Assembly (NCBI GenBank): GCA_003213255.1 | Contig: QCNI01000009.1 | Span: 1-49,352 of the forward strand | Direction: 5' to 3' | Source: Prochlorococcus sp. AG-424-P16 | GTDB lineage: Bacteria > Cyanobacteriota > Cyanobacteriia > PCC-6307 > Cyanobiaceae | DNA: 49,352 nt | Part shown: one piece after another, positions 1-49,352 of the stretch | Position numbering within the stretch: the first letter of the stretch is position 1 | Layout: every line of letters starts with the position of its first letter | Made by a program: the position numbers and the translations under genes | Notes under the pieces: generated by a model | Told to the model about the DNA's origin: nothing | Databases searched by the model: none | Seen by the model: only the letters and a program-made list of their open reading frames with translations

Positions 1-2221
1 TATTATAATCAGAATCTTTAATTATTAGTTCTCTTTGGCTTTTGTTTAAGAAACTATCAAAAAAAGATATTAACTCTTTTATAGGAAAAGAAACATCTAA
101 TTTTTTATTGTTTTTATCATTTTTTACCCAAGTAACTATAAATTGATCTCTGCAGGCAATTAACAACTCCAGAAATGCATATTTCTCTCTTTCAAAAACA
201 GATGGATCACCCAAATGATATTTGTTTTTTAATAAATTAATGTTTTCACTCTTTGGTAATTTTGGATAATTAACACTATTCATGTCTATTAGGAAGATAA
301 CCTTATGGGGAATATGCCTTGAATTCTCAATATCACTTACTAGGATCTTGTTGACTCGTGATTTACTTTGATATTTAACTTTATTTATACAAGAAATTAA
401 TATTTCTCTAAAAACTTTTAATAAGATAAGGTCATCAGGTATTAAAGGTATTGTGTGATTTTCAAGAATTCTATTTATTTCACTTATTTCTAAATTAAAA
501 TTTGCATTAGAATCAGCAATACTTTTTAATATAAACTTTATCTTTTCAACCCAATTCGAGTAAGAAAAAGATCCCCTTATCAAATTAATATATTTTTTTA
601 AATGAATTAATATTTTAACCCATTTATTCAAATCCAAACTTATATTTTTATAGCAAAATGGTTTTAAATTAAAAGTACTTAAATTTACTTCTTTGTCATA
701 AATTAAGCCTAAAGTAATTCTATTTATACACCAATCTAGAGTATTTTTCTCTTCACCCAATCTTTCTTTATCATCTAATCCCCAATGAAACCCCGCTTGG
801 GTAAGTAAGAAAATAATTTCATCCTTCTCAGTAATATTAAAATCAAAAATGTTCTGAGTTACTTTTTTCGAAAGAATATAATCTATTTTTTCAACTGTAA
901 TTTTTTCACTTGCTATTTCAGTAATGTCAATTAGAAATTCATAAATGCCTGAAGAGTCATGATAATCCTCATCAATAAAAAAATAAGGTATCTTTTCACC
1001 ATTAATTAACTCATTATTAAAGATGTACCTTAGATAAGGTTTAATTAAATTAGTTTGTGGAGATAAAACAGCAATATCACTATATTTAATATTCTCGCAA
1101 GAATTTATTATCTCTATAATTTTATTTCTTAAATATTCAAATTGACTATTCTGATTAAAATGCTCACAAAGTAATATTGAATCATCCCTTTCACTTACTG
1201 TAAAATCATCGGTATTATTATCAATTAGTCTTTTTTGTATTTGATTAAGAAGAGGAATATCTTTCTTATTATGAAAATTAGTTGTTGGATCGAGATAAAT
1301 AAGATTATTTTTTAAATTTATCCCTTCTTTATAAATATTTTCATCAATTAATTTCTGAAAATTTGCTCCAAATTTACCAAATATTTTCTCTATATTTGTA
1401 TTATTTAAATTTAATTTACTTTCATTATGGCCAAATTCCAACCCACCTTCAAGACAATTTATTCTATTCCATAAATCTTCTCCAGGAGATAATAAATATA
1501 AATTTACCTTAATAAATTTTGAAAGTTCTGAATAAAAATCAATATGTAGTTTAGATAAGTTATTATCTGAAAAAATATAAATTTGATTTGGTACTTGAAA
1601 TTGAAAGTTTTTAATTTTTCTTAAATTCTTTATTACTTCAATCATGTATAAACATGATGGCTTTTCAGATATCTTTTCCTCTAATAATTTATATAAAATA
1701 GGTTGCCAAAATTGATCTGAGTTTAAATTCTTAAATAGATTAGATGAATTAATTTCATATCTATTCCATTGAGCAATCATTTCAGGTCTAAAAATCAGAT
1801 AATCAATAAAATTATTCGTGATCTTTTTTGTCAGTATATATATGTCTCCATCAATTATCTTTTTATTATCCAAATATTTATTAATCCAATTTCTAAGAGG
1901 AAATGATTCTTTAAAGCTATTTAATTCTTCCAAGGAATCAATAATGCCCCATTTAATTGACTCAAAATTCCATGCGTTCATATCAATTGCAGGGAAAAAA
2001 TTTATCAATAAAGATTCGGTATACGTTGATATTGTCTTTAATTCATAAAGAGCACTTATTTTGTTTTTTATAGTTATTTGTTCACGTAACCAATTCCCAA
2101 AAAAGTAATTGGGGACAACTATTTCTAATTTCTCATTTATTGGCGGAGGACATATTTTTAATTCCTCTGCTAACAGCCCAATAATTACTTCAATTTTATT
2201 TGACTTATAAAGATTAAGCAA
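1..2221 (-). CDS. recC: Exodeoxyribonuclease V gamma subunit RecC (3' end missing)
   Basis: Subunit of the RecBCD helicase/nuclease that processes double-strand breaks for recombination. The frame is open on the minus strand from a TTG at 2221 to the left edge, about 740 codons; the family usually has over 1000 residues, so the C-terminal third lies outside. The N-terminus has the RecC layout: LLNLYKSNKIE, then VVPNYFFGNWLREQ. Later come YLLSPGEDLWNRI and, near the left edge, IPHKVIFLIDMNSVNYPK, which matches the RecC segment around LLGMNDGVYPR. An in-frame stop lies 15 bases before the TTG and no ATG is available there, so the start is TTG or slightly inside. Transcribed in the same direction as ycf54, 17 bases downstream of it. 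Confidence 0.85.
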   Translation of the reverse strand, partial: MLNLYKSNKIEVIIGLLAEELKICPPPINEKLEIVVPNYFFGNWLREQITIKNKISALYELKTISTYTESLLINFFPAIDMNAWNFESIKWGIIDSLEELNSFKESFPLRNWINKYLDNKKIIDGDIYILTKKITNNFIDYLIFRPEMIAQWNRYEINSSNLFKNLNSDQFWQPILYKLLEEKISEKPSCLYMIEVIKNLRKIKNFQFQVPNQIYIFSDNNLSKLHIDFYSELSKFIKVNLYLLSPGEDLWNRINCLEGGLEFGHNESKLNLNNTNIEKIFGKFGANFQKLIDENIYKEGINLKNNLIYLDPTTNFHNKKDIPLLNQIQKRLIDNNTDDFTVSERDDSILLCEHFNQNSQFEYLRNKIIEIINSCENIKYSDIAVLSPQTNLIKPYLRYIFNNELINGEKIPYFFIDEDYHDSSGIYEFLIDITEIASEKITVEKIDYILSKKVTQNIFDFNITEKDEIIFLLTQAGFHWGLDDKERLGEEKNTLDWCINRITLGLIYDKEVNLSTFNLKPFCYKNISLDLNKWVKILIHLKKYINLIRGSFSYSNWVEKIKFILKSIADSNANFNLEISEINRILENHTIPLIPDDLILLKVFREILISCINKVKYQSKSRVNKILVSDIENSRHIPHKVIFLIDMNSVNYPKLPKSENINLLKNKYHLGDPSVFEREKYAFLELLIACRDQFIVTWVKNDKNNKKLDVSFPIKELISFFDSFLNKSQRELIIKDSDYN

Positions 2222-2238
2222 TTTACTAGATGGTTATA

Positions 2239-2556
2239 TTACTCAACTTTAAATGGATCAATTATTTCTGCATTAGGACATTCGAATTCCCCCACAGCAA
2301 CAAACTCTAAACGAAGCTTTAAGAAAGTTATAAATTTTTTATCGGTCGATAAAACAACCGCTGGGGTAGAGGGAATTTTTGCTTTTAGATCAGCAAATTG
2401 GGTGGTTTGTAAAAATGATGGATTTTTTAATAGCCAAAAATCTATTTCTTTATTATTTTCTTTATAGTTCCTCATCCTCTCTTTCAAAATTTCATCAAGT
2501 GGTTCTTCAACTGTTAAAAACTTTTCACTTGCCGCAACGAAAAAGTATGTTGTCAT
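2239..2556 (-). CDS. ycf54: Ycf54-like MgPME-cyclase accessory protein (DUF2488)
   Basis: Small soluble protein of 105 residues. The family is needed for the aerobic Mg-protoporphyrin IX monomethyl ester cyclase step of chlorophyll synthesis, where it helps the AcsF cyclase accumulate. Visible family features are the start MTTYFFVAASEKFL, the segment EEPLDEILKERMRNY, then IDFWLLKNPSFL, and FITFLKLRLEFVAVGEFE near the end. Length fits the family. It lies between pdxJ and recC, all on the minus strand and close together, so the three are probably co-transcribed. Assignment rests on remembered family patterns. Confidence 0.8.
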   Translation of the reverse strand: MTTYFFVAASEKFLTVEEPLDEILKERMRNYKENNKEIDFWLLKNPSFLQTTQFADLKAKIPSTPAVVLSTDKKFITFLKLRLEFVAVGEFECPNAEIIDPFKVE

Positions 2557-2564
2557 TTTGAAAT

Positions 2565-3281
2565 TTAATTTGATGTGATAAGGGACTTCATTTCACGTAC
2601 AGACTTTTCTAATCCTATCGCTAAAGCCCTTGCAACAATACTATGACCTATGTTCAACTCGTTCATATTGTTAATTGATGCAATTTTTTTAACATTATTG
2701 TAGTTCAGTCCATGGCCAGCATTAACAACTAATCCAAGGTCATTTGCTAAATGTGCAGACTCTATAATCCTTTGGAGCTCTTTATATTGTTCAGATCCCG
2801 ATAATTCAGCATATTTTCCAGTGTGTAATTCTATAAAATCAAAGCCTATTTCTTTGGAATAATTTATCTGTTCACCAATAGGATCAATAAATGCGCTTAC
2901 TTCTATATTTGAATCCTTTAAATTCCCAACAGCTTTCTTGAGGTATTGCACATTACTTTTTAAATCCAACCCGCCTTCAGTAGTAACTTCCTCTCTTTTC
3001 TCAGGTACAAGCGTTACATAATCGGGAAGAATTTTTTTGGCAATTTCTAACATTTCTCCTGTAGCAGCCATCTCTAAATTGAGTTTTGTTTTTATAGTCT
3101 CTTTCAGAAGGAATACGTCCCTATCTTGTATATGTCTTCTATCTTCTCTGAGATGAACCGTTATGGAATCTGCCCCTCCTAATTCAGCTAAAAAAGCAAA
3201 TTGCACAGGGTCAGGCTCGACAGTTTTCCTTGCTTGCCTTACATTTGCAATATGATCAATGTTTACTCCTAAAGTAGCCAT
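2565..3281 (-). CDS. pdxJ: Pyridoxine 5'-phosphate synthase
   Basis: Condenses 1-deoxy-D-xylulose 5-phosphate with 3-amino-2-oxopropyl phosphate to make pyridoxine 5'-phosphate in vitamin B6 synthesis. The 238-residue product starts [18 protein letters not shown], the PdxJ signature, and continues with [30 protein letters not shown] and [12 protein letters not shown]; the end holds [11 protein letters not shown] and [13 protein letters not shown], typical of the phosphate-binding end of the barrel. The ATG at 3281 is chosen because it begins the conserved N-terminus. The frame stays open a further 46 codons upstream, but that part is not family-like. Divergent from the acyltransferase at 3382. 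Confidence 0.93.
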
Positions 3282-3381
3282 AATTTTGAAAATCTTAGTT
3301 TCTAGACAATCTAGTAACCGCCCAATAATAGCTAATAAAAAAAGGCGAACACTTAAATTATTAATATATAGTAAATAGAAC

Positions 3382-4056
3382 TTGAAGAAGAATTCCTTAA
3401 ATATTTGGCATAAAATCAACCCTGTATTGGGATTTATTGCAATGTTCGTTACTCAGGACGTTGTTTTGAGATTCTTTTTTAGAAAAAAGAAAATATTAAA
3501 AAATGGTTTTTCGATTCCCATGAATTCCTCTATCATTCTTGCTCCAACCCACAGATCAAGATGGGACGGCTTAATACTCACAATGGCTATGGGTAGAAGG
3601 GTAACAAAAAAGGATTGTAGATTTATGGTTACTAAATCCGAAATGAGAGGAATACAAGGTTGGTTTTTAAAAAGACTTGGATGTTTTTCAATAGATCAAT
3701 TATCGCCCTCTCTCTCAGCTTTAAGATATGCGATTGATCTTATAGAAAAAGGAGAACAACTAGTTGTTTTCCCCGAAGGAAAGATTAATAGATATGGAAA
3801 AAAATTAGTTCTCAAAGAAGGACTATACAGATTAGCTAAATTAGCTATCAAAAAAACAACCTCTATTACTATTATTCCAATTGGAATTGCTTACAGTAAA
3901 ATACCTCCGAACTTTAGGGGCGAATTTTGTTTATCCTTTGGGAAACCAATCTCAATTAATGATTACTCAAACTTTAATATTAAGGACTTTAATAAATTTC
4001 TAAATGAAAAAATGATTCAAGAGGAAGAAAAAGCATTAAAAAATGTAGGTAGATGA
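3382..4056 (+). CDS. PlsC-type 1-acylglycerol-3-phosphate acyltransferase
   Basis: Likely adds the second acyl chain to lysophosphatidic acid in membrane lipid synthesis. The 224-residue protein has a hydrophobic N-terminus, the acyltransferase HX4D motif as HRSRWD, and the later block [13 protein letters not shown] corresponding to the EGTR-type motif. Substrate specificity cannot be told from these motifs. The start is taken as TTG at 3382; an internal ATG at 3441 would remove the hydrophobic leader. It is followed by a secreted-protein gene after 31 bases on the same strand. Confidence 0.75.
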
Positions 4057-4087
4057 ATCTGTAATAAGTTACTATGAATTTTAATAA

Positions 4088-4615
4088 TTGAAAAAGAAAA
4101 TGAAATTATTAAAATTGATTCCAATTTTATTTATATTTTTTGGGAATGTTCCCTACAAAAATGAAGTTCATGCAGAAATAAAGAATCCAAAAGACTTCAG
4201 AGTACTCTCAAATGAAAGTAAAAAGCTTTCAATTTCAAACGTAGAATATTTCATAAAACAAGGTGATGAATATATTAAAAATGGGGATTTCGAAAAAGCT
4301 AAGGATTCTTACTTAGACGCTAGAAAATTAGCGAGGCAACTTGCTTCTTTTTATTCTGATCTAAATTCATCCTTCAAAGGAGTTGATGCCAGAATACCAA
4401 ATGAAATGCAAATGAAAGGAAAGGAAACATTACAAATTTTGGCAGAAACAAATGAGAGATTAGCATCCATGTATATAAAAACTGAAAAGCCTGAGGTTGC
4501 AGTACCCTTACTTGTTGAGACAATTAGAATAATGTCACCTAATACTCCTGAAGGGAAAGCAGCTTATGAAAGATTGATCCAACTAGGATTTGTTGAAACA
4601 AAATACAAAGGTTAA
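4088..4615 (+). CDS. Secreted protein with helical TPR-like repeats
   Basis: A 175-residue protein of unknown role. It begins with a lysine-rich, hydrophobic signal sequence (MKKKMKLLKLIPILFIFFG) with likely cleavage around VHAEI. The mature part contains QGDEYIKNGDFEKAKDSYLDA, a TPR-like helix pair, and a second helical stretch near KTEKPEVAVPLLVETIRIM. Start TTG at 4088; an ATG four codons later (4100) would serve equally well. Its 3' end is followed within 10 bases by the bolA start at 4626, suggesting one transcript with bolA and grxD. Confidence 0.6.
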   Translation: MKKKMKLLKLIPILFIFFGNVPYKNEVHAEIKNPKDFRVLSNESKKLSISNVEYFIKQGDEYIKNGDFEKAKDSYLDARKLARQLASFYSDLNSSFKGVDARIPNEMQMKGKETLQILAETNERLASMYIKTEKPEVAVPLLVETIRIMSPNTPEGKAAYERLIQLGFVETKYKG

Positions 4616-4625
4616 TTTAAATAAT

Positions 4626-4856
4626 ATGATTACTAAGGCAGAAGTTATTAATTTAATCACAAAAAAAATTCCAAATTCCAAAGTTTTTGTTGAAAACCTT
4701 AAGGGAAATGATCATTTACAAGTTACTGTAATTGCATCTGAATTCTATGGATTATCATTAGTTAAACAACACCAGCTAGTCTATTCCGCTTTGAAGGAAG
4801 AATTAGCTTCAGAAGCTATCCATGCACTGGCATTAAAAACAGAAACTCCAAATTGA
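4626..4856 (+). CDS. BolA family protein
   Basis: A 76-residue BolA-fold protein. BolA proteins partner with CGFS monothiol glutaredoxins to coordinate a shared [2Fe-2S] cluster and take part in iron signalling or cluster trafficking. The sequence has the class pattern: N-terminal helix ITKAEVINLITKKIP, then NDHLQVTVIASEFYGLSLVK, then HQLVYSALKEELASEAIHAL. The ATG at 4626 is chosen because it begins the conserved first helix. The grxD start follows 4 bases after its stop, the classical BolA-Grx4 arrangement, which strengthens both calls. Confidence 0.88.
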   Translation: MITKAEVINLITKKIPNSKVFVENLKGNDHLQVTVIASEFYGLSLVKQHQLVYSALKEELASEAIHALALKTETPN

Positions 4857-4859
4857 ATT

Positions 4860-5183
4860 ATGGACACACTAACAAAAGATAAAATACAAAAACTGATTGA
4901 CTCTAATCCAGTAATGGTTTTCATGAAAGGGACAAAATTAATGCCTCAATGCGGTTTTTCCAACAATGTAGTGCAAATACTAAATTCCCTGGGAGTAGAA
5001 TTTGGAACGTTTGATGTTTTAAGCGATTTTGCTATACGAGAAGGTATTAAAGAATATTCAGATTGGCCAACAATTCCGCAAGTTTATCTAAAAGGAGAGT
5101 TTCTTGGAGGCTCAGACATTCTTATTGAGATGTACAACTCAGGATCTCTTAAAGAAAAAATAGAAATTGAATTAGCGTCTTAA
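4860..5183 (+). CDS. grxD: Monothiol glutaredoxin Grx4/GrxD (CGFS type)
   Basis: A 107-residue glutaredoxin binding a glutathione-ligated [2Fe-2S] cluster, used in cluster transfer and iron homeostasis. Motifs are [18 protein letters not shown], with the single active-site Cys in CGFS, then [19 protein letters not shown], which holds the cis-Pro (TIPQ) and the GG glutathione-binding turn. Length matches single-domain Grx4. It sits directly behind bolA, its usual partner, and probably shares its mRNA. Confidence 0.93.
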
Positions 5184-5230
5184 GACATTAGTAAGTATAA
5201 ATACTGAATTGATTAATAAAAATTAATATT

Positions 5231-5500
5231 TTAAATCCTTTTTTTATCAAAAAAGCCTTTATTTCCTTCCCCCTCTGGATCAATAAAACTTGACGGATCT
5301 AGAATCCATCTTTCAATTAATTTTTCTAATTTTTCTTGATCATTTTGCTCTAAACCATTGCAATTCCTTAAGGCTTGGAGATAACCATCACTATATAATT
5401 TAAGATCAGATGGCGTATGATAACGAGTAACTAAGTCCTGAAGATTATCGCAAATTGATTGAAAATGACGAATTGCTTTAGGATTTTCAAATGATGTCAT
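5231..5500 (-). CDS. Conserved cyanobacterial protein, DUF6761-like
   Basis: An 89-residue soluble, mostly helical protein without a known function. The pattern IRHFQSICDNLQDLVTRYH, then LKLYSDGYLQALRN, then LERWILDPSSF-like spacing (LEKLIERWILDPSSF) agrees with what I recall of the small cyanobacterial DUF6761 family. It has no signal peptide and no membrane segment. It converges with grxD and is divergent from the response regulator at 5587. Family name is from memory and is the uncertain part; that it is a real gene is likely. Confidence 0.6.
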   Translation of the reverse strand: MTSFENPKAIRHFQSICDNLQDLVTRYHTPSDLKLYSDGYLQALRNCNGLEQNDQEKLEKLIERWILDPSSFIDPEGEGNKGFFDKKRI

Positions 5501-5586
5501 AATTCGATAGATTCTGATTTTTATTTAGCATTTGTTATACCTTATTAAGGATGACCAAATATTGCCCGGCCAAACAGTAATTAAGA

Positions 5587-6324
5587 ATGCAATCAACTGA
5601 GCAAATCTTAGCTTCAACTCCTGGCAGTTCACAATTGCCTCAGAGCTCTCAAACCCCCTCAAGAGTTTTAGTTGTTGAACCTCACCCCACACTTAGAACC
5701 GTCCTTGTTCAAAGGCTTCGCCAAGATGGCCATTTAGCCGCGGCAGTAGGCACAGCTGCAGAAGCTGTTGACTTATGCAGAGAACAATCACCTGACCTAT
5801 TAGTTAGCGCAGAAATCCTTGATCAGAATACTGCAATGAGACTCGCCCAACAATTGGGGTCCTCTGTCATAGTTTTAACGGCAAGATCAGGTGTTGAAGC
5901 ATTAGTTAATTTGTTAGATGAAGGGGCAGATGATGTTCTTAGAAAACCATTTGGTCTAGAAGAGCTTGCAGCTAGATGTAGAACCCTTTTAAAAAGAGGG
6001 AGAATTGGTTTACAAGAAAAAGTTGAGGTTGGTCCACTAGAGGTTCATCTTCTTTTAAGACAGGTAACTCTTAGCGAGAAGCCTGTAGAATTAAGCCCTA
6101 GAGAGTTTGCACTCCTTTGCGCCCTTTTAATGCCCCCTGGCATGGTTAGGAGCCGACAAGAGCTTCTGAGAATGGCCTGGCCGCCCTTCAGCGGGGGGCC
6201 GAGATCTGTAGATACTCAGGTATTAACTTTGCGTAGAAAATTAGAACAGGCAGGCTTAGGAGAAGGTGGTGGTATAACCACTGTTAGACAACAAGGTTAT
6301 AGATTCAGTATTGATAATATTTAG
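5587..6324 (+). CDS. OmpR-type response regulator with atypical receiver
   Basis: DNA-binding regulator of 245 residues: a Ser/Pro/Gln-rich leader (1-25), a receiver domain (about 26-137) and an OmpR/PhoB winged helix (about 146-243) with LSPREFALLCALLMPPGMV, RSVDTQVLTLRRKLEQ and VRQQGYRFS. The receiver keeps the Thr (T98, VLTAR) and Lys (K120, VLRKPF) switch residues. The acidic pair is E31-P32 (VVEPHP) and the expected phospho-acceptor Asp is replaced by A75 in DLLVSAEIL. It is therefore unlikely to be phosphorylated conventionally. The gene is visibly richer in G+C than its surroundings. No kinase gene is adjacent, and its targets are not visible. Confidence 0.85.
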   Translation: MQSTEQILASTPGSSQLPQSSQTPSRVLVVEPHPTLRTVLVQRLRQDGHLAAAVGTAAEAVDLCREQSPDLLVSAEILDQNTAMRLAQQLGSSVIVLTARSGVEALVNLLDEGADDVLRKPFGLEELAARCRTLLKRGRIGLQEKVEVGPLEVHLLLRQVTLSEKPVELSPREFALLCALLMPPGMVRSRQELLRMAWPPFSGGPRSVDTQVLTLRRKLEQAGLGEGGGITTVRQQGYRFSIDNI

Positions 6325-6827
6325 CTTAGAAAAGCAAAAATCTCCCCAGCAATCATCATTATTGAAAGTAAAGTCAATAATTTATAAGTCCATAGTGGTG
6401 ATATGTAAGTTATTTCATTAATATCAATCCCAGTATTACTGGAAACAATTAATAAAAATTTTTCAAATTTTTCCACTCTTTGTGGGACAAGAAAGTTCTC
6501 ACCTTGATGCGTATTAAAGTAATAAACTTTACTACCCTGACTCGTTGGTAAAGATTTGATTAACTTAATATCTTTCCAAGAAATCTGCCAATTTTTCTTT
6601 CCTAGGGTTTGAGAAATAAAGCTTGTTTTATATGAAATTTTATCATTACAAGTTTCTACATAATCATTTGTGATATTTATTATTAAATAAAGGCCTAAAA
6701 AGAATGTAATAATAGAAGGAATTTTTAATCCTTCAATTGAAACAAATGGGATAGGAATTGTAAGCGCTAGATATAAAGTAATTAACGAACTTTTAACAAA
6801 AAAAAGAGTTTTAAACTTTTCTATCAT
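6321..6827 (-). CDS. Membrane protein with possible PH-like domain, unknown function
   Basis: A 168-residue protein with hydrophobic segments near residues 12-55 and again at the C-terminus (YKLLTLLSIMMIAGEIFAFL). Between them is a beta-rich soluble stretch (ISYKTSFISQTLGKKNWQIS, then WKDIKLIKSLP) of the bacterial PH-like, membrane-anchored type. I do not recognise a specific family. It converges with the response regulator, overlapping it by 4 bases, and lies 15 bases downstream of crtH on the same strand, so it may be its co-transcribed tail. Confidence 0.55.
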   Translation of the reverse strand: MIEKFKTLFFVKSSLITLYLALTIPIPFVSIEGLKIPSIITFFLGLYLIINITNDYVETCNDKISYKTSFISQTLGKKNWQISWKDIKLIKSLPTSQGSKVYYFNTHQGENFLVPQRVEKFEKFLLIVSSNTGIDINEITYISPLWTYKLLTLLSIMMIAGEIFAFLS

Positions 6828-6842
6828 TTCAGAAAGATCCTT

Positions 6843-8387
6843 TTAATCGGGCAATTTAAAACTGTTCATGTTTAACTTTGCCCCTATTTTGTGAGCGCAT
6901 GCGTATCCACTAAAAGCAACTGCATTTAGGCCTTGGCCAGGGAAGCATGAATCCCCTACACAATAAAGGTTTTGAATTTTTGTAGTGTTGAAAGGCATTG
7001 GCAAAAGTCCAAGCAACTTTTTACTGGGAATTGGCCCATAACTACCTTCATATCTTCCAAGAAACTTTTTATGAGTTTTAGGAGTGCCAATTTCTTTGTG
7101 ATCAATATTTTTTTCAAGATTAGGAAGAATAGTTGATATTTTTTCAACAAGAAAAGAAAAATATTTTTCTTTCTTTTGCAAATATTCTTTCCTTGATAAA
7201 CCTTCCCATTCACCCATCGATGAAGGAGTAAATGCATGCACAATATGTTTACCTTCTGGAGCCAAAGACGAGTCAAGCAAAGTAGGTATAGAAACAAAAA
7301 TAACTCCCTTTTCGCTTTCTAATTCATCCCAATTTTCAACGATTATATGATGACAATTGAAATTATCGGATATTAGATTTTTTTCTACTCCAAGGTGAAT
7401 CGAAACAAAAGAAGGTGAGGGTTTATAAGTTTCTGACCACTTATATTCACTTTTTGGCACGTCTTTACTAGAAATTAATCCTTTAGTATTATCTTTTAAT
7501 CCAAATGTATCCCATCTAGTAGAGTTGGATACAATAATATTTGAATATATCTCTTCCCCATTTGAAAGCTTAACTCCTACTGCTTTCTCATCCTTTAAAA
7601 GGATTTCAGTCACATTGGCCTTAAATCTAACTTTTCCTCCTAATTTTTCAATACCAGAAACAAACTTCTCTGCTATCGTTCCAACTCCCCCTTTTGGATA
7701 ATTTATCCCTCCAGTATGCCTATCTGTAAAAACCATCCCCGCATTAATCATAGGGGTTTTTAGAGCTGGCATTACAGACCAACAAAAACATTCGATATCG
7801 ATAAATTTTAAAAGTTCAGGATCTTTTATAAACTTTCTCGCAACATCTCCTGCATTTGCAGGTAACCATCTTGCTAGACCTAAACAAGATAATGGAGATT
7901 TAAAGAAAACTTTAAAAAGATAACTTGGATCCTCTATTGATAAAAGAGGCATTGAATCTAAACATTTAAATACACTTGCACAAGTATCGTAGAATTTTTT
8001 AATACCTTTCTTTTCCTTTGGGAAACTAGCTGATAATTTACTTATAAATTTCTCGTAATTTTTATCTACAGAAATATTAAAATTATGTGGCAAGTGATAT
8101 TCCAGTTGCACAGGATCGGGAATAGTTTCACATTTTTCATTCACGTCTTTCAAAGCACGAGTTAATAAATTGGTATAACCTTTCTCTCCAAATCCAAAAA
8201 TCATTGAAGCCCCTACATCAAAGGTATAGCCTTTTCTCTTAAAAGAGCCTCCACTCCCGCCTGGAATAATATATTTCTCAAGAACTAATACTTGAGCTCC
8301 TTTAGCCGCCAATTGTGAGGCAGTTACTAACCCTCCTATTCCTGAGCCAATAATGATTGCATCGAAGTTTTCCTTATTTAAAACCAT
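6843..8387 (-). CDS. crtH: Carotene cis-trans isomerase (prolycopene isomerase)
   Basis: FAD-dependent enzyme converting poly-cis lycopene to all-trans lycopene in the plant-like carotenoid route, acting at membranes. The 514-residue protein opens with a dinucleotide-binding fold, DAIIIGSGIGGLVTASQLA, then VLEKYIIPGGSGGSF and GYTFDVGASMIFGFG, all typical of the CrtISO/CrtH branch of phytoene-desaturase-like flavoproteins. The C-terminal FAD-contact block is LYCVGDSCFPGQGLNAVAFS. Length suits CrtH. The gene follows trmFO by 24 bases on the minus strand. A close alternative is a related carotene desaturase, but the GFGEKG and FPGQGLNAV context favours CrtH. Confidence 0.85.
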   Translation of the reverse strand: MVLNKENFDAIIIGSGIGGLVTASQLAAKGAQVLVLEKYIIPGGSGGSFKRKGYTFDVGASMIFGFGEKGYTNLLTRALKDVNEKCETIPDPVQLEYHLPHNFNISVDKNYEKFISKLSASFPKEKKGIKKFYDTCASVFKCLDSMPLLSIEDPSYLFKVFFKSPLSCLGLARWLPANAGDVARKFIKDPELLKFIDIECFCWSVMPALKTPMINAGMVFTDRHTGGINYPKGGVGTIAEKFVSGIEKLGGKVRFKANVTEILLKDEKAVGVKLSNGEEIYSNIIVSNSTRWDTFGLKDNTKGLISSKDVPKSEYKWSETYKPSPSFVSIHLGVEKNLISDNFNCHHIIVENWDELESEKGVIFVSIPTLLDSSLAPEGKHIVHAFTPSSMGEWEGLSRKEYLQKKEKYFSFLVEKISTILPNLEKNIDHKEIGTPKTHKKFLGRYEGSYGPIPSKKLLGLLPMPFNTTKIQNLYCVGDSCFPGQGLNAVAFSGYACAHKIGAKLNMNSFKLPD

Positions 8388-8411
8388 TTTATGGATCTTT
8401 GATAATTAATC

Positions 8412-9824
8412 TTAGTAAATTTTGCTGAGTAAGTGGTCTTTATCAAAACAACAATCTAGTTTATTTTTAAAGTCATTTAAGGCTTCTGTAGATCTTTCTT
8501 GATAAGCTTTGTACCTTAATCTCTTATCATTAATTTTTTTAGTTAGTTCTGGAACTAAACCAAATGAAGCAGGCATTGGTTGGAATTTGTTCTTTTTCTG
8601 ATTAGATAATATTTGATTTTTATTACTGATAAAATTCATTAGAGAACCAATCATTGATTGATTAGGAAAACTTACTGGTTTTTTACCCTTAGCTAGTAAA
8701 GATGCATTTATTCCTGCAAGCAAGCCCCCCGCTGCTGCCGCTGCATAACCTTCCGTCCCCGTTATTTGACCCGCAGCAAAAAGGTTTTCTCTTTTCATAA
8801 ATTGCAAGGTAGGTAAAAGTAATTTTGGAGATTCTAAAAAAGTATTTCTATGCATGACTCCAAAACGTACAAACTCAGCCTTTTCTAAACCAGGAATCAT
8901 CCTAAATATTCTTTTTTGTTCTGACCATTTGAGGTTAGTTTGAAAACCTACAATATTTAGTAATTTACCCTCTAAATCTTCTTTCCTTAATTGGACAATT
9001 GCATGAGGTCTCTTTTTCAATCTATTTTCCCTATCAAATAAATCTCCCCATTTTGGATTCCACAACCCAATTGATTTTAATGGTCCATATCTCATGGTAT
9101 CAACTCCTCTTCTAGCAATTTCTTCAATTGGCAAGCAAGCTTCAAAGAAATTTGCTGATTCTTTCTCAAAGTCTTTTAAATTAGCTTGTTCTCCTTCGAT
9201 AAGTTCGTTTCTGAAGTGGATGTAATCATTTTTATTCATAGGGCAGTTTAGATATGCCGGATCTCCTTTGTCGTATCTACTAGCTTTAAATACAATCTCT
9301 TGATCAATAGAATCTCCATGAATTATAGGACTAGCGGCATCAAAAAAATGACACTCATCGACACCAGTAAAATCTTGAATTTTATGGGACAACTCATCGG
9401 CAGTTAAGGGCCCCGTAGCAAGGATAGTTATATTTTCTTCGCTTGGGAGATCCAATTGTTCAAATCTCTTAATTTCTATTAAAGGATGATTCAATAATGC
9501 TTCAGTCAAAGCGTTACTAAATTTAGATCTATCAACCGCCAAAGCACCTCCCGCAGGAACAGCAAATTTATCGGCTGTTTGAACTATCAACGATTTAAAA
9601 ATCCTTAGTTCTTTTTGCAATAAACCTGCTGCCCTATCAGGACTTAAAGCTCCAAAACTATTACTACAAACCAATTCTCCAAATTCACTCGTATGATGAG
9701 CTGGAGTTGATTTGATAGGTCTCATTTCAATTAATTTAACTGGCACACCAGAATTTGCTAATTGCCAAGCAGCCTCACACCCTGCAAGACCAGCTCCAAT
9801 AACTATTACTTCTTTATCTAACAA
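8412..9824 (-). CDS. trmFO: Folate-dependent tRNA (uracil-54-C5)-methyltransferase TrmFO
   Basis: Makes ribothymidine-54 in the T loop of tRNAs with methylene-tetrahydrofolate and FAD. The 470-residue sequence starts [19 protein letters not shown], followed by [23 protein letters not shown], and later [15 protein letters not shown] and [18 protein letters not shown]. The C-terminal [20 protein letters not shown] is another TrmFO/GidA-family flavin block. The start codon is TTG at 9824. psbY ends 6 bases upstream, so psbY, trmFO and crtH may be one unit. Confidence 0.93.
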
Positions 9825-9830
9825 ACTTGA

Positions 9831-9947
9831 TTAATCCTTACCCAAAAAGTCCCTGTTGAATTGCTCTCTTGCTGGTTTCTGTATATTGAATATAACCCAA
9901 GCCAAAGCAGCGATAATGGGTGCAAAAACTACGATTGTTCTTAGCAT
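9831..9947 (-). CDS. psbY: Photosystem II protein Y
   Basis: A 38-residue single-span thylakoid protein of photosystem II, peripheral and close to cytochrome b559. It reads [18 protein letters not shown], a transmembrane helix of about 18 residues, then [18 protein letters not shown], a charged tail. This agrees with my memory of picocyanobacterial PsbY. The ATG is at 9947 and the stop is 6 bases from the trmFO start. Confidence 0.8.
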
Positions 9948-10124
9948 TTTTGAAATCCTATTACTTATTAAGTTATTTTAACTTTTAACTGTAAATTTAG
10001 AGAGAAATTTTAATTTTTTATTTCATAAGTTAAGAATTGTTTTTCTATTGTTTAAGTTGAGATAAAAAGTTGTTTTTTTTACCTTAAAAAGGGATAATTT
10101 CATATGTACTCGATTTTACAAAAT

Positions 10125-10196
10125 GGGTCGCTAGCTCAGCGGTAGAGCATCCGGCTTTTAACCGGCTGGTCCTGAGTTCGAATCTCAGGCGACCCA
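10125..10196 (+). tRNA. tRNA-Lys (anticodon TTT)
   Basis: Complete cloverleaf of 72 bases. The acceptor stem GGGTCGC pairs with GCGACCC; the D arm is GCTCAGCGGTAGAGC; the anticodon stem CCGGC/GCCGG encloses a loop with TTT; the T arm is CTGAGTTCGAATCTCAG. Discriminator base A. The 3' CCA is not encoded. Confidence 0.97.
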
Positions 10197-10719
10197 CATT
10201 TACTTATAATTGAGTCCAATATTTATAGTCTCATTAACTAAAGAAATATAAACTCCAACAAATCTAACTTCTTTTATAATTTTGTTTGCAGATATTTATT
10301 TATATCTTTTTTCTACAATGACTATTTACACCATAAGAAATCTTTTATTATTTAAAAGTAAATAACGAAAATCATCATACATAAATTGAAATCAAAAACA
10401 CAAATACCCAGAATTTAATTAAAACAAAAATTTATATAGCTCTAAATTCTTTAGAAATCTCAAATCTGAAAAAATTTAAATCAAATCTATCCAAATATTT
10501 AATTTATGAAACTTTTAAAAACTAACTAATAGTTAATTTAAATGTAAGCTTTAAATGATTTAACAATTTACAACAACACGCAAAAATGATCCATTTTTCT
10601 AGCGTCAGCAATATTTAAAATAATTAAGGGCTAATTCCATCGCGATATTAAAAAAATACTTTACAAAGCTTCATAATACCTGTTACAATAGTTTACATAA
10701 ACTACTTATTATTATTATT
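10197..10719. other. Non-coding stretch upstream of hli gene
   Basis: 523 bases, very AT-rich, between tRNA-Lys and a short hli gene. I find no reading frame with a credible start and ribosome site on either strand and no clear hairpin terminator. The last 60 bases contain TTACA-type motifs (TTTACA near 10660, GTTACAATAG near 10682), also present before the hli gene at 37033, so this end probably holds the hli promoter. Confidence 0.5.
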
Positions 10720-10827
10720 ATGACTCCTGAAGCAGAACGTTTTAATGGTTGGGCAGCAATGTTAGGTTTTGTTGCAGCTGTTGGTGCTTATGTAACAACT
10801 GGACAAATCATCCCCGGTTGGTTCTAA
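10720..10827 (+). CDS. High-light-inducible protein (short form)
   Basis: A 35-residue one-helix Hli/ELIP-type protein. The helix carries the chlorophyll-binding pattern ERFNGWAAMLGFVAAVGAY (E-x-x-N-G-W-x-A-M-x-G) and ends TTGQIIPGWF, the usual Hli tail. These thylakoid proteins bind chlorophyll and carotenoid and protect photosystems during high light and other stress. The gene stands alone with its own terminator just downstream. Confidence 0.93.
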   Translation: MTPEAERFNGWAAMLGFVAAVGAYVTTGQIIPGWF

Positions 10828-10850
10828 ACCAAAAAGAATTTAACTAATTT

Positions 10851-10891
10851 GAGTGAGAGTTCCTTAATTGAGGATCTTTCACTCTTTTTTT
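10851..10891 (+). terminator. Rho-independent terminator after hli
   Basis: GAGTGA(G)A...TTTCACTC hairpin followed by a run of seven or more T. It ends the hli transcript 24 bases after its stop codon. Confidence 0.8.
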
Positions 10892-11020
10892 CTACAATCA
10901 ATTAAAAAAATGGATAAATTAAATTCTTAATTGCTAATACCCTGTGTTCCTAAACTAAAATTACTTAAATCCAGAAATAATTATTTTTATTCGAGAATTT
11001 AATTTATTCTTCAGAAGTAT

Positions 11021-11152
11021 CTATTTAGCTGATTTTTTTTCGATAGTATCTAAACATGAAGAACATAATAAATGGCCTTTCTTTATCCAGAATGTTTTAG
11101 TTGATCTTTCTATATCTTTTCGACAAATTAAACATTTAAATATGGGTGTCAC
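11021..11152 (-). CDS. Small zinc-ribbon-like protein
   Basis: A 43-residue protein with two Cys pairs, KCLICRKD and LLCSSCLD, spaced by about 20 residues and likely to form one zinc knuckle. The start is GTG at 11152, supported by GGAGG located 6 bases upstream (CTTTGGAGGTATAGTG), an unusually good ribosome site for this genome. It lies alone downstream of the porin genes. I do not recognise a named family; roles in RNA or protein binding are possible but not shown. Confidence 0.6.
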   Translation of the reverse strand: MTPIFKCLICRKDIERSTKTFWIKKGHLLCSSCLDTIEKKSAK

Positions 11153-11259
11153 TATACCTCCAAAGTTAGTTTTAATTTAATAATAAATACTTTTCTAGTT
11201 TCAAGCTTCAACTATTTTTTTAATTAAAAAAAACTAGATAGCAAACTTTCTCATAATCA

Positions 11260-12290
11260 AAAAAAAGACCTGCTATATGCAGGTCTTTTAATGTGTGTAA
11301 GATTTCTAAATTAAATTTAGATTTAGAAGCTGAATGATGTTTTAACCATGATTCCAGTTTCATCCTCATCTGTAGCACTATCACCTTCGACAGTATAAAT
11401 AAGTGGAGTGATTGTCATTCCATCATTTACTGGGTATGAATAATAGATTTCATACATCATTCTGTCAGGTATTGAACCAGCGGCTTCTTCCATTACACCG
11501 TAAGTACCTGCAGCAGCACCTAATTCACCTGGTCCAACTTCACCATTGATTCCCACGAAGTAAGCTTCTGATTCGTCTTCAACTGCTGGTTCATTATCAA
11601 GATCACCGATTTCATAACCAGCACTGATGTTTAAACCGTTATCAAATGAATAATAACCATTAAATGCCATGAATGTATCATTTACGGCACCAGCTTCAAC
11701 GTTTGCGTAAGTAATAGAAACACCGTAGCTATCAGCTGTGTATGCAGCGTTTACCGCATAAGAATCGTCAGTTTCATCAGTAGCTATACCAGTTTCAGTG
11801 AATTGAGCACCAAATGCTGTTGTGAATCCGTTATCGAAATCATATGCAGCACCGATAGATAATCCACCACCTGTGATTCCAGCACTTACGTTAGCGCAAT
11901 CATCAAGTGTGTTAGATGGTCCACCATATACACAAGCTGTGGTAAATAGCAAACTTCCATCTGTATTGTCACCAACGAAAGCAGTTGCGCCACCTAGAGG
12001 GAAAGTGTATGAAACACCATCAACAGTTAGTGCTTCACTACCACTGTTAAGGTCAAATTCTGCAAGTGCTTGAGTCGCAGGGGCTCCAGTAGCAGTACCA
12101 CCATTACCAGCGTCAATAGAGATATCAAGTGAATCTTCTCCAGTGAAACTTGTGTTCAAGTCAATCTGGAAACCGTAAGCAGCTTGAAGAGCTTCATCTC
12201 CATCAGTAACTGTAGTAGTTACATCTTTACCATCAACAGCACCGATCGCGAAATCAACTGAGAATGATGCAGTTGTTGTTTCTGAGAAGC
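11260..12290. repeat. Perfect direct repeat, copy 1 (porin body and terminator)
   Basis: 1031-base segment matching 12599-13629 at a constant offset of 1339 bases. It covers the terminator and all of the porin gene except the signal peptide and linker. The translations are identical and every stretch of DNA I compared was identical. The ends are sharp: 11259 and 12291 differ between copies. Confidence 0.92.
11263..11289 (-). terminator. Terminator of downstream porin gene
   Basis: Hairpin AAAAGACCTGC-TATAT-GCAGGTCTTTT, 11-base stem, followed by T residues in the minus-strand direction. An identical copy follows the second porin at 12602. Confidence 0.85.
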
Positions 12291-12507
12291 CTCCGTCATA
12301 GCTATCTGTATCGGCTAATCCTTCTCCACCTGCTAAAAGCAGACTTTTATTTGGTTCATTACTATCAAAAGAGTTAACTAATTCGATACTTTCTACGTCA
12401 GAGTAGTTTGAAATTTCATTAAGGTTAATTTCAGTAGCATTTGCAGCAATAGGAGAAATCAATCCTAAAGTCGCTGGAGCTACCAACAAACGTTGGAAAA
12501 GCTTCAT
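11323..12507 (-). CDS. Outer-membrane porin (Som-like), copy 1
   Basis: A 394-residue beta-barrel porin of the marine picocyanobacterial Som type, allowing small solutes through the outer membrane. It has a signal peptide (MKLFQRLLVAPATLGLISP, cleavage near ANATE), a linker of about 50 residues, then repeated amphipathic strands (GAAYDFDNGFTTAFGAQF, NGYYSFDNGLNISAGYEIGD) and a terminal strand ending in Phe (GIMVKTSFSF), the usual assembly signal. Two cysteines (ACVYGG, DDCANV) could form a loop disulfide. No complete SLH domain is present. From the barrel start to the end it is identical to copy 2; the linker (LLLAGGEGLADTDSYDGG) is different. Confidence 0.88.
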   Translation of the reverse strand: MKLFQRLLVAPATLGLISPIAANATEINLNEISNYSDVESIELVNSFDSNEPNKSLLLAGGEGLADTDSYDGGFSETTTASFSVDFAIGAVDGKDVTTTVTDGDEALQAAYGFQIDLNTSFTGEDSLDISIDAGNGGTATGAPATQALAEFDLNSGSEALTVDGVSYTFPLGGATAFVGDNTDGSLLFTTACVYGGPSNTLDDCANVSAGITGGGLSIGAAYDFDNGFTTAFGAQFTETGIATDETDDSYAVNAAYTADSYGVSITYANVEAGAVNDTFMAFNGYYSFDNGLNISAGYEIGDLDNEPAVEDESEAYFVGINGEVGPGELGAAAGTYGVMEEAAGSIPDRMMYEIYYSYPVNDGMTITPLIYTVEGDSATDEDETGIMVKTSFSF

Positions 12508-12598
12508 AAAGTGTCCTCACACAATATAGGTGATTATAAGGTAGTTTAAATAATTATTAAAAACAAGTCACGGTAGACAAAAAAAAAGTTGTCCAGAC

Positions 12599-13629
12599 AA
12601 AAAAAGACCTGCTATATGCAGGTCTTTTAATGTGTGTAAGATTTCTAAATTAAATTTAGATTTAGAAGCTGAATGATGTTTTAACCATGATTCCAGTTTC
12701 ATCCTCATCTGTAGCACTATCACCTTCGACAGTATAAATAAGTGGAGTGATTGTCATTCCATCATTTACTGGGTATGAATAATAGATTTCATACATCATT
12801 CTGTCAGGTATTGAACCAGCGGCTTCTTCCATTACACCGTAAGTACCTGCAGCAGCACCTAATTCACCTGGTCCAACTTCACCATTGATTCCCACGAAGT
12901 AAGCTTCTGATTCGTCTTCAACTGCTGGTTCATTATCAAGATCACCGATTTCATAACCAGCACTGATGTTTAAACCGTTATCAAATGAATAATAACCATT
13001 AAATGCCATGAATGTATCATTTACGGCACCAGCTTCAACGTTTGCGTAAGTAATAGAAACACCGTAGCTATCAGCTGTGTATGCAGCGTTTACCGCATAA
13101 GAATCGTCAGTTTCATCAGTAGCTATACCAGTTTCAGTGAATTGAGCACCAAATGCTGTTGTGAATCCGTTATCGAAATCATATGCAGCACCGATAGATA
13201 ATCCACCACCTGTGATTCCAGCACTTACGTTAGCGCAATCATCAAGTGTGTTAGATGGTCCACCATATACACAAGCTGTGGTAAATAGCAAACTTCCATC
13301 TGTATTGTCACCAACGAAAGCAGTTGCGCCACCTAGAGGGAAAGTGTATGAAACACCATCAACAGTTAGTGCTTCACTACCACTGTTAAGGTCAAATTCT
13401 GCAAGTGCTTGAGTCGCAGGGGCTCCAGTAGCAGTACCACCATTACCAGCGTCAATAGAGATATCAAGTGAATCTTCTCCAGTGAAACTTGTGTTCAAGT
13501 CAATCTGGAAACCGTAAGCAGCTTGAAGAGCTTCATCTCCATCAGTAACTGTAGTAGTTACATCTTTACCATCAACAGCACCGATCGCGAAATCAACTGA
13601 GAATGATGCAGTTGTTGTTTCTGAGAAGC
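12599..13629. repeat. Perfect direct repeat, copy 2 (porin body and terminator)
   Basis: Partner of 11260-12290. The repeat breaks exactly where the two porin linkers diverge, just upstream of the codons for SETTTASF, and in the A run before the terminator. Confidence 0.92.
12602..12628 (-). terminator. Terminator of upstream porin gene
   Basis: Same hairpin as at 11263-11289, ending in T residues on the minus strand. It separates the two porin transcripts. Confidence 0.85.
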
Positions 13630-13804
13630 TACCAGCTTCAAAGTTGTTTAATCTTGCCTCTAAACCGTCTACACGGCTGTTAGTGATAGCAAGTTGTTCT
13701 GCAGGGGTGAAGTCATTAATTGTGACTTCATTTGCTGTGGCTGCTACAGGAGCTAAAAGTCCCAAAGTTGCAGGAGCTACAAGCAAGCTCTTAAAAAGCT
13801 TCAT
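12662..13804 (-). CDS. Outer-membrane porin (Som-like), copy 2
   Basis: A 380-residue porin. The ATG at 13804 begins a clear signal peptide (MKLFKSLLVAPATLGLLAP, cleavage near ATANE); the frame runs 21 codons further upstream without signal-like character. After the signal comes EQLAITNSRVDGLEARLNNFE, a short coiled coil of the kind that joins an SLH domain to the barrel in larger Som porins; the SLH itself is absent. The barrel is identical to copy 1. The 5' region (13805-14042) is non-coding and should hold the promoter. Confidence 0.88.
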   Translation of the reverse strand: MKLFKSLLVAPATLGLLAPVAATANEVTINDFTPAEQLAITNSRVDGLEARLNNFEAGSFSETTTASFSVDFAIGAVDGKDVTTTVTDGDEALQAAYGFQIDLNTSFTGEDSLDISIDAGNGGTATGAPATQALAEFDLNSGSEALTVDGVSYTFPLGGATAFVGDNTDGSLLFTTACVYGGPSNTLDDCANVSAGITGGGLSIGAAYDFDNGFTTAFGAQFTETGIATDETDDSYAVNAAYTADSYGVSITYANVEAGAVNDTFMAFNGYYSFDNGLNISAGYEIGDLDNEPAVEDESEAYFVGINGEVGPGELGAAAGTYGVMEEAAGSIPDRMMYEIYYSYPVNDGMTITPLIYTVEGDSATDEDETGIMVKTSFSF

Positions 13805-14042
13805 AAATTTCCTCACACGAAATTTAAAGTACACCTTAAGATAGTGTATTGACCTATACGAAATCAAGTATCAGCCGCTACATTTTTAAAAAAGATGTGA
13901 CAGTTTTTTGATCTATACAATAGTATTTTTTTTCTTAGTAAAAAAATTTTAAGTAGTTTGAATTTTTCTCAAAAAATTTTATAGATGTATTAAAGATATA
14001 GTCCTAGGATTTTATTTCTATTTTTAAAGATAAAAAAGTAAC

Positions 14043-14210
14043 CTATTCTGACTTTTTGGAAATTTTGAAAGACACCTCTTTTGTCTTATATTTCTTTTTG
14101 CTGTTACCGTTTAAAGCGTCTACGTACCAACCAGATGCCAACCTGGTATCTATCTCTTCATAGCTTTCATTTTTTTTTAATTTGCTTAATGATTTCTTTT
14201 TATAATCCAT
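14043..14210 (-). CDS. Small basic protein, unknown
   Basis: A 55-residue lysine-rich protein (MDYKKKSLSKLKKNESYEEI, then RLASGWYVDALNGNSKKK). It has no membrane segment and no recognised domain. The GWYVDAL core between charged flanks suggests a folded small protein rather than chance translation. It lies upstream of the porin pair in the same direction but is separated by about 240 bases. Confidence 0.45.
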   Translation of the reverse strand: MDYKKKSLSKLKKNESYEEIDTRLASGWYVDALNGNSKKKYKTKEVSFKISKKSE

Positions 14211-14268
14211 AATTTAAATTAATAAGCAAAATATAGCACCTATAAAAACATAGAGCATTACATATACA

Positions 14269-14304
14269 CATTATCAAAACATAAAACATTATCAAAACAT
14301 AAAT
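14269..14304. repeat. Two-copy 18-base tandem repeat
   Basis: Unit CATTATCAAAACATAAAA occurs twice in a row (second copy ends AAAT). It lies between divergent small genes at 14210 and 14444 and could be an operator or a replication slippage product. Confidence 0.6.
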
Positions 14305-14443
14305 TTTTGTTATTTAGAAATCGACCTTAAACAAATATTTTTGAAATCTTTAGAAAAAAGAAAAAAATCTTTGATTTACCTCGACCAAAAAAAATATTAG
14401 TTATATTTTTTAAAAAATTTATACCTGAGGAGCACAAGGTAAA

Positions 14444-14548
14444 ATGACTCAAATATGTCTTATTGTGAATTCTATACCGAGAGATTTGACTGAATTTGCA
14501 TTTTTTTTAGCAGTTGGATTTACAGCAGGTTCGATGGGTCTAATCTGA
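14444..14548 (+). CDS. Single-span membrane mini-protein
   Basis: A 34-residue product MTQICLIVNSIPRDLTEF followed by the helix AFFLAVGFTAGSMGLI. A purine-rich ribosome site (GAGGAGCACAAGG) lies upstream of the ATG. Gly-rich helix packing is typical of thylakoid or plasma-membrane mini-subunits, but no named subunit fits. Confidence 0.5.
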   Translation: MTQICLIVNSIPRDLTEFAFFLAVGFTAGSMGLI

Positions 14549-14613
14549 AAGTTTCAAAATAATTAGTAAAACTGATTAATGTTTATTCATATTAATTCAA
14601 ACATTTCAAATTA

Positions 14614-15126
14614 TTAGATCGAAAGTATTGATTCCACAGGAAAATCAAATCTTGATCTCCCTTTTAGTTCTATCAATTCAACAACAGTTAGTAAACCAGA
14701 AATTTTCTTACCACTTTTATTAACTAATCTAGTTACACAATCCACAGTTCCTCCCGTAGCGAGAAGATCATCAACAATTGCATATGAACTAAATTTTTCA
14801 AGAGCCAGCTTTTCTATTGAAAGTGAGTTACTCCCATACTCTAAATCGTAATTTTCTTGAAATATTTCACCTGGGAGTTTTCCAGGTTTTCTAGCCACAA
14901 TCATTGGTTTACGAGCCTGAAGCGAAATTGCTGAACCAAAAATAAATCCTCTAGCCTCTATTGAAATAATTGCCTCAGAATTTTTAATAACATGATTTAA
15001 AGACATCCTGAGAATTAGTTCTCTAAAGATTTCTGAATCTTGAATTATTCCAAGTAAGTCTTTGAAAGCTATACCTTTTTTTGGAAAATCATTATACGTC
15101 TTAATCAAACTCTCTAGTTTTTCCAT
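14614..15126 (-). CDS. apt: Adenine phosphoribosyltransferase
   Basis: Salvages adenine with PRPP to give AMP. The 170-residue protein has the APRT N-terminal pattern (YNDFPKKGIAFKDLLGII), IISIEARGFIFGSAIS, MIVARKPGKLPGE and the PRPP-binding loop YAIVDDLLATGGT. Length is the family norm. It stands alone, with a tRNA-Pro gene beyond its 5' side. Confidence 0.93.
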   Translation of the reverse strand: MEKLESLIKTYNDFPKKGIAFKDLLGIIQDSEIFRELILRMSLNHVIKNSEAIISIEARGFIFGSAISLQARKPMIVARKPGKLPGEIFQENYDLEYGSNSLSIEKLALEKFSSYAIVDDLLATGGTVDCVTRLVNKSGKKISGLLTVVELIELKGRSRFDFPVESILSI

Positions 15127-15382
15127 CCAACAAAATTAAAATAATATTTTGATAATAATTCCTCTATAGAAGTTAATACTCGGATATTTCTATTGGGTGA
15201 CAAATATTAAAATAAAAGATTATTTTTCAAAAATTTGTTAGTGAAGTAAAGAGAAAAACAATGGTATTTCTTTTTAAAAAAAAACCATAAAAGTAATTTT
15301 GCAGCCTCAAAAGTGATTTTTTATAAAATATTTAGGGATTTGGTCTTTTATAGATGTCTTTTATGGACTAAGATCTTATGAG

Positions 15383-15456
15383 CGGGGCGTGGCGCAGCTT
15401 GGTAGCGCGGGTGCTTTGGGAGCACTAGGTCGCAGGTTCGAATCCTGTCGCCCCGA
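15383..15456 (+). tRNA. tRNA-Pro (anticodon TGG)
   Basis: 74-base cloverleaf. The acceptor stem CGGGGCG pairs with CGCCCCG; D arm GCGCAGCTTGGTAGCGC; anticodon loop with TGG; T arm CGCAGGTTCGAATCCTGTCG. Discriminator A, no encoded CCA. It sits at the edge of the accessory-like region that follows. Confidence 0.96.
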
Positions 15457-15492
15457 TTCAGTTATAGCAGTAAGTCTCAGCTAATAATAATT

Positions 15493-15570
15493 TTCCCTGA
15501 AAAAAGCGTTCCCTCATATTTCCCTCAAATGGGTTATTGGTATCACTAGCTTTGTAAAGTTCCCTCAAAT
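15493..15570. repeat. Clustered TTCCCTCA repeats beside tRNA-Pro
   Basis: TTCCCTCA occurs at 15509, 15520 and 15560, with the variant TTCCCTGA at 15493, all in one orientation within 80 bases of the tRNA 3' end. Such short direct repeats resemble arm-type sites of tyrosine recombinases at tRNA attachment sites. That reading is inference; no integrase gene is visible in the window. Confidence 0.5.
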
Positions 15571-15690
15571 TTTACTGTTGTTTTCTCAATATATATATGT
15601 AGTATTAAGTCAGTTAAGTCTGTCATGGACTTAATCTTCCCCTAGAAGAATCTCTATCCAGTTCGGCCTGTGGTCAGAAAAAGGTTAGTG

Positions 15691-15845
15691 ATGGTTGAGA
15701 GCCTGAAACTACCCGAGTTCTGGAAGCGTTGCTGTGAGTCTCTTATCAGGAGAGATAATAAGGGCAAGTTAACGTAGCTTTTAATCATAAGGATGGTGGA
15801 GCGATTATTGAAACTATCTTTCCGTGTCTTAATACAGATTTATAG
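15691..15845 (+). pseudogene. Possible decayed small gene
   Basis: ATG at 15691 opens a frame reading MVESLKLPEFWKRCCESLIR then RDNKGKLT and a stop. If the frame is shifted once near 15766-15772 it continues GQVNVAFNHKDGGAIIETIF then PCLNTDL to a stop at 15845. The combined text looks protein-like and its base composition is less AT-rich than its surroundings. I do not recognise the family. It may be debris of an integrated element next to tRNA-Pro. Confidence 0.3.
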
Positions 15846-15852
15846 GGAAAAT

Positions 15853-16179
15853 TTAAAAAATATCAGGACATGATTTTTCTGCGATAAATTTTTTTAAATT
15901 CAAAACCCCTTCTCTTGTAAAAAGAATGCTTCCTTCTTTGGAGTCATCTGCCCAATAAGAATCTCTTTTGCCAATAGCTAACCAAAGCCTATCAGGTAAT
16001 GTTGGCATGTACATACTCTCGAAAGCAGATGTCCCAATGTCATTTTCTTCTTTCATATCTTTGCATGCTTCTATCATTAGTTTGGGTCGATTTAAAAAAT
16101 GCCTGACACCCTGCCAATAATATTTTGTTTCAGCTTTAACTGGGGCGATGAATAAAATAATAAATATTAGGTATTTCAT
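15853..16179 (-). CDS. Small secreted protein, unknown
   Basis: A 108-residue protein with a short signal peptide (MKYLIFIILFIAPVKA, cleavage before ETKYYW). The mature part carries two Cys (EACKDM, KSCPDIF) that could form one disulfide, and a Trp/Arg-rich centre (LPDRLWLAIGKRDSYWADD). No family recognised. It lies downstream of the phytase-like gene on the same strand, beyond that gene's terminator, so it is probably transcribed separately. Confidence 0.55.
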   Translation of the reverse strand: MKYLIFIILFIAPVKAETKYYWQGVRHFLNRPKLMIEACKDMKEENDIGTSAFESMYMPTLPDRLWLAIGKRDSYWADDSKEGSILFTREGVLNLKKFIAEKSCPDIF

Positions 16180-16210
16180 GATTTAACTTTTTTTAATTAT
16201 AAGAATTGCA

Positions 16211-16245
16211 AAAAAAAAGCCACCTTATATAAAAGGTGACTTTTA
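16211..16245 (-). terminator. Terminator of phytase-like gene
   Basis: Hairpin with core CACCTT-ATATAA-AAGGTG, extended by AAAAG/CTTTT, followed on the minus strand by an unbroken U run (A run at 16211-16218). It lies 15 bases after the stop codon at 16259. Confidence 0.8.
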
Positions 16246-16258
16246 TTAGTAGTTTTAA

Positions 16259-18541
16259 CTAGATTTTTCCAATATTTAGGAAAAGAGTTTCCCCAGTTGA
16301 TTTCTTTCCAGTCCCATCGTTGTCAGTTGAAATCCATGCTTGCCCGTCGCTTGTTATTGCTAAGCCTTCAACCTTTTCAAGGATAAAACCACCCGTAGAT
16401 TTCATTACTGGTTTTAGATCGGTAACTAACTCTTTTTCAACTAAGGGATAAAGTCTGGGAGGAATATTAGTCTGAAGACCTTCGAAAATAACATCATCTA
16501 AATCTACTTTATATATAGCTTTCAATTTTGCTTTCTTTCCATAGAAACTATCTCTTTCGATTACATAAAGTGCCCCGTCATGGTAAGTCAATTCTGAAAT
16601 GCCAACGTCACCTTTTTTGATCCTATCTAATTGATAATTTACGGCCCCCCACTTTTTGGTTTTTAAATTATAAGAAAGGATCTTAGTAGTATTGAAAGTA
16701 TCATCACCCCAAGGCTTCTGTTGAGCAATATAAAGAATATCCCCATTTCTTGTTATGCCTTCAAAACCAGGGTTTTTAGCATAATTAAGATATGAAGGTG
16801 GTGGAGTTATCTTCTCTAAAATTTCACCATCTGAGCTTACATGGTAGATTGCAGGAGGATGTTCATCTAGCTTTTTCTTGATTCCTTCAGTAGAAATGTA
16901 GAATCCACCATTACCATCAGTAGTAATACCCTCTTGATCCAAAAATAATGCAGTCTTACCATCTAGCTTAATATCTATAGCTCTTTCTAATAGTGCTGGG
17001 GAAGATGAAGGATCAATAACGTAAATTCTTGGCTGAGTTTTAAAAGTCCCATCATTTACAGCATAAATCTTACCGTCATCACCAGCCACCATTCCGCTTA
17101 TCGCACCCCAAGATACAAATTCAAGGCCATTTTCATTTGTTAAATGTGGGTATGAAGCAGGAGCATCTTGTAGTTGATAAATAGTCACATGAGAAGATAA
17201 ACCAGGTTCTTTTTTGTTGTAGTCTTTTTCATTTGCTGAGGCAATTAATCCCCTCTCTGGAATTGCGACAAATCCCTCTGGTCCAATGCCTGATGGAAGT
17301 AATTGAGTAAGCAAAGGTTGATTTAGTTCTGTGATATCGTAAACAGCTACTATCCCAGCTCGTTCAGCACCAACAAATAAATAGGGCGTTCCATTAATTT
17401 TTGAATATGTAACTGACTCAGGTTCTACTCCCTTTTTACCTGCTCTCCCATCTTGGAAATGACCTATTTGTGCAATTGCTCTTTCTAGTCTATTTGCATC
17501 TTCATAAACTACTGTTCCATCTTTTTTGAAAATAGTCCAGGATCTTGAACCACCTCTTTTTGCCTGATTTGGATCAATATGCTTGTAATCGCCTTCATTT
17601 GCTGTTGCAAAATGATCATTATCAATCCAAGTAAGTCCATCGGGTTCTCTTCTTACATTCTTTAGTTTGCTTTTAAATTTATGTGCTCCATCTTTCTTTG
17701 TATCCATCCCTGCCATTTGTTTTACAACTCCTGCCGAGAAATGTGATATTACATTTCCATCTTTATCAATTACTGCAAGATGGTTGTTTTCTTGAAGAGA
17801 GACAACTGTTTCACCAAGATCATTAATAGCAACGAATTCTGGTTCGGGATCGAAAGGAGCTATTTCGGATAAGCCTGTTAAATCAACTTCTTTAATTGAG
17901 TTACATTGTATTTTTCCTCTTTTGTTTAACTTCACAAGAGAAACATAACCTGCAGGATTAATTTGAATGCCATTGTCATCAATTTGAGGGATAAATCCAT
18001 TTTTATATTCTTCATCCCTCTCATTCTCGATAGCGACAGCTAAAAACGTTCCGTCTGGAGAGACAAAAACGCTATCAGGCTGTCCACCTAAATCACATTC
18101 TTTTACTGCTTTTCTTGTTTCTAAATTATATTGAACTAATGCTCCTGAAGGATTTGTATAACTTTCAGATGTATTCGAACCTATATAAGCATTGTTTCCA
18201 AGTGCTGCAATTCCAGTTGGTTCTGCTACAAGTTCAACAACTCCCAATGCTTTAGGTTTTGCAGGGTCTGAGATATCAACTAAACCTACTACTCCTAGAT
18301 CGCTATCTGTATACATCAAAGTCTTTCCATCTTTTGAAGCTGTAACAACCTCTGAAGAAGTTTTGGTGGTAGATTTTGATCCTTTTGGTAAATTATCACT
18401 TACATTAAAAGAAGAAATTCTGTTAAAGTTTTTTTCATTTGCCCAATATTTTGTATTCCAATTTGCAAATCCGCTACTTGTAGAGGAGGCGATAATTGCA
18501 AGTAATGCTGAAAAACCTGCAGTAGCTAGAGTTTTTTTCAT
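16259..18541 (-). CDS. Secreted phytase-like esterase with N-terminal beta-propeller
   Basis: A large exported protein (760 residues; signal peptide MKKTLATAGFSALLAIIASS, cleavage near GFANW). The first half is a beta-propeller of LVIVD/choice-of-anchor type (GVVGLVDISDPAKPKALGVV, GQPDSVFVSPDGTFLAVAIE, REPDGLTWIDNDHFATANEG). The second half resembles the phytase-like esterase domain (DQEGITTDGNGGFYISTEG, NPGFEGITRNGDILYIAQQK, EKVEGLAITSDGQAWISTDND). Acidic Gly-Asp loops suggest calcium sites. A role in releasing phosphate from organic phosphoesters outside the cell fits the domain and an oligotrophic lifestyle, but substrate and regulation are not visible. No Pho-box motif was identified with confidence. 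Confidence 0.7.
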   Translation of the reverse strand: MKKTLATAGFSALLAIIASSTSSGFANWNTKYWANEKNFNRISSFNVSDNLPKGSKSTTKTSSEVVTASKDGKTLMYTDSDLGVVGLVDISDPAKPKALGVVELVAEPTGIAALGNNAYIGSNTSESYTNPSGALVQYNLETRKAVKECDLGGQPDSVFVSPDGTFLAVAIENERDEEYKNGFIPQIDDNGIQINPAGYVSLVKLNKRGKIQCNSIKEVDLTGLSEIAPFDPEPEFVAINDLGETVVSLQENNHLAVIDKDGNVISHFSAGVVKQMAGMDTKKDGAHKFKSKLKNVRREPDGLTWIDNDHFATANEGDYKHIDPNQAKRGGSRSWTIFKKDGTVVYEDANRLERAIAQIGHFQDGRAGKKGVEPESVTYSKINGTPYLFVGAERAGIVAVYDITELNQPLLTQLLPSGIGPEGFVAIPERGLIASANEKDYNKKEPGLSSHVTIYQLQDAPASYPHLTNENGLEFVSWGAISGMVAGDDGKIYAVNDGTFKTQPRIYVIDPSSSPALLERAIDIKLDGKTALFLDQEGITTDGNGGFYISTEGIKKKLDEHPPAIYHVSSDGEILEKITPPPSYLNYAKNPGFEGITRNGDILYIAQQKPWGDDTFNTTKILSYNLKTKKWGAVNYQLDRIKKGDVGISELTYHDGALYVIERDSFYGKKAKLKAIYKVDLDDVIFEGLQTNIPPRLYPLVEKELVTDLKPVMKSTGGFILEKVEGLAITSDGQAWISTDNDGTGKKSTGETLFLNIGKI

Positions 18542-18616
18542 TTAGTGCGTAAGAAAATACATAATCATATTCCCTTTAAAAAGTTAAGAAAAAAAAATAT
18601 ATTTATTAAGAACAAT

Positions 18617-18661
18617 TTAAGCCATAGCCAATAATTGAACATATCTTTTGTTGGTTGTCAT
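18617..18661 (-). CDS. 14-codon mini-ORF coupled to upstream gene
   Basis: Reads MTTNKRYVQLLAMA. Its ATG overlaps the TGA of the 58-residue gene (ATGA) and GGAGG lies 7 bases ahead of it. Only the coupling and ribosome site argue that it is translated; the product is too short for homology. Confidence 0.3.
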   Translation of the reverse strand: MTTNKRYVQLLAMA

Positions 18662-18834
18662 TGTTTGTCCTCCAATAATTTTGCAGCTTGAGCAAATGCA
18701 GTTCTTCTAGTTTTCTTAGATGATGATTGGTAAGAATCTAAAAATGTTCTTTCTCTATTACCCATAGAGTCCGACATTGAACCAGAGTCAATATTTCTGG
18801 AAGTACCTCTGACGCTATAACCCTTCCTGATCAT
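18658..18834 (-). CDS. Small basic protein, unknown (58 aa)
   Basis: A Ser/Arg-rich soluble product starting MIRKGYSVRGTSRNIDSGSM and ending TRRTAFAQAAKLLEDKQ, the last part probably a helix. The start overlaps the stop of the 36-residue gene by ATGA, and its own stop overlaps the next mini-ORF the same way, so the three are likely translated from one message. No family recognised. Confidence 0.45.
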   Translation of the reverse strand: MIRKGYSVRGTSRNIDSGSMSDSMGNRERTFLDSYQSSSKKTRRTAFAQAAKLLEDKQ

Positions 18835-18941
18835 TTTTTAATTATATAAGACTCATTCTGCAATTCTTTTATATTTTCTTTTAATTCAACTTCCCAATAC
18901 TGGGTAGGAAACAAAAATTTTGGATTAATCTTAATATTCAT
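18831..18941 (-). CDS. Small charged protein, unknown (36 aa)
   Basis: First of three overlapping small frames: MNIKINPKFLFPTQYWEVEL, then a Lys/Glu helix KENIKELQNESYIIKK. No good ribosome site is visible before the ATG. The main support is its ATGA overlap with the following gene. Confidence 0.4.
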   Translation of the reverse strand: MNIKINPKFLFPTQYWEVELKENIKELQNESYIIKK

Positions 18942-19279
18942 AATTTTCCGTGAACTAGATCAATAAATTAACTATGAAATTATAAATCACCTTTCATAAT
19001 TAGATACTTTTTTCGAGAAGCAAAATCAATACTTATTGTTATTACAACTATATGGATAGATTTTGAATCTGCCAAAATGCAATTGACATCAAACTGACAT
19101 ATAGAGAATGATGTCAATTTTTCCCATTAAAAAATTCCATAAAAAATTTTATAGTCAAAAAAAAAGATGAGTAAGCCTGCACCTGATGGTTTGGTTCCTC
19201 AACAATGACCAAATAATAGATTTTAAACCTATTTAGCTTTTTTATTTTTTAAAATAAGAAAAATTTAAATTTTAATAAA
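18942..19279. other. Non-coding stretch upstream of hli operon
   Basis: 338 bases between the divergent mini-ORF operon and the hli gene at 19280. It holds the 10-base inverted repeat described separately and a 13-codon frame at 19167-19208 that I do not count as a gene. Promoters for both flanking units should lie here. Confidence 0.5.
19081..19119. promoter_or_regulatory. Perfect 10-base inverted repeat
   Basis: AATTGACATC at 19081-19090 pairs with GATGTCAATT at 19110-19119 across 19 bases, and a T run follows. It could be a terminator-like hairpin on the plus strand or a dimeric regulator site before the hli gene. Confidence 0.5.
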
Positions 19280-19534
19280 ATGAGTAAATTTAAAGATAAC
19301 TTTTCAAGCGAAAGCTTTTATCCAGATAGTAATTATTATCTTGACCAAGATAATACTCCTAAAGAGGAGCCAATTTCAGATGATCAAAAATCCAATATGG
19401 GTGAAAATTTTGAATGGCCAAATACCTATTGGTTTATTGCTGAAAGAACAAATGGAAGGCTTGCAATGATAGGTTTCATGGCTGTCATTATTAACTACAC
19501 CTTATTTGGATGGATAGCTTATCCAATCCTTTAA
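19280..19534 (+). CDS. High-light-inducible protein (long form)
   Basis: An 84-residue Hli. An acidic, Ser/Asp-rich N-terminal extension of about 45 residues precedes the single chlorophyll-binding helix AERTNGRLAMIGFMAVIINY, ending LFGWIAYPIL. The E-R-x-N-G-R-x-A-M-x-G motif is intact. It protects thylakoid pigment-proteins under stress. The next gene starts immediately after its stop, so the two are co-transcribed. Confidence 0.93.
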   Translation: MSKFKDNFSSESFYPDSNYYLDQDNTPKEEPISDDQKSNMGENFEWPNTYWFIAERTNGRLAMIGFMAVIINYTLFGWIAYPIL

Positions 19535-19762
19535 ATGAGTAATTCAAACTTTAACAAGAATGGTGTAGATAAGTCTGGAACACATTGGCTTCAATATGCT
19601 GCATTTGTTGTAACTGCATTTGCTATTTATTTTTGCTGGGCATTTTTCAATGATTCCAATTTCCATCAGTTCTCTATAAAAATATTCAAGTTTTGGAATT
19701 GTAATGGATATAACCCATTAAGTTATTGCATGATGCGTTGGAAAGTTGACTTCTATCCTTAA
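19535..19762 (+). CDS. Membrane protein next to hli, unknown
   Basis: A 75-residue product whose ATG directly follows the hli stop. A soluble start (MSNSNFNKNGVDKSGTHWLQ) precedes a hydrophobic helix (YAAFVVTAFAIYFCWAFF). The remainder (FKFWNCNGYNPLSYCMMRW) is unusual in composition and may come from a frameshifted end, so the native protein may be shorter. No family name. Confidence 0.5.
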   Translation: MSNSNFNKNGVDKSGTHWLQYAAFVVTAFAIYFCWAFFNDSNFHQFSIKIFKFWNCNGYNPLSYCMMRWKVDFYP

Positions 19763-19769
19763 AAAAGTA

Positions 19770-20047
19770 ATGGCTATCAGGTCTTACTGGTGGATTAATT
19801 CAAATTTATCAAGGCTAAAACGGTTTATCGTAAATAAAAATAACAAAGATCAATTAATAAATATATACTTTTTGATTCTTGGAAGGTTATCTATACATGA
19901 AGCTAAGAACCAGCTGTCATAACAACCAGAAAAAGAATTAAAGGAAAATGCCGGTAGAAATAATTTAAAAATTTAATTACTCAGGGTTGGAGAAGAACCG
20001 AGAAAGATTGGACAAAAAAAAAGAGAGCTAGGGCTACTAATCCTTAA
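19770..20047 (+). pseudogene. Decayed DUF1651 gene
   Basis: The 50-codon frame 19770-19922 reads MAIRSYWWINSNLSRLKRF and matches the start of the intact DUF1651 gene at 21324 (MVKSYWLINSNRSEVKRF). It ends in EAKNQLS where the intact protein has AREIYERLL. After the stop, a frame ending at 20047 reads LITQGWRRTEKDW, matching LLSKGWRKIEKVW of the intact copy. Both ends of the family are therefore present but separated by stops and a frame change. A functional 50-residue product cannot be excluded. Confidence 0.6.
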
Positions 20048-20205
20048 TAGTTGGTCAAATAATACTCAATTACTAACTAATTGCAGAGAGAGTAGTAAGT
20101 GTTTCATGCTATTTAATTTATTTCTACCAGAGTCGAAAAGTATAAATTATGCTTTTTTTCTAGCCAAATCACTTTAACTTCCAAATTACTTTTATTGGTT
20201 TTTGA

Positions 20206-20928
20206 TTAGTCATCTGTTTTTGAGGAGTTTTCGAGTAATCCATTTAGTTCCAAGAGTTCTGCTTTACTAAGTTCTCTATATTCTCCTAATGGCACGTCTA
20301 ACTTAATATTCATAATTCTTACGCGCTTTAATGAGCTTACTCTATATCCTAAGGCCTCACACATTCTTCTAATCTGGCGGTTAAGTCCCTGTGTGAGTAT
20401 TATTTTAAAATTTTTTGGACCCAATTGTTTTACGAAACAATTTTTAGTAATTGTGTCTAATATTTCAACTCCATTACTCATGCTTTTAATAAAGTCGCTA
20501 TTGATAGGACGATTAACTTTTACAATATATTCTTTTTCATGATTATTTCTTGCTCTTAGTATTTTATTTACGATATCTCCATCATTAGTTAATAAAATCA
20601 ATCCCTCACTGAGCTTATCTAATCTTCCAATGGGGAAAATTCTTTTAGGATATTTAATAAAATCTATGACATTATTTGGTTCTACTTTTCTATCTGTTGT
20701 ACAAACAATTCCTACAGGTTTATTAAAGGCTAAGTATATGTTTTTTTGTCTATTTGTTTTTTCTATTCTTTGACCTTTAACTTCTACTTGATCACTATCT
20801 TCAACTTTAGTTCCAATTTCTGGAATTTTGCCATTAATGGTTACCTTTCCTTCTAAGATTAATTTATCTGCTTCTCTTCTAGAACAATAACCGGCTTCAC
20901 TTAAATATTTATTTATTCTGATAGCCAT
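20206..20928 (-). CDS. rluF: 23S rRNA pseudouridine synthase, RluF-like
   Basis: Converts uridine to pseudouridine in 23S rRNA (position 2604 in the E. coli enzyme). The 240-residue protein has an N-terminal S4 RNA-binding domain (RINKYLSEAGYCSRREADKL), then the catalytic motif IGRLDKLSEGLILLTNDGD with the active Asp, then NHEKEYIVKVNRPI and TQGLNRQIRRMCEALGY. NDGDIVNKILRARNNHEKEY and RIMNIKLDVPLGEYREL match RluF rather than RsuA or RluB. It lacks the basic C-terminal tail of the E. coli protein. It stands apart from other translation genes. Confidence 0.85.
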   Translation of the reverse strand: MAIRINKYLSEAGYCSRREADKLILEGKVTINGKIPEIGTKVEDSDQVEVKGQRIEKTNRQKNIYLAFNKPVGIVCTTDRKVEPNNVIDFIKYPKRIFPIGRLDKLSEGLILLTNDGDIVNKILRARNNHEKEYIVKVNRPINSDFIKSMSNGVEILDTITKNCFVKQLGPKNFKIILTQGLNRQIRRMCEALGYRVSSLKRVRIMNIKLDVPLGEYRELSKAELLELNGLLENSSKTDD

Positions 20929-21078
20929 TTTAGATAATTAAATTTTATCTGCACTAAAGAAAATAATTTACTAATCTCCTCATATTTTAGATCGTCTGTC
21001 AATTTAGTTAGTATTCTCATCATTAAATCTCAAATTATTTTCATTAGTGAATTCTGGAGCATTAATCTTACTCTTTAT

Positions 21079-21324
21079 CTAAGTCCAAACTTTTTCAATT
21101 TTCCTCCATCCCTTTGAAAGTAATCTTTCATAAATTTCTCTGGCTAAATCAATTTCAACAGAAACTGTATTTGTCATAAATGGTGGTTCTTTCCCTAATC
21201 CTCCAACTATTTTTCCAGTGTCTATAAACATATACTCAAAAACTCCATCAATACTCTTATCGTTTTTTGTAAATCTTTTAACTTCTGACCTATTCGAATT
21301 AATCAACCAATAAGATTTAACCAT
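21079..21324 (-). CDS. DUF1651 protein
   Basis: An 81-residue protein of the picocyanobacterial DUF1651 family, function unknown. It starts with the usual MVKSYWLINSNRSEVKRF block, has a central MFIDTGKIVGGLG strand region, and ends in the family hallmark AREIYERLLSKGWRKIEKVW. It is soluble. Three relatives in other states occur in this window (19770, 23954, 36130). It lies 32 bases downstream of the SRAP gene on the same strand. Confidence 0.75.
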   Translation of the reverse strand: MVKSYWLINSNRSEVKRFTKNDKSIDGVFEYMFIDTGKIVGGLGKEPPFMTNTVSVEIDLAREIYERLLSKGWRKIEKVWT

Positions 21325-21356
21325 TAATCTAACCTTGGATTTAGTAAGCTTTCCAT

Positions 21357-21995
21357 TTAAAACAATCTCATTTGATCAGTTTCTTTGTTCTTTTCATCTT
21401 CTAATAGCCAACCATCAGGTGACCAACTCATCATGATTGGAAATAATCCTTTTAATTCGTCTACATCTTTAACTTGCTCTGTCCATTGTTCTTCATATCC
21501 ATTAGGTACGATCACAGGCATGCGGTGATGTAAAGGTTTAATTAGATCGTTTGGTTCAGTTGTTAAAACGCAGCAACTTTCAAGTTCCGCGCCATCTGGA
21601 GAGGTCCACTTACTCCAAATTCCTCCCAACCAAAAAGTCTCATAATTTGCCTTTCGAACAAGATATTTTTTTTCAAAAAAACCACTCGCAGGTATTAGGC
21701 ATCTTTTATGTTTCCAACTTCCACTAAATAATTTTTTTTCTTCTACAGTTTCTGATCTTGCATTAAATGGTCTTGGTCTCTTTCTATCAAATGGGTCTTT
21801 TGCCCATGGGGAAATAAAGCCCCATGTCATAAAAGCAGTTTTAATTCTTCCTTCGTTTTTAATTACAAGCACAGGATCATTAGGTCTTATTAGATTTTGA
21901 GTCTCATATTTAGAATCAAGTCCGCTTGGATAGTCTTGTTTTAAAACCTTTGGCAAATGCTCAAATTTAGTTTTCAGCTCAAATCTTCCACACAT
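21357..21995 (-). CDS. SRAP (YedK/HMCES-type) abasic-site shield
   Basis: Forms a thiazolidine cross-link with abasic sites in single-stranded DNA and so protects replication forks. In this 212-residue protein Cys2 follows the initiator Met directly (MCGRFEL), as the chemistry requires. Also present are the Asn/Glu region FNARSET (N78, E82), the catalytic Glu in PASGFFE (E108), and PLHHRMPVI (H156/H157). Length is typical. The start at 21995 is fixed by the need for Cys2. It shares direction with the DUF1651 gene. Confidence 0.92.
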   Translation of the reverse strand: MCGRFELKTKFEHLPKVLKQDYPSGLDSKYETQNLIRPNDPVLVIKNEGRIKTAFMTWGFISPWAKDPFDRKRPRPFNARSETVEEKKLFSGSWKHKRCLIPASGFFEKKYLVRKANYETFWLGGIWSKWTSPDGAELESCCVLTTEPNDLIKPLHHRMPVIVPNGYEEQWTEQVKDVDELKGLFPIMMSWSPDGWLLEDEKNKETDQMRLF

Positions 21996-22204
21996 TGATT
22001 TTAAAATCTTATAAAACTAACTTAAAAAAGCAGATTTTCCCTATTTTAGATCTACTTTCAGTTTTCTCAAATAAAAAAACAATTTTTTGATCGTAGAAGA
22101 TTTTCTAAAAAATTAAAAGAAAATATAGATTTGGAAAACCTTCCTCAAATTTAATTTGAATGTTTCAAAATTAATTTATAACAGATCCTATCCTATATTT
22201 ATCT

Positions 22205-22315
22205 ATGTTATTGGGACTTGGAGGAGTATATGTATTAATCTCTTCCTTCCATGATGATGACGATGGTGATGATGATGGAGAAAATATATTTATAATTTCC
22301 AACAAATTTATATAG
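22205..22315 (+). CDS. Mini-membrane protein with acidic tail
   Basis: A 36-residue product: short hydrophobic helix MLLGLGGVYVLISSF followed by the acidic run HDDDDGDDDGEN and a short end. The ordered helix-plus-Asp design argues against chance, but the ribosome site is weak and no family is recognised. Confidence 0.4.
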   Translation: MLLGLGGVYVLISSFHDDDDGDDDGENIFIISNKFI

Positions 22316-22547
22316 CAAATTAGTTAATTTATATATAAAAAATACAACTTCTAAAAAAAGTTTTTGCAGAATCAACTATCAATGGAAATAGTTTTATTTT
22401 TGCAAAACATTCTTGATCATTATATTTATTTTTAAATTAAATTGTTGGTCCTTTATCCGTATATGTTTGTGCCTTAAACCGTACATTTTTATTAGTCAAT
22501 TGATAAGCATACCTAGTTAGAACTTAGTGGTAACGAAGATAAGTTAA

Positions 22548-22733
22548 ATGCCTTCAACACCAATAAAATCTTGTAATAAATATGTGTTGAGTTACAAAGA
22601 TTCAACAAATAAGATACATGAAGTTGGCTTCTATGCTCGCGATGCATACGATTGCCTAATACTTGCGAGAAAATTTAACACTTACGTACATGACAATCCA
22701 GGATCTGTAATCAGAATCCAACAAAAATTTTGA
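22548..22733 (+). CDS. Small conserved-looking protein, unknown (61 aa)
   Basis: Starts MPSTPIKSCNKYVLSYKDST, with a beta-strand-rich first half and a helix (YDCLILARKFNTYVHD) containing a second Cys, then GSVIRIQQKF. It may be a small alpha/beta fold. It is followed after 11 bases by another small gene in the same direction. Confidence 0.5.
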   Translation: MPSTPIKSCNKYVLSYKDSTNKIHEVGFYARDAYDCLILARKFNTYVHDNPGSVIRIQQKF

Positions 22734-22744
22734 GGAAATTAATT

Positions 22745-22909
22745 ATGAATTTAAAAAGATCACCATTCGCAATTCAAGATAAAAATGCAAGAGACCTTGA
22801 TAATGCAAAAGATTTTCCAACAATTGCAGATTTAATGAGAGAACAGAAACTTCCACAAGATTACGCAAATACAGTTCACCATCGTAGAGATTTAGACTCT
22901 CTCGGTTAG
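22745..22909 (+). CDS. Small hydrophilic protein, unknown (54 aa)
   Basis: Reads MNLKRSPFAIQDKNARDLDN and later PTIADLMREQKLPQDYANTV, then HHRRDLDSLG. A GAGGAAATTA ribosome site overlaps the stop of the preceding gene, so both are probably one operon. No recognised domain. Confidence 0.5.
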   Translation: MNLKRSPFAIQDKNARDLDNAKDFPTIADLMREQKLPQDYANTVHHRRDLDSLG

Positions 22910-22977
22910 TTTACGAGAATGACTATTTACTAATTTTTAAAATTTAACGATTATGATTCATGAGATTTGCTATTCAT

Positions 22978-23145
22978 TCATAAGATAATATTTTCTTCCT
23001 CAAGTTTTTTTTTAAGCTCTAAAGGCATATATGCAATATCTTTTTTTATTGCATTAATGGCATCTCTATACTTTTCAGGTTCAGCTAAAAGCATTTTTAT
23101 TAAATTGTATTGACTTTCAATTTCTTCAGAAGAAAATTTTCCCAT
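22978..23145 (-). CDS. Small helical protein, unknown (55 aa)
   Basis: Reads MGKFSSEEIESQYNLIKMLL, then AEPEKYRDAINAIKKDIAYM and a Lys/Glu-rich end. It is probably all-helical and soluble. It converges with the 54-residue gene at 22909. Confidence 0.5.
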   Translation of the reverse strand: MGKFSSEEIESQYNLIKMLLAEPEKYRDAINAIKKDIAYMPLELKKKLEEENIIL

Positions 23146-23204
23146 AAAAATATGTACTACCTTTCTATATTAAATCAACAGTCAAACACACAAAAGAATA
23201 ACTA

Positions 23205-23516
23205 TTAATTAGAGGCTGCTGCAATTTCTTTATGGACGGAAAGAAATTCTTTATCCGTTAGAACTGGTGTAACTTCAATTTCTACTCCAAAATTATCTAC
23301 CCAGATACTACTCCATTTCCAAATGTTCTGATGGTTTGAAGATTCAACTATTGCCCAACCATTAGCTCCCTCAGGATTTACTACTCGATTAAGTACTTTA
23401 AACCCATCAAATTCATCACCTTCGCATCCTCCTTCAACAAAACCCGCAAAAGCTTCGGCCCCCTGCATATGACTTTCTTGATCTGGAAATTGCCAGTGAA
23501 CGATGTAAGTTTGCAT
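23205..23516 (-). CDS. DUF3303-like protein
   Basis: A 103-residue soluble protein with a ferredoxin-like alpha/beta pattern: MQTYIVHWQFPDQESHMQGA, then GFVEGGCEGDEFDGFKVLNR and GANGWAIVESSNHQNIWKWS. The family is common in marine picocyanobacteria, has no known role, and looks like a dimeric alpha-beta barrel. It stands alone. Confidence 0.65.
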   Translation of the reverse strand: MQTYIVHWQFPDQESHMQGAEAFAGFVEGGCEGDEFDGFKVLNRVVNPEGANGWAIVESSNHQNIWKWSSIWVDNFGVEIEVTPVLTDKEFLSVHKEIAAASN

Positions 23517-23639
23517 GAATAAAATTATTTTTTTAATTATTAATTATCGAATTTAAAAATTAAATAAAAAGTCTTTAAACACTAATTAAAGGGCTTAAGC
23601 CTGAAAGGAAAAATAGCAAAAAAAAAAGACTCTTACGAG

Positions 23640-23701
23640 CCTAGGTGATGGGGACTCCTATAATGACAAATTAAACAGAAACAAACAACCCCATCAATAG
23701 G
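23640..23701. repeat. Long inverted repeat CCTA-TGATGGGG / CCCCATCA-TAGG
   Basis: CCTA-GG-TGATGGGG at 23640-23653 can pair with CCCCATCA-A-TAGG at 23689-23701, giving 12 pairs around a 35-base loop. The loop contains TATAAT at 23659. The GGTGATGGGGA element recurs at 23756-23766 inside the candidate RNA downstream. Confidence 0.5.
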
Positions 23702-23714
23702 TAATTTTAAATAC

Positions 23715-23742
23715 TTACAAACACTATATGTAGTGCTAAGAT
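23715..23742 (+). promoter_or_regulatory. Sigma-70-like promoter with palindromic spacer
   Basis: TTACAA (23715-23720), 16-base spacer, TAAGAT (23737-23742). The spacer holds the palindrome CACTA-TATG-TAGTG (23722-23735), placed like an operator. The predicted start is about 23750. Confidence 0.5.
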
Positions 23743-23749
23743 TTAAAAA

Positions 23750-23811
23750 AGGTCTGGGTGATGGGGATTATCCCGCTTTTTGATTGGGGCGAAGCTAACG
23801 CCCTTTTTTTA
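23750..23811 (+). ncRNA. Candidate small RNA of about 60 nt
   Basis: The unit runs from the promoter at 23715-23742 to a clear intrinsic terminator (GGGCG at 23787-23791, CGCCC at 23799-23803, then seven T). Between them is GGGATTATCCC, a second short hairpin. It contains no reading frame. It does not match the Yfr families I can recall (no Yfr1 core, no Yfr2-type loop). The RNA could instead be a leader with an attenuator for the genes after 23811. Confidence 0.5.
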
Positions 23812-23953
23812 TGGAAAAATTTACTTTAATCAATAAAGCCAGATCGAGGATTAAAGTATTTGAACCTTTTGAAAATAGTTCTAAGAACTCTTCTATGATT
23901 AAGCAATTTTAATCTCTTATGGTTGCATTTTTAAGCGATCAAGTAAGCCAGGT

Positions 23954-24052
23954 ATGAAAGGCTCTAGGGTTGAATCTATCGAAGAAGCGAGAAACGAGTA
24001 TAAAAAACTTTTAGAGGAAGGGTGGGAAAAAACTTATAGATTCAATAGTTAA
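23954..24052 (+). pseudogene. DUF1651-type C-terminal fragment
   Basis: A 32-codon frame MKGSRVESIEEARNEYKKLL then EEGWEKTYRFNS. It matches only the C-terminal hallmark of the DUF1651 group (compare AREIYERLLSKGWRKIEKVW at 21079 and AWEKWHELHQKGWTDV at 36130). Upstream the frame is open for about 15 codons to a stop without an ATG, reading ISYGCIFKRSSKPG, which also resembles relatives. It is either a truncated gene or a very small active member. Confidence 0.45.
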
Positions 24053-24142
24053 AAAAAAAAAAATGGTGAATAGGTACTTTACCTAAAATTTGACATTATT
24101 AAAAATTAATTGCTAGATAAGCTTCAGAATTGAAAATTGAAC

Positions 24143-24310
24143 ATGAAAAATGACATTTATTCAAATATTAAAGATTCAGATGCTTTGGAAAGTTTTTTTG
24201 AATGTATAACTTCTTGTAGCATAAATAGTGAGGGAGTAGATTGCACAACAGCATGTTATGTAAAACATTTAGAACCAAACAATATCGATTACCCTTTAAA
24301 ATTTTCATAA
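24143..24310 (+). CDS. Twin CX3C mini-protein
   Basis: A 55-residue soluble protein with two CX3C motifs, ECITSC and DCTTAC, eight residues apart, inside an otherwise acidic sequence (MKNDIYSNIKDSDALESFF; end HLEPNNIDYPLKFS). The spacing suits a helical hairpin stapled by two disulfides or a metal-binding site. It has no signal peptide. No bacterial family comes to mind. Confidence 0.5.
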   Translation: MKNDIYSNIKDSDALESFFECITSCSINSEGVDCTTACYVKHLEPNNIDYPLKFS

Positions 24311-24343
24311 GCAAAGCTTATTAATAACTGTTATATTTCGTTG

Positions 24344-24457
24344 ATGTTATTCCCACCACCTCAAGTTATTTTTGGCCTATTGCTTTTATCTATAGCAGTA
24401 GTTCTCATCTGGGATATCAGATACAATCCTTTTGGAGAAGATGAAGAAGGAATTTAA
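24344..24457 (+). CDS. Single-span membrane mini-protein (37 aa)
   Basis: MLFPPPQVIFGLLLLSIAVV then LIWDIRYNPFGEDEEGI: a Pro-rich start, one transmembrane helix and an acidic tail. It lies 33 bases after the twin CX3C gene and converges with a minus-strand gene 3 bases away. Confidence 0.5.
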   Translation: MLFPPPQVIFGLLLLSIAVVLIWDIRYNPFGEDEEGI

Positions 24458-24460
24458 CCT

Positions 24461-24577
24461 TTAACTAGGAAGCTGATTTGTAGGTGGTGCGTGAAATCGC
24501 CGTTTCTTTCTTTTGAGTCTTTTGTAAGTGACTAAAGAGCCTAATAATAACAATGTAATAGCTATTGAGTTAATCAT
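24461..24577 (-). CDS. Single-span membrane mini-protein with basic tail (38 aa)
   Basis: MINSIAITLLLLGSLVTYKR then LKRKKRRFHAPPTNQLPS: a short transmembrane helix followed by a strongly basic, Pro-containing tail that should face the cytoplasm. It has no known relatives that I can name. Confidence 0.45.
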   Translation of the reverse strand: MINSIAITLLLLGSLVTYKRLKRKKRRFHAPPTNQLPS

Positions 24578-24744
24578 ACAAAGTAGTTTTAAATATATAA
24601 AAACAAATATGTTCTAAATATCAATGATTAAAGTTTTTCAAAAAGTGACTAATTTTTAATATTTAGCTCAAGGACTAGGTACCCAAAACAAACAAGACAA
24701 AATACTTATCTGATCAAAAGTAATTTCTATGCAATAAGAATAAA

Positions 24745-24849
24745 TCACTTTTTCTTATTTCTCATTTGATATTGCAGAACAGCTTTTAGATGTTGTACTT
24801 CTTTTTCTAAAGTTTCAATTCTTTTTTCTAGTTCTTCATTAGTTGCCAT
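24745..24849 (-). CDS. Short coiled-coil peptide (34 aa)
   Basis: MATNEELEKRIETLEKEVQH then LKAVLQYQMRNKKK. Hydrophobic residues fall in clean heptads (L, I, L, V, L, V), so it should dimerise as a coiled coil. It may serve as an adaptor or tether; partners are unknown. Confidence 0.5.
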   Translation of the reverse strand: MATNEELEKRIETLEKEVQHLKAVLQYQMRNKKK

Positions 24850-24993
24850 ATTTTTGAGAGATAAATTCCTTGATATTTATACTATTAAAAAAGTGACTTG
24901 TTACCCATGAAAATTTCAAATAAGTATTAGAGCCTATTGATGGGCATAATTTCTCTAGATAAATTATGCAAAGTATAAATTTAGGGGTAATTT

Positions 24994-25140
24994 ATGAGTG
25001 GAGATTATGAGACGCTAGAAATCAATCAACCTAAAATTAGATATTTTCAAAAAAGATCCGAAAACAATACAGAATGGTTAAATGAATTAATCAACCAAAT
25101 TGAAGATATGAAAAACAATATATCCAAATCTGCTCAATGA
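24994..25140 (+). CDS. Small acidic protein, first gene of envelope metal cassette (48 aa)
   Basis: Reads MSGDYETLEINQPKIRYFQK and later NNTEWLNELINQIEDMKNNI; soluble and helical at its end. AGGGG lies upstream of the ATG. Its TGA overlaps the ATG of the next gene (ATGA), so translation is coupled. No family recognised; its place at the head of the run may reflect a regulatory or accessory role. Confidence 0.5.
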   Translation: MSGDYETLEINQPKIRYFQKRSENNTEWLNELINQIEDMKNNISKSAQ

Positions 25141-25253
25141 CAGAAAAAGAGTTAAAGGAATTAGAGGAATTTGCAAAAGAAAATGGATACAATGACGAGC
25201 TAAAGGATATATATTTAAGAGAAGTTATTGACAGAAATAAAGTATACGAATGA
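25137..25253 (+). CDS. Small helical protein in coupled operon (38 aa)
   Basis: MTEKELKELEEFAKENGYND then ELKDIYLREVIDRNKVYE. Both ends overlap neighbours by ATGA. It is probably two short helices, a size seen in small DNA- or protein-binding partners, but no motif identifies it. Confidence 0.5.
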   Translation: MTEKELKELEEFAKENGYNDELKDIYLREVIDRNKVYE

Positions 25254-25480
25254 GATCAAATTTTCGACCAAATATTCGACTAGCTACAAACATTCTTCTA
25301 CTTATTGGTACTTTCGCAATTGCTTTAAAGATTACTCCAATAGCGGAGGTATATAAGGAAAAAAATTTATGTATTAAGTATTTAAAACATCAAATAGATC
25401 GAGACAAACTTATCAAAAGACTAAAAATAGTTAAACAAGCAAATCCATCTAGTATTTGTGACTCTATCCTCAAAAGTTAA
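25250..25480 (+). CDS. Signal-anchored small protein with two Cys (76 aa)
   Basis: One hydrophobic segment near the N-terminus (LATNILLLIGTFAIALKITP) after a basic start, then a mostly charged domain with Cys in NLCIKYL and SSICDS. The arrangement suggests a membrane-anchored protein facing the periplasm, where the Cys pair could be oxidised. It follows the previous gene by ATGA overlap and precedes the MauE-like gene by 2 bases. Confidence 0.55.
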   Translation: MRSNFRPNIRLATNILLLIGTFAIALKITPIAEVYKEKNLCIKYLKHQIDRDKLIKRLKIVKQANPSSICDSILKS

Positions 25481-25482
25481 AA

Positions 25483-25935
25483 ATGAAGATTAAGTCATTT
25501 ACCTCCTTAATTGCAGTCTTTGGTACTTCATTTCTGATAACCATTTCATTACTTAAAAGTTTCCAAATTTTTATGGGGATATCAATTTGTCTTTTAGCGA
25601 TGCTCAAGCTTATGGATATTGAAGCTTTTGGAATAAGTTATAAGAAATATGATTTAATATCTTCTAAATTTAATGGCTGGATATATATTTATCCTTTTTG
25701 CGAATTATTAATTGGAATAAGTTTTCTTAATTCTTCTCCACCCTCTTTAATTATTTTTATTGCCCTAATTTTAGGAATTTCTGGAATGATTTCAGTATTT
25801 AAGGCTGTTTATTTGGATAAATTAAAATTAAATTGTGCATGTATTGGTGGATATGCAAAAACTCCTTTGGGAATTATTAGTTTTATCGAAAATCTTTTAA
25901 TGGCAATTATGAGTTTCTTAATTTTAATTAAATAG
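25483..25935 (+). CDS. MauE/DoxX-type membrane protein
   Basis: A 150-residue protein with four predicted membrane helices (about 8-24, 30-44, 66-82, 88-110 and a last one after 128, borders uncertain). It carries LNCACIGGYAKTPLG with C118 and C120. MauE-family proteins have four helices and this Cys-x-Cys-type loop, and are linked to disulfide formation or maturation of periplasmic proteins. Here the next gene encodes a Cys-rich DUF411 protein, a plausible client. Expression is coupled to the genes before it. Confidence 0.65.
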   Translation: MKIKSFTSLIAVFGTSFLITISLLKSFQIFMGISICLLAMLKLMDIEAFGISYKKYDLISSKFNGWIYIYPFCELLIGISFLNSSPPSLIIFIALILGISGMISVFKAVYLDKLKLNCACIGGYAKTPLGIISFIENLLMAIMSFLILIK

Positions 25936-25990
25936 CGATTTAATAAATTTTCATTTATGGTTAAATTGCATATTAAATTTAATCGTCATA

Positions 25991-26515
25991 ATGAGTATGG
26001 CATTTAATAAAATATTTATGAAAAGAGGACTTTTAAATTATCTAATTTTTTCTGGAATTCTTTTTACAAATACAATTTATCCAAATAAGAGTATTGCTTT
26101 AACTCAAGAAAATATAGATATACCAAAAGTTTTTTCTTACAGATCAGCATCATGTGGTTGTTGCAAAAAATGGATAAATCATTTAAGAGATAATGGATTA
26201 GAAGTTGTTGATAATATAGTTGAGGATATTTCAGTAATTAAAAACCAATATCAAATTCCCAATAACCTGAGATCATGTCACTCTGCTCAAATAGCTAACT
26301 ATACGATTGAAGGACATGTCCCGATTGAATCAATCGACAAACTTTTTAGAGAAAAACCAAATATCAATGGGATAGCAGTTCCGGGCATGCCACTTGGCTC
26401 TCCAGGGATGGAAATGCATTCTCACCACTCGCACTCTCATGATTATGAGAACTACAAAGTAGTTTCATTTAGTAAAAATGGAAAAACAAAAATATTTGAT
26501 AAAATCTCTCCTTAA
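25991..26515 (+). CDS. DUF411 periplasmic metal-binding protein
   Basis: A 174-residue exported protein. After an N-terminal hydrophobic segment (about 14-30) comes the thioredoxin-like DUF411 domain: YRSASCGCCKKWINHLRDNG (C55, C57, C58), LRSCHSAQIANYTIEGHVP (C96, H97, H109) and GIAVPGMPLGSPGMEMHSHH (Met and His ligands). It ends with a His-rich stretch. DUF411 proteins usually occur in copper-resistance gene sets. Met/His/Cys clustering fits Cu(I)/Cu(II) binding, which is inference. Start is uncertain among Met1, Met3 and Met10. Confidence 0.82.
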   Translation: MSMAFNKIFMKRGLLNYLIFSGILFTNTIYPNKSIALTQENIDIPKVFSYRSASCGCCKKWINHLRDNGLEVVDNIVEDISVIKNQYQIPNNLRSCHSAQIANYTIEGHVPIESIDKLFREKPNINGIAVPGMPLGSPGMEMHSHHSHSHDYENYKVVSFSKNGKTKIFDKISP

Positions 26516-26536
26516 TACAAATACTTATTTGAAGTA

Positions 26537-26758
26537 ATGCATATTTTTCTTAGAAATTTTAAATTTTTTATTTTTTTATTTTCCTTATCTCTAAATTTTA
26601 ATAGTTATTCGCATGCACATATGAGGGGTACATTTCTTTCTGAAGAGGAAGCCGAAAATAGATCTTTAGAACTTGGTTGCGAAGGAATACATAAAAATCA
26701 AGATAAATGGATGCCATGCAAAAACGAAAAAGAATTACATATCTTTTTAAGGAAATAA
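26537..26758 (+). CDS. DUF3721 small exported protein
   Basis: A 73-residue protein with a signal sequence (MHIFLRNFKFFIFLFSLSLN, cleavage near SHAH). The mature part has the DUF3721 pattern ELGCEGIHKNQDKWMPCKNE: a Cys, His and second Cys able to bind metal or form a disulfide. HAHM near the mature start is a potential N-terminal metal site. It lies 21 bases after the DUF411 gene and is contiguous with the next gene. Confidence 0.7.
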   Translation: MHIFLRNFKFFIFLFSLSLNFNSYSHAHMRGTFLSEEEAENRSLELGCEGIHKNQDKWMPCKNEKELHIFLRK

Positions 26759-27019
26759 ATGGAAAAATTAAAAACAAATCAAAGAAAAATTCACAGAAAA
26801 ATAACCGCAATTGCAGCAATCCCCTTACTAATTACTATTGTATCTGGGACTATTTATAGTATTCTTCAACCATTAGGAGTAGATGCTTTTTGGTTAATAA
26901 AATGGCATACGGGTAATTTTAGCATTATTAATTTGCAACCTTTTTACTCGATATTTCTTGGTATAGCTTCAATAATCTCAATAATATCTGGCGTTAAACT
27001 TTTACAAAAAAAATCTTAG
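26759..27019 (+). CDS. PepSY-TM-like membrane protein
   Basis: An 86-residue protein with two membrane helices. NQRKIHRKITAIAAIPLLIT then VSGTIYSI resembles the first helix of PepSY-associated TM proteins (basic residues and His before the helix, then P-L-L-x-T-x-x-S/T-G). The second helix (FYSIFLGIASIISIISGVKL) leads to a basic end. The ATG directly follows the stop of the DUF3721 gene. It may anchor or transfer metal or electrons for the exported partners; this is inference. Confidence 0.55.
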   Translation: MEKLKTNQRKIHRKITAIAAIPLLITIVSGTIYSILQPLGVDAFWLIKWHTGNFSIINLQPFYSIFLGIASIISIISGVKLLQKKS

Positions 27020-27047
27020 ATATATTCTAAGCCAAGCCAAAATCTAA

Positions 27048-27245
27048 CTAATTAATACTATTTGCGCCTCCACTTACTAAGAAAATTATCGCTCCTAGTG
27101 CCATTGTTGCTACACCCATGTAAGGGTATTTCTTAATTCTTGATTTAGTAATTGGAAGCCATGAAAAGTATCTATCAGATTTATTTAATTCATTTTTTTT
27201 TCTAGGTGGCAATCCTAATTCTTCTCTTCTTTTAGCTTCGCCCAT
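27048..27245 (-). CDS. DUF2839 protein
   Basis: A 65-residue cyanobacterial protein with the diagnostic start MGEAKRREELGLPPRKK and SWLPITKSRIKKYPY, then one membrane helix (MGVATMALGAIIFLVSGG). The basic N-terminus should stay in the cytoplasm or stroma-like side. Function unknown. A second member lies at 29453. It converges with the cassette ending at 27019. Confidence 0.8.
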   Translation of the reverse strand: MGEAKRREELGLPPRKKNELNKSDRYFSWLPITKSRIKKYPYMGVATMALGAIIFLVSGGANSIN

Positions 27246-27351
27246 AATCTTAAATTAGTTAATGTATCAATATTAAAAATTATGTTCTATACCTGCGAGT
27301 TAACTTTATTAAACACAGAGGTCCTTTATAAATAAACAAATTATTTAAAAT

Positions 27352-27471
27352 TTATTTAGCCTTCTTTAAATATAGATTCTTTGTATTGGCCTGATCTGAT
27401 GTAAATAACAAAATCAAGATAGTTCCAACTAGAAATGAAAAAATCATTGTCAAACCAACAACTTCAACCAT
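27352..27471 (-). CDS. Single-span membrane mini-protein (39 aa)
   Basis: MVEVVGLTMIFSFLVGTILI then LLFTSDQANTKNLYLKKAK: one transmembrane helix and a basic tail. No strong ribosome site. The size and layout resemble thylakoid mini-subunits, but no specific one matches. Confidence 0.45.
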   Translation of the reverse strand: MVEVVGLTMIFSFLVGTILILLFTSDQANTKNLYLKKAK

Positions 27472-27653
27472 TTCACTAGGCAGATAATTTAGAAACATTA
27501 ATGGATAGATCTCTTATTTTAAACTTAGCAATTGTATTTTTTATGTAAAGTAAGTATTCCTCCTTAAATTTCGAAAAGAACTTTCTGAGACTTTTTAATC
27601 TTAAATTATTTTTATTTGCGGGATAAATTTAGTTCTAGTCGATCACAACTTTC

Positions 27654-27944
27654 TTACTTAGCTATTCCTATTTTCTTAAGCAATTTTAGGTAAGGCAAGG
27701 CCCAATTACCAAAGGTAAAAGAAATTGTCGTATTTTTTGTAGTTGGTAATAATGTTTTAGAACGTGTAGAGGCTAATTTAGAAAATATCTTAATAGTCTC
27801 TGCTTCTATATTATCCATATACAATTTTTTTTGAACACCTCGATCTTTCTTTTGGGGCAAATAATTTTCTATAAACCATAAAACTTGATCTAAATTTGAT
27901 TTATTGGGTGAGGTTTTAATTTGTTTATTTTTCTCTTTAAACAT
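27654..27944 (-). CDS. Hypothetical soluble protein (96 aa)
   Basis: Lys-rich start (MFKEKNKQIKTSPNKSNLDQ), a helix VLWFIENYLPQKKD, then a segment with many Ser/Thr (SKLASTRSKTLLPTTKNTTI) and an aromatic end (FTFGNWALPYLKLLKKIGI). No domain recognised. Flanked by AT-rich non-coding DNA on both sides. Confidence 0.45.
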   Translation of the reverse strand: MFKEKNKQIKTSPNKSNLDQVLWFIENYLPQKKDRGVQKKLYMDNIEAETIKIFSKLASTRSKTLLPTTKNTTISFTFGNWALPYLKLLKKIGIAK

Positions 27945-28082
27945 ATTTTTTTACCTCTTAATTACTGAATTAAATTTGCCATTTATATAATTTAAATCAA
28001 TAGTAAAAGCATCAAAATTATGTTGTTTTTAATAATCGATAATCGAAAAAATAAATTAATAATTACTTTGTTTTATAAAAAT

Positions 28083-28113
28083 AAAAAAAGAGAGGGCTAA
28101 AACCCCCTCTTAA
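28083..28113 (-). terminator. Terminator of riboswitch-controlled gene
   Basis: AGAGGG at 28091-28096 pairs with CCCTCT at 28105-28110, with flanking AAG/CTT pairs, followed on the minus strand by a run of seven U. It lies 23 bases after the stop at 28136. Confidence 0.8.
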
Positions 28114-28135
28114 TTGATCAGTTTCAAAAAAGAAT

Positions 28136-28306
28136 TTAATTTTTTGAGTCTTTCAATTTAATTTCTTTTTGTGTTTTTCTGATTCTTTCTTCAAAGACGG
28201 ATCTTCTGTATGGAGTAACTTCTCCACTTTTAGTAGCCAAAAGTTGGGCTTCGTATAGCCTATTGGCTCTTTTGATTTTTTCTCTTATTTGTAAGAGTTT
28301 ATTCAT
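28136..28306 (-). CDS. Small basic peptide downstream of putative glutamine riboswitch (56 aa)
   Basis: MNKLLQIREKIKRANRLYEA then QLLATKSGEVTPYRRSVFEE and a Lys-rich helix; 56 residues, basic, probably helical. Glutamine riboswitches of the Downstream-peptide class in picocyanobacteria precede short unannotated peptides of 17-100 codons. Some cyanobacterial relatives of that layout encode glutamine-synthetase-inactivating or other nitrogen regulatory peptides. The charge and helix content would suit such a role, but direct similarity to IF7/IF17 is not evident. There is no good ribosome site, which fits translational control by the leader. Confidence 0.6.
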   Translation of the reverse strand: MNKLLQIREKIKRANRLYEAQLLATKSGEVTPYRRSVFEERIRKTQKEIKLKDSKN

Positions 28307-28331
28307 GGTCTTTTGCAGTTAATGAGAATCC

Positions 28332-28398
28332 CGTTCCCTACTCCCATTTCATGCGTCCAGAGATATAAACTTGGATGAACGTTAGTGTACGATAACGT
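28332..28398 (-). promoter_or_regulatory. Putative glutamine riboswitch (glnA/Downstream-peptide class)
   Basis: On the minus strand the leader reads CGTTCATCC, a short stem (TCCA/TGGA), GGACGCA, a small CAT-GAA-ATG hairpin, GGAGTAGG and GAACG. P1 is CGTTC (28381-28377) with GAACG (28336-28332). These elements, in this order, are the conserved core I remember for this class, including the AGUAGG block. The ATG of the 56-residue gene is 25 bases beyond P1. Just upstream, ACGTTA/TAACGT (28398-28379) can form a hairpin that uses part of the P1 strand. Confidence 0.65.
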
Positions 28399-28495
28399 CT
28401 CTAAAAAAATTCCGCGAGAGTAATTTTTACTAAATTTTTCTCAAAACAATAAATATTGAGTAGATAGTATAAATAAGGTTTTAATATTTCCTAAA

Positions 28496-28771
28496 TTAGG
28501 ATAAGAAAATTGTTTGTGACCCATCATTATTATCTTGAATCACTATTTTTTTATTTGGGAAAATATCTGATAATATTCTTTTCAAATTTGAATTATCTGA
28601 AGGAATTATATTACTCGTATTTTTTGAATTAATTTTCCAATTTTCATCTACAAATAGCTCTTTATCATTATCTTTTTCATTCTCCAGTGATGTCTTATTT
28701 AGAATCTTAAGTAACAGTTCTGAATCATAATCCTTAAATTCTTCAGGGCCCTCTTTTAAATTTTTAATCAT
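28496..28771 (-). CDS. Hypothetical acidic protein (91 aa)
   Basis: MIKNLKEGPEEFKDYDSELL, then an Asp/Asn/Lys-rich, probably disordered middle and an ordered end (LKRILSDIFPNKKIVIQDNN, then DGSQTIFLS). It is soluble, with no recognised domain. It is transcribed towards the riboswitch region, ending about 100 bases before it. Confidence 0.5.
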   Translation of the reverse strand: MIKNLKEGPEEFKDYDSELLLKILNKTSLENEKDNDKELFVDENWKINSKNTSNIIPSDNSNLKRILSDIFPNKKIVIQDNNDGSQTIFLS

Positions 28772-28996
28772 TATTTAGAAATCTAATGTTTCTAAATCTT
28801 GCATAAGAAATTTGAAGAATACAAGGTATTAATTACCTAAAAATTTCTCTTAGGATAAAAAATTCGGATGAAATTAAAATAATTTTCTTTAGAAAATTTA
28901 ATTCCAAAATAGCTAAAGAATGATATTTAAAAAGATTAATTAATCATTTACACCATTTATTTACTTGTTAGGTTGCAATAAAGGGATTCAGAAAAG

Positions 28997-29128
28997 ATGT
29001 CAAGAGTAATTAACAAAAAAATTAGACTTTTAAGATGGTTAAACTCAGGCATGATACTACCATTTATCATTATGGCTGCATCCTCATCAATCATTCTTTA
29101 TGGTGTTTTATTTATCCTTATAAAATAG
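28997..29128 (+). CDS. Single-span membrane mini-protein (43 aa)
   Basis: Basic start MSRVINKKIRLLRWLNSGM, then a long helix (ILPFIIMAASSSIILYGVLF). The topology should be N-terminus inside. No family name. The next gene is convergent, 9 bases away. Confidence 0.5.
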   Translation: MSRVINKKIRLLRWLNSGMILPFIIMAASSSIILYGVLFILIK

Positions 29129-29137
29129 TTTTTAAAT

Positions 29138-29272
29138 TTAAGCAGCTAAGTTTTCCTCAGATTTAGACATAATTATTGCAGCTTTTTTTAATAAACTAAC
29201 TACTTCTTTTCTTCCAAATGCATTATCCGCTTGATGAATTATTTCATCATATTTTTTATTTATTTTTTTCAT
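29138..29272 (-). CDS. Small helical protein, unknown (44 aa)
   Basis: MKKINKKYDEIIHQADNAFG then RKEVVSLLKKAAIIMSKSEE and a short end. Two amphipathic helices around a Gly turn suggest a small helix-hairpin protein. A palindrome lies 31 bases upstream of its start. Confidence 0.5.
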   Translation of the reverse strand: MKKINKKYDEIIHQADNAFGRKEVVSLLKKAAIIMSKSEENLAA

Positions 29273-29303
29273 AAATAGTTTTAATTTAATCTAAAATTAC
29301 AAC

Positions 29304-29320
29304 ACCATATGATGGTGTCA
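29304..29320. promoter_or_regulatory. Palindrome ACACCAT-ATG-ATGGTGT
   Basis: Perfect 7-base arms around 3 bases, located upstream of the 44-residue gene. The size suits a dimeric regulator site; no regulator is identified. Confidence 0.45.
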
Positions 29321-29452
29321 ATCGTAAATAATTCTCATATATTATTTCTTTGATTATTTTTTCACAATAAAAATTAATCATTTATTATCCTTCAAGTTTT
29401 TTTATTGATGATGCCAAAAAATCATAAATATCAAAATTAATTATCCTTTGAA

Positions 29453-29668
29453 TTAAGCTACATTGAAGGATTTAAAAACATAAAATAAACCTCCGATTAG
29501 GATCAATATTGCAGCTCCATAAAAAAGAAAAGGGATAATTGGATATTTATACAAAGTAGACCTTACTTTTTGTTGTATGGCTTTTTTATCAAGTTGAGGC
29601 AACTTTATATCTTCAGTTTTTTCTCTAGGCGGAATGCCTAAATTTTTTCTTCTCTTTGCCTCTCCCAT
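29453..29668 (-). CDS. DUF2839 protein, second member
   Basis: A 71-residue protein. The ATG at 29668 begins the family start MGEAKRRKNLGIPPREK; the frame is open 9 codons more, but those overlap the upstream gene. A charged linker leads to one membrane helix (IPFLFYGAAILILIGGLFYV). Compared with the member at 27048 it lacks the SWLPIT block. It begins 2 bases after the stop of the preceding gene. Confidence 0.75.
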   Translation of the reverse strand: MGEAKRRKNLGIPPREKTEDIKLPQLDKKAIQQKVRSTLYKYPIIPFLFYGAAILILIGGLFYVFKSFNVA

Positions 29669-29670
29669 AA

Positions 29671-29901
29671 TTAAAAATGAGGTATTCCCATACATTTTAA
29701 ATAATTGTTATCAGCTAAATCTAAAACTTGATTCCATTCTTCATGAGATGTTTCCAAATTATTTTTAAAATCTTTTTCAAATTTAAGGATACATCTTTTT
29801 TCTATATTTTCTGGAGAATTATAATTTCTTAAAAAAGAAACACTCAAATACGATAATGATGAAAAAACTACAATTATTTTAGCCATCCTAAAATTGTTCA
29901 T
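29671..29901 (-). CDS. Signal-anchored small protein (76 aa)
   Basis: An N-terminal hydrophobic segment (MAKIIVVFSSLSYLSVSFL, after MNNFR) acts as signal or anchor. The rest is acidic and helical (NIEKRCILKFEKDFKNNLET) with Cys in KRCIL and LKCMGI. It probably faces the periplasm with one disulfide. Co-transcribed with the DUF2839 gene downstream. The start may be Met1 or Met6. Confidence 0.5.
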   Translation of the reverse strand: MNNFRMAKIIVVFSSLSYLSVSFLRNYNSPENIEKRCILKFEKDFKNNLETSHEEWNQVLDLADNNYLKCMGIPHF

Positions 29902-29983
29902 ATCTTAGATGATACTGCCTTATAAATAAATAAGGTACCTGTTAGTTTTATAATTAATTTAATCTATTAAAAACAATTATCAA

Positions 29984-30181
29984 ATGATTAATTCGGTGAA
30001 TTTTAAACATTTGCCTATTCAGGATTTGGTTGTTTCAGGGTTAATAATCTTTATAATGTCGACGATTATTGCAAATATTTATGACCCATTATTAGGAATA
30101 ACTTATGCATTTGGGAATATACTTACTCTTACTTTTTTAAGCTGGTTATACAAAGAGACTTGGAGTGATCCAAGGAAATAA
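29984..30181 (+). CDS. Two-helix membrane protein, unknown (65 aa)
   Basis: The start MINSVNFKHLPIQDLVVSGL runs into helix one (VVSGLIIFIMSTIIANIY), then GITYAFGNILTLTFLSWLYK as helix two and a charged end. No family recognised. Divergent from the genes ending at 29901. Confidence 0.5.
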   Translation: MINSVNFKHLPIQDLVVSGLIIFIMSTIIANIYDPLLGITYAFGNILTLTFLSWLYKETWSDPRK

Positions 30182-30212
30182 ATCTAATAAAGAAAAAAGA
30201 TAGATAAAAAAA

Positions 30213-30326
30213 CTACTTCTGTATTTTTAATTTCGAAGAATACTTTAAATTCACAATGAATGTAGCAACAAGAGATAGTATCAAGAAAAATAATAAGCTT
30301 TCCAAGGTAGATTGGGGCATAACCAT
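30213..30326 (-). CDS. Single-span membrane mini-protein (37 aa)
   Basis: MVMPQSTLESLLFFLILSLV then ATFIVNLKYSSKLKIQK: Pro/Ser start, one helix and a basic tail, the usual layout of thylakoid mini-proteins. It is preferred over the overlapping 73-codon frame at 30184-30405, whose translation is a mix of Cys, Phe and His without order. Start may be Met1 or Met3 (30320). Confidence 0.45.
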   Translation of the reverse strand: MVMPQSTLESLLFFLILSLVATFIVNLKYSSKLKIQK

Positions 30327-30454
30327 GAGTAGTACCAAAATGATATATCTTTAAAGAAACGAATTCTGAACAAAAATCAACCCTTTCATCATTTTTTATT
30401 CTCAAACTTATAAATTTAATTTATCTTATAAAATCTCTAAGATTTAGATTGATT

Positions 30455-30810
30455 TTAATTTGAAAAATATTTTTCAGCCCTCCTAAAGGCTTTTACTGCT
30501 CCTTTATAATCAAGACTTTTTAATTTTTCCTTACTTTTTTTTCCAGCATTTTTACTATTTGATTTCTCTTTATTTCATCAATTTTCAGCTTATGATCGAA
30601 AATAAGATCAAATTTTGAGGAATACAATCTAGATAATTCTTCTCTATATTTTTCAATAATTTTTTTATCACAAGATTTGGATTTCAAAATTGCATTTGCC
30701 TTCATTTTGTCATCTATTGCCCCTTTAAAATTTCCTTGTTTAAATTTCTTCTCACTTGATCTAGTTAGCTTAATAATATTTCCCAATATCAATTCATTAG
30801 AATCTTTCAT
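30455..30810 (-). pseudogene. TPR-like gene split by a frameshift in an A8 run
   Basis: From ATG 30810 (MKDSNELILGNIIKLTRSSE) the zero frame ends at 30520 after MLEKKVRKN. It contains FKQGNFKGAIDDKMKANAIL, a TPR-like helix pair. Just before the stop is an A8 run (30535-30542). Reading on in the -1 frame gives KEKLKSLDYKGAVKAFRRAE then KYFSN to a stop at 30455, a second unit of the same pattern (YKGAVKAF against FKGAIDDK). The two parts clearly belong together. Either the gene is broken, the run length is wrong, or slippage on A_AAA_AAA makes both products. An alternative start lies at 30858. Confidence 0.6.
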
Positions 30811-30886
30811 TTCTTTATCTGAGCCTAGGTTAATGCTATCAGAATAAAGAAAAAACAACTTTTTTAATACTCAAATAATTAAATAA

Positions 30887-31186
30887 TTAACCAATAACAA
30901 GTCCTTTTTCAAGAAGTAAATCGAAAACCTCCACACTTTTCGTTTTCCCAAATTTGGGGGGGTTGTGTAAATCTAATATTTCAGCAAGGCACATAATCCA
31001 ATAAGTATCTTTTTTTAAATTTAGACCTTCGCATATATGGGTGGGGGCCGATTTAAAACAGCCGAATTCTGTTGATATATTAATGTTCATGATTTGAGTT
31101 TCAAGTTCCAGACTTAAAAGTTCTATTTCTTGCTCAGAAAGGGATGTCCCAAAAGAATATGATTCAATTAAAAGTTGATAATTCAT
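30887..31186 (-). CDS. Hypothetical soluble protein (99 aa)
   Basis: MNYQLLIESYSFGTSLSEQE, then a helix-rich sequence with three Cys (FGCFKSAP, HICEGL, IMCLAEI) and an end KSVEVFDLLLEKGLVIG. No recognised family. It lies 15 bases downstream of the DUF3764-like gene and is probably co-transcribed with it. Confidence 0.5.
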   Translation of the reverse strand: MNYQLLIESYSFGTSLSEQEIELLSLELETQIMNINISTEFGCFKSAPTHICEGLNLKKDTYWIMCLAEILDLHNPPKFGKTKSVEVFDLLLEKGLVIG

Positions 31187-31201
31187 AAAAGATTTGTTTT
31201 T

Positions 31202-31483
31202 TCAAGAAATCCATCGAGTTATTTTTGTACCCGCATAAATATGCCCTGAGGCTTCAACAATAGGTTTTGTTTCGGGATTCATAAAAATATCGTATAGAAC
31301 ATTTTCTGGTCCTTGAAAAATTACAGTTGCCCTTTTGGGATCATCTAATGATTTACCAATATAAAATGTATTAACTCCCATTTCTTTAAACATCGACTGC
31401 TGTTCCTCAGCATTCATATGTGATTCATACTCCTCATAGGTATTACTTAGTTGAAAATCTAAAATAGTCGTTTCAATGGTCAT
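31202..31483 (-). CDS. DUF3764-like protein
   Basis: A 93-residue soluble alpha/beta protein. The ATG at 31483 is preferred because MTIETTILDFQLSNTYEEYE is the conserved-looking start; 14 further codons upstream add a basic leader that looks accidental. Other blocks are GVNTFYIGKSLDDPKRATVI and ASGHIYAGTKITRWIS. Ferredoxin-like fold, role unknown. Family name from memory. Confidence 0.6.
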   Translation of the reverse strand: MTIETTILDFQLSNTYEEYESHMNAEEQQSMFKEMGVNTFYIGKSLDDPKRATVIFQGPENVLYDIFMNPETKPIVEASGHIYAGTKITRWIS

Positions 31484-31621
31484 GGTAGTTATAAGATGTT
31501 TTTTAGATTTTAAATCTTTTTGCAAAAAAATAATTGAATAATGATTAGTTTTTATTAAGCAAGGTATTAACTAATTTTTACTTATGAGTTATAAATCAAC
31601 TATAAAAAACAGATTTTAATT

Positions 31622-32965
31622 TTGGACTCAAAAATTTCTCCAAGAGAACAATGGACTAGTAAGTTGGGATTCATTCTTGCAGCTGCTGGTAGCGCAGTAG
31701 GTCTTGGTAACCTTTGGGGTTTCGCCTACAGAGCCTCTCAAGGTGGAGGTGCTGCTTTTGTACTTTTATACGTACTAATCGTTTTAATTGTATGCCTTCC
31801 GGTATTTGTTGCTGAAATGGCTTTAGGAAGAAACGCTACCGCTAGCACATTGCTTGCACCAGTAAAGTTAGCTGGAAAAAATTGGTATCCATTAGGAATT
31901 CTTTTCTTTATAGCTCCCTTGGGAATAGCATCATATTATTCAGTCATAATGGGGTGGACCGCAGATACCTTGTTCCATTCATTATTTTTTGGATTACCCA
32001 AAAATTTAAGTGAAGCAGAAACTTTCTTTGGCTCAATTAGTAGTGGTAGCAGTGTTTTATTGGGGCACCTATTAAGTCTCGTTCTTACTGCCATAATAGT
32101 TTCATCAGGGATAAAAAAAGGAATCGAAAAGGTAACAAGATTCTTTATGCCTATACTTTTTATAATTCTTCTATCTCTTGCAATATGGGCCACTTCACTT
32201 TCAGGCGCATGGGAAGGATATAAAACATTTTTATTTAAATTTGACTTTGATGAATTAAGGAACCCTCAAACCATAAGAAATGCTTTTACTCAAGCTTTCT
32301 TTTCTTTAAGTTTAGGAATTGGAGTTATGGTGACTTACGCTTCCTATCTAAATAAAAAGAGTAATCTTCCAAAACTAAGTGTTGGAGTTGCATCATTGGA
32401 TACTTTGGTGGGTCTTATGGCAGGACTTATTACTTTTCCGATTGTTTTAACGTTTGGTTTAAATGATGCTATTTCTGAATCAACAGTTGGTGCATTATTT
32501 ATATCAATTCCTACGGGCCTTGGTTCATATGGAGCAGTTGGAAGAATTGTAGCTGTTGCATTTTTCGCACTAGCTTATATTGCAGCAATAACTTCCTCTG
32601 TTTCATTATTGGAAGTTCCAGTTTCCTCTTTAATGGATAAATTTGGTTTTAAAAGAGAAAAATCTGTTTGGCTGATAACTCTTTTCTTATTTTTAGCAGG
32701 CATTCCCTCTGCATTAAACTTAAACATTCTTGGAACTATTGATTCGATTTTTGGAGGGGTATTACTTATCTTTGGTGGATTCTTGGTTACTTTCTTTATG
32801 GGATGGGTAGTACCTGGAAAGTTTAATGAAGAACTTAGTGATTCAAAAGTAGGAATCAAAACGACACGTTATTTGAAATTCATGACTAGATGGGTTGCGC
32901 CCCCAATTATTGGTTTTGGACTATTTGTTAGTGTGTTTGATTTGCTCAAAGGCTGGGTAAGTTAG
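31622..32965 (+). CDS. Sodium-dependent transporter, NSS/SNF family
   Basis: A 447-residue Na+ symporter of the LeuT type, with about 11-12 membrane helices. The signature of helix one is ILAAAGSAVGLGNLWGFAYR (Na+ and substrate site, normally GNxWRFPY; here GFAY). The long helices FSLSLGIGVMVTYASYLNKK (helix 6-7 region) and FFALAYIAAITSSVSLLEVP (helix 8, Na2 site) are present. The substrate is probably an amino acid or similar solute and cannot be read off. The start is TTG at 31622 with weak ribosome signals. Stands alone. Confidence 0.88.
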   Translation: MDSKISPREQWTSKLGFILAAAGSAVGLGNLWGFAYRASQGGGAAFVLLYVLIVLIVCLPVFVAEMALGRNATASTLLAPVKLAGKNWYPLGILFFIAPLGIASYYSVIMGWTADTLFHSLFFGLPKNLSEAETFFGSISSGSSVLLGHLLSLVLTAIIVSSGIKKGIEKVTRFFMPILFIILLSLAIWATSLSGAWEGYKTFLFKFDFDELRNPQTIRNAFTQAFFSLSLGIGVMVTYASYLNKKSNLPKLSVGVASLDTLVGLMAGLITFPIVLTFGLNDAISESTVGALFISIPTGLGSYGAVGRIVAVAFFALAYIAAITSSVSLLEVPVSSLMDKFGFKREKSVWLITLFLFLAGIPSALNLNILGTIDSIFGGVLLIFGGFLVTFFMGWVVPGKFNEELSDSKVGIKTTRYLKFMTRWVAPPIIGFGLFVSVFDLLKGWVS

Positions 32966-33340
32966 AAAATTTTTACAAGTAATATAGTGCGGAAATAATG
33001 GGGTGATATTAAGTCGATCAACAAATTAAATCGTGAAACTTTTTGCACATCATTTGAAAGCAAGCTTAAAAAAAACTTGTCAATATATTAGTATTTGCAG
33101 TCGTTCTTGTTTAAAAAGTTGATTTGTTGGAGAAGTTCTTTTTTATTTTTTTAAAAGCCAAAAAATTTTTTCCAAAAAAATGTCTTACCGCGGATCCTTT
33201 TTTTAATTAAGTATTAACTTTTAACTTATATTTAATCTCAAACGTATCGCCAAAAACCATCCCTAATAGAATCTATATAAGATACATTTAGGTGTTTAAT
33301 TTAAAGAAATTAGCGCCTAAAAGAATAGATAACAAATTTG
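32966..33340. other. Non-coding stretch between transporter and selO
   Basis: 375 bases with no credible reading frame or strong hairpin. It holds T- and A-runs near 33070-33180 and should contain the selO promoter. Nothing further recognised. Confidence 0.5.
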
Positions 33341-35044
33341 ATGTCAACCAAATCTGATTCATTAAAAGGAAAGCTTACAGAAAATTTTTCTGAATTTTCT
33401 CAACTATCTGACTATTCTTTTATGAATTCTCTTAAAGCAGATCCTCAATCAACAAAAGATGGAAATGATCATAAGCCGCGTTCAATATATTCAGGGCACT
33501 ACGTACCAGTTGTTCCAACCGCTATTCCAGAACCAGAATATATTTCCCATAGCAACAAACTTTTTAAAGAACTAAAGCTAAGCTCAGATCTTACTAAAGA
33601 CGAGAATTTTTGTCGTTTTTTCTCAGGGGATATTTCTGTTGCTAATTATCCAATGAGTCCTGTTGGTTGGGCAACAGGTTATGCATTATCAATTTACGGG
33701 ACTGAATATACCCAACAATGTCCTTTTGGAACTGGCAATGGTTATGGCGATGGCAGAGCAATTTCTGTTTTTGAAGGTTTATTCAATGGGAAAAGAATGG
33801 AAATGCAACTTAAAGGAGGTGGTCCAACTCCCTATTGTCGAGGAGCAGATGGTAGAGCTGTCTTAAGATCTAGCGTTCGAGAATTTCTCGCACAGGAATT
33901 AATGGATGCCTTGGGAATCCCTACCTCAAGATCTTTAACACTTTATGTCTCACGTTCAGAAATAGTTAGAAGACCGTGGTATTCCAAAGGGTCCAGATAT
34001 TTTGAACCTGATATCATGATTGATAATCATGCGGCAATTACTACGAGAGTCGCTCCATCTTTTTTACGTGTAGGCCAGATTGAACTTTTTGCAAGACGAG
34101 TTCGTAAGAATGCGCATGATGAGGCCCTCAATGAACTAAAGATGATAGTTCAACATCTAATTGATAGAAATTATAAAGATGAAATTGAATATGAGATTTC
34201 AATTGAAAGTAAAGTAATAAAACTGGCTTCTTTATACAGATCAAGACTTATATCACTTATAACCAACTGGATGAGAGTTGGTTATTGCCAGGGTAATTTC
34301 AATAGTGATAATTGTGCTGCTGGAGGTTATACCTTGGATTATGGCCCCTTTGGATTCTGTGAATTATTTGATCCAAGATTTCAACCATGGACAGGTGGAG
34401 GTGAACATTTCTCATTTTTTAACCAGCCTTCTGCAGCGGCAATCAACTTTAAAACATTCTGTTCCTCTCTTAGTCCGTTACTTTCACAAAGCAAACAAGA
34501 TCAAGAAAAGTTAGATCAAATCGAAAAAGACTTTTCTGAATTAATGAATAAGGAATTGATGAAAATGTGGGCAAACAAGCTTGGTTTAGAACATTACAAC
34601 GAAACTCTAATAAATGAATTTTTTAATCTCATGGTCATTTCAAAAGCAGACTATACAATTTTGTTCCGTAAACTCTCTGAAATCCCTGATAACTTAGATT
34701 CTTTAAAAGAGAGTTTCTATTTACCAATTAATGACGAGCTCAATAACAGGTGGGAAGTATGGCTTGAAAACTGGCAATCAGTCTTGAAGAAAGAGGGAAA
34801 TATTAAAGAAAAATCGACATCAATGAAATCCCTTAATCCAGTCTATACTTGGCGCGAATGGATGGTCGTTCCCGCATATGAAGAAGCTGAAAAGGGAAAT
34901 TACAAAAAGATAAAAGAGTTACAGGATGTCTTTAGCAATCCATATATAGAACAACCCCCAGAAATAGATCAAGAATATAATCAACTAAAACCAAGCCAGT
35001 ATTTTAACTATGGAGGAATATCTCACTACAGCTGTTCTTCATAA
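33341..35044 (+). CDS. SelO/YdiU protein adenylyltransferase (Cys form)
   Basis: A 567-residue pseudokinase-fold enzyme that transfers AMP to proteins; the family is linked to redox stress. Visible motifs are FSGDISVANYPMSPVGWATG, YALSIYGTEYTQQCPFGTGN, GYGDGRAISVFEG, MQLKGGGPTPYCRGADGRAV, SSVREFLAQE and TLDYGPFGFCELFDPRFQPW. The C-terminus is HYSCSS; in SelO this is the selenocysteine/cysteine redox site, and here it is Cys. The start is the ATG at 33341 rather than the TTG one codon earlier. Confidence 0.9.
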   Translation: MSTKSDSLKGKLTENFSEFSQLSDYSFMNSLKADPQSTKDGNDHKPRSIYSGHYVPVVPTAIPEPEYISHSNKLFKELKLSSDLTKDENFCRFFSGDISVANYPMSPVGWATGYALSIYGTEYTQQCPFGTGNGYGDGRAISVFEGLFNGKRMEMQLKGGGPTPYCRGADGRAVLRSSVREFLAQELMDALGIPTSRSLTLYVSRSEIVRRPWYSKGSRYFEPDIMIDNHAAITTRVAPSFLRVGQIELFARRVRKNAHDEALNELKMIVQHLIDRNYKDEIEYEISIESKVIKLASLYRSRLISLITNWMRVGYCQGNFNSDNCAAGGYTLDYGPFGFCELFDPRFQPWTGGGEHFSFFNQPSAAAINFKTFCSSLSPLLSQSKQDQEKLDQIEKDFSELMNKELMKMWANKLGLEHYNETLINEFFNLMVISKADYTILFRKLSEIPDNLDSLKESFYLPINDELNNRWEVWLENWQSVLKKEGNIKEKSTSMKSLNPVYTWREWMVVPAYEEAEKGNYKKIKELQDVFSNPYIEQPPEIDQEYNQLKPSQYFNYGGISHYSCSS

Positions 35045-35086
35045 AAGTTCAATCCTAATGCAGATTGAAAAAATTACAGAAAAATA

Positions 35087-35509
35087 TTATTTATTTATGG
35101 CCGTAGGCATTCCAACTATTGATACAACTCCCACATGAAGTATGGCCGGCTTCTTCCCAACATTTTTCACATAGTGGCTCCCCCCATTATTACTCTCTAT
35201 AAATGCATCACCCGCTCTAAAGAAATTAATTTCTTCTCCCCTCACATGCTTTAATCTTCCTCTAGTAACATGAATCAACATTGGGGAAGGATGAGTATGA
35301 ATTGGAGTTTTCAAGCCAACTGGAATTTTTACTTTTAAGAGTCTTAATTCAGGCTTACCCTCGAGATAATTAAATTTTTCACCACTTAGTCCTTTTGAAC
35401 TTTGAATAATAGGTATAACTTCAATCTTTTCTTCAGCAAGAGAAGGTTGTGCTAAAGCTAAAGTACCAATAAAAAGGAAGCAAAATGGAATAAATTTTTT
35501 TAATTTCAT
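35087..35509 (-). CDS. Exported cupin-fold protein
   Basis: A 140-residue protein with a signal peptide (MKLKKFIPFCFLFIGTLALA, cleavage near SLAEE) and one cupin domain: IPVGLKTPIHTHPSPMLIHV, then GRLKHVRGEEINFFRAGDAF and GGSHYVKNVGKKPAILHVG. The HxH and later His residues could bind a metal. Ligand unknown; may be a small-molecule binding or quercetinase-like protein of the periplasm. The start at 35509 gives a normal signal peptide; an ATG 6 codons earlier also exists. Confidence 0.75.
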   Translation of the reverse strand: MKLKKFIPFCFLFIGTLALAQPSLAEEKIEVIPIIQSSKGLSGEKFNYLEGKPELRLLKVKIPVGLKTPIHTHPSPMLIHVTRGRLKHVRGEEINFFRAGDAFIESNNGGSHYVKNVGKKPAILHVGVVSIVGMPTAINK

Positions 35510-35562
35510 TAGATATTTGAGTTTCACTAATAATAGGTAGTTTGCAAAAATAATAAACTAAT

Positions 35563-35724
35563 TTATTTTTTGTATAACTTTTCTAATTGCTTAATTTCCT
35601 CTCTTAAATCCTTACCTCTATTATTTAATTTATTATTCTTAATAACTATTGGGATAATCCACCAGGCTTGAAGACCTAAAAAGATAAATACTAGGATCAA
35701 TAATTCAAAAGTACCAGGCTGCAT
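35563..35724 (-). CDS. Single-span membrane protein with coiled-coil tail (53 aa)
   Basis: MQPGTFELLILVFIFLGLQA then WWIIPIVIKNNKLNNRGKDL and EEIKQLEKLYKK. One membrane helix at the N-terminus, then a basic linker and a short coiled coil. No family recognised. Confidence 0.5.
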   Translation of the reverse strand: MQPGTFELLILVFIFLGLQAWWIIPIVIKNNKLNNRGKDLREEIKQLEKLYKK

Positions 35725-35797
35725 TTGATAAATAACCCTTCTTTGTTAATAACATCATTCTAAAAGTTATTAAACATGCATGAGATATTCAATATTT

Positions 35798-35980
35798 CTA
35801 GGCTGCCTCTAATTCAATGTTAAGTTCAATTCCCTTTGAAATGATTGCTTCTTTAAATTCTATAAGTTTGGAAATTATTCTTTGCTTCTCAGGATCAGTT
35901 TTATGGATATCATCTACAACTTCCTGCATTGCAAGTGTTACTTTTTGTAGTTTGATTTCTAAATCTTCCCTGTAATTCAT
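35798..35980 (-). CDS. Small helical protein, unknown (60 aa)
   Basis: MNYREDLEIKLQKVTLAMQE then VVDDIHKTDPEKQRIISKLI and further acidic helix. It is a likely three-helix soluble protein. No domain recognised; isolated gene. Confidence 0.5.
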   Translation of the reverse strand: MNYREDLEIKLQKVTLAMQEVVDDIHKTDPEKQRIISKLIEFKEAIISKGIELNIELEAA

Positions 35981-36054
35981 ATGTTTAAAGAAATTATCTT
36001 ATTTATTAAAAAACAAAATAATTATTAGTAAATAAGTACTTAACCTTAAAAGGA

Positions 36055-36081
36055 TTGACAGCAAAACAAGGAAGATATAAT
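36055..36081 (+). promoter_or_regulatory. Near-consensus sigma-70 promoter
   Basis: TTGACA (36055-36060), 15-base spacer, TATAAT (36076-36081), leading to the gene at 36130. Both hexamers are perfect; the spacer is slightly short. Confidence 0.65.
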
Positions 36082-36129
36082 TTATAGTACAAATGTATTA
36101 AAATCTACCTAGCCTATTAAGGGAAAAGC

Positions 36130-36399
36130 ATGGAGCCTAAGTACTTATTTGGTTGTAGCAGTAGCAAGCCAAGCGGATGCCTACTAAATCCCGAAGGCAG
36201 CAGAATTATCTTTTTCGAAGAGTGTAAAAATTCTCTTGAACCTAATTCAAAAATTCATACTCATCTTTTCTATACAAATCATCTTGGTGAACCTGGAGGG
36301 TACAAATCCTCTGAAAAACTCAACATAGACTCAGCCTGGGAAAAGTGGCACGAACTTCACCAGAAAGGGTGGACAGATGTTGCTCACAATTATGGATAA
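36130..36399 (+). CDS. DUF1651-related protein
   Basis: An 89-residue protein: MEPKYLFGCSSSKPSGCLLN, then SKIHTHLFYTNHLGEPGGYK and a C-terminal DUF1651-type block AWEKWHELHQKGWTDVAHNY. It differs from the 21079 protein at the N-terminus and has three Cys. It has the best promoter seen in the window. Function unknown. Confidence 0.55.
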   Translation: MEPKYLFGCSSSKPSGCLLNPEGSRIIFFEECKNSLEPNSKIHTHLFYTNHLGEPGGYKSSEKLNIDSAWEKWHELHQKGWTDVAHNYG

Positions 36400-36551
36400 G
36401 TGATCCAGCCCAAAAAAGTTTTTTATTTCTGTGAGCTTAAGAGTTTCCTAAAATATGGACTTCGGTGTCAAAAATAAATAATCAATATTTATTGACATTT
36501 GTATAAGTAAATTATTTGAATTATTAGATAATTAAAAAGGGCATAATCCAG

Positions 36552-36580
36552 AAAAAAAGGGCTTGATAAAGCCCTGAAAA
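36552..36580 (-). terminator. Terminator of minus-strand hli gene
   Basis: AGGGCTT-GATA-AAGCCCT stem with a U run on the minus strand (A run at 36552-36558). It lies 20 bases past the hli stop at 36600. Confidence 0.85.
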
Positions 36581-36599
36581 AATTTAAAAAGGATTTTTA

Positions 36600-36728
36600 T
36601 TAGAAAATACCTGGAAGAATTTGACCAGTAAAATAGTAGGCTCCTACAAGAGCAAACATTCCAAGCATTGCTGCTTTACCATTAAGCTTTTCAGCTTTTT
36701 CGGTCATGATTTTTTTTGCGAATTCCAT
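36600..36728 (-). CDS. High-light-inducible protein (42 aa)
   Basis: MEFAKKIMTEKAEKLNGKAA then the rest of the helix (MLGMFALVGAYYFTGQILPG). The E-K-x-N-G-K-x-A-M-x-G motif is intact, with Lys where others have Arg or Trp. Thylakoid photoprotection. It is divergent from the hli cluster at 37033, sharing the 304-base upstream region. Confidence 0.92.
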   Translation of the reverse strand: MEFAKKIMTEKAEKLNGKAAMLGMFALVGAYYFTGQILPGIF

Positions 36729-37032
36729 AATAAAGTGAAATAAATGATACCTAAAAACTAACTATTCAAATTTCAGAATGATGTAGTTTTTTCTACCAAA
36801 TTGATATCTTTCTAAAGATTTAAAAATTAATAATTAAAAACCACATTGAACTCTTAAAAACTTGCGAACCAATATGTAAAGCGTAGCAAGCCTAAAAAAC
36901 AACTATTTAACAAACTATGTAACGTTTATGCTACAATTATGTAATAAATATCTTGAATATAACTTAATTTCGGCTTAATACTTTACATTTGTTAATAGTA
37001 GTGTTACATTAATTAACAATTACACAACTTCA
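36729..37032. promoter_or_regulatory. Shared upstream region of divergent hli genes
   Basis: 304 bases without reading frames between divergent hli genes. Contains repeated TTACA/TGTAA-like elements (for example ATGTAACG, CTACAATTATGTAA, TTTACATTTGTTA, GTTACATTAATTAACAATTACACA). These may be light or stress regulator sites; this is inference from repetition and position. Confidence 0.45.
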
Positions 37033-37239
37033 ATGGCTAATTCAAACGTTACTACTGAATCAGGTGGCAGACAGAACATGTTTCCAACTGAGACACGTCC
37101 TTACATAGATGAGTCTGTTTCTTACGAAAGCTACCCACAAAATGCAGAAAAAGTTAACGGTCGTTGGGCAATGATTGGCCTTGTTGCCTTAGTAGGTGCT
37201 TACGTTTCAACTGGACAAATTATTCCTGGCATTTTTTAA
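37033..37239 (+). CDS. High-light-inducible protein (68 aa)
   Basis: A Ser/Thr-rich N-terminal part (about 35 residues) precedes the helix AEKVNGRWAMIGLVALVGAY and the tail STGQIIPGIF. First gene of a four-gene run. Its TAA overlaps the ATG of the next gene (TAATG), coupling translation. Confidence 0.93.
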   Translation: MANSNVTTESGGRQNMFPTETRPYIDESVSYESYPQNAEKVNGRWAMIGLVALVGAYVSTGQIIPGIF

Positions 37240-37499
37240 TGAGTCCACTTTCAGGTTTTTTAGCTGTAATTGTATTCTTTACAGCCATTCTCGTTGCTTA
37301 TTTAACCAAGCAATTTCAAAACGAAAATTTACACTATTCATCTTCTAATCAAATGAAAAACACAAACACAAAAGTCAAAACAATCGAAAAAGAAAAAGTT
37401 GTTGCTGAAACTCTTAACGGCAGATTCGCAATGCTTGGATTAATTGCTGCTGTTGGAGCATACCTAACAACAGGTCAAATAATTCCTGGTTTCGTTTAA
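37239..37499 (+). CDS. High-light-inducible protein with extra N-terminal helix (86 aa)
   Basis: Starts MSPLSGFLAVIVFFTAILVA, an additional membrane helix, then a polar linker and the Hli helix AETLNGRFAMLGLIAAVGAY with tail TTGQIIPGFV. The start at 37239 is fixed by the overlap with the preceding stop; a 25-codon upstream extension of the frame lies inside the previous gene. A two-helix Hli of this sort could pack with chlorophyll differently from single-helix forms. Confidence 0.9.
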   Translation: MSPLSGFLAVIVFFTAILVAYLTKQFQNENLHYSSSNQMKNTNTKVKTIEKEKVVAETLNGRFAMLGLIAAVGAYLTTGQIIPGFV

Positions 37500-37534
37500 A
37501 AAACTACTATTTAACATTTCTACAAATCAGAAAA

Positions 37535-37663
37535 ATGGAAAATTCAAAAACAACTTATTGGCAAAACGCCGAGAGAACTAATGGAAGAATGGCAATGATG
37601 GGCTTATTTGCATTAGTTGTAAATTATGGCTTATTCGGATGGATAATACCAGGAATTTTTTAA
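37535..37663 (+). CDS. High-light-inducible protein (42 aa)
   Basis: MENSKTTYWQNAERTNGRMA then MMGLFALVVNYGLFGWIIPG and IF. The A-E-R-T-N-G-R motif is intact. The ending GLFGWIIPGIF resembles the Hli at 19280. The next gene starts 1 base after its stop. Confidence 0.93.
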   Translation: MENSKTTYWQNAERTNGRMAMMGLFALVVNYGLFGWIIPGIF

Positions 37664-37664
37664 A

Positions 37665-37844
37665 ATGAATTTAGGCTTACTTTTTCTTAAAGTAAATACT
37701 TTGGGAGTTATAACTCTTTCTGAACTTGATTGGATAACTAATCATCAATCTCAATTTTCAAGGTTAGATATGGCTTTAGTTATTAAGATCGGCCGTCTTA
37801 TGGATTCTGGAGCAGTAGAAATTGATAATAGATTGTCTATTTAA
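37665..37844 (+). CDS. Small protein closing the hli operon (59 aa)
   Basis: MNLGLLFLKVNTLGVITLSE then LDWITNHQSQFSRLDMALVI and KIGRLMDSGAVEIDNRLSI. Soluble, helical. Its position directly behind three hli genes suggests joint expression with them; I recall the same neighbour in other Prochlorococcus hli operons. Molecular role unknown. Confidence 0.75.
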   Translation: MNLGLLFLKVNTLGVITLSELDWITNHQSQFSRLDMALVIKIGRLMDSGAVEIDNRLSI

Positions 37845-37867
37845 TTTTTTAAAAAATGATCGTCATG

Positions 37868-37904
37868 AGTGTTTGTCAATAGGGATACTGACAAACACTT
37901 TTTT
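37868..37904 (+). terminator. Terminator of hli operon
   Basis: AGTGTTTGTCA (37868-37878) pairs perfectly with TGACAAACACT (37889-37899), followed by T6. The strongest plus-strand terminator seen here. Confidence 0.92.
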
Positions 37905-37922
37905 ATGAGAAAAAATATTTGT

Positions 37923-37959
37923 AAAAAAAGAGATTGTTTCTTAGCTAAAAACAATCTCT
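37923..37959 (-). terminator. Terminator for minus-strand genes beyond
   Basis: AGAGATTGTTT (37929-37939) pairs with AAACAATCTCT (37949-37959), with a U run on the minus strand. Back to back with the hli terminator; it serves the gene ending at 38053. Confidence 0.85.
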
Positions 37960-38052
37960 AAATTACCTAATTCTTACATGAAAATTTCAAGTAAGCTTTC
38001 AGATCTTAACTGATTAGTTTTTATAGTAAATCCGTAAAAATGCTTTTGTAAT

Positions 38053-38268
38053 TTATCTTTTTAAACCACCTCTCTTTATCCAAAGGAACCATGTAACCCA
38101 AATAGGAGGGAGGAATCTTATTAAAAAAGAAATTTTATACATATAAAATGGGGCATTTTCACTTTGAAATAAATTCATCAAAAAGTGAGATATAGTTACC
38201 CAAAGTAAAATTATTAATATATTTGCTCCCAACAAAGCGAACTTATTTTGTTTGAATATTTTTGGCAT
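38053..38268 (-). CDS. Two-helix membrane protein, unknown (71 aa)
   Basis: MPKIFKQNKFALLGANILII then WVTISHFLMNLFQSENAPFY and LIRFLPPIWVTWFLWIKRGG. Two membrane helices and basic ends. No family recognised. Probably last gene of a run of three minus-strand membrane proteins. Confidence 0.5.
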   Translation of the reverse strand: MPKIFKQNKFALLGANILIILLWVTISHFLMNLFQSENAPFYMYKISFLIRFLPPIWVTWFLWIKRGGLKR

Positions 38269-38326
38269 AAGTTTATTTTTTTATATTCTTAATTTTAAAT
38301 AACCTTGGGAAGTAAATTCTACATTT

Positions 38327-38578
38327 TCAAAAAAACTTTAAATTTAAAATCCATATCCAAATAAAAAAAATACTAAATTTTAATCCCTCTCCAAATAATA
38401 TACCGAAAGTAATAGGAGGCGAAAATATTAAAAAAAGAATAGAGAATAAACTAAATAAAGCAAATGATCCTCTTAAAAGATAATTCTTTCTTTTTGCTCT
38501 TCTTAGATTTTTTAAGGTATTCCACTCCCATTGAATAAGCCTGTAGAACTTTTCTGATAATAAAAATAAATACTTCAT
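38327..38578 (-). CDS. Membrane protein, unknown (83 aa)
   Basis: A basic first half (WNTLKNLRRAKRKNYLLRGS) and a very hydrophobic second half (LFSLFSILFLIFSPPITFGI) with probably two helices. No family recognised. Flanked by similar-sized membrane protein genes on the same strand. Confidence 0.5.
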   Translation of the reverse strand: MKYLFLLSEKFYRLIQWEWNTLKNLRRAKRKNYLLRGSFALFSLFSILFLIFSPPITFGILFGEGLKFSIFFIWIWILNLKFF

Positions 38579-38631
38579 TAATATTATTAATTTCTATCGG
38601 CTTTTCTTATTTATAAAATTAATAACACCTG

Positions 38632-38922
38632 TTAGCAATAAACCTTATGCCCTTCTTCGGAAAGATAGTAAATTTTATTTTCTGAACTTACGAAGAAAGT
38701 TAATCCCTTATATTGTGATCTTTTAAATTTATCTAATCTAAGTTTGTGTAAATCCCAATTATCAGTACTTATGTCAGGATTAAATTCTTGTTCTTTTAAG
38801 AAAGGTACATAAGTTGGACTAATTGTTGTTTTTTGGGATAACCCTCTATTTCGTTTTGAATAAAAAAGTAATAAAAATAAAAGTACAAAAAAAAGAATTA
38901 ATAATATATTTATCATTGTCAA
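38632..38922 (-). CDS. Signal-anchored protein, unknown (96 aa)
   Basis: An N-terminal membrane anchor (MINILLILFFVLLFLLLFYS, after MT) then a basic/polar domain (LHKLRLDKFKRSQYKGLTFF, VSSENKIYYLSEEGHKVYC) that may be a small beta fold on the cytoplasmic side. The start may be Met1 or Met3. No family recognised. Confidence 0.5.
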   Translation of the reverse strand: MTMINILLILFFVLLFLLLFYSKRNRGLSQKTTISPTYVPFLKEQEFNPDISTDNWDLHKLRLDKFKRSQYKGLTFFVSSENKIYYLSEEGHKVYC

Positions 38923-39059
38923 TTTTTCTAATTTGAAAAAACTTTATTTGGAGAATCAAGAACTTTTCACAATAAATTTCTTAGTAAGTAAAAAATCCTA
39001 TTTTTATATTCTTGTATTTTTGAATACTTATCAAGGGGTTACCTAAATCAGATTATAAA

Positions 39060-39221
39060 ATGAGTCGCATTTTCAACATGACTCAAAATTCCATGAATAC
39101 TCCTTATGCAAAAAGAGTAGCTGAAAAATTTAGAGAGGCTCAAAACTATTTAAAAACTAATGGTTTGAGTAGATCAACTAAACATTTACTGGAAGATATT
39201 GAAAATTCTGTTGAAAAATAA
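39060..39221 (+). CDS. Small basic protein, unknown (53 aa)
   Basis: MSRIFNMTQNSMNTPYAKRV then AEKFREAQNYLKTNGLSRST and a short acidic helix. It may start at Met7 or Met12 instead. Its TAA overlaps the ATG of the next gene (TAATG). No family recognised. Confidence 0.5.
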   Translation: MSRIFNMTQNSMNTPYAKRVAEKFREAQNYLKTNGLSRSTKHLLEDIENSVEK

Positions 39222-39379
39222 TGCCAATACCTCCTCACTTACCACAACTGCAATATGGCTACGATGATGGCTTTACAACCATTGTTTTTGGGTTAATAGG
39301 AAGTTGCTTAGGATGTATCTTAATTTTATTAATTTCATTTTTTGAATTTAAATTCAAAAAGCAAAATAGTAAGCCTTAA
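39221..39379 (+). CDS. Single-span membrane protein, unknown (52 aa)
   Basis: MPIPPHLPQLQYGYDDGFTT then the helix IVFGLIGSCLGCILILLISF and a basic tail. GSCLGC contains a CX2C in the membrane. Translation is coupled to the preceding gene; converges with ychF. Confidence 0.5.
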   Translation: MPIPPHLPQLQYGYDDGFTTIVFGLIGSCLGCILILLISFFEFKFKKQNSKP

Positions 39380-39387
39380 GAGACTTA

Positions 39388-40479
39388 CTAAACGTTAAAT
39401 AAGAACTCCATTACATCACCTTCGTTGACAATATATTCTTTACCTTCACTTCTTAAAAGACCTTTAGTTTTTGCATTGGCAATTGAACCTGAATTAATTA
39501 AATTTTGATACGAAATAGTCTGAGCTCTTATAAACCCTTTTTCAAAATCAGTATGAATTACTCCTGCTGCCTGTGGCGCAGTCATCCCATCTTTTATTGT
39601 CCAAGCTTTTGTCTCCTTTTCTCCGGTAGTGAAATAAGTTTTTAATCCCAATAATTTATATGTTGATCTAATTAATGAACTTAACCCCCCTTCTTCTACT
39701 CCTAAGCCAATAAGGTAGTCTTTTTTATCTTCTGGTTCTAACTCTATTAATTCAGATTCGACTTGCGCTGATATTTTTATACATTCTGTATTTTCATTGC
39801 TTGCAAAACTCTGAACTGTTGATGAAAAATCATTTCCTTCAGCTAAATCATTTTCATTCAAATTAGTTGCGTAAATAATTGGTTTAGCAGTAAGGAAGCC
39901 TAATTGCTTAATTATTAAATTTTCTTCTTCATTTAAAGATATTGATCTAACTGAAAGGCCTTTCTCTAGCTCTTCTTCAATTTTTTCTAGTAAGGTATCT
40001 TCTTTAGCTGCCTCTTTACTAGTTCTAACCTGTTTTTTAATTCTTTCTCTTCTTTTTTGGAGTTGAGATAAATCAGCTAAATTCAATTCCAGATTAATTA
40101 TCTCAATGTCATCCAGGGGATCTACCTTTCCAGAAACATGAATTACATCACTATCTTCAAAGCACCTTACAACATGAACTATTGCATCAACCTCCCTAAT
40201 ATTTGATAAAAATTTATTTCCCAAACCTTCGCCTTTACTAGCACCTTTTACTAGTCCTGCGATATCTACAAATTCAATTTTTGTTGGGATGATATTTTGG
40301 CTAGAACTTAAATTACCTAACTCTTGCAACCTTTGATCTGGGACTGAAACTATGCCTTTATTAGGTTCTATAGTACAAAAGGGAAAATTAGCCGCTTGGG
40401 CCTTAGCATTTTCTACAAGTGCATTAAATAGAGTTGATTTTCCAACATTTGGTAATCCAATAATACCTGCTTTTAACAT
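39388..40479 (-). CDS. ychF: Ribosome-binding ATPase YchF
   Basis: Obg-family P-loop ATPase (363 residues) associated with ribosomes and redox-stress responses. G1 is GIIGLPNVGKSTLFNAL, G3 region IEFVDIAGLVKGASKGEGLG, and the base-recognition segment is ATNLNEND, with NxxE in place of NKxD as expected for an ATP-preferring enzyme. A helical arm (residues about 140-200) and C-terminal TGS domain (KAWTIKDGMTAPQAAGVIHT, DFEKGFIRAQTISY) follow. Length and order are normal. Divergent from the HlyD-type gene. Confidence 0.95.
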   Translation of the reverse strand: MLKAGIIGLPNVGKSTLFNALVENAKAQAANFPFCTIEPNKGIVSVPDQRLQELGNLSSSQNIIPTKIEFVDIAGLVKGASKGEGLGNKFLSNIREVDAIVHVVRCFEDSDVIHVSGKVDPLDDIEIINLELNLADLSQLQKRRERIKKQVRTSKEAAKEDTLLEKIEEELEKGLSVRSISLNEEENLIIKQLGFLTAKPIIYATNLNENDLAEGNDFSSTVQSFASNENTECIKISAQVESELIELEPEDKKDYLIGLGVEEGGLSSLIRSTYKLLGLKTYFTTGEKETKAWTIKDGMTAPQAAGVIHTDFEKGFIRAQTISYQNLINSGSIANAKTKGLLRSEGKEYIVNEGDVMEFLFNV

Positions 40480-40623
40480 TTGAAAAAACTTATGGAAAAA
40501 TTATCAAGAAAACATCTTCTAGTAATATAGTATTTACTTAACCAATCTTGGATAAGTTAATTATAATCGTCTTGATTATTTATTTAGTTCCTAAATATTC
40601 TCTACTTCTGCTTTTAAAAAGAA

Positions 40624-41685
40624 ATGTTTGATTTAATAAAAAAAAATATAAATCTAAGAAGTGGAATTATATTGCTTTCTCTAGCTATATTTTTCGTTTT
40701 TATAACCAATTCCTTCAAGAAAAATAAGTCAAAAGATATTTCTGATTTTGTAGTTCAAGTTGAAAAAGGAATCCTCTCAGATTCAATTAATACTAGTGGT
40801 GAAGTAAAAGCAATAAGGACAAGCAATATTGGGCCTCGAAAGCAAGGCGTAATAAAAGAAATCAAAGTAGATGAGGGCGATCTTGTAAAAAAAGATCAGG
40901 TTTTAGCTTCTCTTGATGATGAAGATTTTATCTATAAAATTGAAGAACTTGAATTAAATGTAGAAAAACAAAAATCTGAATTTTTAAGAAGGGAATATTT
41001 ATATCAAGAAGGCGCAGTAAGTAAAGAAGACTATGAAAGTTATAAAAATAACTACAACATTAGTAGCGCAAAACTTAATGATGCAAAAGCTGAAAAAAGT
41101 TTCTATCTAATTAAAGCTCCTTATGGAGGAAAGATAACTGCAAAATATGCTGAGATAGGATCTTATGTCACACCAAGTACAAACTTAAGTTCAGACCCTA
41201 AAACCAAAAACTTTATTTTTGAACTATCAGAGGGCCTAGAAATTGTTGCTAAAGTTCCTGAGAGTGACATTGGCAGAATAAAAATAGGTCAAGAAGCCTC
41301 AGTAAGAATTGAGGCTTATCCCTCAAAAAAATATAGAGCCATAGTTAAAAAAATAGCTACAAGAGCTGTAAAAGATAATAATGTAACCTCATTCGAAGTA
41401 ACTTTAAATTTTAAAGATATTTCTGAAGAAATTAAAATTGGAATGACTGCAGATCTTGAATTTAGAGTCGAAGGTAATGAAGAAAAAATCTTAGTACCAA
41501 CAGTTGCTATTGTCACTGAAAAAGGTGAAAAAGGAATTTTGAAAGTTGATAAAAACAATTCTCCCAAATTTGAAAAAATCGAAATTGGTACTAGTAGTGG
41601 AAATAAAACTTCAGTAATTGATGGATTAGAACCTGGAGAGCAAATCTTTATTGATATTCCACCTTGGGCTAAGAAGAGAAAATGA
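40624..41685 (+). CDS. HlyD/RND-type membrane fusion protein
   Basis: A 353-residue periplasmic adaptor anchored by one N-terminal helix (GIILLSLAIFFVFITNSF). Lipoyl-like half-motifs are present: GVIKEIKVDEGDLVKKDQVL and APYGGKITAKYAEIGSYV, either side of a coiled-coil hairpin (about residues 105-160). A beta-barrel domain follows. Such adaptors join an inner-membrane ABC or RND pump to an outer-membrane channel; no pump gene is adjacent. Its stop overlaps the polA start (ATGA), so the two are co-translated although functionally unrelated. Confidence 0.85.
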   Translation: MFDLIKKNINLRSGIILLSLAIFFVFITNSFKKNKSKDISDFVVQVEKGILSDSINTSGEVKAIRTSNIGPRKQGVIKEIKVDEGDLVKKDQVLASLDDEDFIYKIEELELNVEKQKSEFLRREYLYQEGAVSKEDYESYKNNYNISSAKLNDAKAEKSFYLIKAPYGGKITAKYAEIGSYVTPSTNLSSDPKTKNFIFELSEGLEIVAKVPESDIGRIKIGQEASVRIEAYPSKKYRAIVKKIATRAVKDNNVTSFEVTLNFKDISEEIKIGMTADLEFRVEGNEEKILVPTVAIVTEKGEKGILKVDKNNSPKFEKIEIGTSSGNKTSVIDGLEPGEQIFIDIPPWAKKRK

Positions 41686-44612
41686 GTTTAAAATCTGAAA
41701 ACTCTAAAAAACCAATTTTACTTTTAGTCGATGGCCACTCACTTGCTTTTAGAAGCTTCTATGCATTTAGCAAAGGGATTGATGGAGGTTTAACTACCAA
41801 AGAGGGATTTCCAACAAGTGTCACTTATGGATTTCTAAAAAGCCTTCTGGATAATTGTAAAAATATTAGTCCTGAGGGTGTTTGTATTACGTTTGATACC
41901 GAAAAACCTACTTTCAGACATGAATTAGATCCAAATTATAAGGCCAATAGAGATGTAGCACCAGATGTTTTTTTTCAGGATATTGAACAACTAGAAATCA
42001 TTTTAGAAGAAAGCCTTAATTTACCAATTTTTAAATCTCCAGGATACGAAGCAGATGATCTCCTAGGCACAATTGCAAATGATGCTTCTTCTAAAGGATG
42101 GTGCGTGAATATTCTTTCTGGAGATAGGGACTTATTTCAATTAGTAGATGATCAAAAAGATATTTATGTACTTTATATGGGTGGTGGTCCATATGCGAAA
42201 AGTGGAAATCCAACTCTTATGAATGAAAAAGGAGTAAAAGAAAAATTAGGTGTTGCGCCAGAAAGAGTAGTTGATCTCAAAGCCCTAACTGGTGATAGTT
42301 CTGATAATATTCCAGGTATTAAAGGAGTAGGGCCAAAAACTGCAATTAATCTACTAAAAGAGAGCGATACGCTTGATGGAATCTATCAGGCTTTGGACAA
42401 GATTCAGCAGAACAACGATAAGAAATATAAAGGATTCATCAAAGGTTCAGTTATAGAAAAGCTCAGAAACGATAAACATAATGCTTTTCTATCTAGGGAT
42501 TTAGCAAAAATAAATACTGAGGTGCCTTTAATTTTAAATAACGGTTATGAATTAAAAAATATAAATCAAGAACTACTTTCAGAGTCACTGAAAAAATTAG
42601 AACTATCAACACTACTTAGACAAATTGATATTTTCAATTCAACTTTCAGCAAAGGTGGTTTTGACAAAAATAATGTAGCTAAAGAGGAGGAGAAGGCATC
42701 AATAGTCGCAGGCAATAATGAATTAGAAAATAGTGAAAATAAAATCCCTAAAATCAACGTAACTGTTGTAAATGATTTCGAATTACTTGATAAATTAATT
42801 CAAAGATTAGACAAGACCAATGAGATAGTTTCTTTAGATACAGAGACCAATAGTTTGAATCCAATTGATGCGGAACTTGTTGGGATAGGGTTATGTCTTG
42901 GAGAAGAAAATGATGATTTATTTTATATACCTCTAGGTCATCAAACAAAAAAAGAGACCCCTAATCAATTATCAATTGAAGATGTTTTCTCAAAACTAAG
43001 AACTTGGATAGAAGATCCGAAAAAAGAAAAGGCACTCCAAAATTCTAAATTTGATAGGCAAATATTTTTTAATCATGGACTTGATCTTAAAGGCGTAACC
43101 TTTGACACCTTGTTAGCAGACTATCTTCTTAATAACCAGGAGAAGCATGGGTTAAGTGAAATTTGTTTTAGATTATTTGGATTTAAGCCCCCTTCATTTA
43201 AGGAAACAGTTGGAAAAAATAAAGACTTTTCATCTGTTGATATTGATGAAGCGAGTATTTACTGCGGTTATGATGTATTTCTAACTTTTAAGATTGTCAA
43301 AATTTTTAAAGAAAGATTTTCAAATGAAAAAGATGAATTAATTAAATTGTTCGAAGAAATCGAACTTCCTTTAGAGCCGGTATTGTCCCAAATGGAAATG
43401 AATGGCATATCCATCGACATCCCTTATTTGAATGAACTCTCAAAAGAACTAAAAAATACCTTAGAAGATATTGAAAGCAAAGTTTATGAATTGGCAGAAG
43501 AGAATTTTAATCTATCTTCACCGAAACAACTTGGTGAGATCTTGTTTGAAAAATTAAATTTGGACAAAAAGAAATCACGGAAAACAAAAACAGGATGGAG
43601 CACAGACGCAGTAGTTCTTGAAAGATTAGTAGACGAACATGAAATAATCCAACATTTAATAAAACACAGAACTCTTAGCAAATTACTTAGCACCTATATT
43701 GATGCTCTCCCAAATCTTATTAACGAAAAGACAGGAAGAGTTCATACAAACTTTAATCAAGCTGCTACAGCGACTGGGAGACTAAGTAGTAGCAGTCCTA
43801 ATCTTCAAAATATCCCTGTTAGGACTGAATTTAGTAGGAGAATAAGAAAAGCATTCTTGCCTGAAAAAAATTGGAAACTTTTATCAGCTGATTATTCTCA
43901 GATCGAATTAAGAATACTCGCTCACTTAGCGGATGAAGAAATACTAATAAATGCGTTTCATAAAAATGATGACATTCATTCTTTGACTGCAAGATTAATT
44001 TTTGAGAAAGAAGAAATATCGTCCGACGAAAGGAGAGTTGGGAAAACAATAAATTTTGGAGTTATCTATGGTATGGGTATAAAAAAGTTTGCCCGTTCAA
44101 CAGGAGTAAGTACTCCTGAGGCAAAAGAATTCCTAATAAAATACAAAGAAAGATATTCCAAAATTTTTAAATTTCTTGAACTCCAAGAAAGGCTTGCCTT
44201 ATCAAAAGGTTATGTAAAAACAATTTTTGGTCGAAAGAGGGAATTTAAGTTTGATAAAAATGGACTAGGAAGACTAATAGGAAAAGATCCTTACGAAATT
44301 GACTTGCAATCCGCAAGAAGGGCTGGCATGGAAGCACAGTCATTAAGAGCCGCTGCTAATGCACCAATTCAGGGTTCAAGTGCAGACATTATTAAAATCG
44401 CAATGGTTCAACTAAATAAGAAATTCATAGAAATGAATGTTCCCGCAAAAATGCTTTTACAAGTACATGATGAATTATTGTTTGAAGTTGAACCAGATTC
44501 TTTGGAAATTACGACGAAATTAGTAAAGAAGACTATGGAAGATTGTGTAAAATTAAACGTACCTCTTTTAGTTGATATTGGCATTGGAGACAATTGGATG
44601 GAGACAAAATAA
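41682..44612 (+). CDS. polA: DNA polymerase I
   Basis: Repair and Okazaki-fragment polymerase, 976 residues. The 5'-3' exonuclease domain is residues 1 to about 300 (LLVDGHSLAFRSFYAF, GYEADDLLGTIA, LTGDSSDNIPGIKGVGPKTA). The 3'-5' exonuclease domain retains its acidic pair in SLDTETNSLNP near 385, so proofreading may be active. The polymerase part has motif A LSADYSQIELRILAHLADEE (about 735), the O helix RRVGKTINFGVIYGMG (about 784) and motif C LLQVHDELLFEVE (about 925). All core residues are present. Confidence 0.96.
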   Translation: MSLKSENSKKPILLLVDGHSLAFRSFYAFSKGIDGGLTTKEGFPTSVTYGFLKSLLDNCKNISPEGVCITFDTEKPTFRHELDPNYKANRDVAPDVFFQDIEQLEIILEESLNLPIFKSPGYEADDLLGTIANDASSKGWCVNILSGDRDLFQLVDDQKDIYVLYMGGGPYAKSGNPTLMNEKGVKEKLGVAPERVVDLKALTGDSSDNIPGIKGVGPKTAINLLKESDTLDGIYQALDKIQQNNDKKYKGFIKGSVIEKLRNDKHNAFLSRDLAKINTEVPLILNNGYELKNINQELLSESLKKLELSTLLRQIDIFNSTFSKGGFDKNNVAKEEEKASIVAGNNELENSENKIPKINVTVVNDFELLDKLIQRLDKTNEIVSLDTETNSLNPIDAELVGIGLCLGEENDDLFYIPLGHQTKKETPNQLSIEDVFSKLRTWIEDPKKEKALQNSKFDRQIFFNHGLDLKGVTFDTLLADYLLNNQEKHGLSEICFRLFGFKPPSFKETVGKNKDFSSVDIDEASIYCGYDVFLTFKIVKIFKERFSNEKDELIKLFEEIELPLEPVLSQMEMNGISIDIPYLNELSKELKNTLEDIESKVYELAEENFNLSSPKQLGEILFEKLNLDKKKSRKTKTGWSTDAVVLERLVDEHEIIQHLIKHRTLSKLLSTYIDALPNLINEKTGRVHTNFNQAATATGRLSSSSPNLQNIPVRTEFSRRIRKAFLPEKNWKLLSADYSQIELRILAHLADEEILINAFHKNDDIHSLTARLIFEKEEISSDERRVGKTINFGVIYGMGIKKFARSTGVSTPEAKEFLIKYKERYSKIFKFLELQERLALSKGYVKTIFGRKREFKFDKNGLGRLIGKDPYEIDLQSARRAGMEAQSLRAAANAPIQGSSADIIKIAMVQLNKKFIEMNVPAKMLLQVHDELLFEVEPDSLEITTKLVKKTMEDCVKLNVPLLVDIGIGDNWMETK

Positions 44613-44636
44613 ACCTTATGAAATACTTTATTTAAG

Positions 44637-46106
44637 ATGATCAAACTTTTTAATACTTTAAGCAAAAGAGTTGAGGTTTTTAAGCCTATAGATGATGTAG
44701 TAAAAATTTATTGTTGTGGAGTAACTGTTTATGATTTATGTCATCTTGGTCATGCCAGAAGTTATATAGCTTGGGATGTATTGAGAAGATTTTTAATTTA
44801 CAGTGATTTTAAAGTTAAGTATGTTCAAAATTTTACGGATATTGATGACAAGATCCTAAAAAGAGCGAAAGAAGAAAGCAGTTCAATGAAGGAAGTATCT
44901 GAAAAGAATATCATTGAATTTCATAAAGATATGGATTCTTTAGGGATAATGCGTCCGGATAGTATGCCCAGAGCAACAAATCATATATGCAATATCTGCT
45001 CCTTTATAACAATCCTTGAGGACAAAGGTTACGCATACTCTAGGGATGGAGATGTTTATTATTCTGTTTTTAAAAATAAAAATTATGGAAAGCTAAGTAA
45101 TCAAAATATACAAGAACAAAATATCAATCAGCAAGGAAGAATGGCTAATGATGAAAATAGTAAAAAATTAAATCCGCAAGATTTTGCACTATGGAAAAAA
45201 GCAAAAGATGATGAACCATTTTTTGATTCGCCATGGGGTAGAGGTAGGCCGGGATGGCATATTGAATGTTCGGCGATGGTTAAAGATGAATTAGGAGATA
45301 CTATCGATATCCATTTAGGTGGTTCTGATTTGATTTTTCCACATCATGAGAATGAAATCGCCCAATCAGAAGCGGCTAATGGAAAAAAGCTAGCAAATTA
45401 TTGGTTACACAATGGAATGGTCAATGTAAATGGACAAAAGATGAGTAAATCCCTGAAAAATTTTAAAACTATCAGAGAGCTAATAAAGTCAGGTATAAGC
45501 CCTATGACTTTGCGATATTTTGTTATGACTGTGAATTATAGAAAACCACTTGATTTTTCTGAAGAAGCTTTAAGGAGTGCTTCAGAAGCTTGGAAGAACA
45601 TAAATATTGCCCTCTCTTTTATGGACCTTACAAAAGGTGCTCTAAATTCTATTGATAAAAATGAATCTATCGGAGAAGAATATAAAGAGAAAATAAGATT
45701 TGAATTATCTCAAAAAAAGCTTAAATTTTCTGAGGCTCTGGGAAATGACCTTAATACAGCTGGTGCTATTGCAATTATTTACGATTTAGCAAAACCATTA
45801 AAAAACTTTTTAAACCAATTTCAAAGGGTAGAAGGTTTTAAAATAAACCTAAATGAAAAATTCTTTCTAATTCAGAATTTTAAAACTCTTGAAAAGTTGA
45901 CTGAGGTACTTGGTCTTAAAAAAGAGGTTTTAGTAAAAGAAAGTAAAATAAAAGAAGAAGAAATATCATCGCTTATTAATGAAAGATTGAAAGCAAAAAT
46001 TGAAAAGAATTATGCGAGGGCTGATGAAATTAGGAATTTATTAAAAGAAAAAGGTATTGAACTTATTGATCAATCAAGGGAAATAACGACATGGATAAGG
46101 GTCTAA
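44637..46106 (+). CDS. cysS: Cysteinyl-tRNA synthetase
   Basis: Charges tRNA-Cys. The 489-residue class I synthetase has CCGVTVYDLCHLGHARSYIA with the HIGH-type HLGH near residue 33, zinc-ligand Cys/His in GWHIECSAM and FPHHENEIAQ, and KMSKSLKNF near 267. The DALR-like helical C-terminal domain is present. The start at 44637 is 24 bases after polA. Confidence 0.95.
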   Translation: MIKLFNTLSKRVEVFKPIDDVVKIYCCGVTVYDLCHLGHARSYIAWDVLRRFLIYSDFKVKYVQNFTDIDDKILKRAKEESSSMKEVSEKNIIEFHKDMDSLGIMRPDSMPRATNHICNICSFITILEDKGYAYSRDGDVYYSVFKNKNYGKLSNQNIQEQNINQQGRMANDENSKKLNPQDFALWKKAKDDEPFFDSPWGRGRPGWHIECSAMVKDELGDTIDIHLGGSDLIFPHHENEIAQSEAANGKKLANYWLHNGMVNVNGQKMSKSLKNFKTIRELIKSGISPMTLRYFVMTVNYRKPLDFSEEALRSASEAWKNINIALSFMDLTKGALNSIDKNESIGEEYKEKIRFELSQKKLKFSEALGNDLNTAGAIAIIYDLAKPLKNFLNQFQRVEGFKINLNEKFFLIQNFKTLEKLTEVLGLKKEVLVKESKIKEEEISSLINERLKAKIEKNYARADEIRNLLKEKGIELIDQSREITTWIRV

Positions 46107-46188
46107 ATTTTAAGAAAAAAACCAATTTGAAATTTTTGTTTTTTAAATACACCTTTAAATGGGAAGATATTAGAAATATCAGAGAAAA

Positions 46189-47418
46189 TTGAAATACATT
46201 ACTGTGCTCGGTTCTACTGGTTCAATAGGAACTCAAACTCTCGAAATAGCTAGTGAGCAGCCTGATAAATTTAAAGCCGTAGCTCTTTCTGCAAGAAGAA
46301 ATATTAATCTATTAACAGAACAAGTTAAAATTCATAAACCAGAAGTAGTTGCGATTGAGGATGAAAATCTCATAGAGGATTTAAAAGATAATATTAATAA
46401 CTTAGATTTAGATGGTGCTCCTTTGGTTTTAGGCGGAAAGCAGGGGATTAACGCAGTTGCAGCTTGGGACAAGGCAGATACTGTGGTAACAGGAATAGTA
46501 GGCTGTGCAGGTTTAATTCCAACAATGTCAGCAATTAATGCGGGGAAAAATATTGCACTTGCTAACAAAGAAACTTTGATTGCTGCAGGGCCAATTGTTA
46601 TTCCTGCAATAAAGAAAAATAATAGTAGGCTTTTACCTGCTGATTCAGAACACTCTGCTATCTTTCAATGTTTACAAGGATTACCTAATTATGAAAATGC
46701 AGATTTTTCAACAGGAAAGATGCCCAAGGGTTTAAAAGCCATACATTTAACAGCTTCTGGTGGTGCTTTCAGAGATTGGGCCGTTGAGGACTTAAAACAT
46801 GTCACAGTGGAAGATGCGACTTCTCATCCCAATTGGGATATGGGAAAAAAAATAACTGTAGATTCTGCAACTCTTATGAATAAAGGATTAGAAGTTATAG
46901 AAGCTCATTATTTATTTGGGACCTCTTACGAAAATATCGAAATAGTTATCCACCCTCAAAGTATTATTCATTCAATGATTGAGATGGAAGATTCTTCAGT
47001 ATTAGCTCAATTAGGTTGGCCAGACATGAAGCTGCCAATTTTATATGCGATGAGTTGGCCTGAAAGATTTAAAACAAATTGGAAAAGATTAAACCTAAGT
47101 GAAATTGGAAAATTAACTTTTAAAGAGCCAGACAAGTTTAAATATCCATGCATGGGACTTGCCTATGCCGCAGGAAAATCTTCTGGGACTATGCCTGCAG
47201 TCTTAAATGCTGCTAATGAAATGGCTGTTGAACAATTCCTTGAAGAAAAAATTTCTTTTCAAGAAATTCCAACATTTATAAGTAAAGCTTGTGAATCACA
47301 TATGGAGAGTTTGAATTTAAGTCCAGAATTGGAGGATATTCTTGAAGTAGACAACTGGGCCAGACTCTTTGTTAAAGAAGAAATTAAAAAAGGCAAAAAA
47401 TACGTAAGTATTGGATAA
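46189..47418 (+). CDS. dxr: 1-deoxy-D-xylulose 5-phosphate reductoisomerase
   Basis: Second step of the non-mevalonate isoprenoid pathway, making MEP from DXP with NADPH; feeds carotenoid and chlorophyll side-chain synthesis. The 409-residue protein has the NADPH fold at its start ([20 protein letters not shown]), [28 protein letters not shown] with the metal and substrate residues, and [20 protein letters not shown]. The start is TTG at 46189. Followed after 2 bases by the ferredoxin-like gene. Confidence 0.95.
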
Positions 47419-47420
47419 AA

Positions 47421-47762
47421 GTGAATATTAAAAAGCATCTTCTACTATGCGCAACACCTACAAAACAGAAATGCTTTAAAGGCAATGAAGGTCAAAAAAC
47501 ATGGGAAAGTCTGAAAAAGACTTTAAAAAAATTTGAGAATGATCCTTGTTCAAAAAACGTTCATATATTAAGGTCAAAAGCTGACTGTTTAAGGATATGT
47601 AAGAACGGCCCAATTCTTCTTGTGTGGCCTGATGGTATTTGGTACGAGAAAGTTTCTCCAGAAAAAATTTCAGAAATTTTTATCTCACATATTATTAACG
47701 GAAAACCAATAGAAAAATGGATTTTCAAAAAAACACCATTTATAAATAGTCCTAGATACTAA
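47421..47762 (+). CDS. Thioredoxin-like [2Fe-2S] ferredoxin
   Basis: A 113-residue protein of the thioredoxin-fold [2Fe-2S] type, likely an electron carrier or cluster donor. Cys residues at 10 and 18 (HLLLCATPTKQKC) and at 56 and 60 (ADCLRICKNGPILLVWPDG) are placed as the four ligands; a fifth Cys is at 43. The CRICKNGP block is characteristic. The start is GTG at 47421. It is close behind dxr; MEP-pathway enzymes downstream of dxr are iron-sulfur proteins, so a supporting role is conceivable. The end overlaps the convergent hydrolase gene by 11 bases. Confidence 0.82.
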   Translation: MNIKKHLLLCATPTKQKCFKGNEGQKTWESLKKTLKKFENDPCSKNVHILRSKADCLRICKNGPILLVWPDGIWYEKVSPEKISEIFISHIINGKPIEKWIFKKTPFINSPRY

Positions 47763-48837
47763 TAAACCAGTTCTTTACAACTTCGTCTGACCAGCACCCA
47801 TTAATAGAATGAAAACCATTATGACCTCCTTTTTCAGTTATAAAAATAGTAAATTTATCAATAAATTTCCCTCTTAAATTCAAAGTTGCATTATATGGAA
47901 CCCAAGGATCATCCTTGGCATGAATAAAAAGCATTTGAGGTAATTTTTTTATTGAGTTTTGGATTCTAAATATTGGAGAAGCTTTAACATAATAATCTTC
48001 TAAAGAATTAAATCCCCAACTTGGAGCTGTAAATTTCTGATCAAATTCCCTTATACTTTTTAAAGCTCTAATTTTTTTTCTTAATTTCTCATTATTAGGA
48101 ATTTGGCCTTCATCATTAAATCCATCCCATAACTGATTTTTTAAGCGATGAAGTAACCATTTTTGGTAGATATAATTTCTAGATTTTTCAATACATAGAC
48201 TGCATGATGATAAATCTAAAGGGCTACTCACACAGGCTAGGCCATCTAAAAGTTTTTCTCCTTTATTTTCATCGTAATCTAAGCAGGCATTTAGAAGAAT
48301 TGTTCCGCCTAAAGATAATCCAACTCCGTAAATTGGAATATTATTCATCTTAAGGAGATCTTTAAACTCTAAATTAATGAATTTTTTAAAATAATTAATT
48401 GCTGAAATAACATCACTGGAGCATCTAGCACAATAATTTCCTTTAGCTAAATATCTCGCTGATCCAGATCCTCTTAGATTTAATTTAAGAACTCCAAAAC
48501 CATTATTTGCTAATTTCCTAGATATTCTTCTTAAACCAAACCGTTTAGTTGAGCCCCCTAAACCATGTGTAACGATTACAAAACCCCTAAGTGAATTTAA
48601 GTTTTCAGGTAATTCTAAAAAACCTAAAAGATAATCACATTCAAATTTTTTAGAAAGAATTTTATTAATCGGAAAGAATATTTTTTTATTTTTTTTTGAT
48701 TTACCAAAATCAATTACAAAAGTATCTCTCAAAGTTTGTAAGTCGCCACCTATCCAAGGTAAGACTTCTCGAAATGGCTTATTTTTTAAGTAATCTGAAA
48801 AACTAAAAGATATACTATTATTTCTCTCCAACTCCAA
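47752..48837 (-). CDS. YheT-type alpha/beta hydrolase
   Basis: A 361-residue alpha/beta hydrolase. The oxyanion region is FVIVTHGLGGSTKRFGLRRI, the NLRGSGSA loop follows, the nucleophile elbow is GVGLSLGGTI (Ser), the acid is in FIHAKDDPWVP (Asp), and the His is in GGHNGFHSI. The order and length match the YheT/AB-hydrolase-4 group, whose substrates are likely lipid or ester compounds. Its start overlaps the end of pntB by 20 bases, so it may be translated with pntB. Confidence 0.85.
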   Translation of the reverse strand: MELERNNSISFSFSDYLKNKPFREVLPWIGGDLQTLRDTFVIDFGKSKKNKKIFFPINKILSKKFECDYLLGFLELPENLNSLRGFVIVTHGLGGSTKRFGLRRISRKLANNGFGVLKLNLRGSGSARYLAKGNYCARCSSDVISAINYFKKFINLEFKDLLKMNNIPIYGVGLSLGGTILLNACLDYDENKGEKLLDGLACVSSPLDLSSCSLCIEKSRNYIYQKWLLHRLKNQLWDGFNDEGQIPNNEKLRKKIRALKSIREFDQKFTAPSWGFNSLEDYYVKASPIFRIQNSIKKLPQMLFIHAKDDPWVPYNATLNLRGKFIDKFTIFITEKGGHNGFHSINGCWSDEVVKNWFISI

Positions 48838-49352
48838 GATCCTTTAATTCTCCAATCAAATCATTCAGTACCTTTTTTGCATCACCAAAGACCATTGAGG
48901 TATTTGGCAGATCAAATAAATCATTTTTTATTCCGGAGTAACCCGCACTCATACCACGTTTAATTACAAATACCGTTCTTGCTTCCTGCACATCAAGAAC
49001 TGGCATGCCATATAAAGGAGAAGAGCTATCATTTTTAGCTTGAGGATTAACCACATCATTTGCTCCTAAAACTAAAACAACATCCGTTGCTGGAAAATCA
49101 GGATTTACAACGTCCATCTCTTTAAGTTGTTCGTAAGGAACATCTGCTTCTGCTAAAAGTACATTCATATGTCCAGGCATCCTCCCTGCTACAGGATGAA
49201 TTGCGTAAACAACTTCAATACCATTTTGCTCTAGTTTTTTTGTCACTTCCCTTAAAGTATGTTGAGCTTGAGCTACTGCCAGACCATAACCAGGAACAAT
49301 AATTACCTTGTTGGCTGCCTCTAAAGTCAATGCGCATTCTTCAACACTGCAA
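48818..49352 (-). CDS. pntB: NAD(P) transhydrogenase beta subunit (5' part missing)
   Basis: The C-terminal 177 codons of the subunit, open to the right edge. This is domain III, which binds NADP(H) on the cytoplasmic face and exchanges hydride with the alpha subunit while protons pass the membrane. Visible are VIIVPGYGLAVAQAQHTLRE, AIHPVAGRMPGHMNVLLAEA, VVLVLGANDVVNPQA and VFVIKRGMSAGYSGIKNDLF, all typical. The membrane part lies outside the window. Confidence 0.95.
   Translation of the reverse strand, partial: CSVEECALTLEAANKVIIVPGYGLAVAQAQHTLREVTKKLEQNGIEVVYAIHPVAGRMPGHMNVLLAEADVPYEQLKEMDVVNPDFPATDVVLVLGANDVVNPQAKNDSSSPLYGMPVLDVQEARTVFVIKRGMSAGYSGIKNDLFDLPNTSMVFGDAKKVLNDLIGELKDLGVGEK

Follow-up and report, generated by a model that had tools for sequence, protein, structure and literature searches.

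A glutamine-II riboswitch in Prochlorococcus ahead of a small basic protein outside the DUF4278 family, a candidate for negative feedback on nitrogen assimilation

What does a glutamine riboswitch control when the gene behind it encodes only a short, unnamed peptide? The question is raised by a leader on the minus strand of contig QCNI01000009.1 of Prochlorococcus sp. AG-424-P16, which we analysed as one stretch of 49,352 nucleotides (the window). The reading that we favour, with a probability of about 0.65, is that a glutamine-II riboswitch, likely an ON switch, drives a basic, predicted helical protein that is predicted to damp nitrogen assimilation, possibly via glutamine synthetase. The aptamer of this unit is known; the peptide family behind it is unstudied and is the interesting part. 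The elements of the unit, from upstream to downstream, are the following.

28419 to 28431, minus strand: palindrome AGTAA-AAA-TTACT (AGTAAnnnTTACT), a possible transcription-factor site
28389 to 28397, minus strand: extended -10-like element, CGTTATCGT here and TGnTAnnnT in relatives
28322 to 28384, minus strand: Glutamine-II aptamer, with core 28381-28322 equal to the RS01 wild type
28377 to 28381, minus strand: 5' strand of the pseudoknot, CGTTC (position from PMC6698751)
28352 to 28355, minus strand: linking strand CGCA, which lines the glutamine site (position from PMC6698751)
28332 to 28336, minus strand: 3' strand of the pseudoknot, GAACG (position from PMC6698751)
28307 to 28321, minus strand: linker TAACTGCAAAAGACC, which joins the aptamer to the start codon and presumably acts as the expression platform
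28136 to 28306, minus strand: gene of the 56-residue peptide, RLHxAQ family, an open reading frame with codon-position bias
28088 to 28111, minus strand: intrinsic terminator that closes the unit (stem of 10 pairs, loop of 4 bases, T run; fold z -2.79)

In a cmscan of the whole window, RF01704 (Glutamine-II) matches 28384-28322 of the minus strand over its full length (1-60) with 46.4 bits, against a cut-off of 33, and an E value of 3.3e-8. The glutamine riboswitch proposed in the earlier note is thereby confirmed, and the blocks from which it had been recognised are all present in the order given there, namely CGTTCATCC at 28381-28373, GGACGCA, GGAGTAGG and GAACG at 28336-28332 (minus strand). 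The four hits above the gathering threshold in the window do not include Glutamine-I (glnA, RF01739). In addition, a script search finds the 60-base wild-type RS01 aptamer of Prochlorococcus sp., as printed in PMC6698751, once in the window, at 28381-28322 of the minus strand, with 60 of 60 bases identical. Since the crystal and calorimetry RNAs described in that paper carry a shortened P1, the window holds the parent sequence and not the crystallised construct. The same 60-mer recurs in 30 of 105 aptamer-bearing copies of the genus. Among named genome loci, of which the best 80 of 192 were considered, 47 carry it, with titles of Prochlorococcus and a few Synechococcaceae. This identity with RS01 and the recurrence in named loci mean that the aptamer was already known; judged by its sequence, the window leader belongs to the glutamine-II riboswitches (Downstream-peptide class, type 2). 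The source genome has four glutamine-II aptamers, the other three of which sit ahead of YRG peptides.

The conserved linking strand is identical in sequence to that of the RS01 wild type, and a long-range C19:G41 contact with this strand has been described for the P1-shortened crystal variant (PMC6698751). Bases A6 and C17 as numbered in the crystal structure (window positions 28376 and 28355), which are coplanar without a hydrogen bond according to PMC6698751, are often G6 and U17 in other genera: among 90 distinct leaders of the peptide family, positions 6/17 are A/C in 65, G/U in 22 and mixed in 3. The picture is less clear-cut in a larger set of 155, some of them wrongly anchored (104 A/C, 17 G/U, 11 A/U, 10 G/C and 13 others).

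The helix formed by CGTTC and GAACG had been labelled P1. Its pairing stands, while the label does not, as the numbering of PMC6698751 places both strands in the pseudoknot. The pairing is supported by compensatory change in relatives, the check that had been proposed for it: after dropping 10 of the 155 distinct aptamers pattern-matched in the fetched loci, which were wrongly anchored on an upstream CGTTGCTAC (CGTTG), the C5:G36 pair is C:G in 134 and G:C in 11 of the 145 correctly anchored distinct aptamers. All 11 belong to related leaders, and the compensatory change may thus represent one event.

Upstream of the aptamer, TGnTAnnnT is matched by 79 of 88 distinct leaders of relatives. By analogy with Yfr6 in MED4, where a mapped start follows a TATA element (PMC1242208), transcription would start at about 28382, one base ahead of the aptamer; a scan of 27900-28600 for the sigma-70 consensus gave no promoter on the minus strand, which counts against this predicted start. 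The repeat ACGTTA/TAACGT at 28398-28379, earlier taken for a hairpin that competes with P1 and may belong to the switch, is indeed present. The switch role was rejected, however, because the repeat is fully pairable (G-U allowed) in only 31 of the 88 leaders and its left arm overlaps the conserved -10-like element; with a start near 28382, the hairpin would moreover be mostly untranscribed. Further upstream, with its centre near -43 of the predicted start, the palindrome at 28419-28431 is kept with at most one mismatch in 56 of the 88 distinct leaders and is a possible regulator site. Its 16-base form with CTC, AGTAAnnnTTACTCTC, occurs exactly once in the genome, and at up to one mismatch it is found at 4 places versus 3 for a reversed control pattern. 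NtcA recognises the motif GTA-N8-TAC; the palindrome does not match it, and an NtcA site was rejected.

Downstream, the unit consists of leader and peptide only and is closed by its own terminator (28111-28088) after the stop codon, as the earlier note had read it. Small DUF2839-like proteins (MGEAKRR...) flank the unit at 27048-27245 and 29453-29695 of the minus strand (32.1 and 19.8 bits, respectively, against a cut-off of 22), and the window also carries a Yfr19 small RNA at 37915-37996 (minus strand, 95.6 bits). The description of the product as short, basic and helical is in agreement with an AlphaFold2 model from 22 sequences, which predicts helices at residues 3-24 and 35-55 (pLDDT 84); at a pTM of 0.39 the model does not fix how these helices would pack. 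At E up to 1, the window peptide matches no family of Pfam, including DUF4278 (PF14105), or of NCBIfam. Among solved structures none was found by sequence, profile hits were at chance level and the best E of a fold search was 9.7. There was no match in 50,697 phage records, and of 30 stretches of viral contigs that matched a pattern, none was confirmed. The family consensus reads MNxLxLIR..I.KA.RLHxAQL.

How tightly this peptide is coupled to the riboswitch was assessed in both directions. The genus set comprises 116 peptide copies in fetched loci, a subset of all copies found, of which 106 are intact (ATG at residue 1 and at least 43 residues). The aptamer, recognised by its motif, precedes 103 of the 106 intact copies; GGAACGG lies 24 nt from the ATG in 85 of these copies and 23 nt from it in another 16. 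One of the three motif exceptions, L105, scores 31.4 bits in cmscan, just under the cut-off; the other two, L114 and L116, have altered aptamers with no Rfam match. In these two loci (genomes G030 and G029) the conserved aptamer blocks are changed and the frames are still open, that of L116 being cut to 43 residues, so that riboswitch decay would possibly have preceded gene loss. The ten non-intact entries correspond to nine loci. L094 combines an ATT start with an aptamer; L068, likewise starting with ATT, keeps an open frame but gave no aptamer match; and the remaining entries are broken frames, some of which retain the aptamer (L137, 51.2 bits; L138, 36.4 bits).

Outside the genus, 40 plus 15 loci were scanned, which reduce to 52 distinct ones as L353, L354 and L355 equal L269, L274 and L260. 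Rfam Glutamine-II lies upstream in 49 of the 52, at or above the cut-off in 40 and below it in 9 (E up to 0.0086), and was not matched upstream of L245, L256 and L367. Given that these loci were picked by peptide match, they show that the peptide implies the riboswitch and not the converse. For the reverse view, all 79 glutamine-II aptamers of 20 genomes were listed, 19 of these genomes consisting of one or two contigs, and their targets were classed by eye: 49 are of the YRG/DUF4278 type, 24 of the RLHxAQ family (one a broken frame), 1 is a fusion, 4 are membrane-type and 1 is unassigned. Eleven of the 49 are a short form starting with MVNMYFNG or similar, and the one that was scanned has no Pfam match. 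The four membrane-type targets (L332, L333, L334 and L338, two of them in genome G043) make up a third target type, small proteins whose GFLGAF stretch is a likely membrane segment. The 2018 review PMC6316151 ties the glutamine-II class to DUF4278 proteins; in the literature searched we found no description of a non-DUF4278 family behind it, which does not prove absence.

Our results further connect the family with DUF4278 through fusions. Ten proteins from nine genomes of genera g30 and g45 carry the family module first, followed by YRG motifs. In the two fusions scanned, DUF4278 scores 29.2 bits (residues 26-57; cut-off 25.3) and 23.0 bits, the latter below the cut-off, and family profile A2 aligns with the N-terminal module of one fusion at an hhalign probability of 97. 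The peptides themselves hint at a weak resemblance between their C-terminal half and the central YRR segment of DUF4278 peptides, at an hhalign probability of 84 that none of 200 column permutations reached, for segments picked by eye; the whole profiles of both sets give probabilities of 3 to 31. In this regard, DUF4278 forms the N-terminal part of IF17, where it serves stability and is dispensable for inhibition, and the MED4 DUF4278 protein PMM1846 has been proposed to be inactivating-factor-like (PMC6316151). According to the same review, picocyanobacteria appear to be without full-length homologues of the inactivating factors, and glutamine synthetase regulation in marine picocyanobacteria such as Prochlorococcus is called unclear (section 2.7).

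Taken with the riboswitch, a basic, predicted helical protein that would be made at high glutamine and has DUF4278-fused relatives is most simply explained by negative feedback on nitrogen assimilation: the protein, induced at high glutamine, would damp this process, possibly via glutamine synthetase, which is one candidate target. The strongest competitor keeps the same riboswitch and directs the peptide instead at PII, PipX, a transporter or an arginine-pathway enzyme. We regard it as a serious contender, though one that falls somewhat short of an even chance. It draws on the lack of IF7 homology in the peptide and on the existence of small cyanobacterial regulators of other targets, for example the reported PirA, whereas the fusion to DUF4278, the N-terminal part of IF17 (PMC6316151), points loosely to glutamine synthetase, that part being dispensable for inhibition. 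A second small-protein family on the same glutamine sensor, fused to DUF4278 in some genera, offers a concrete candidate for the control of this enzyme.

As to how glutamine would act on the gene, the class binds L-glutamine and raises expression, that is, it is an ON switch and likely a translational one (PMC6698751; PMC6316151), from which we infer the same translational ON direction here. When glutamine is plentiful, the riboswitch would thus likely free the start codon and allow the 56-residue protein to be translated. Without glutamine, the 5' strand of the pseudoknot, CGUUCAU, would pair with the start region AUGAAU, and ligand binding would remove this strand from it. In the minimum-energy fold of the window leader, computed without the pseudoknot, GUUCAU indeed pairs with AUGAAU at the start codon. 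The predicted fold also contains a small hairpin, CTCTT/AAGAG, within the codons CTC TTA CAA ATA AGA G at 28282-28297 (minus strand), which many genus copies keep.

We simulated the accessibility of the start region for 90 distinct leaders that fit the aptamer motif (59 of the genus, 31 of other genera), non-fitting leaders being left out. Holding the two pseudoknot strands apart raises access by 0.091 versus 0.015 in shuffles for the genus and by 0.031 versus 0.018 for other genera; the window copy gains 0.01 versus 0.03. In a second simulation, which replaces the first version and also holds the linking strand apart, the gain is 0.152 versus 0.047 in the genus, where 22 of 59 leaders reach p up to 0.1, and 0.082 versus 0.048 in other genera, where 5 of 31 do so. 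The window copy gains 0.13, a value equalled or exceeded by 42% of its shuffles and hence not significant. The duplex between pseudoknot strand and start region has an energy of -4.2 kcal/mol in the window (percentile 0.178) and a mean percentile of 0.18 over 19 cluster representatives, one of which (L366) is anchored on the wrong start; in comparison, YRG leaders average 0.325 (n=10), which is also below 0.5. As the leaders share common ancestry and the MN start is inherited with it, they are not independent and p values of this ranking are unsafe. Five leaders of other genera show complementarity of the pseudoknot strand to a Shine-Dalgarno stretch, GGAGGAACGU, with duplex energies of -13.0 to -13.6 kcal/mol that at most 0.5% of shuffles reach. 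Together, these findings make strand competition at the start region a weakly supported working model, which has support in the family but does not reach significance in the window copy. In L075, L078 and L080, the linker TTCATAAATTC, inspected by eye, could form a short local hairpin directly with the ATGAA start, which could be another way of hiding the start codon. A window-specific pairing between the loop of P1 (AGTTTAT) and the first codons (ATAAACT), noticed by eye, was dropped, as most relatives have AAC at codon 3 and thereby lose it.

Control of transcription termination in place of translation is improbable. A terminator does belong to the unit; it follows the stop codon, however, a scan found none between aptamer and ATG on the minus strand, and the aptamer ends 15 nt ahead of the ATG.

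Even less probable is that the transcript functions chiefly as a Yfr6-like regulatory RNA with an incidental peptide, an idea that gains some appeal from Yfr6, likewise a glutamine-II transcript, having first been described as a non-coding RNA (PMC1242208). Against it stands the pattern of substitution: over 53 distinct relatives with at least 70% identity, base changes relative to the window fall at codon positions 1, 2 and 3 in numbers of 88, 69 and 367 (367 of 524 at position 3), and synonymous changes account for 254 of the 470 codon changes. This concentration at the third position argues that the 56-residue frame is coding, and the frame stays open in genus copies down to about 54% identity.

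The peptide was found in 191 of 266 genomes of the genus and in 76 of the 87 near-complete ones, and glutamine-II aptamers in 260 of 266 and in all 87, so that the 11 near-complete genomes without the peptide all retain them. In the wider family, profile A1 picks up the peptide in 139 of 400 genomes, spread over 24 of 59 genera, and at its threshold 150 of 250 near-complete genomes are without it. Profile A2 matches 11 of 14 same-family genomes and none of 131 sampled genomes of the class outside the family. Many matches outside the genus span only residues 1-28, which hold the consensus module; what follows it is variable: some proteins are short forms of 33 residues, others reach 59 residues and contain a second RLHxAQ-like stretch, and others have the genus-type end. 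Extra decayed copies were seen at L137, L138, L139, L142, L145 and L146 (genomes G124, G031, G193, G020, G106 and G182), and G020 has five peptide matches, two of them overlapping within one decayed copy. These extra copies suggest repeated duplication and loss.

The distribution of IF7 is the reverse. At E up to 0.001, NF052599 detects IF7 in 92 of the 145 class genomes, 79 of them above the curated cut-off, and in 0 of the 14 same-family genomes within this sample; a search of 151 genomes of the family likewise gave 0 with IF7. The two patterns are complementary; they set one clade against the rest and may therefore record a single event. That the peptide is a diverged IF7, an idea resting on both being small, basic and linked to nitrogen by context, can be set aside as the least probable reading, since NF052599, which detects IF7 at 123.6 bits, leaves the window peptide unmatched at E up to 1 and, with E relaxed to 10, matches neither one relative nor a family sequence close to the consensus, and hhalign gives a probability of 0.6; by these tests we reject homology, in line with the dissimilarity noted earlier.

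Our findings also allow a more ambitious version of the favoured reading to be formulated: picocyanobacteria of this family, in which IF7 was not found, would brake glutamine synthetase by riboswitch-induced MNxLxLIR..I.KA.RLHxAQL proteins of its own, with the pseudoknot strand choosing between its aptamer partner and the start codon, and with the DUF4278 fusion in two genera paralleling IF17. Taken as a whole, we consider this version doubtful.

Set beside known systems, the unit joins familiar and unfamiliar parts. The window aptamer equals RF01704 Glutamine-II in score, fold and full sequence, yet the class as described in the 2018 review (PMC6316151) has DUF4278 targets, whereas this copy controls another family. 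Like the Yfr6/DUF4278 (YRG, PF14105) group, it encodes a small protein behind a glutamine-II aptamer in the same genomes; leaders of the Yfr6 class, however, carry a 5' hairpin GTAGC-AACC-GCTAC and a Shine-Dalgarno-like GGAG, both of which the window leader lacks. With IF7 (GifA) the peptide shares small size, basic character and a role in glutamine feedback, known for IF7 and proposed for the window peptide, and it differs in the lack of detectable homology and in the complementary distribution among the sampled genomes. IF17 (GifB), finally, has a DUF4278 N-terminus under a glutamine riboswitch (PMC6316151), and the g30 and g45 fusions likewise join DUF4278 to a second module behind such a switch; the order of the modules and the second module differ, and the riboswitch is of type 1 for IF17 and of type 2 for the window and the fusions.
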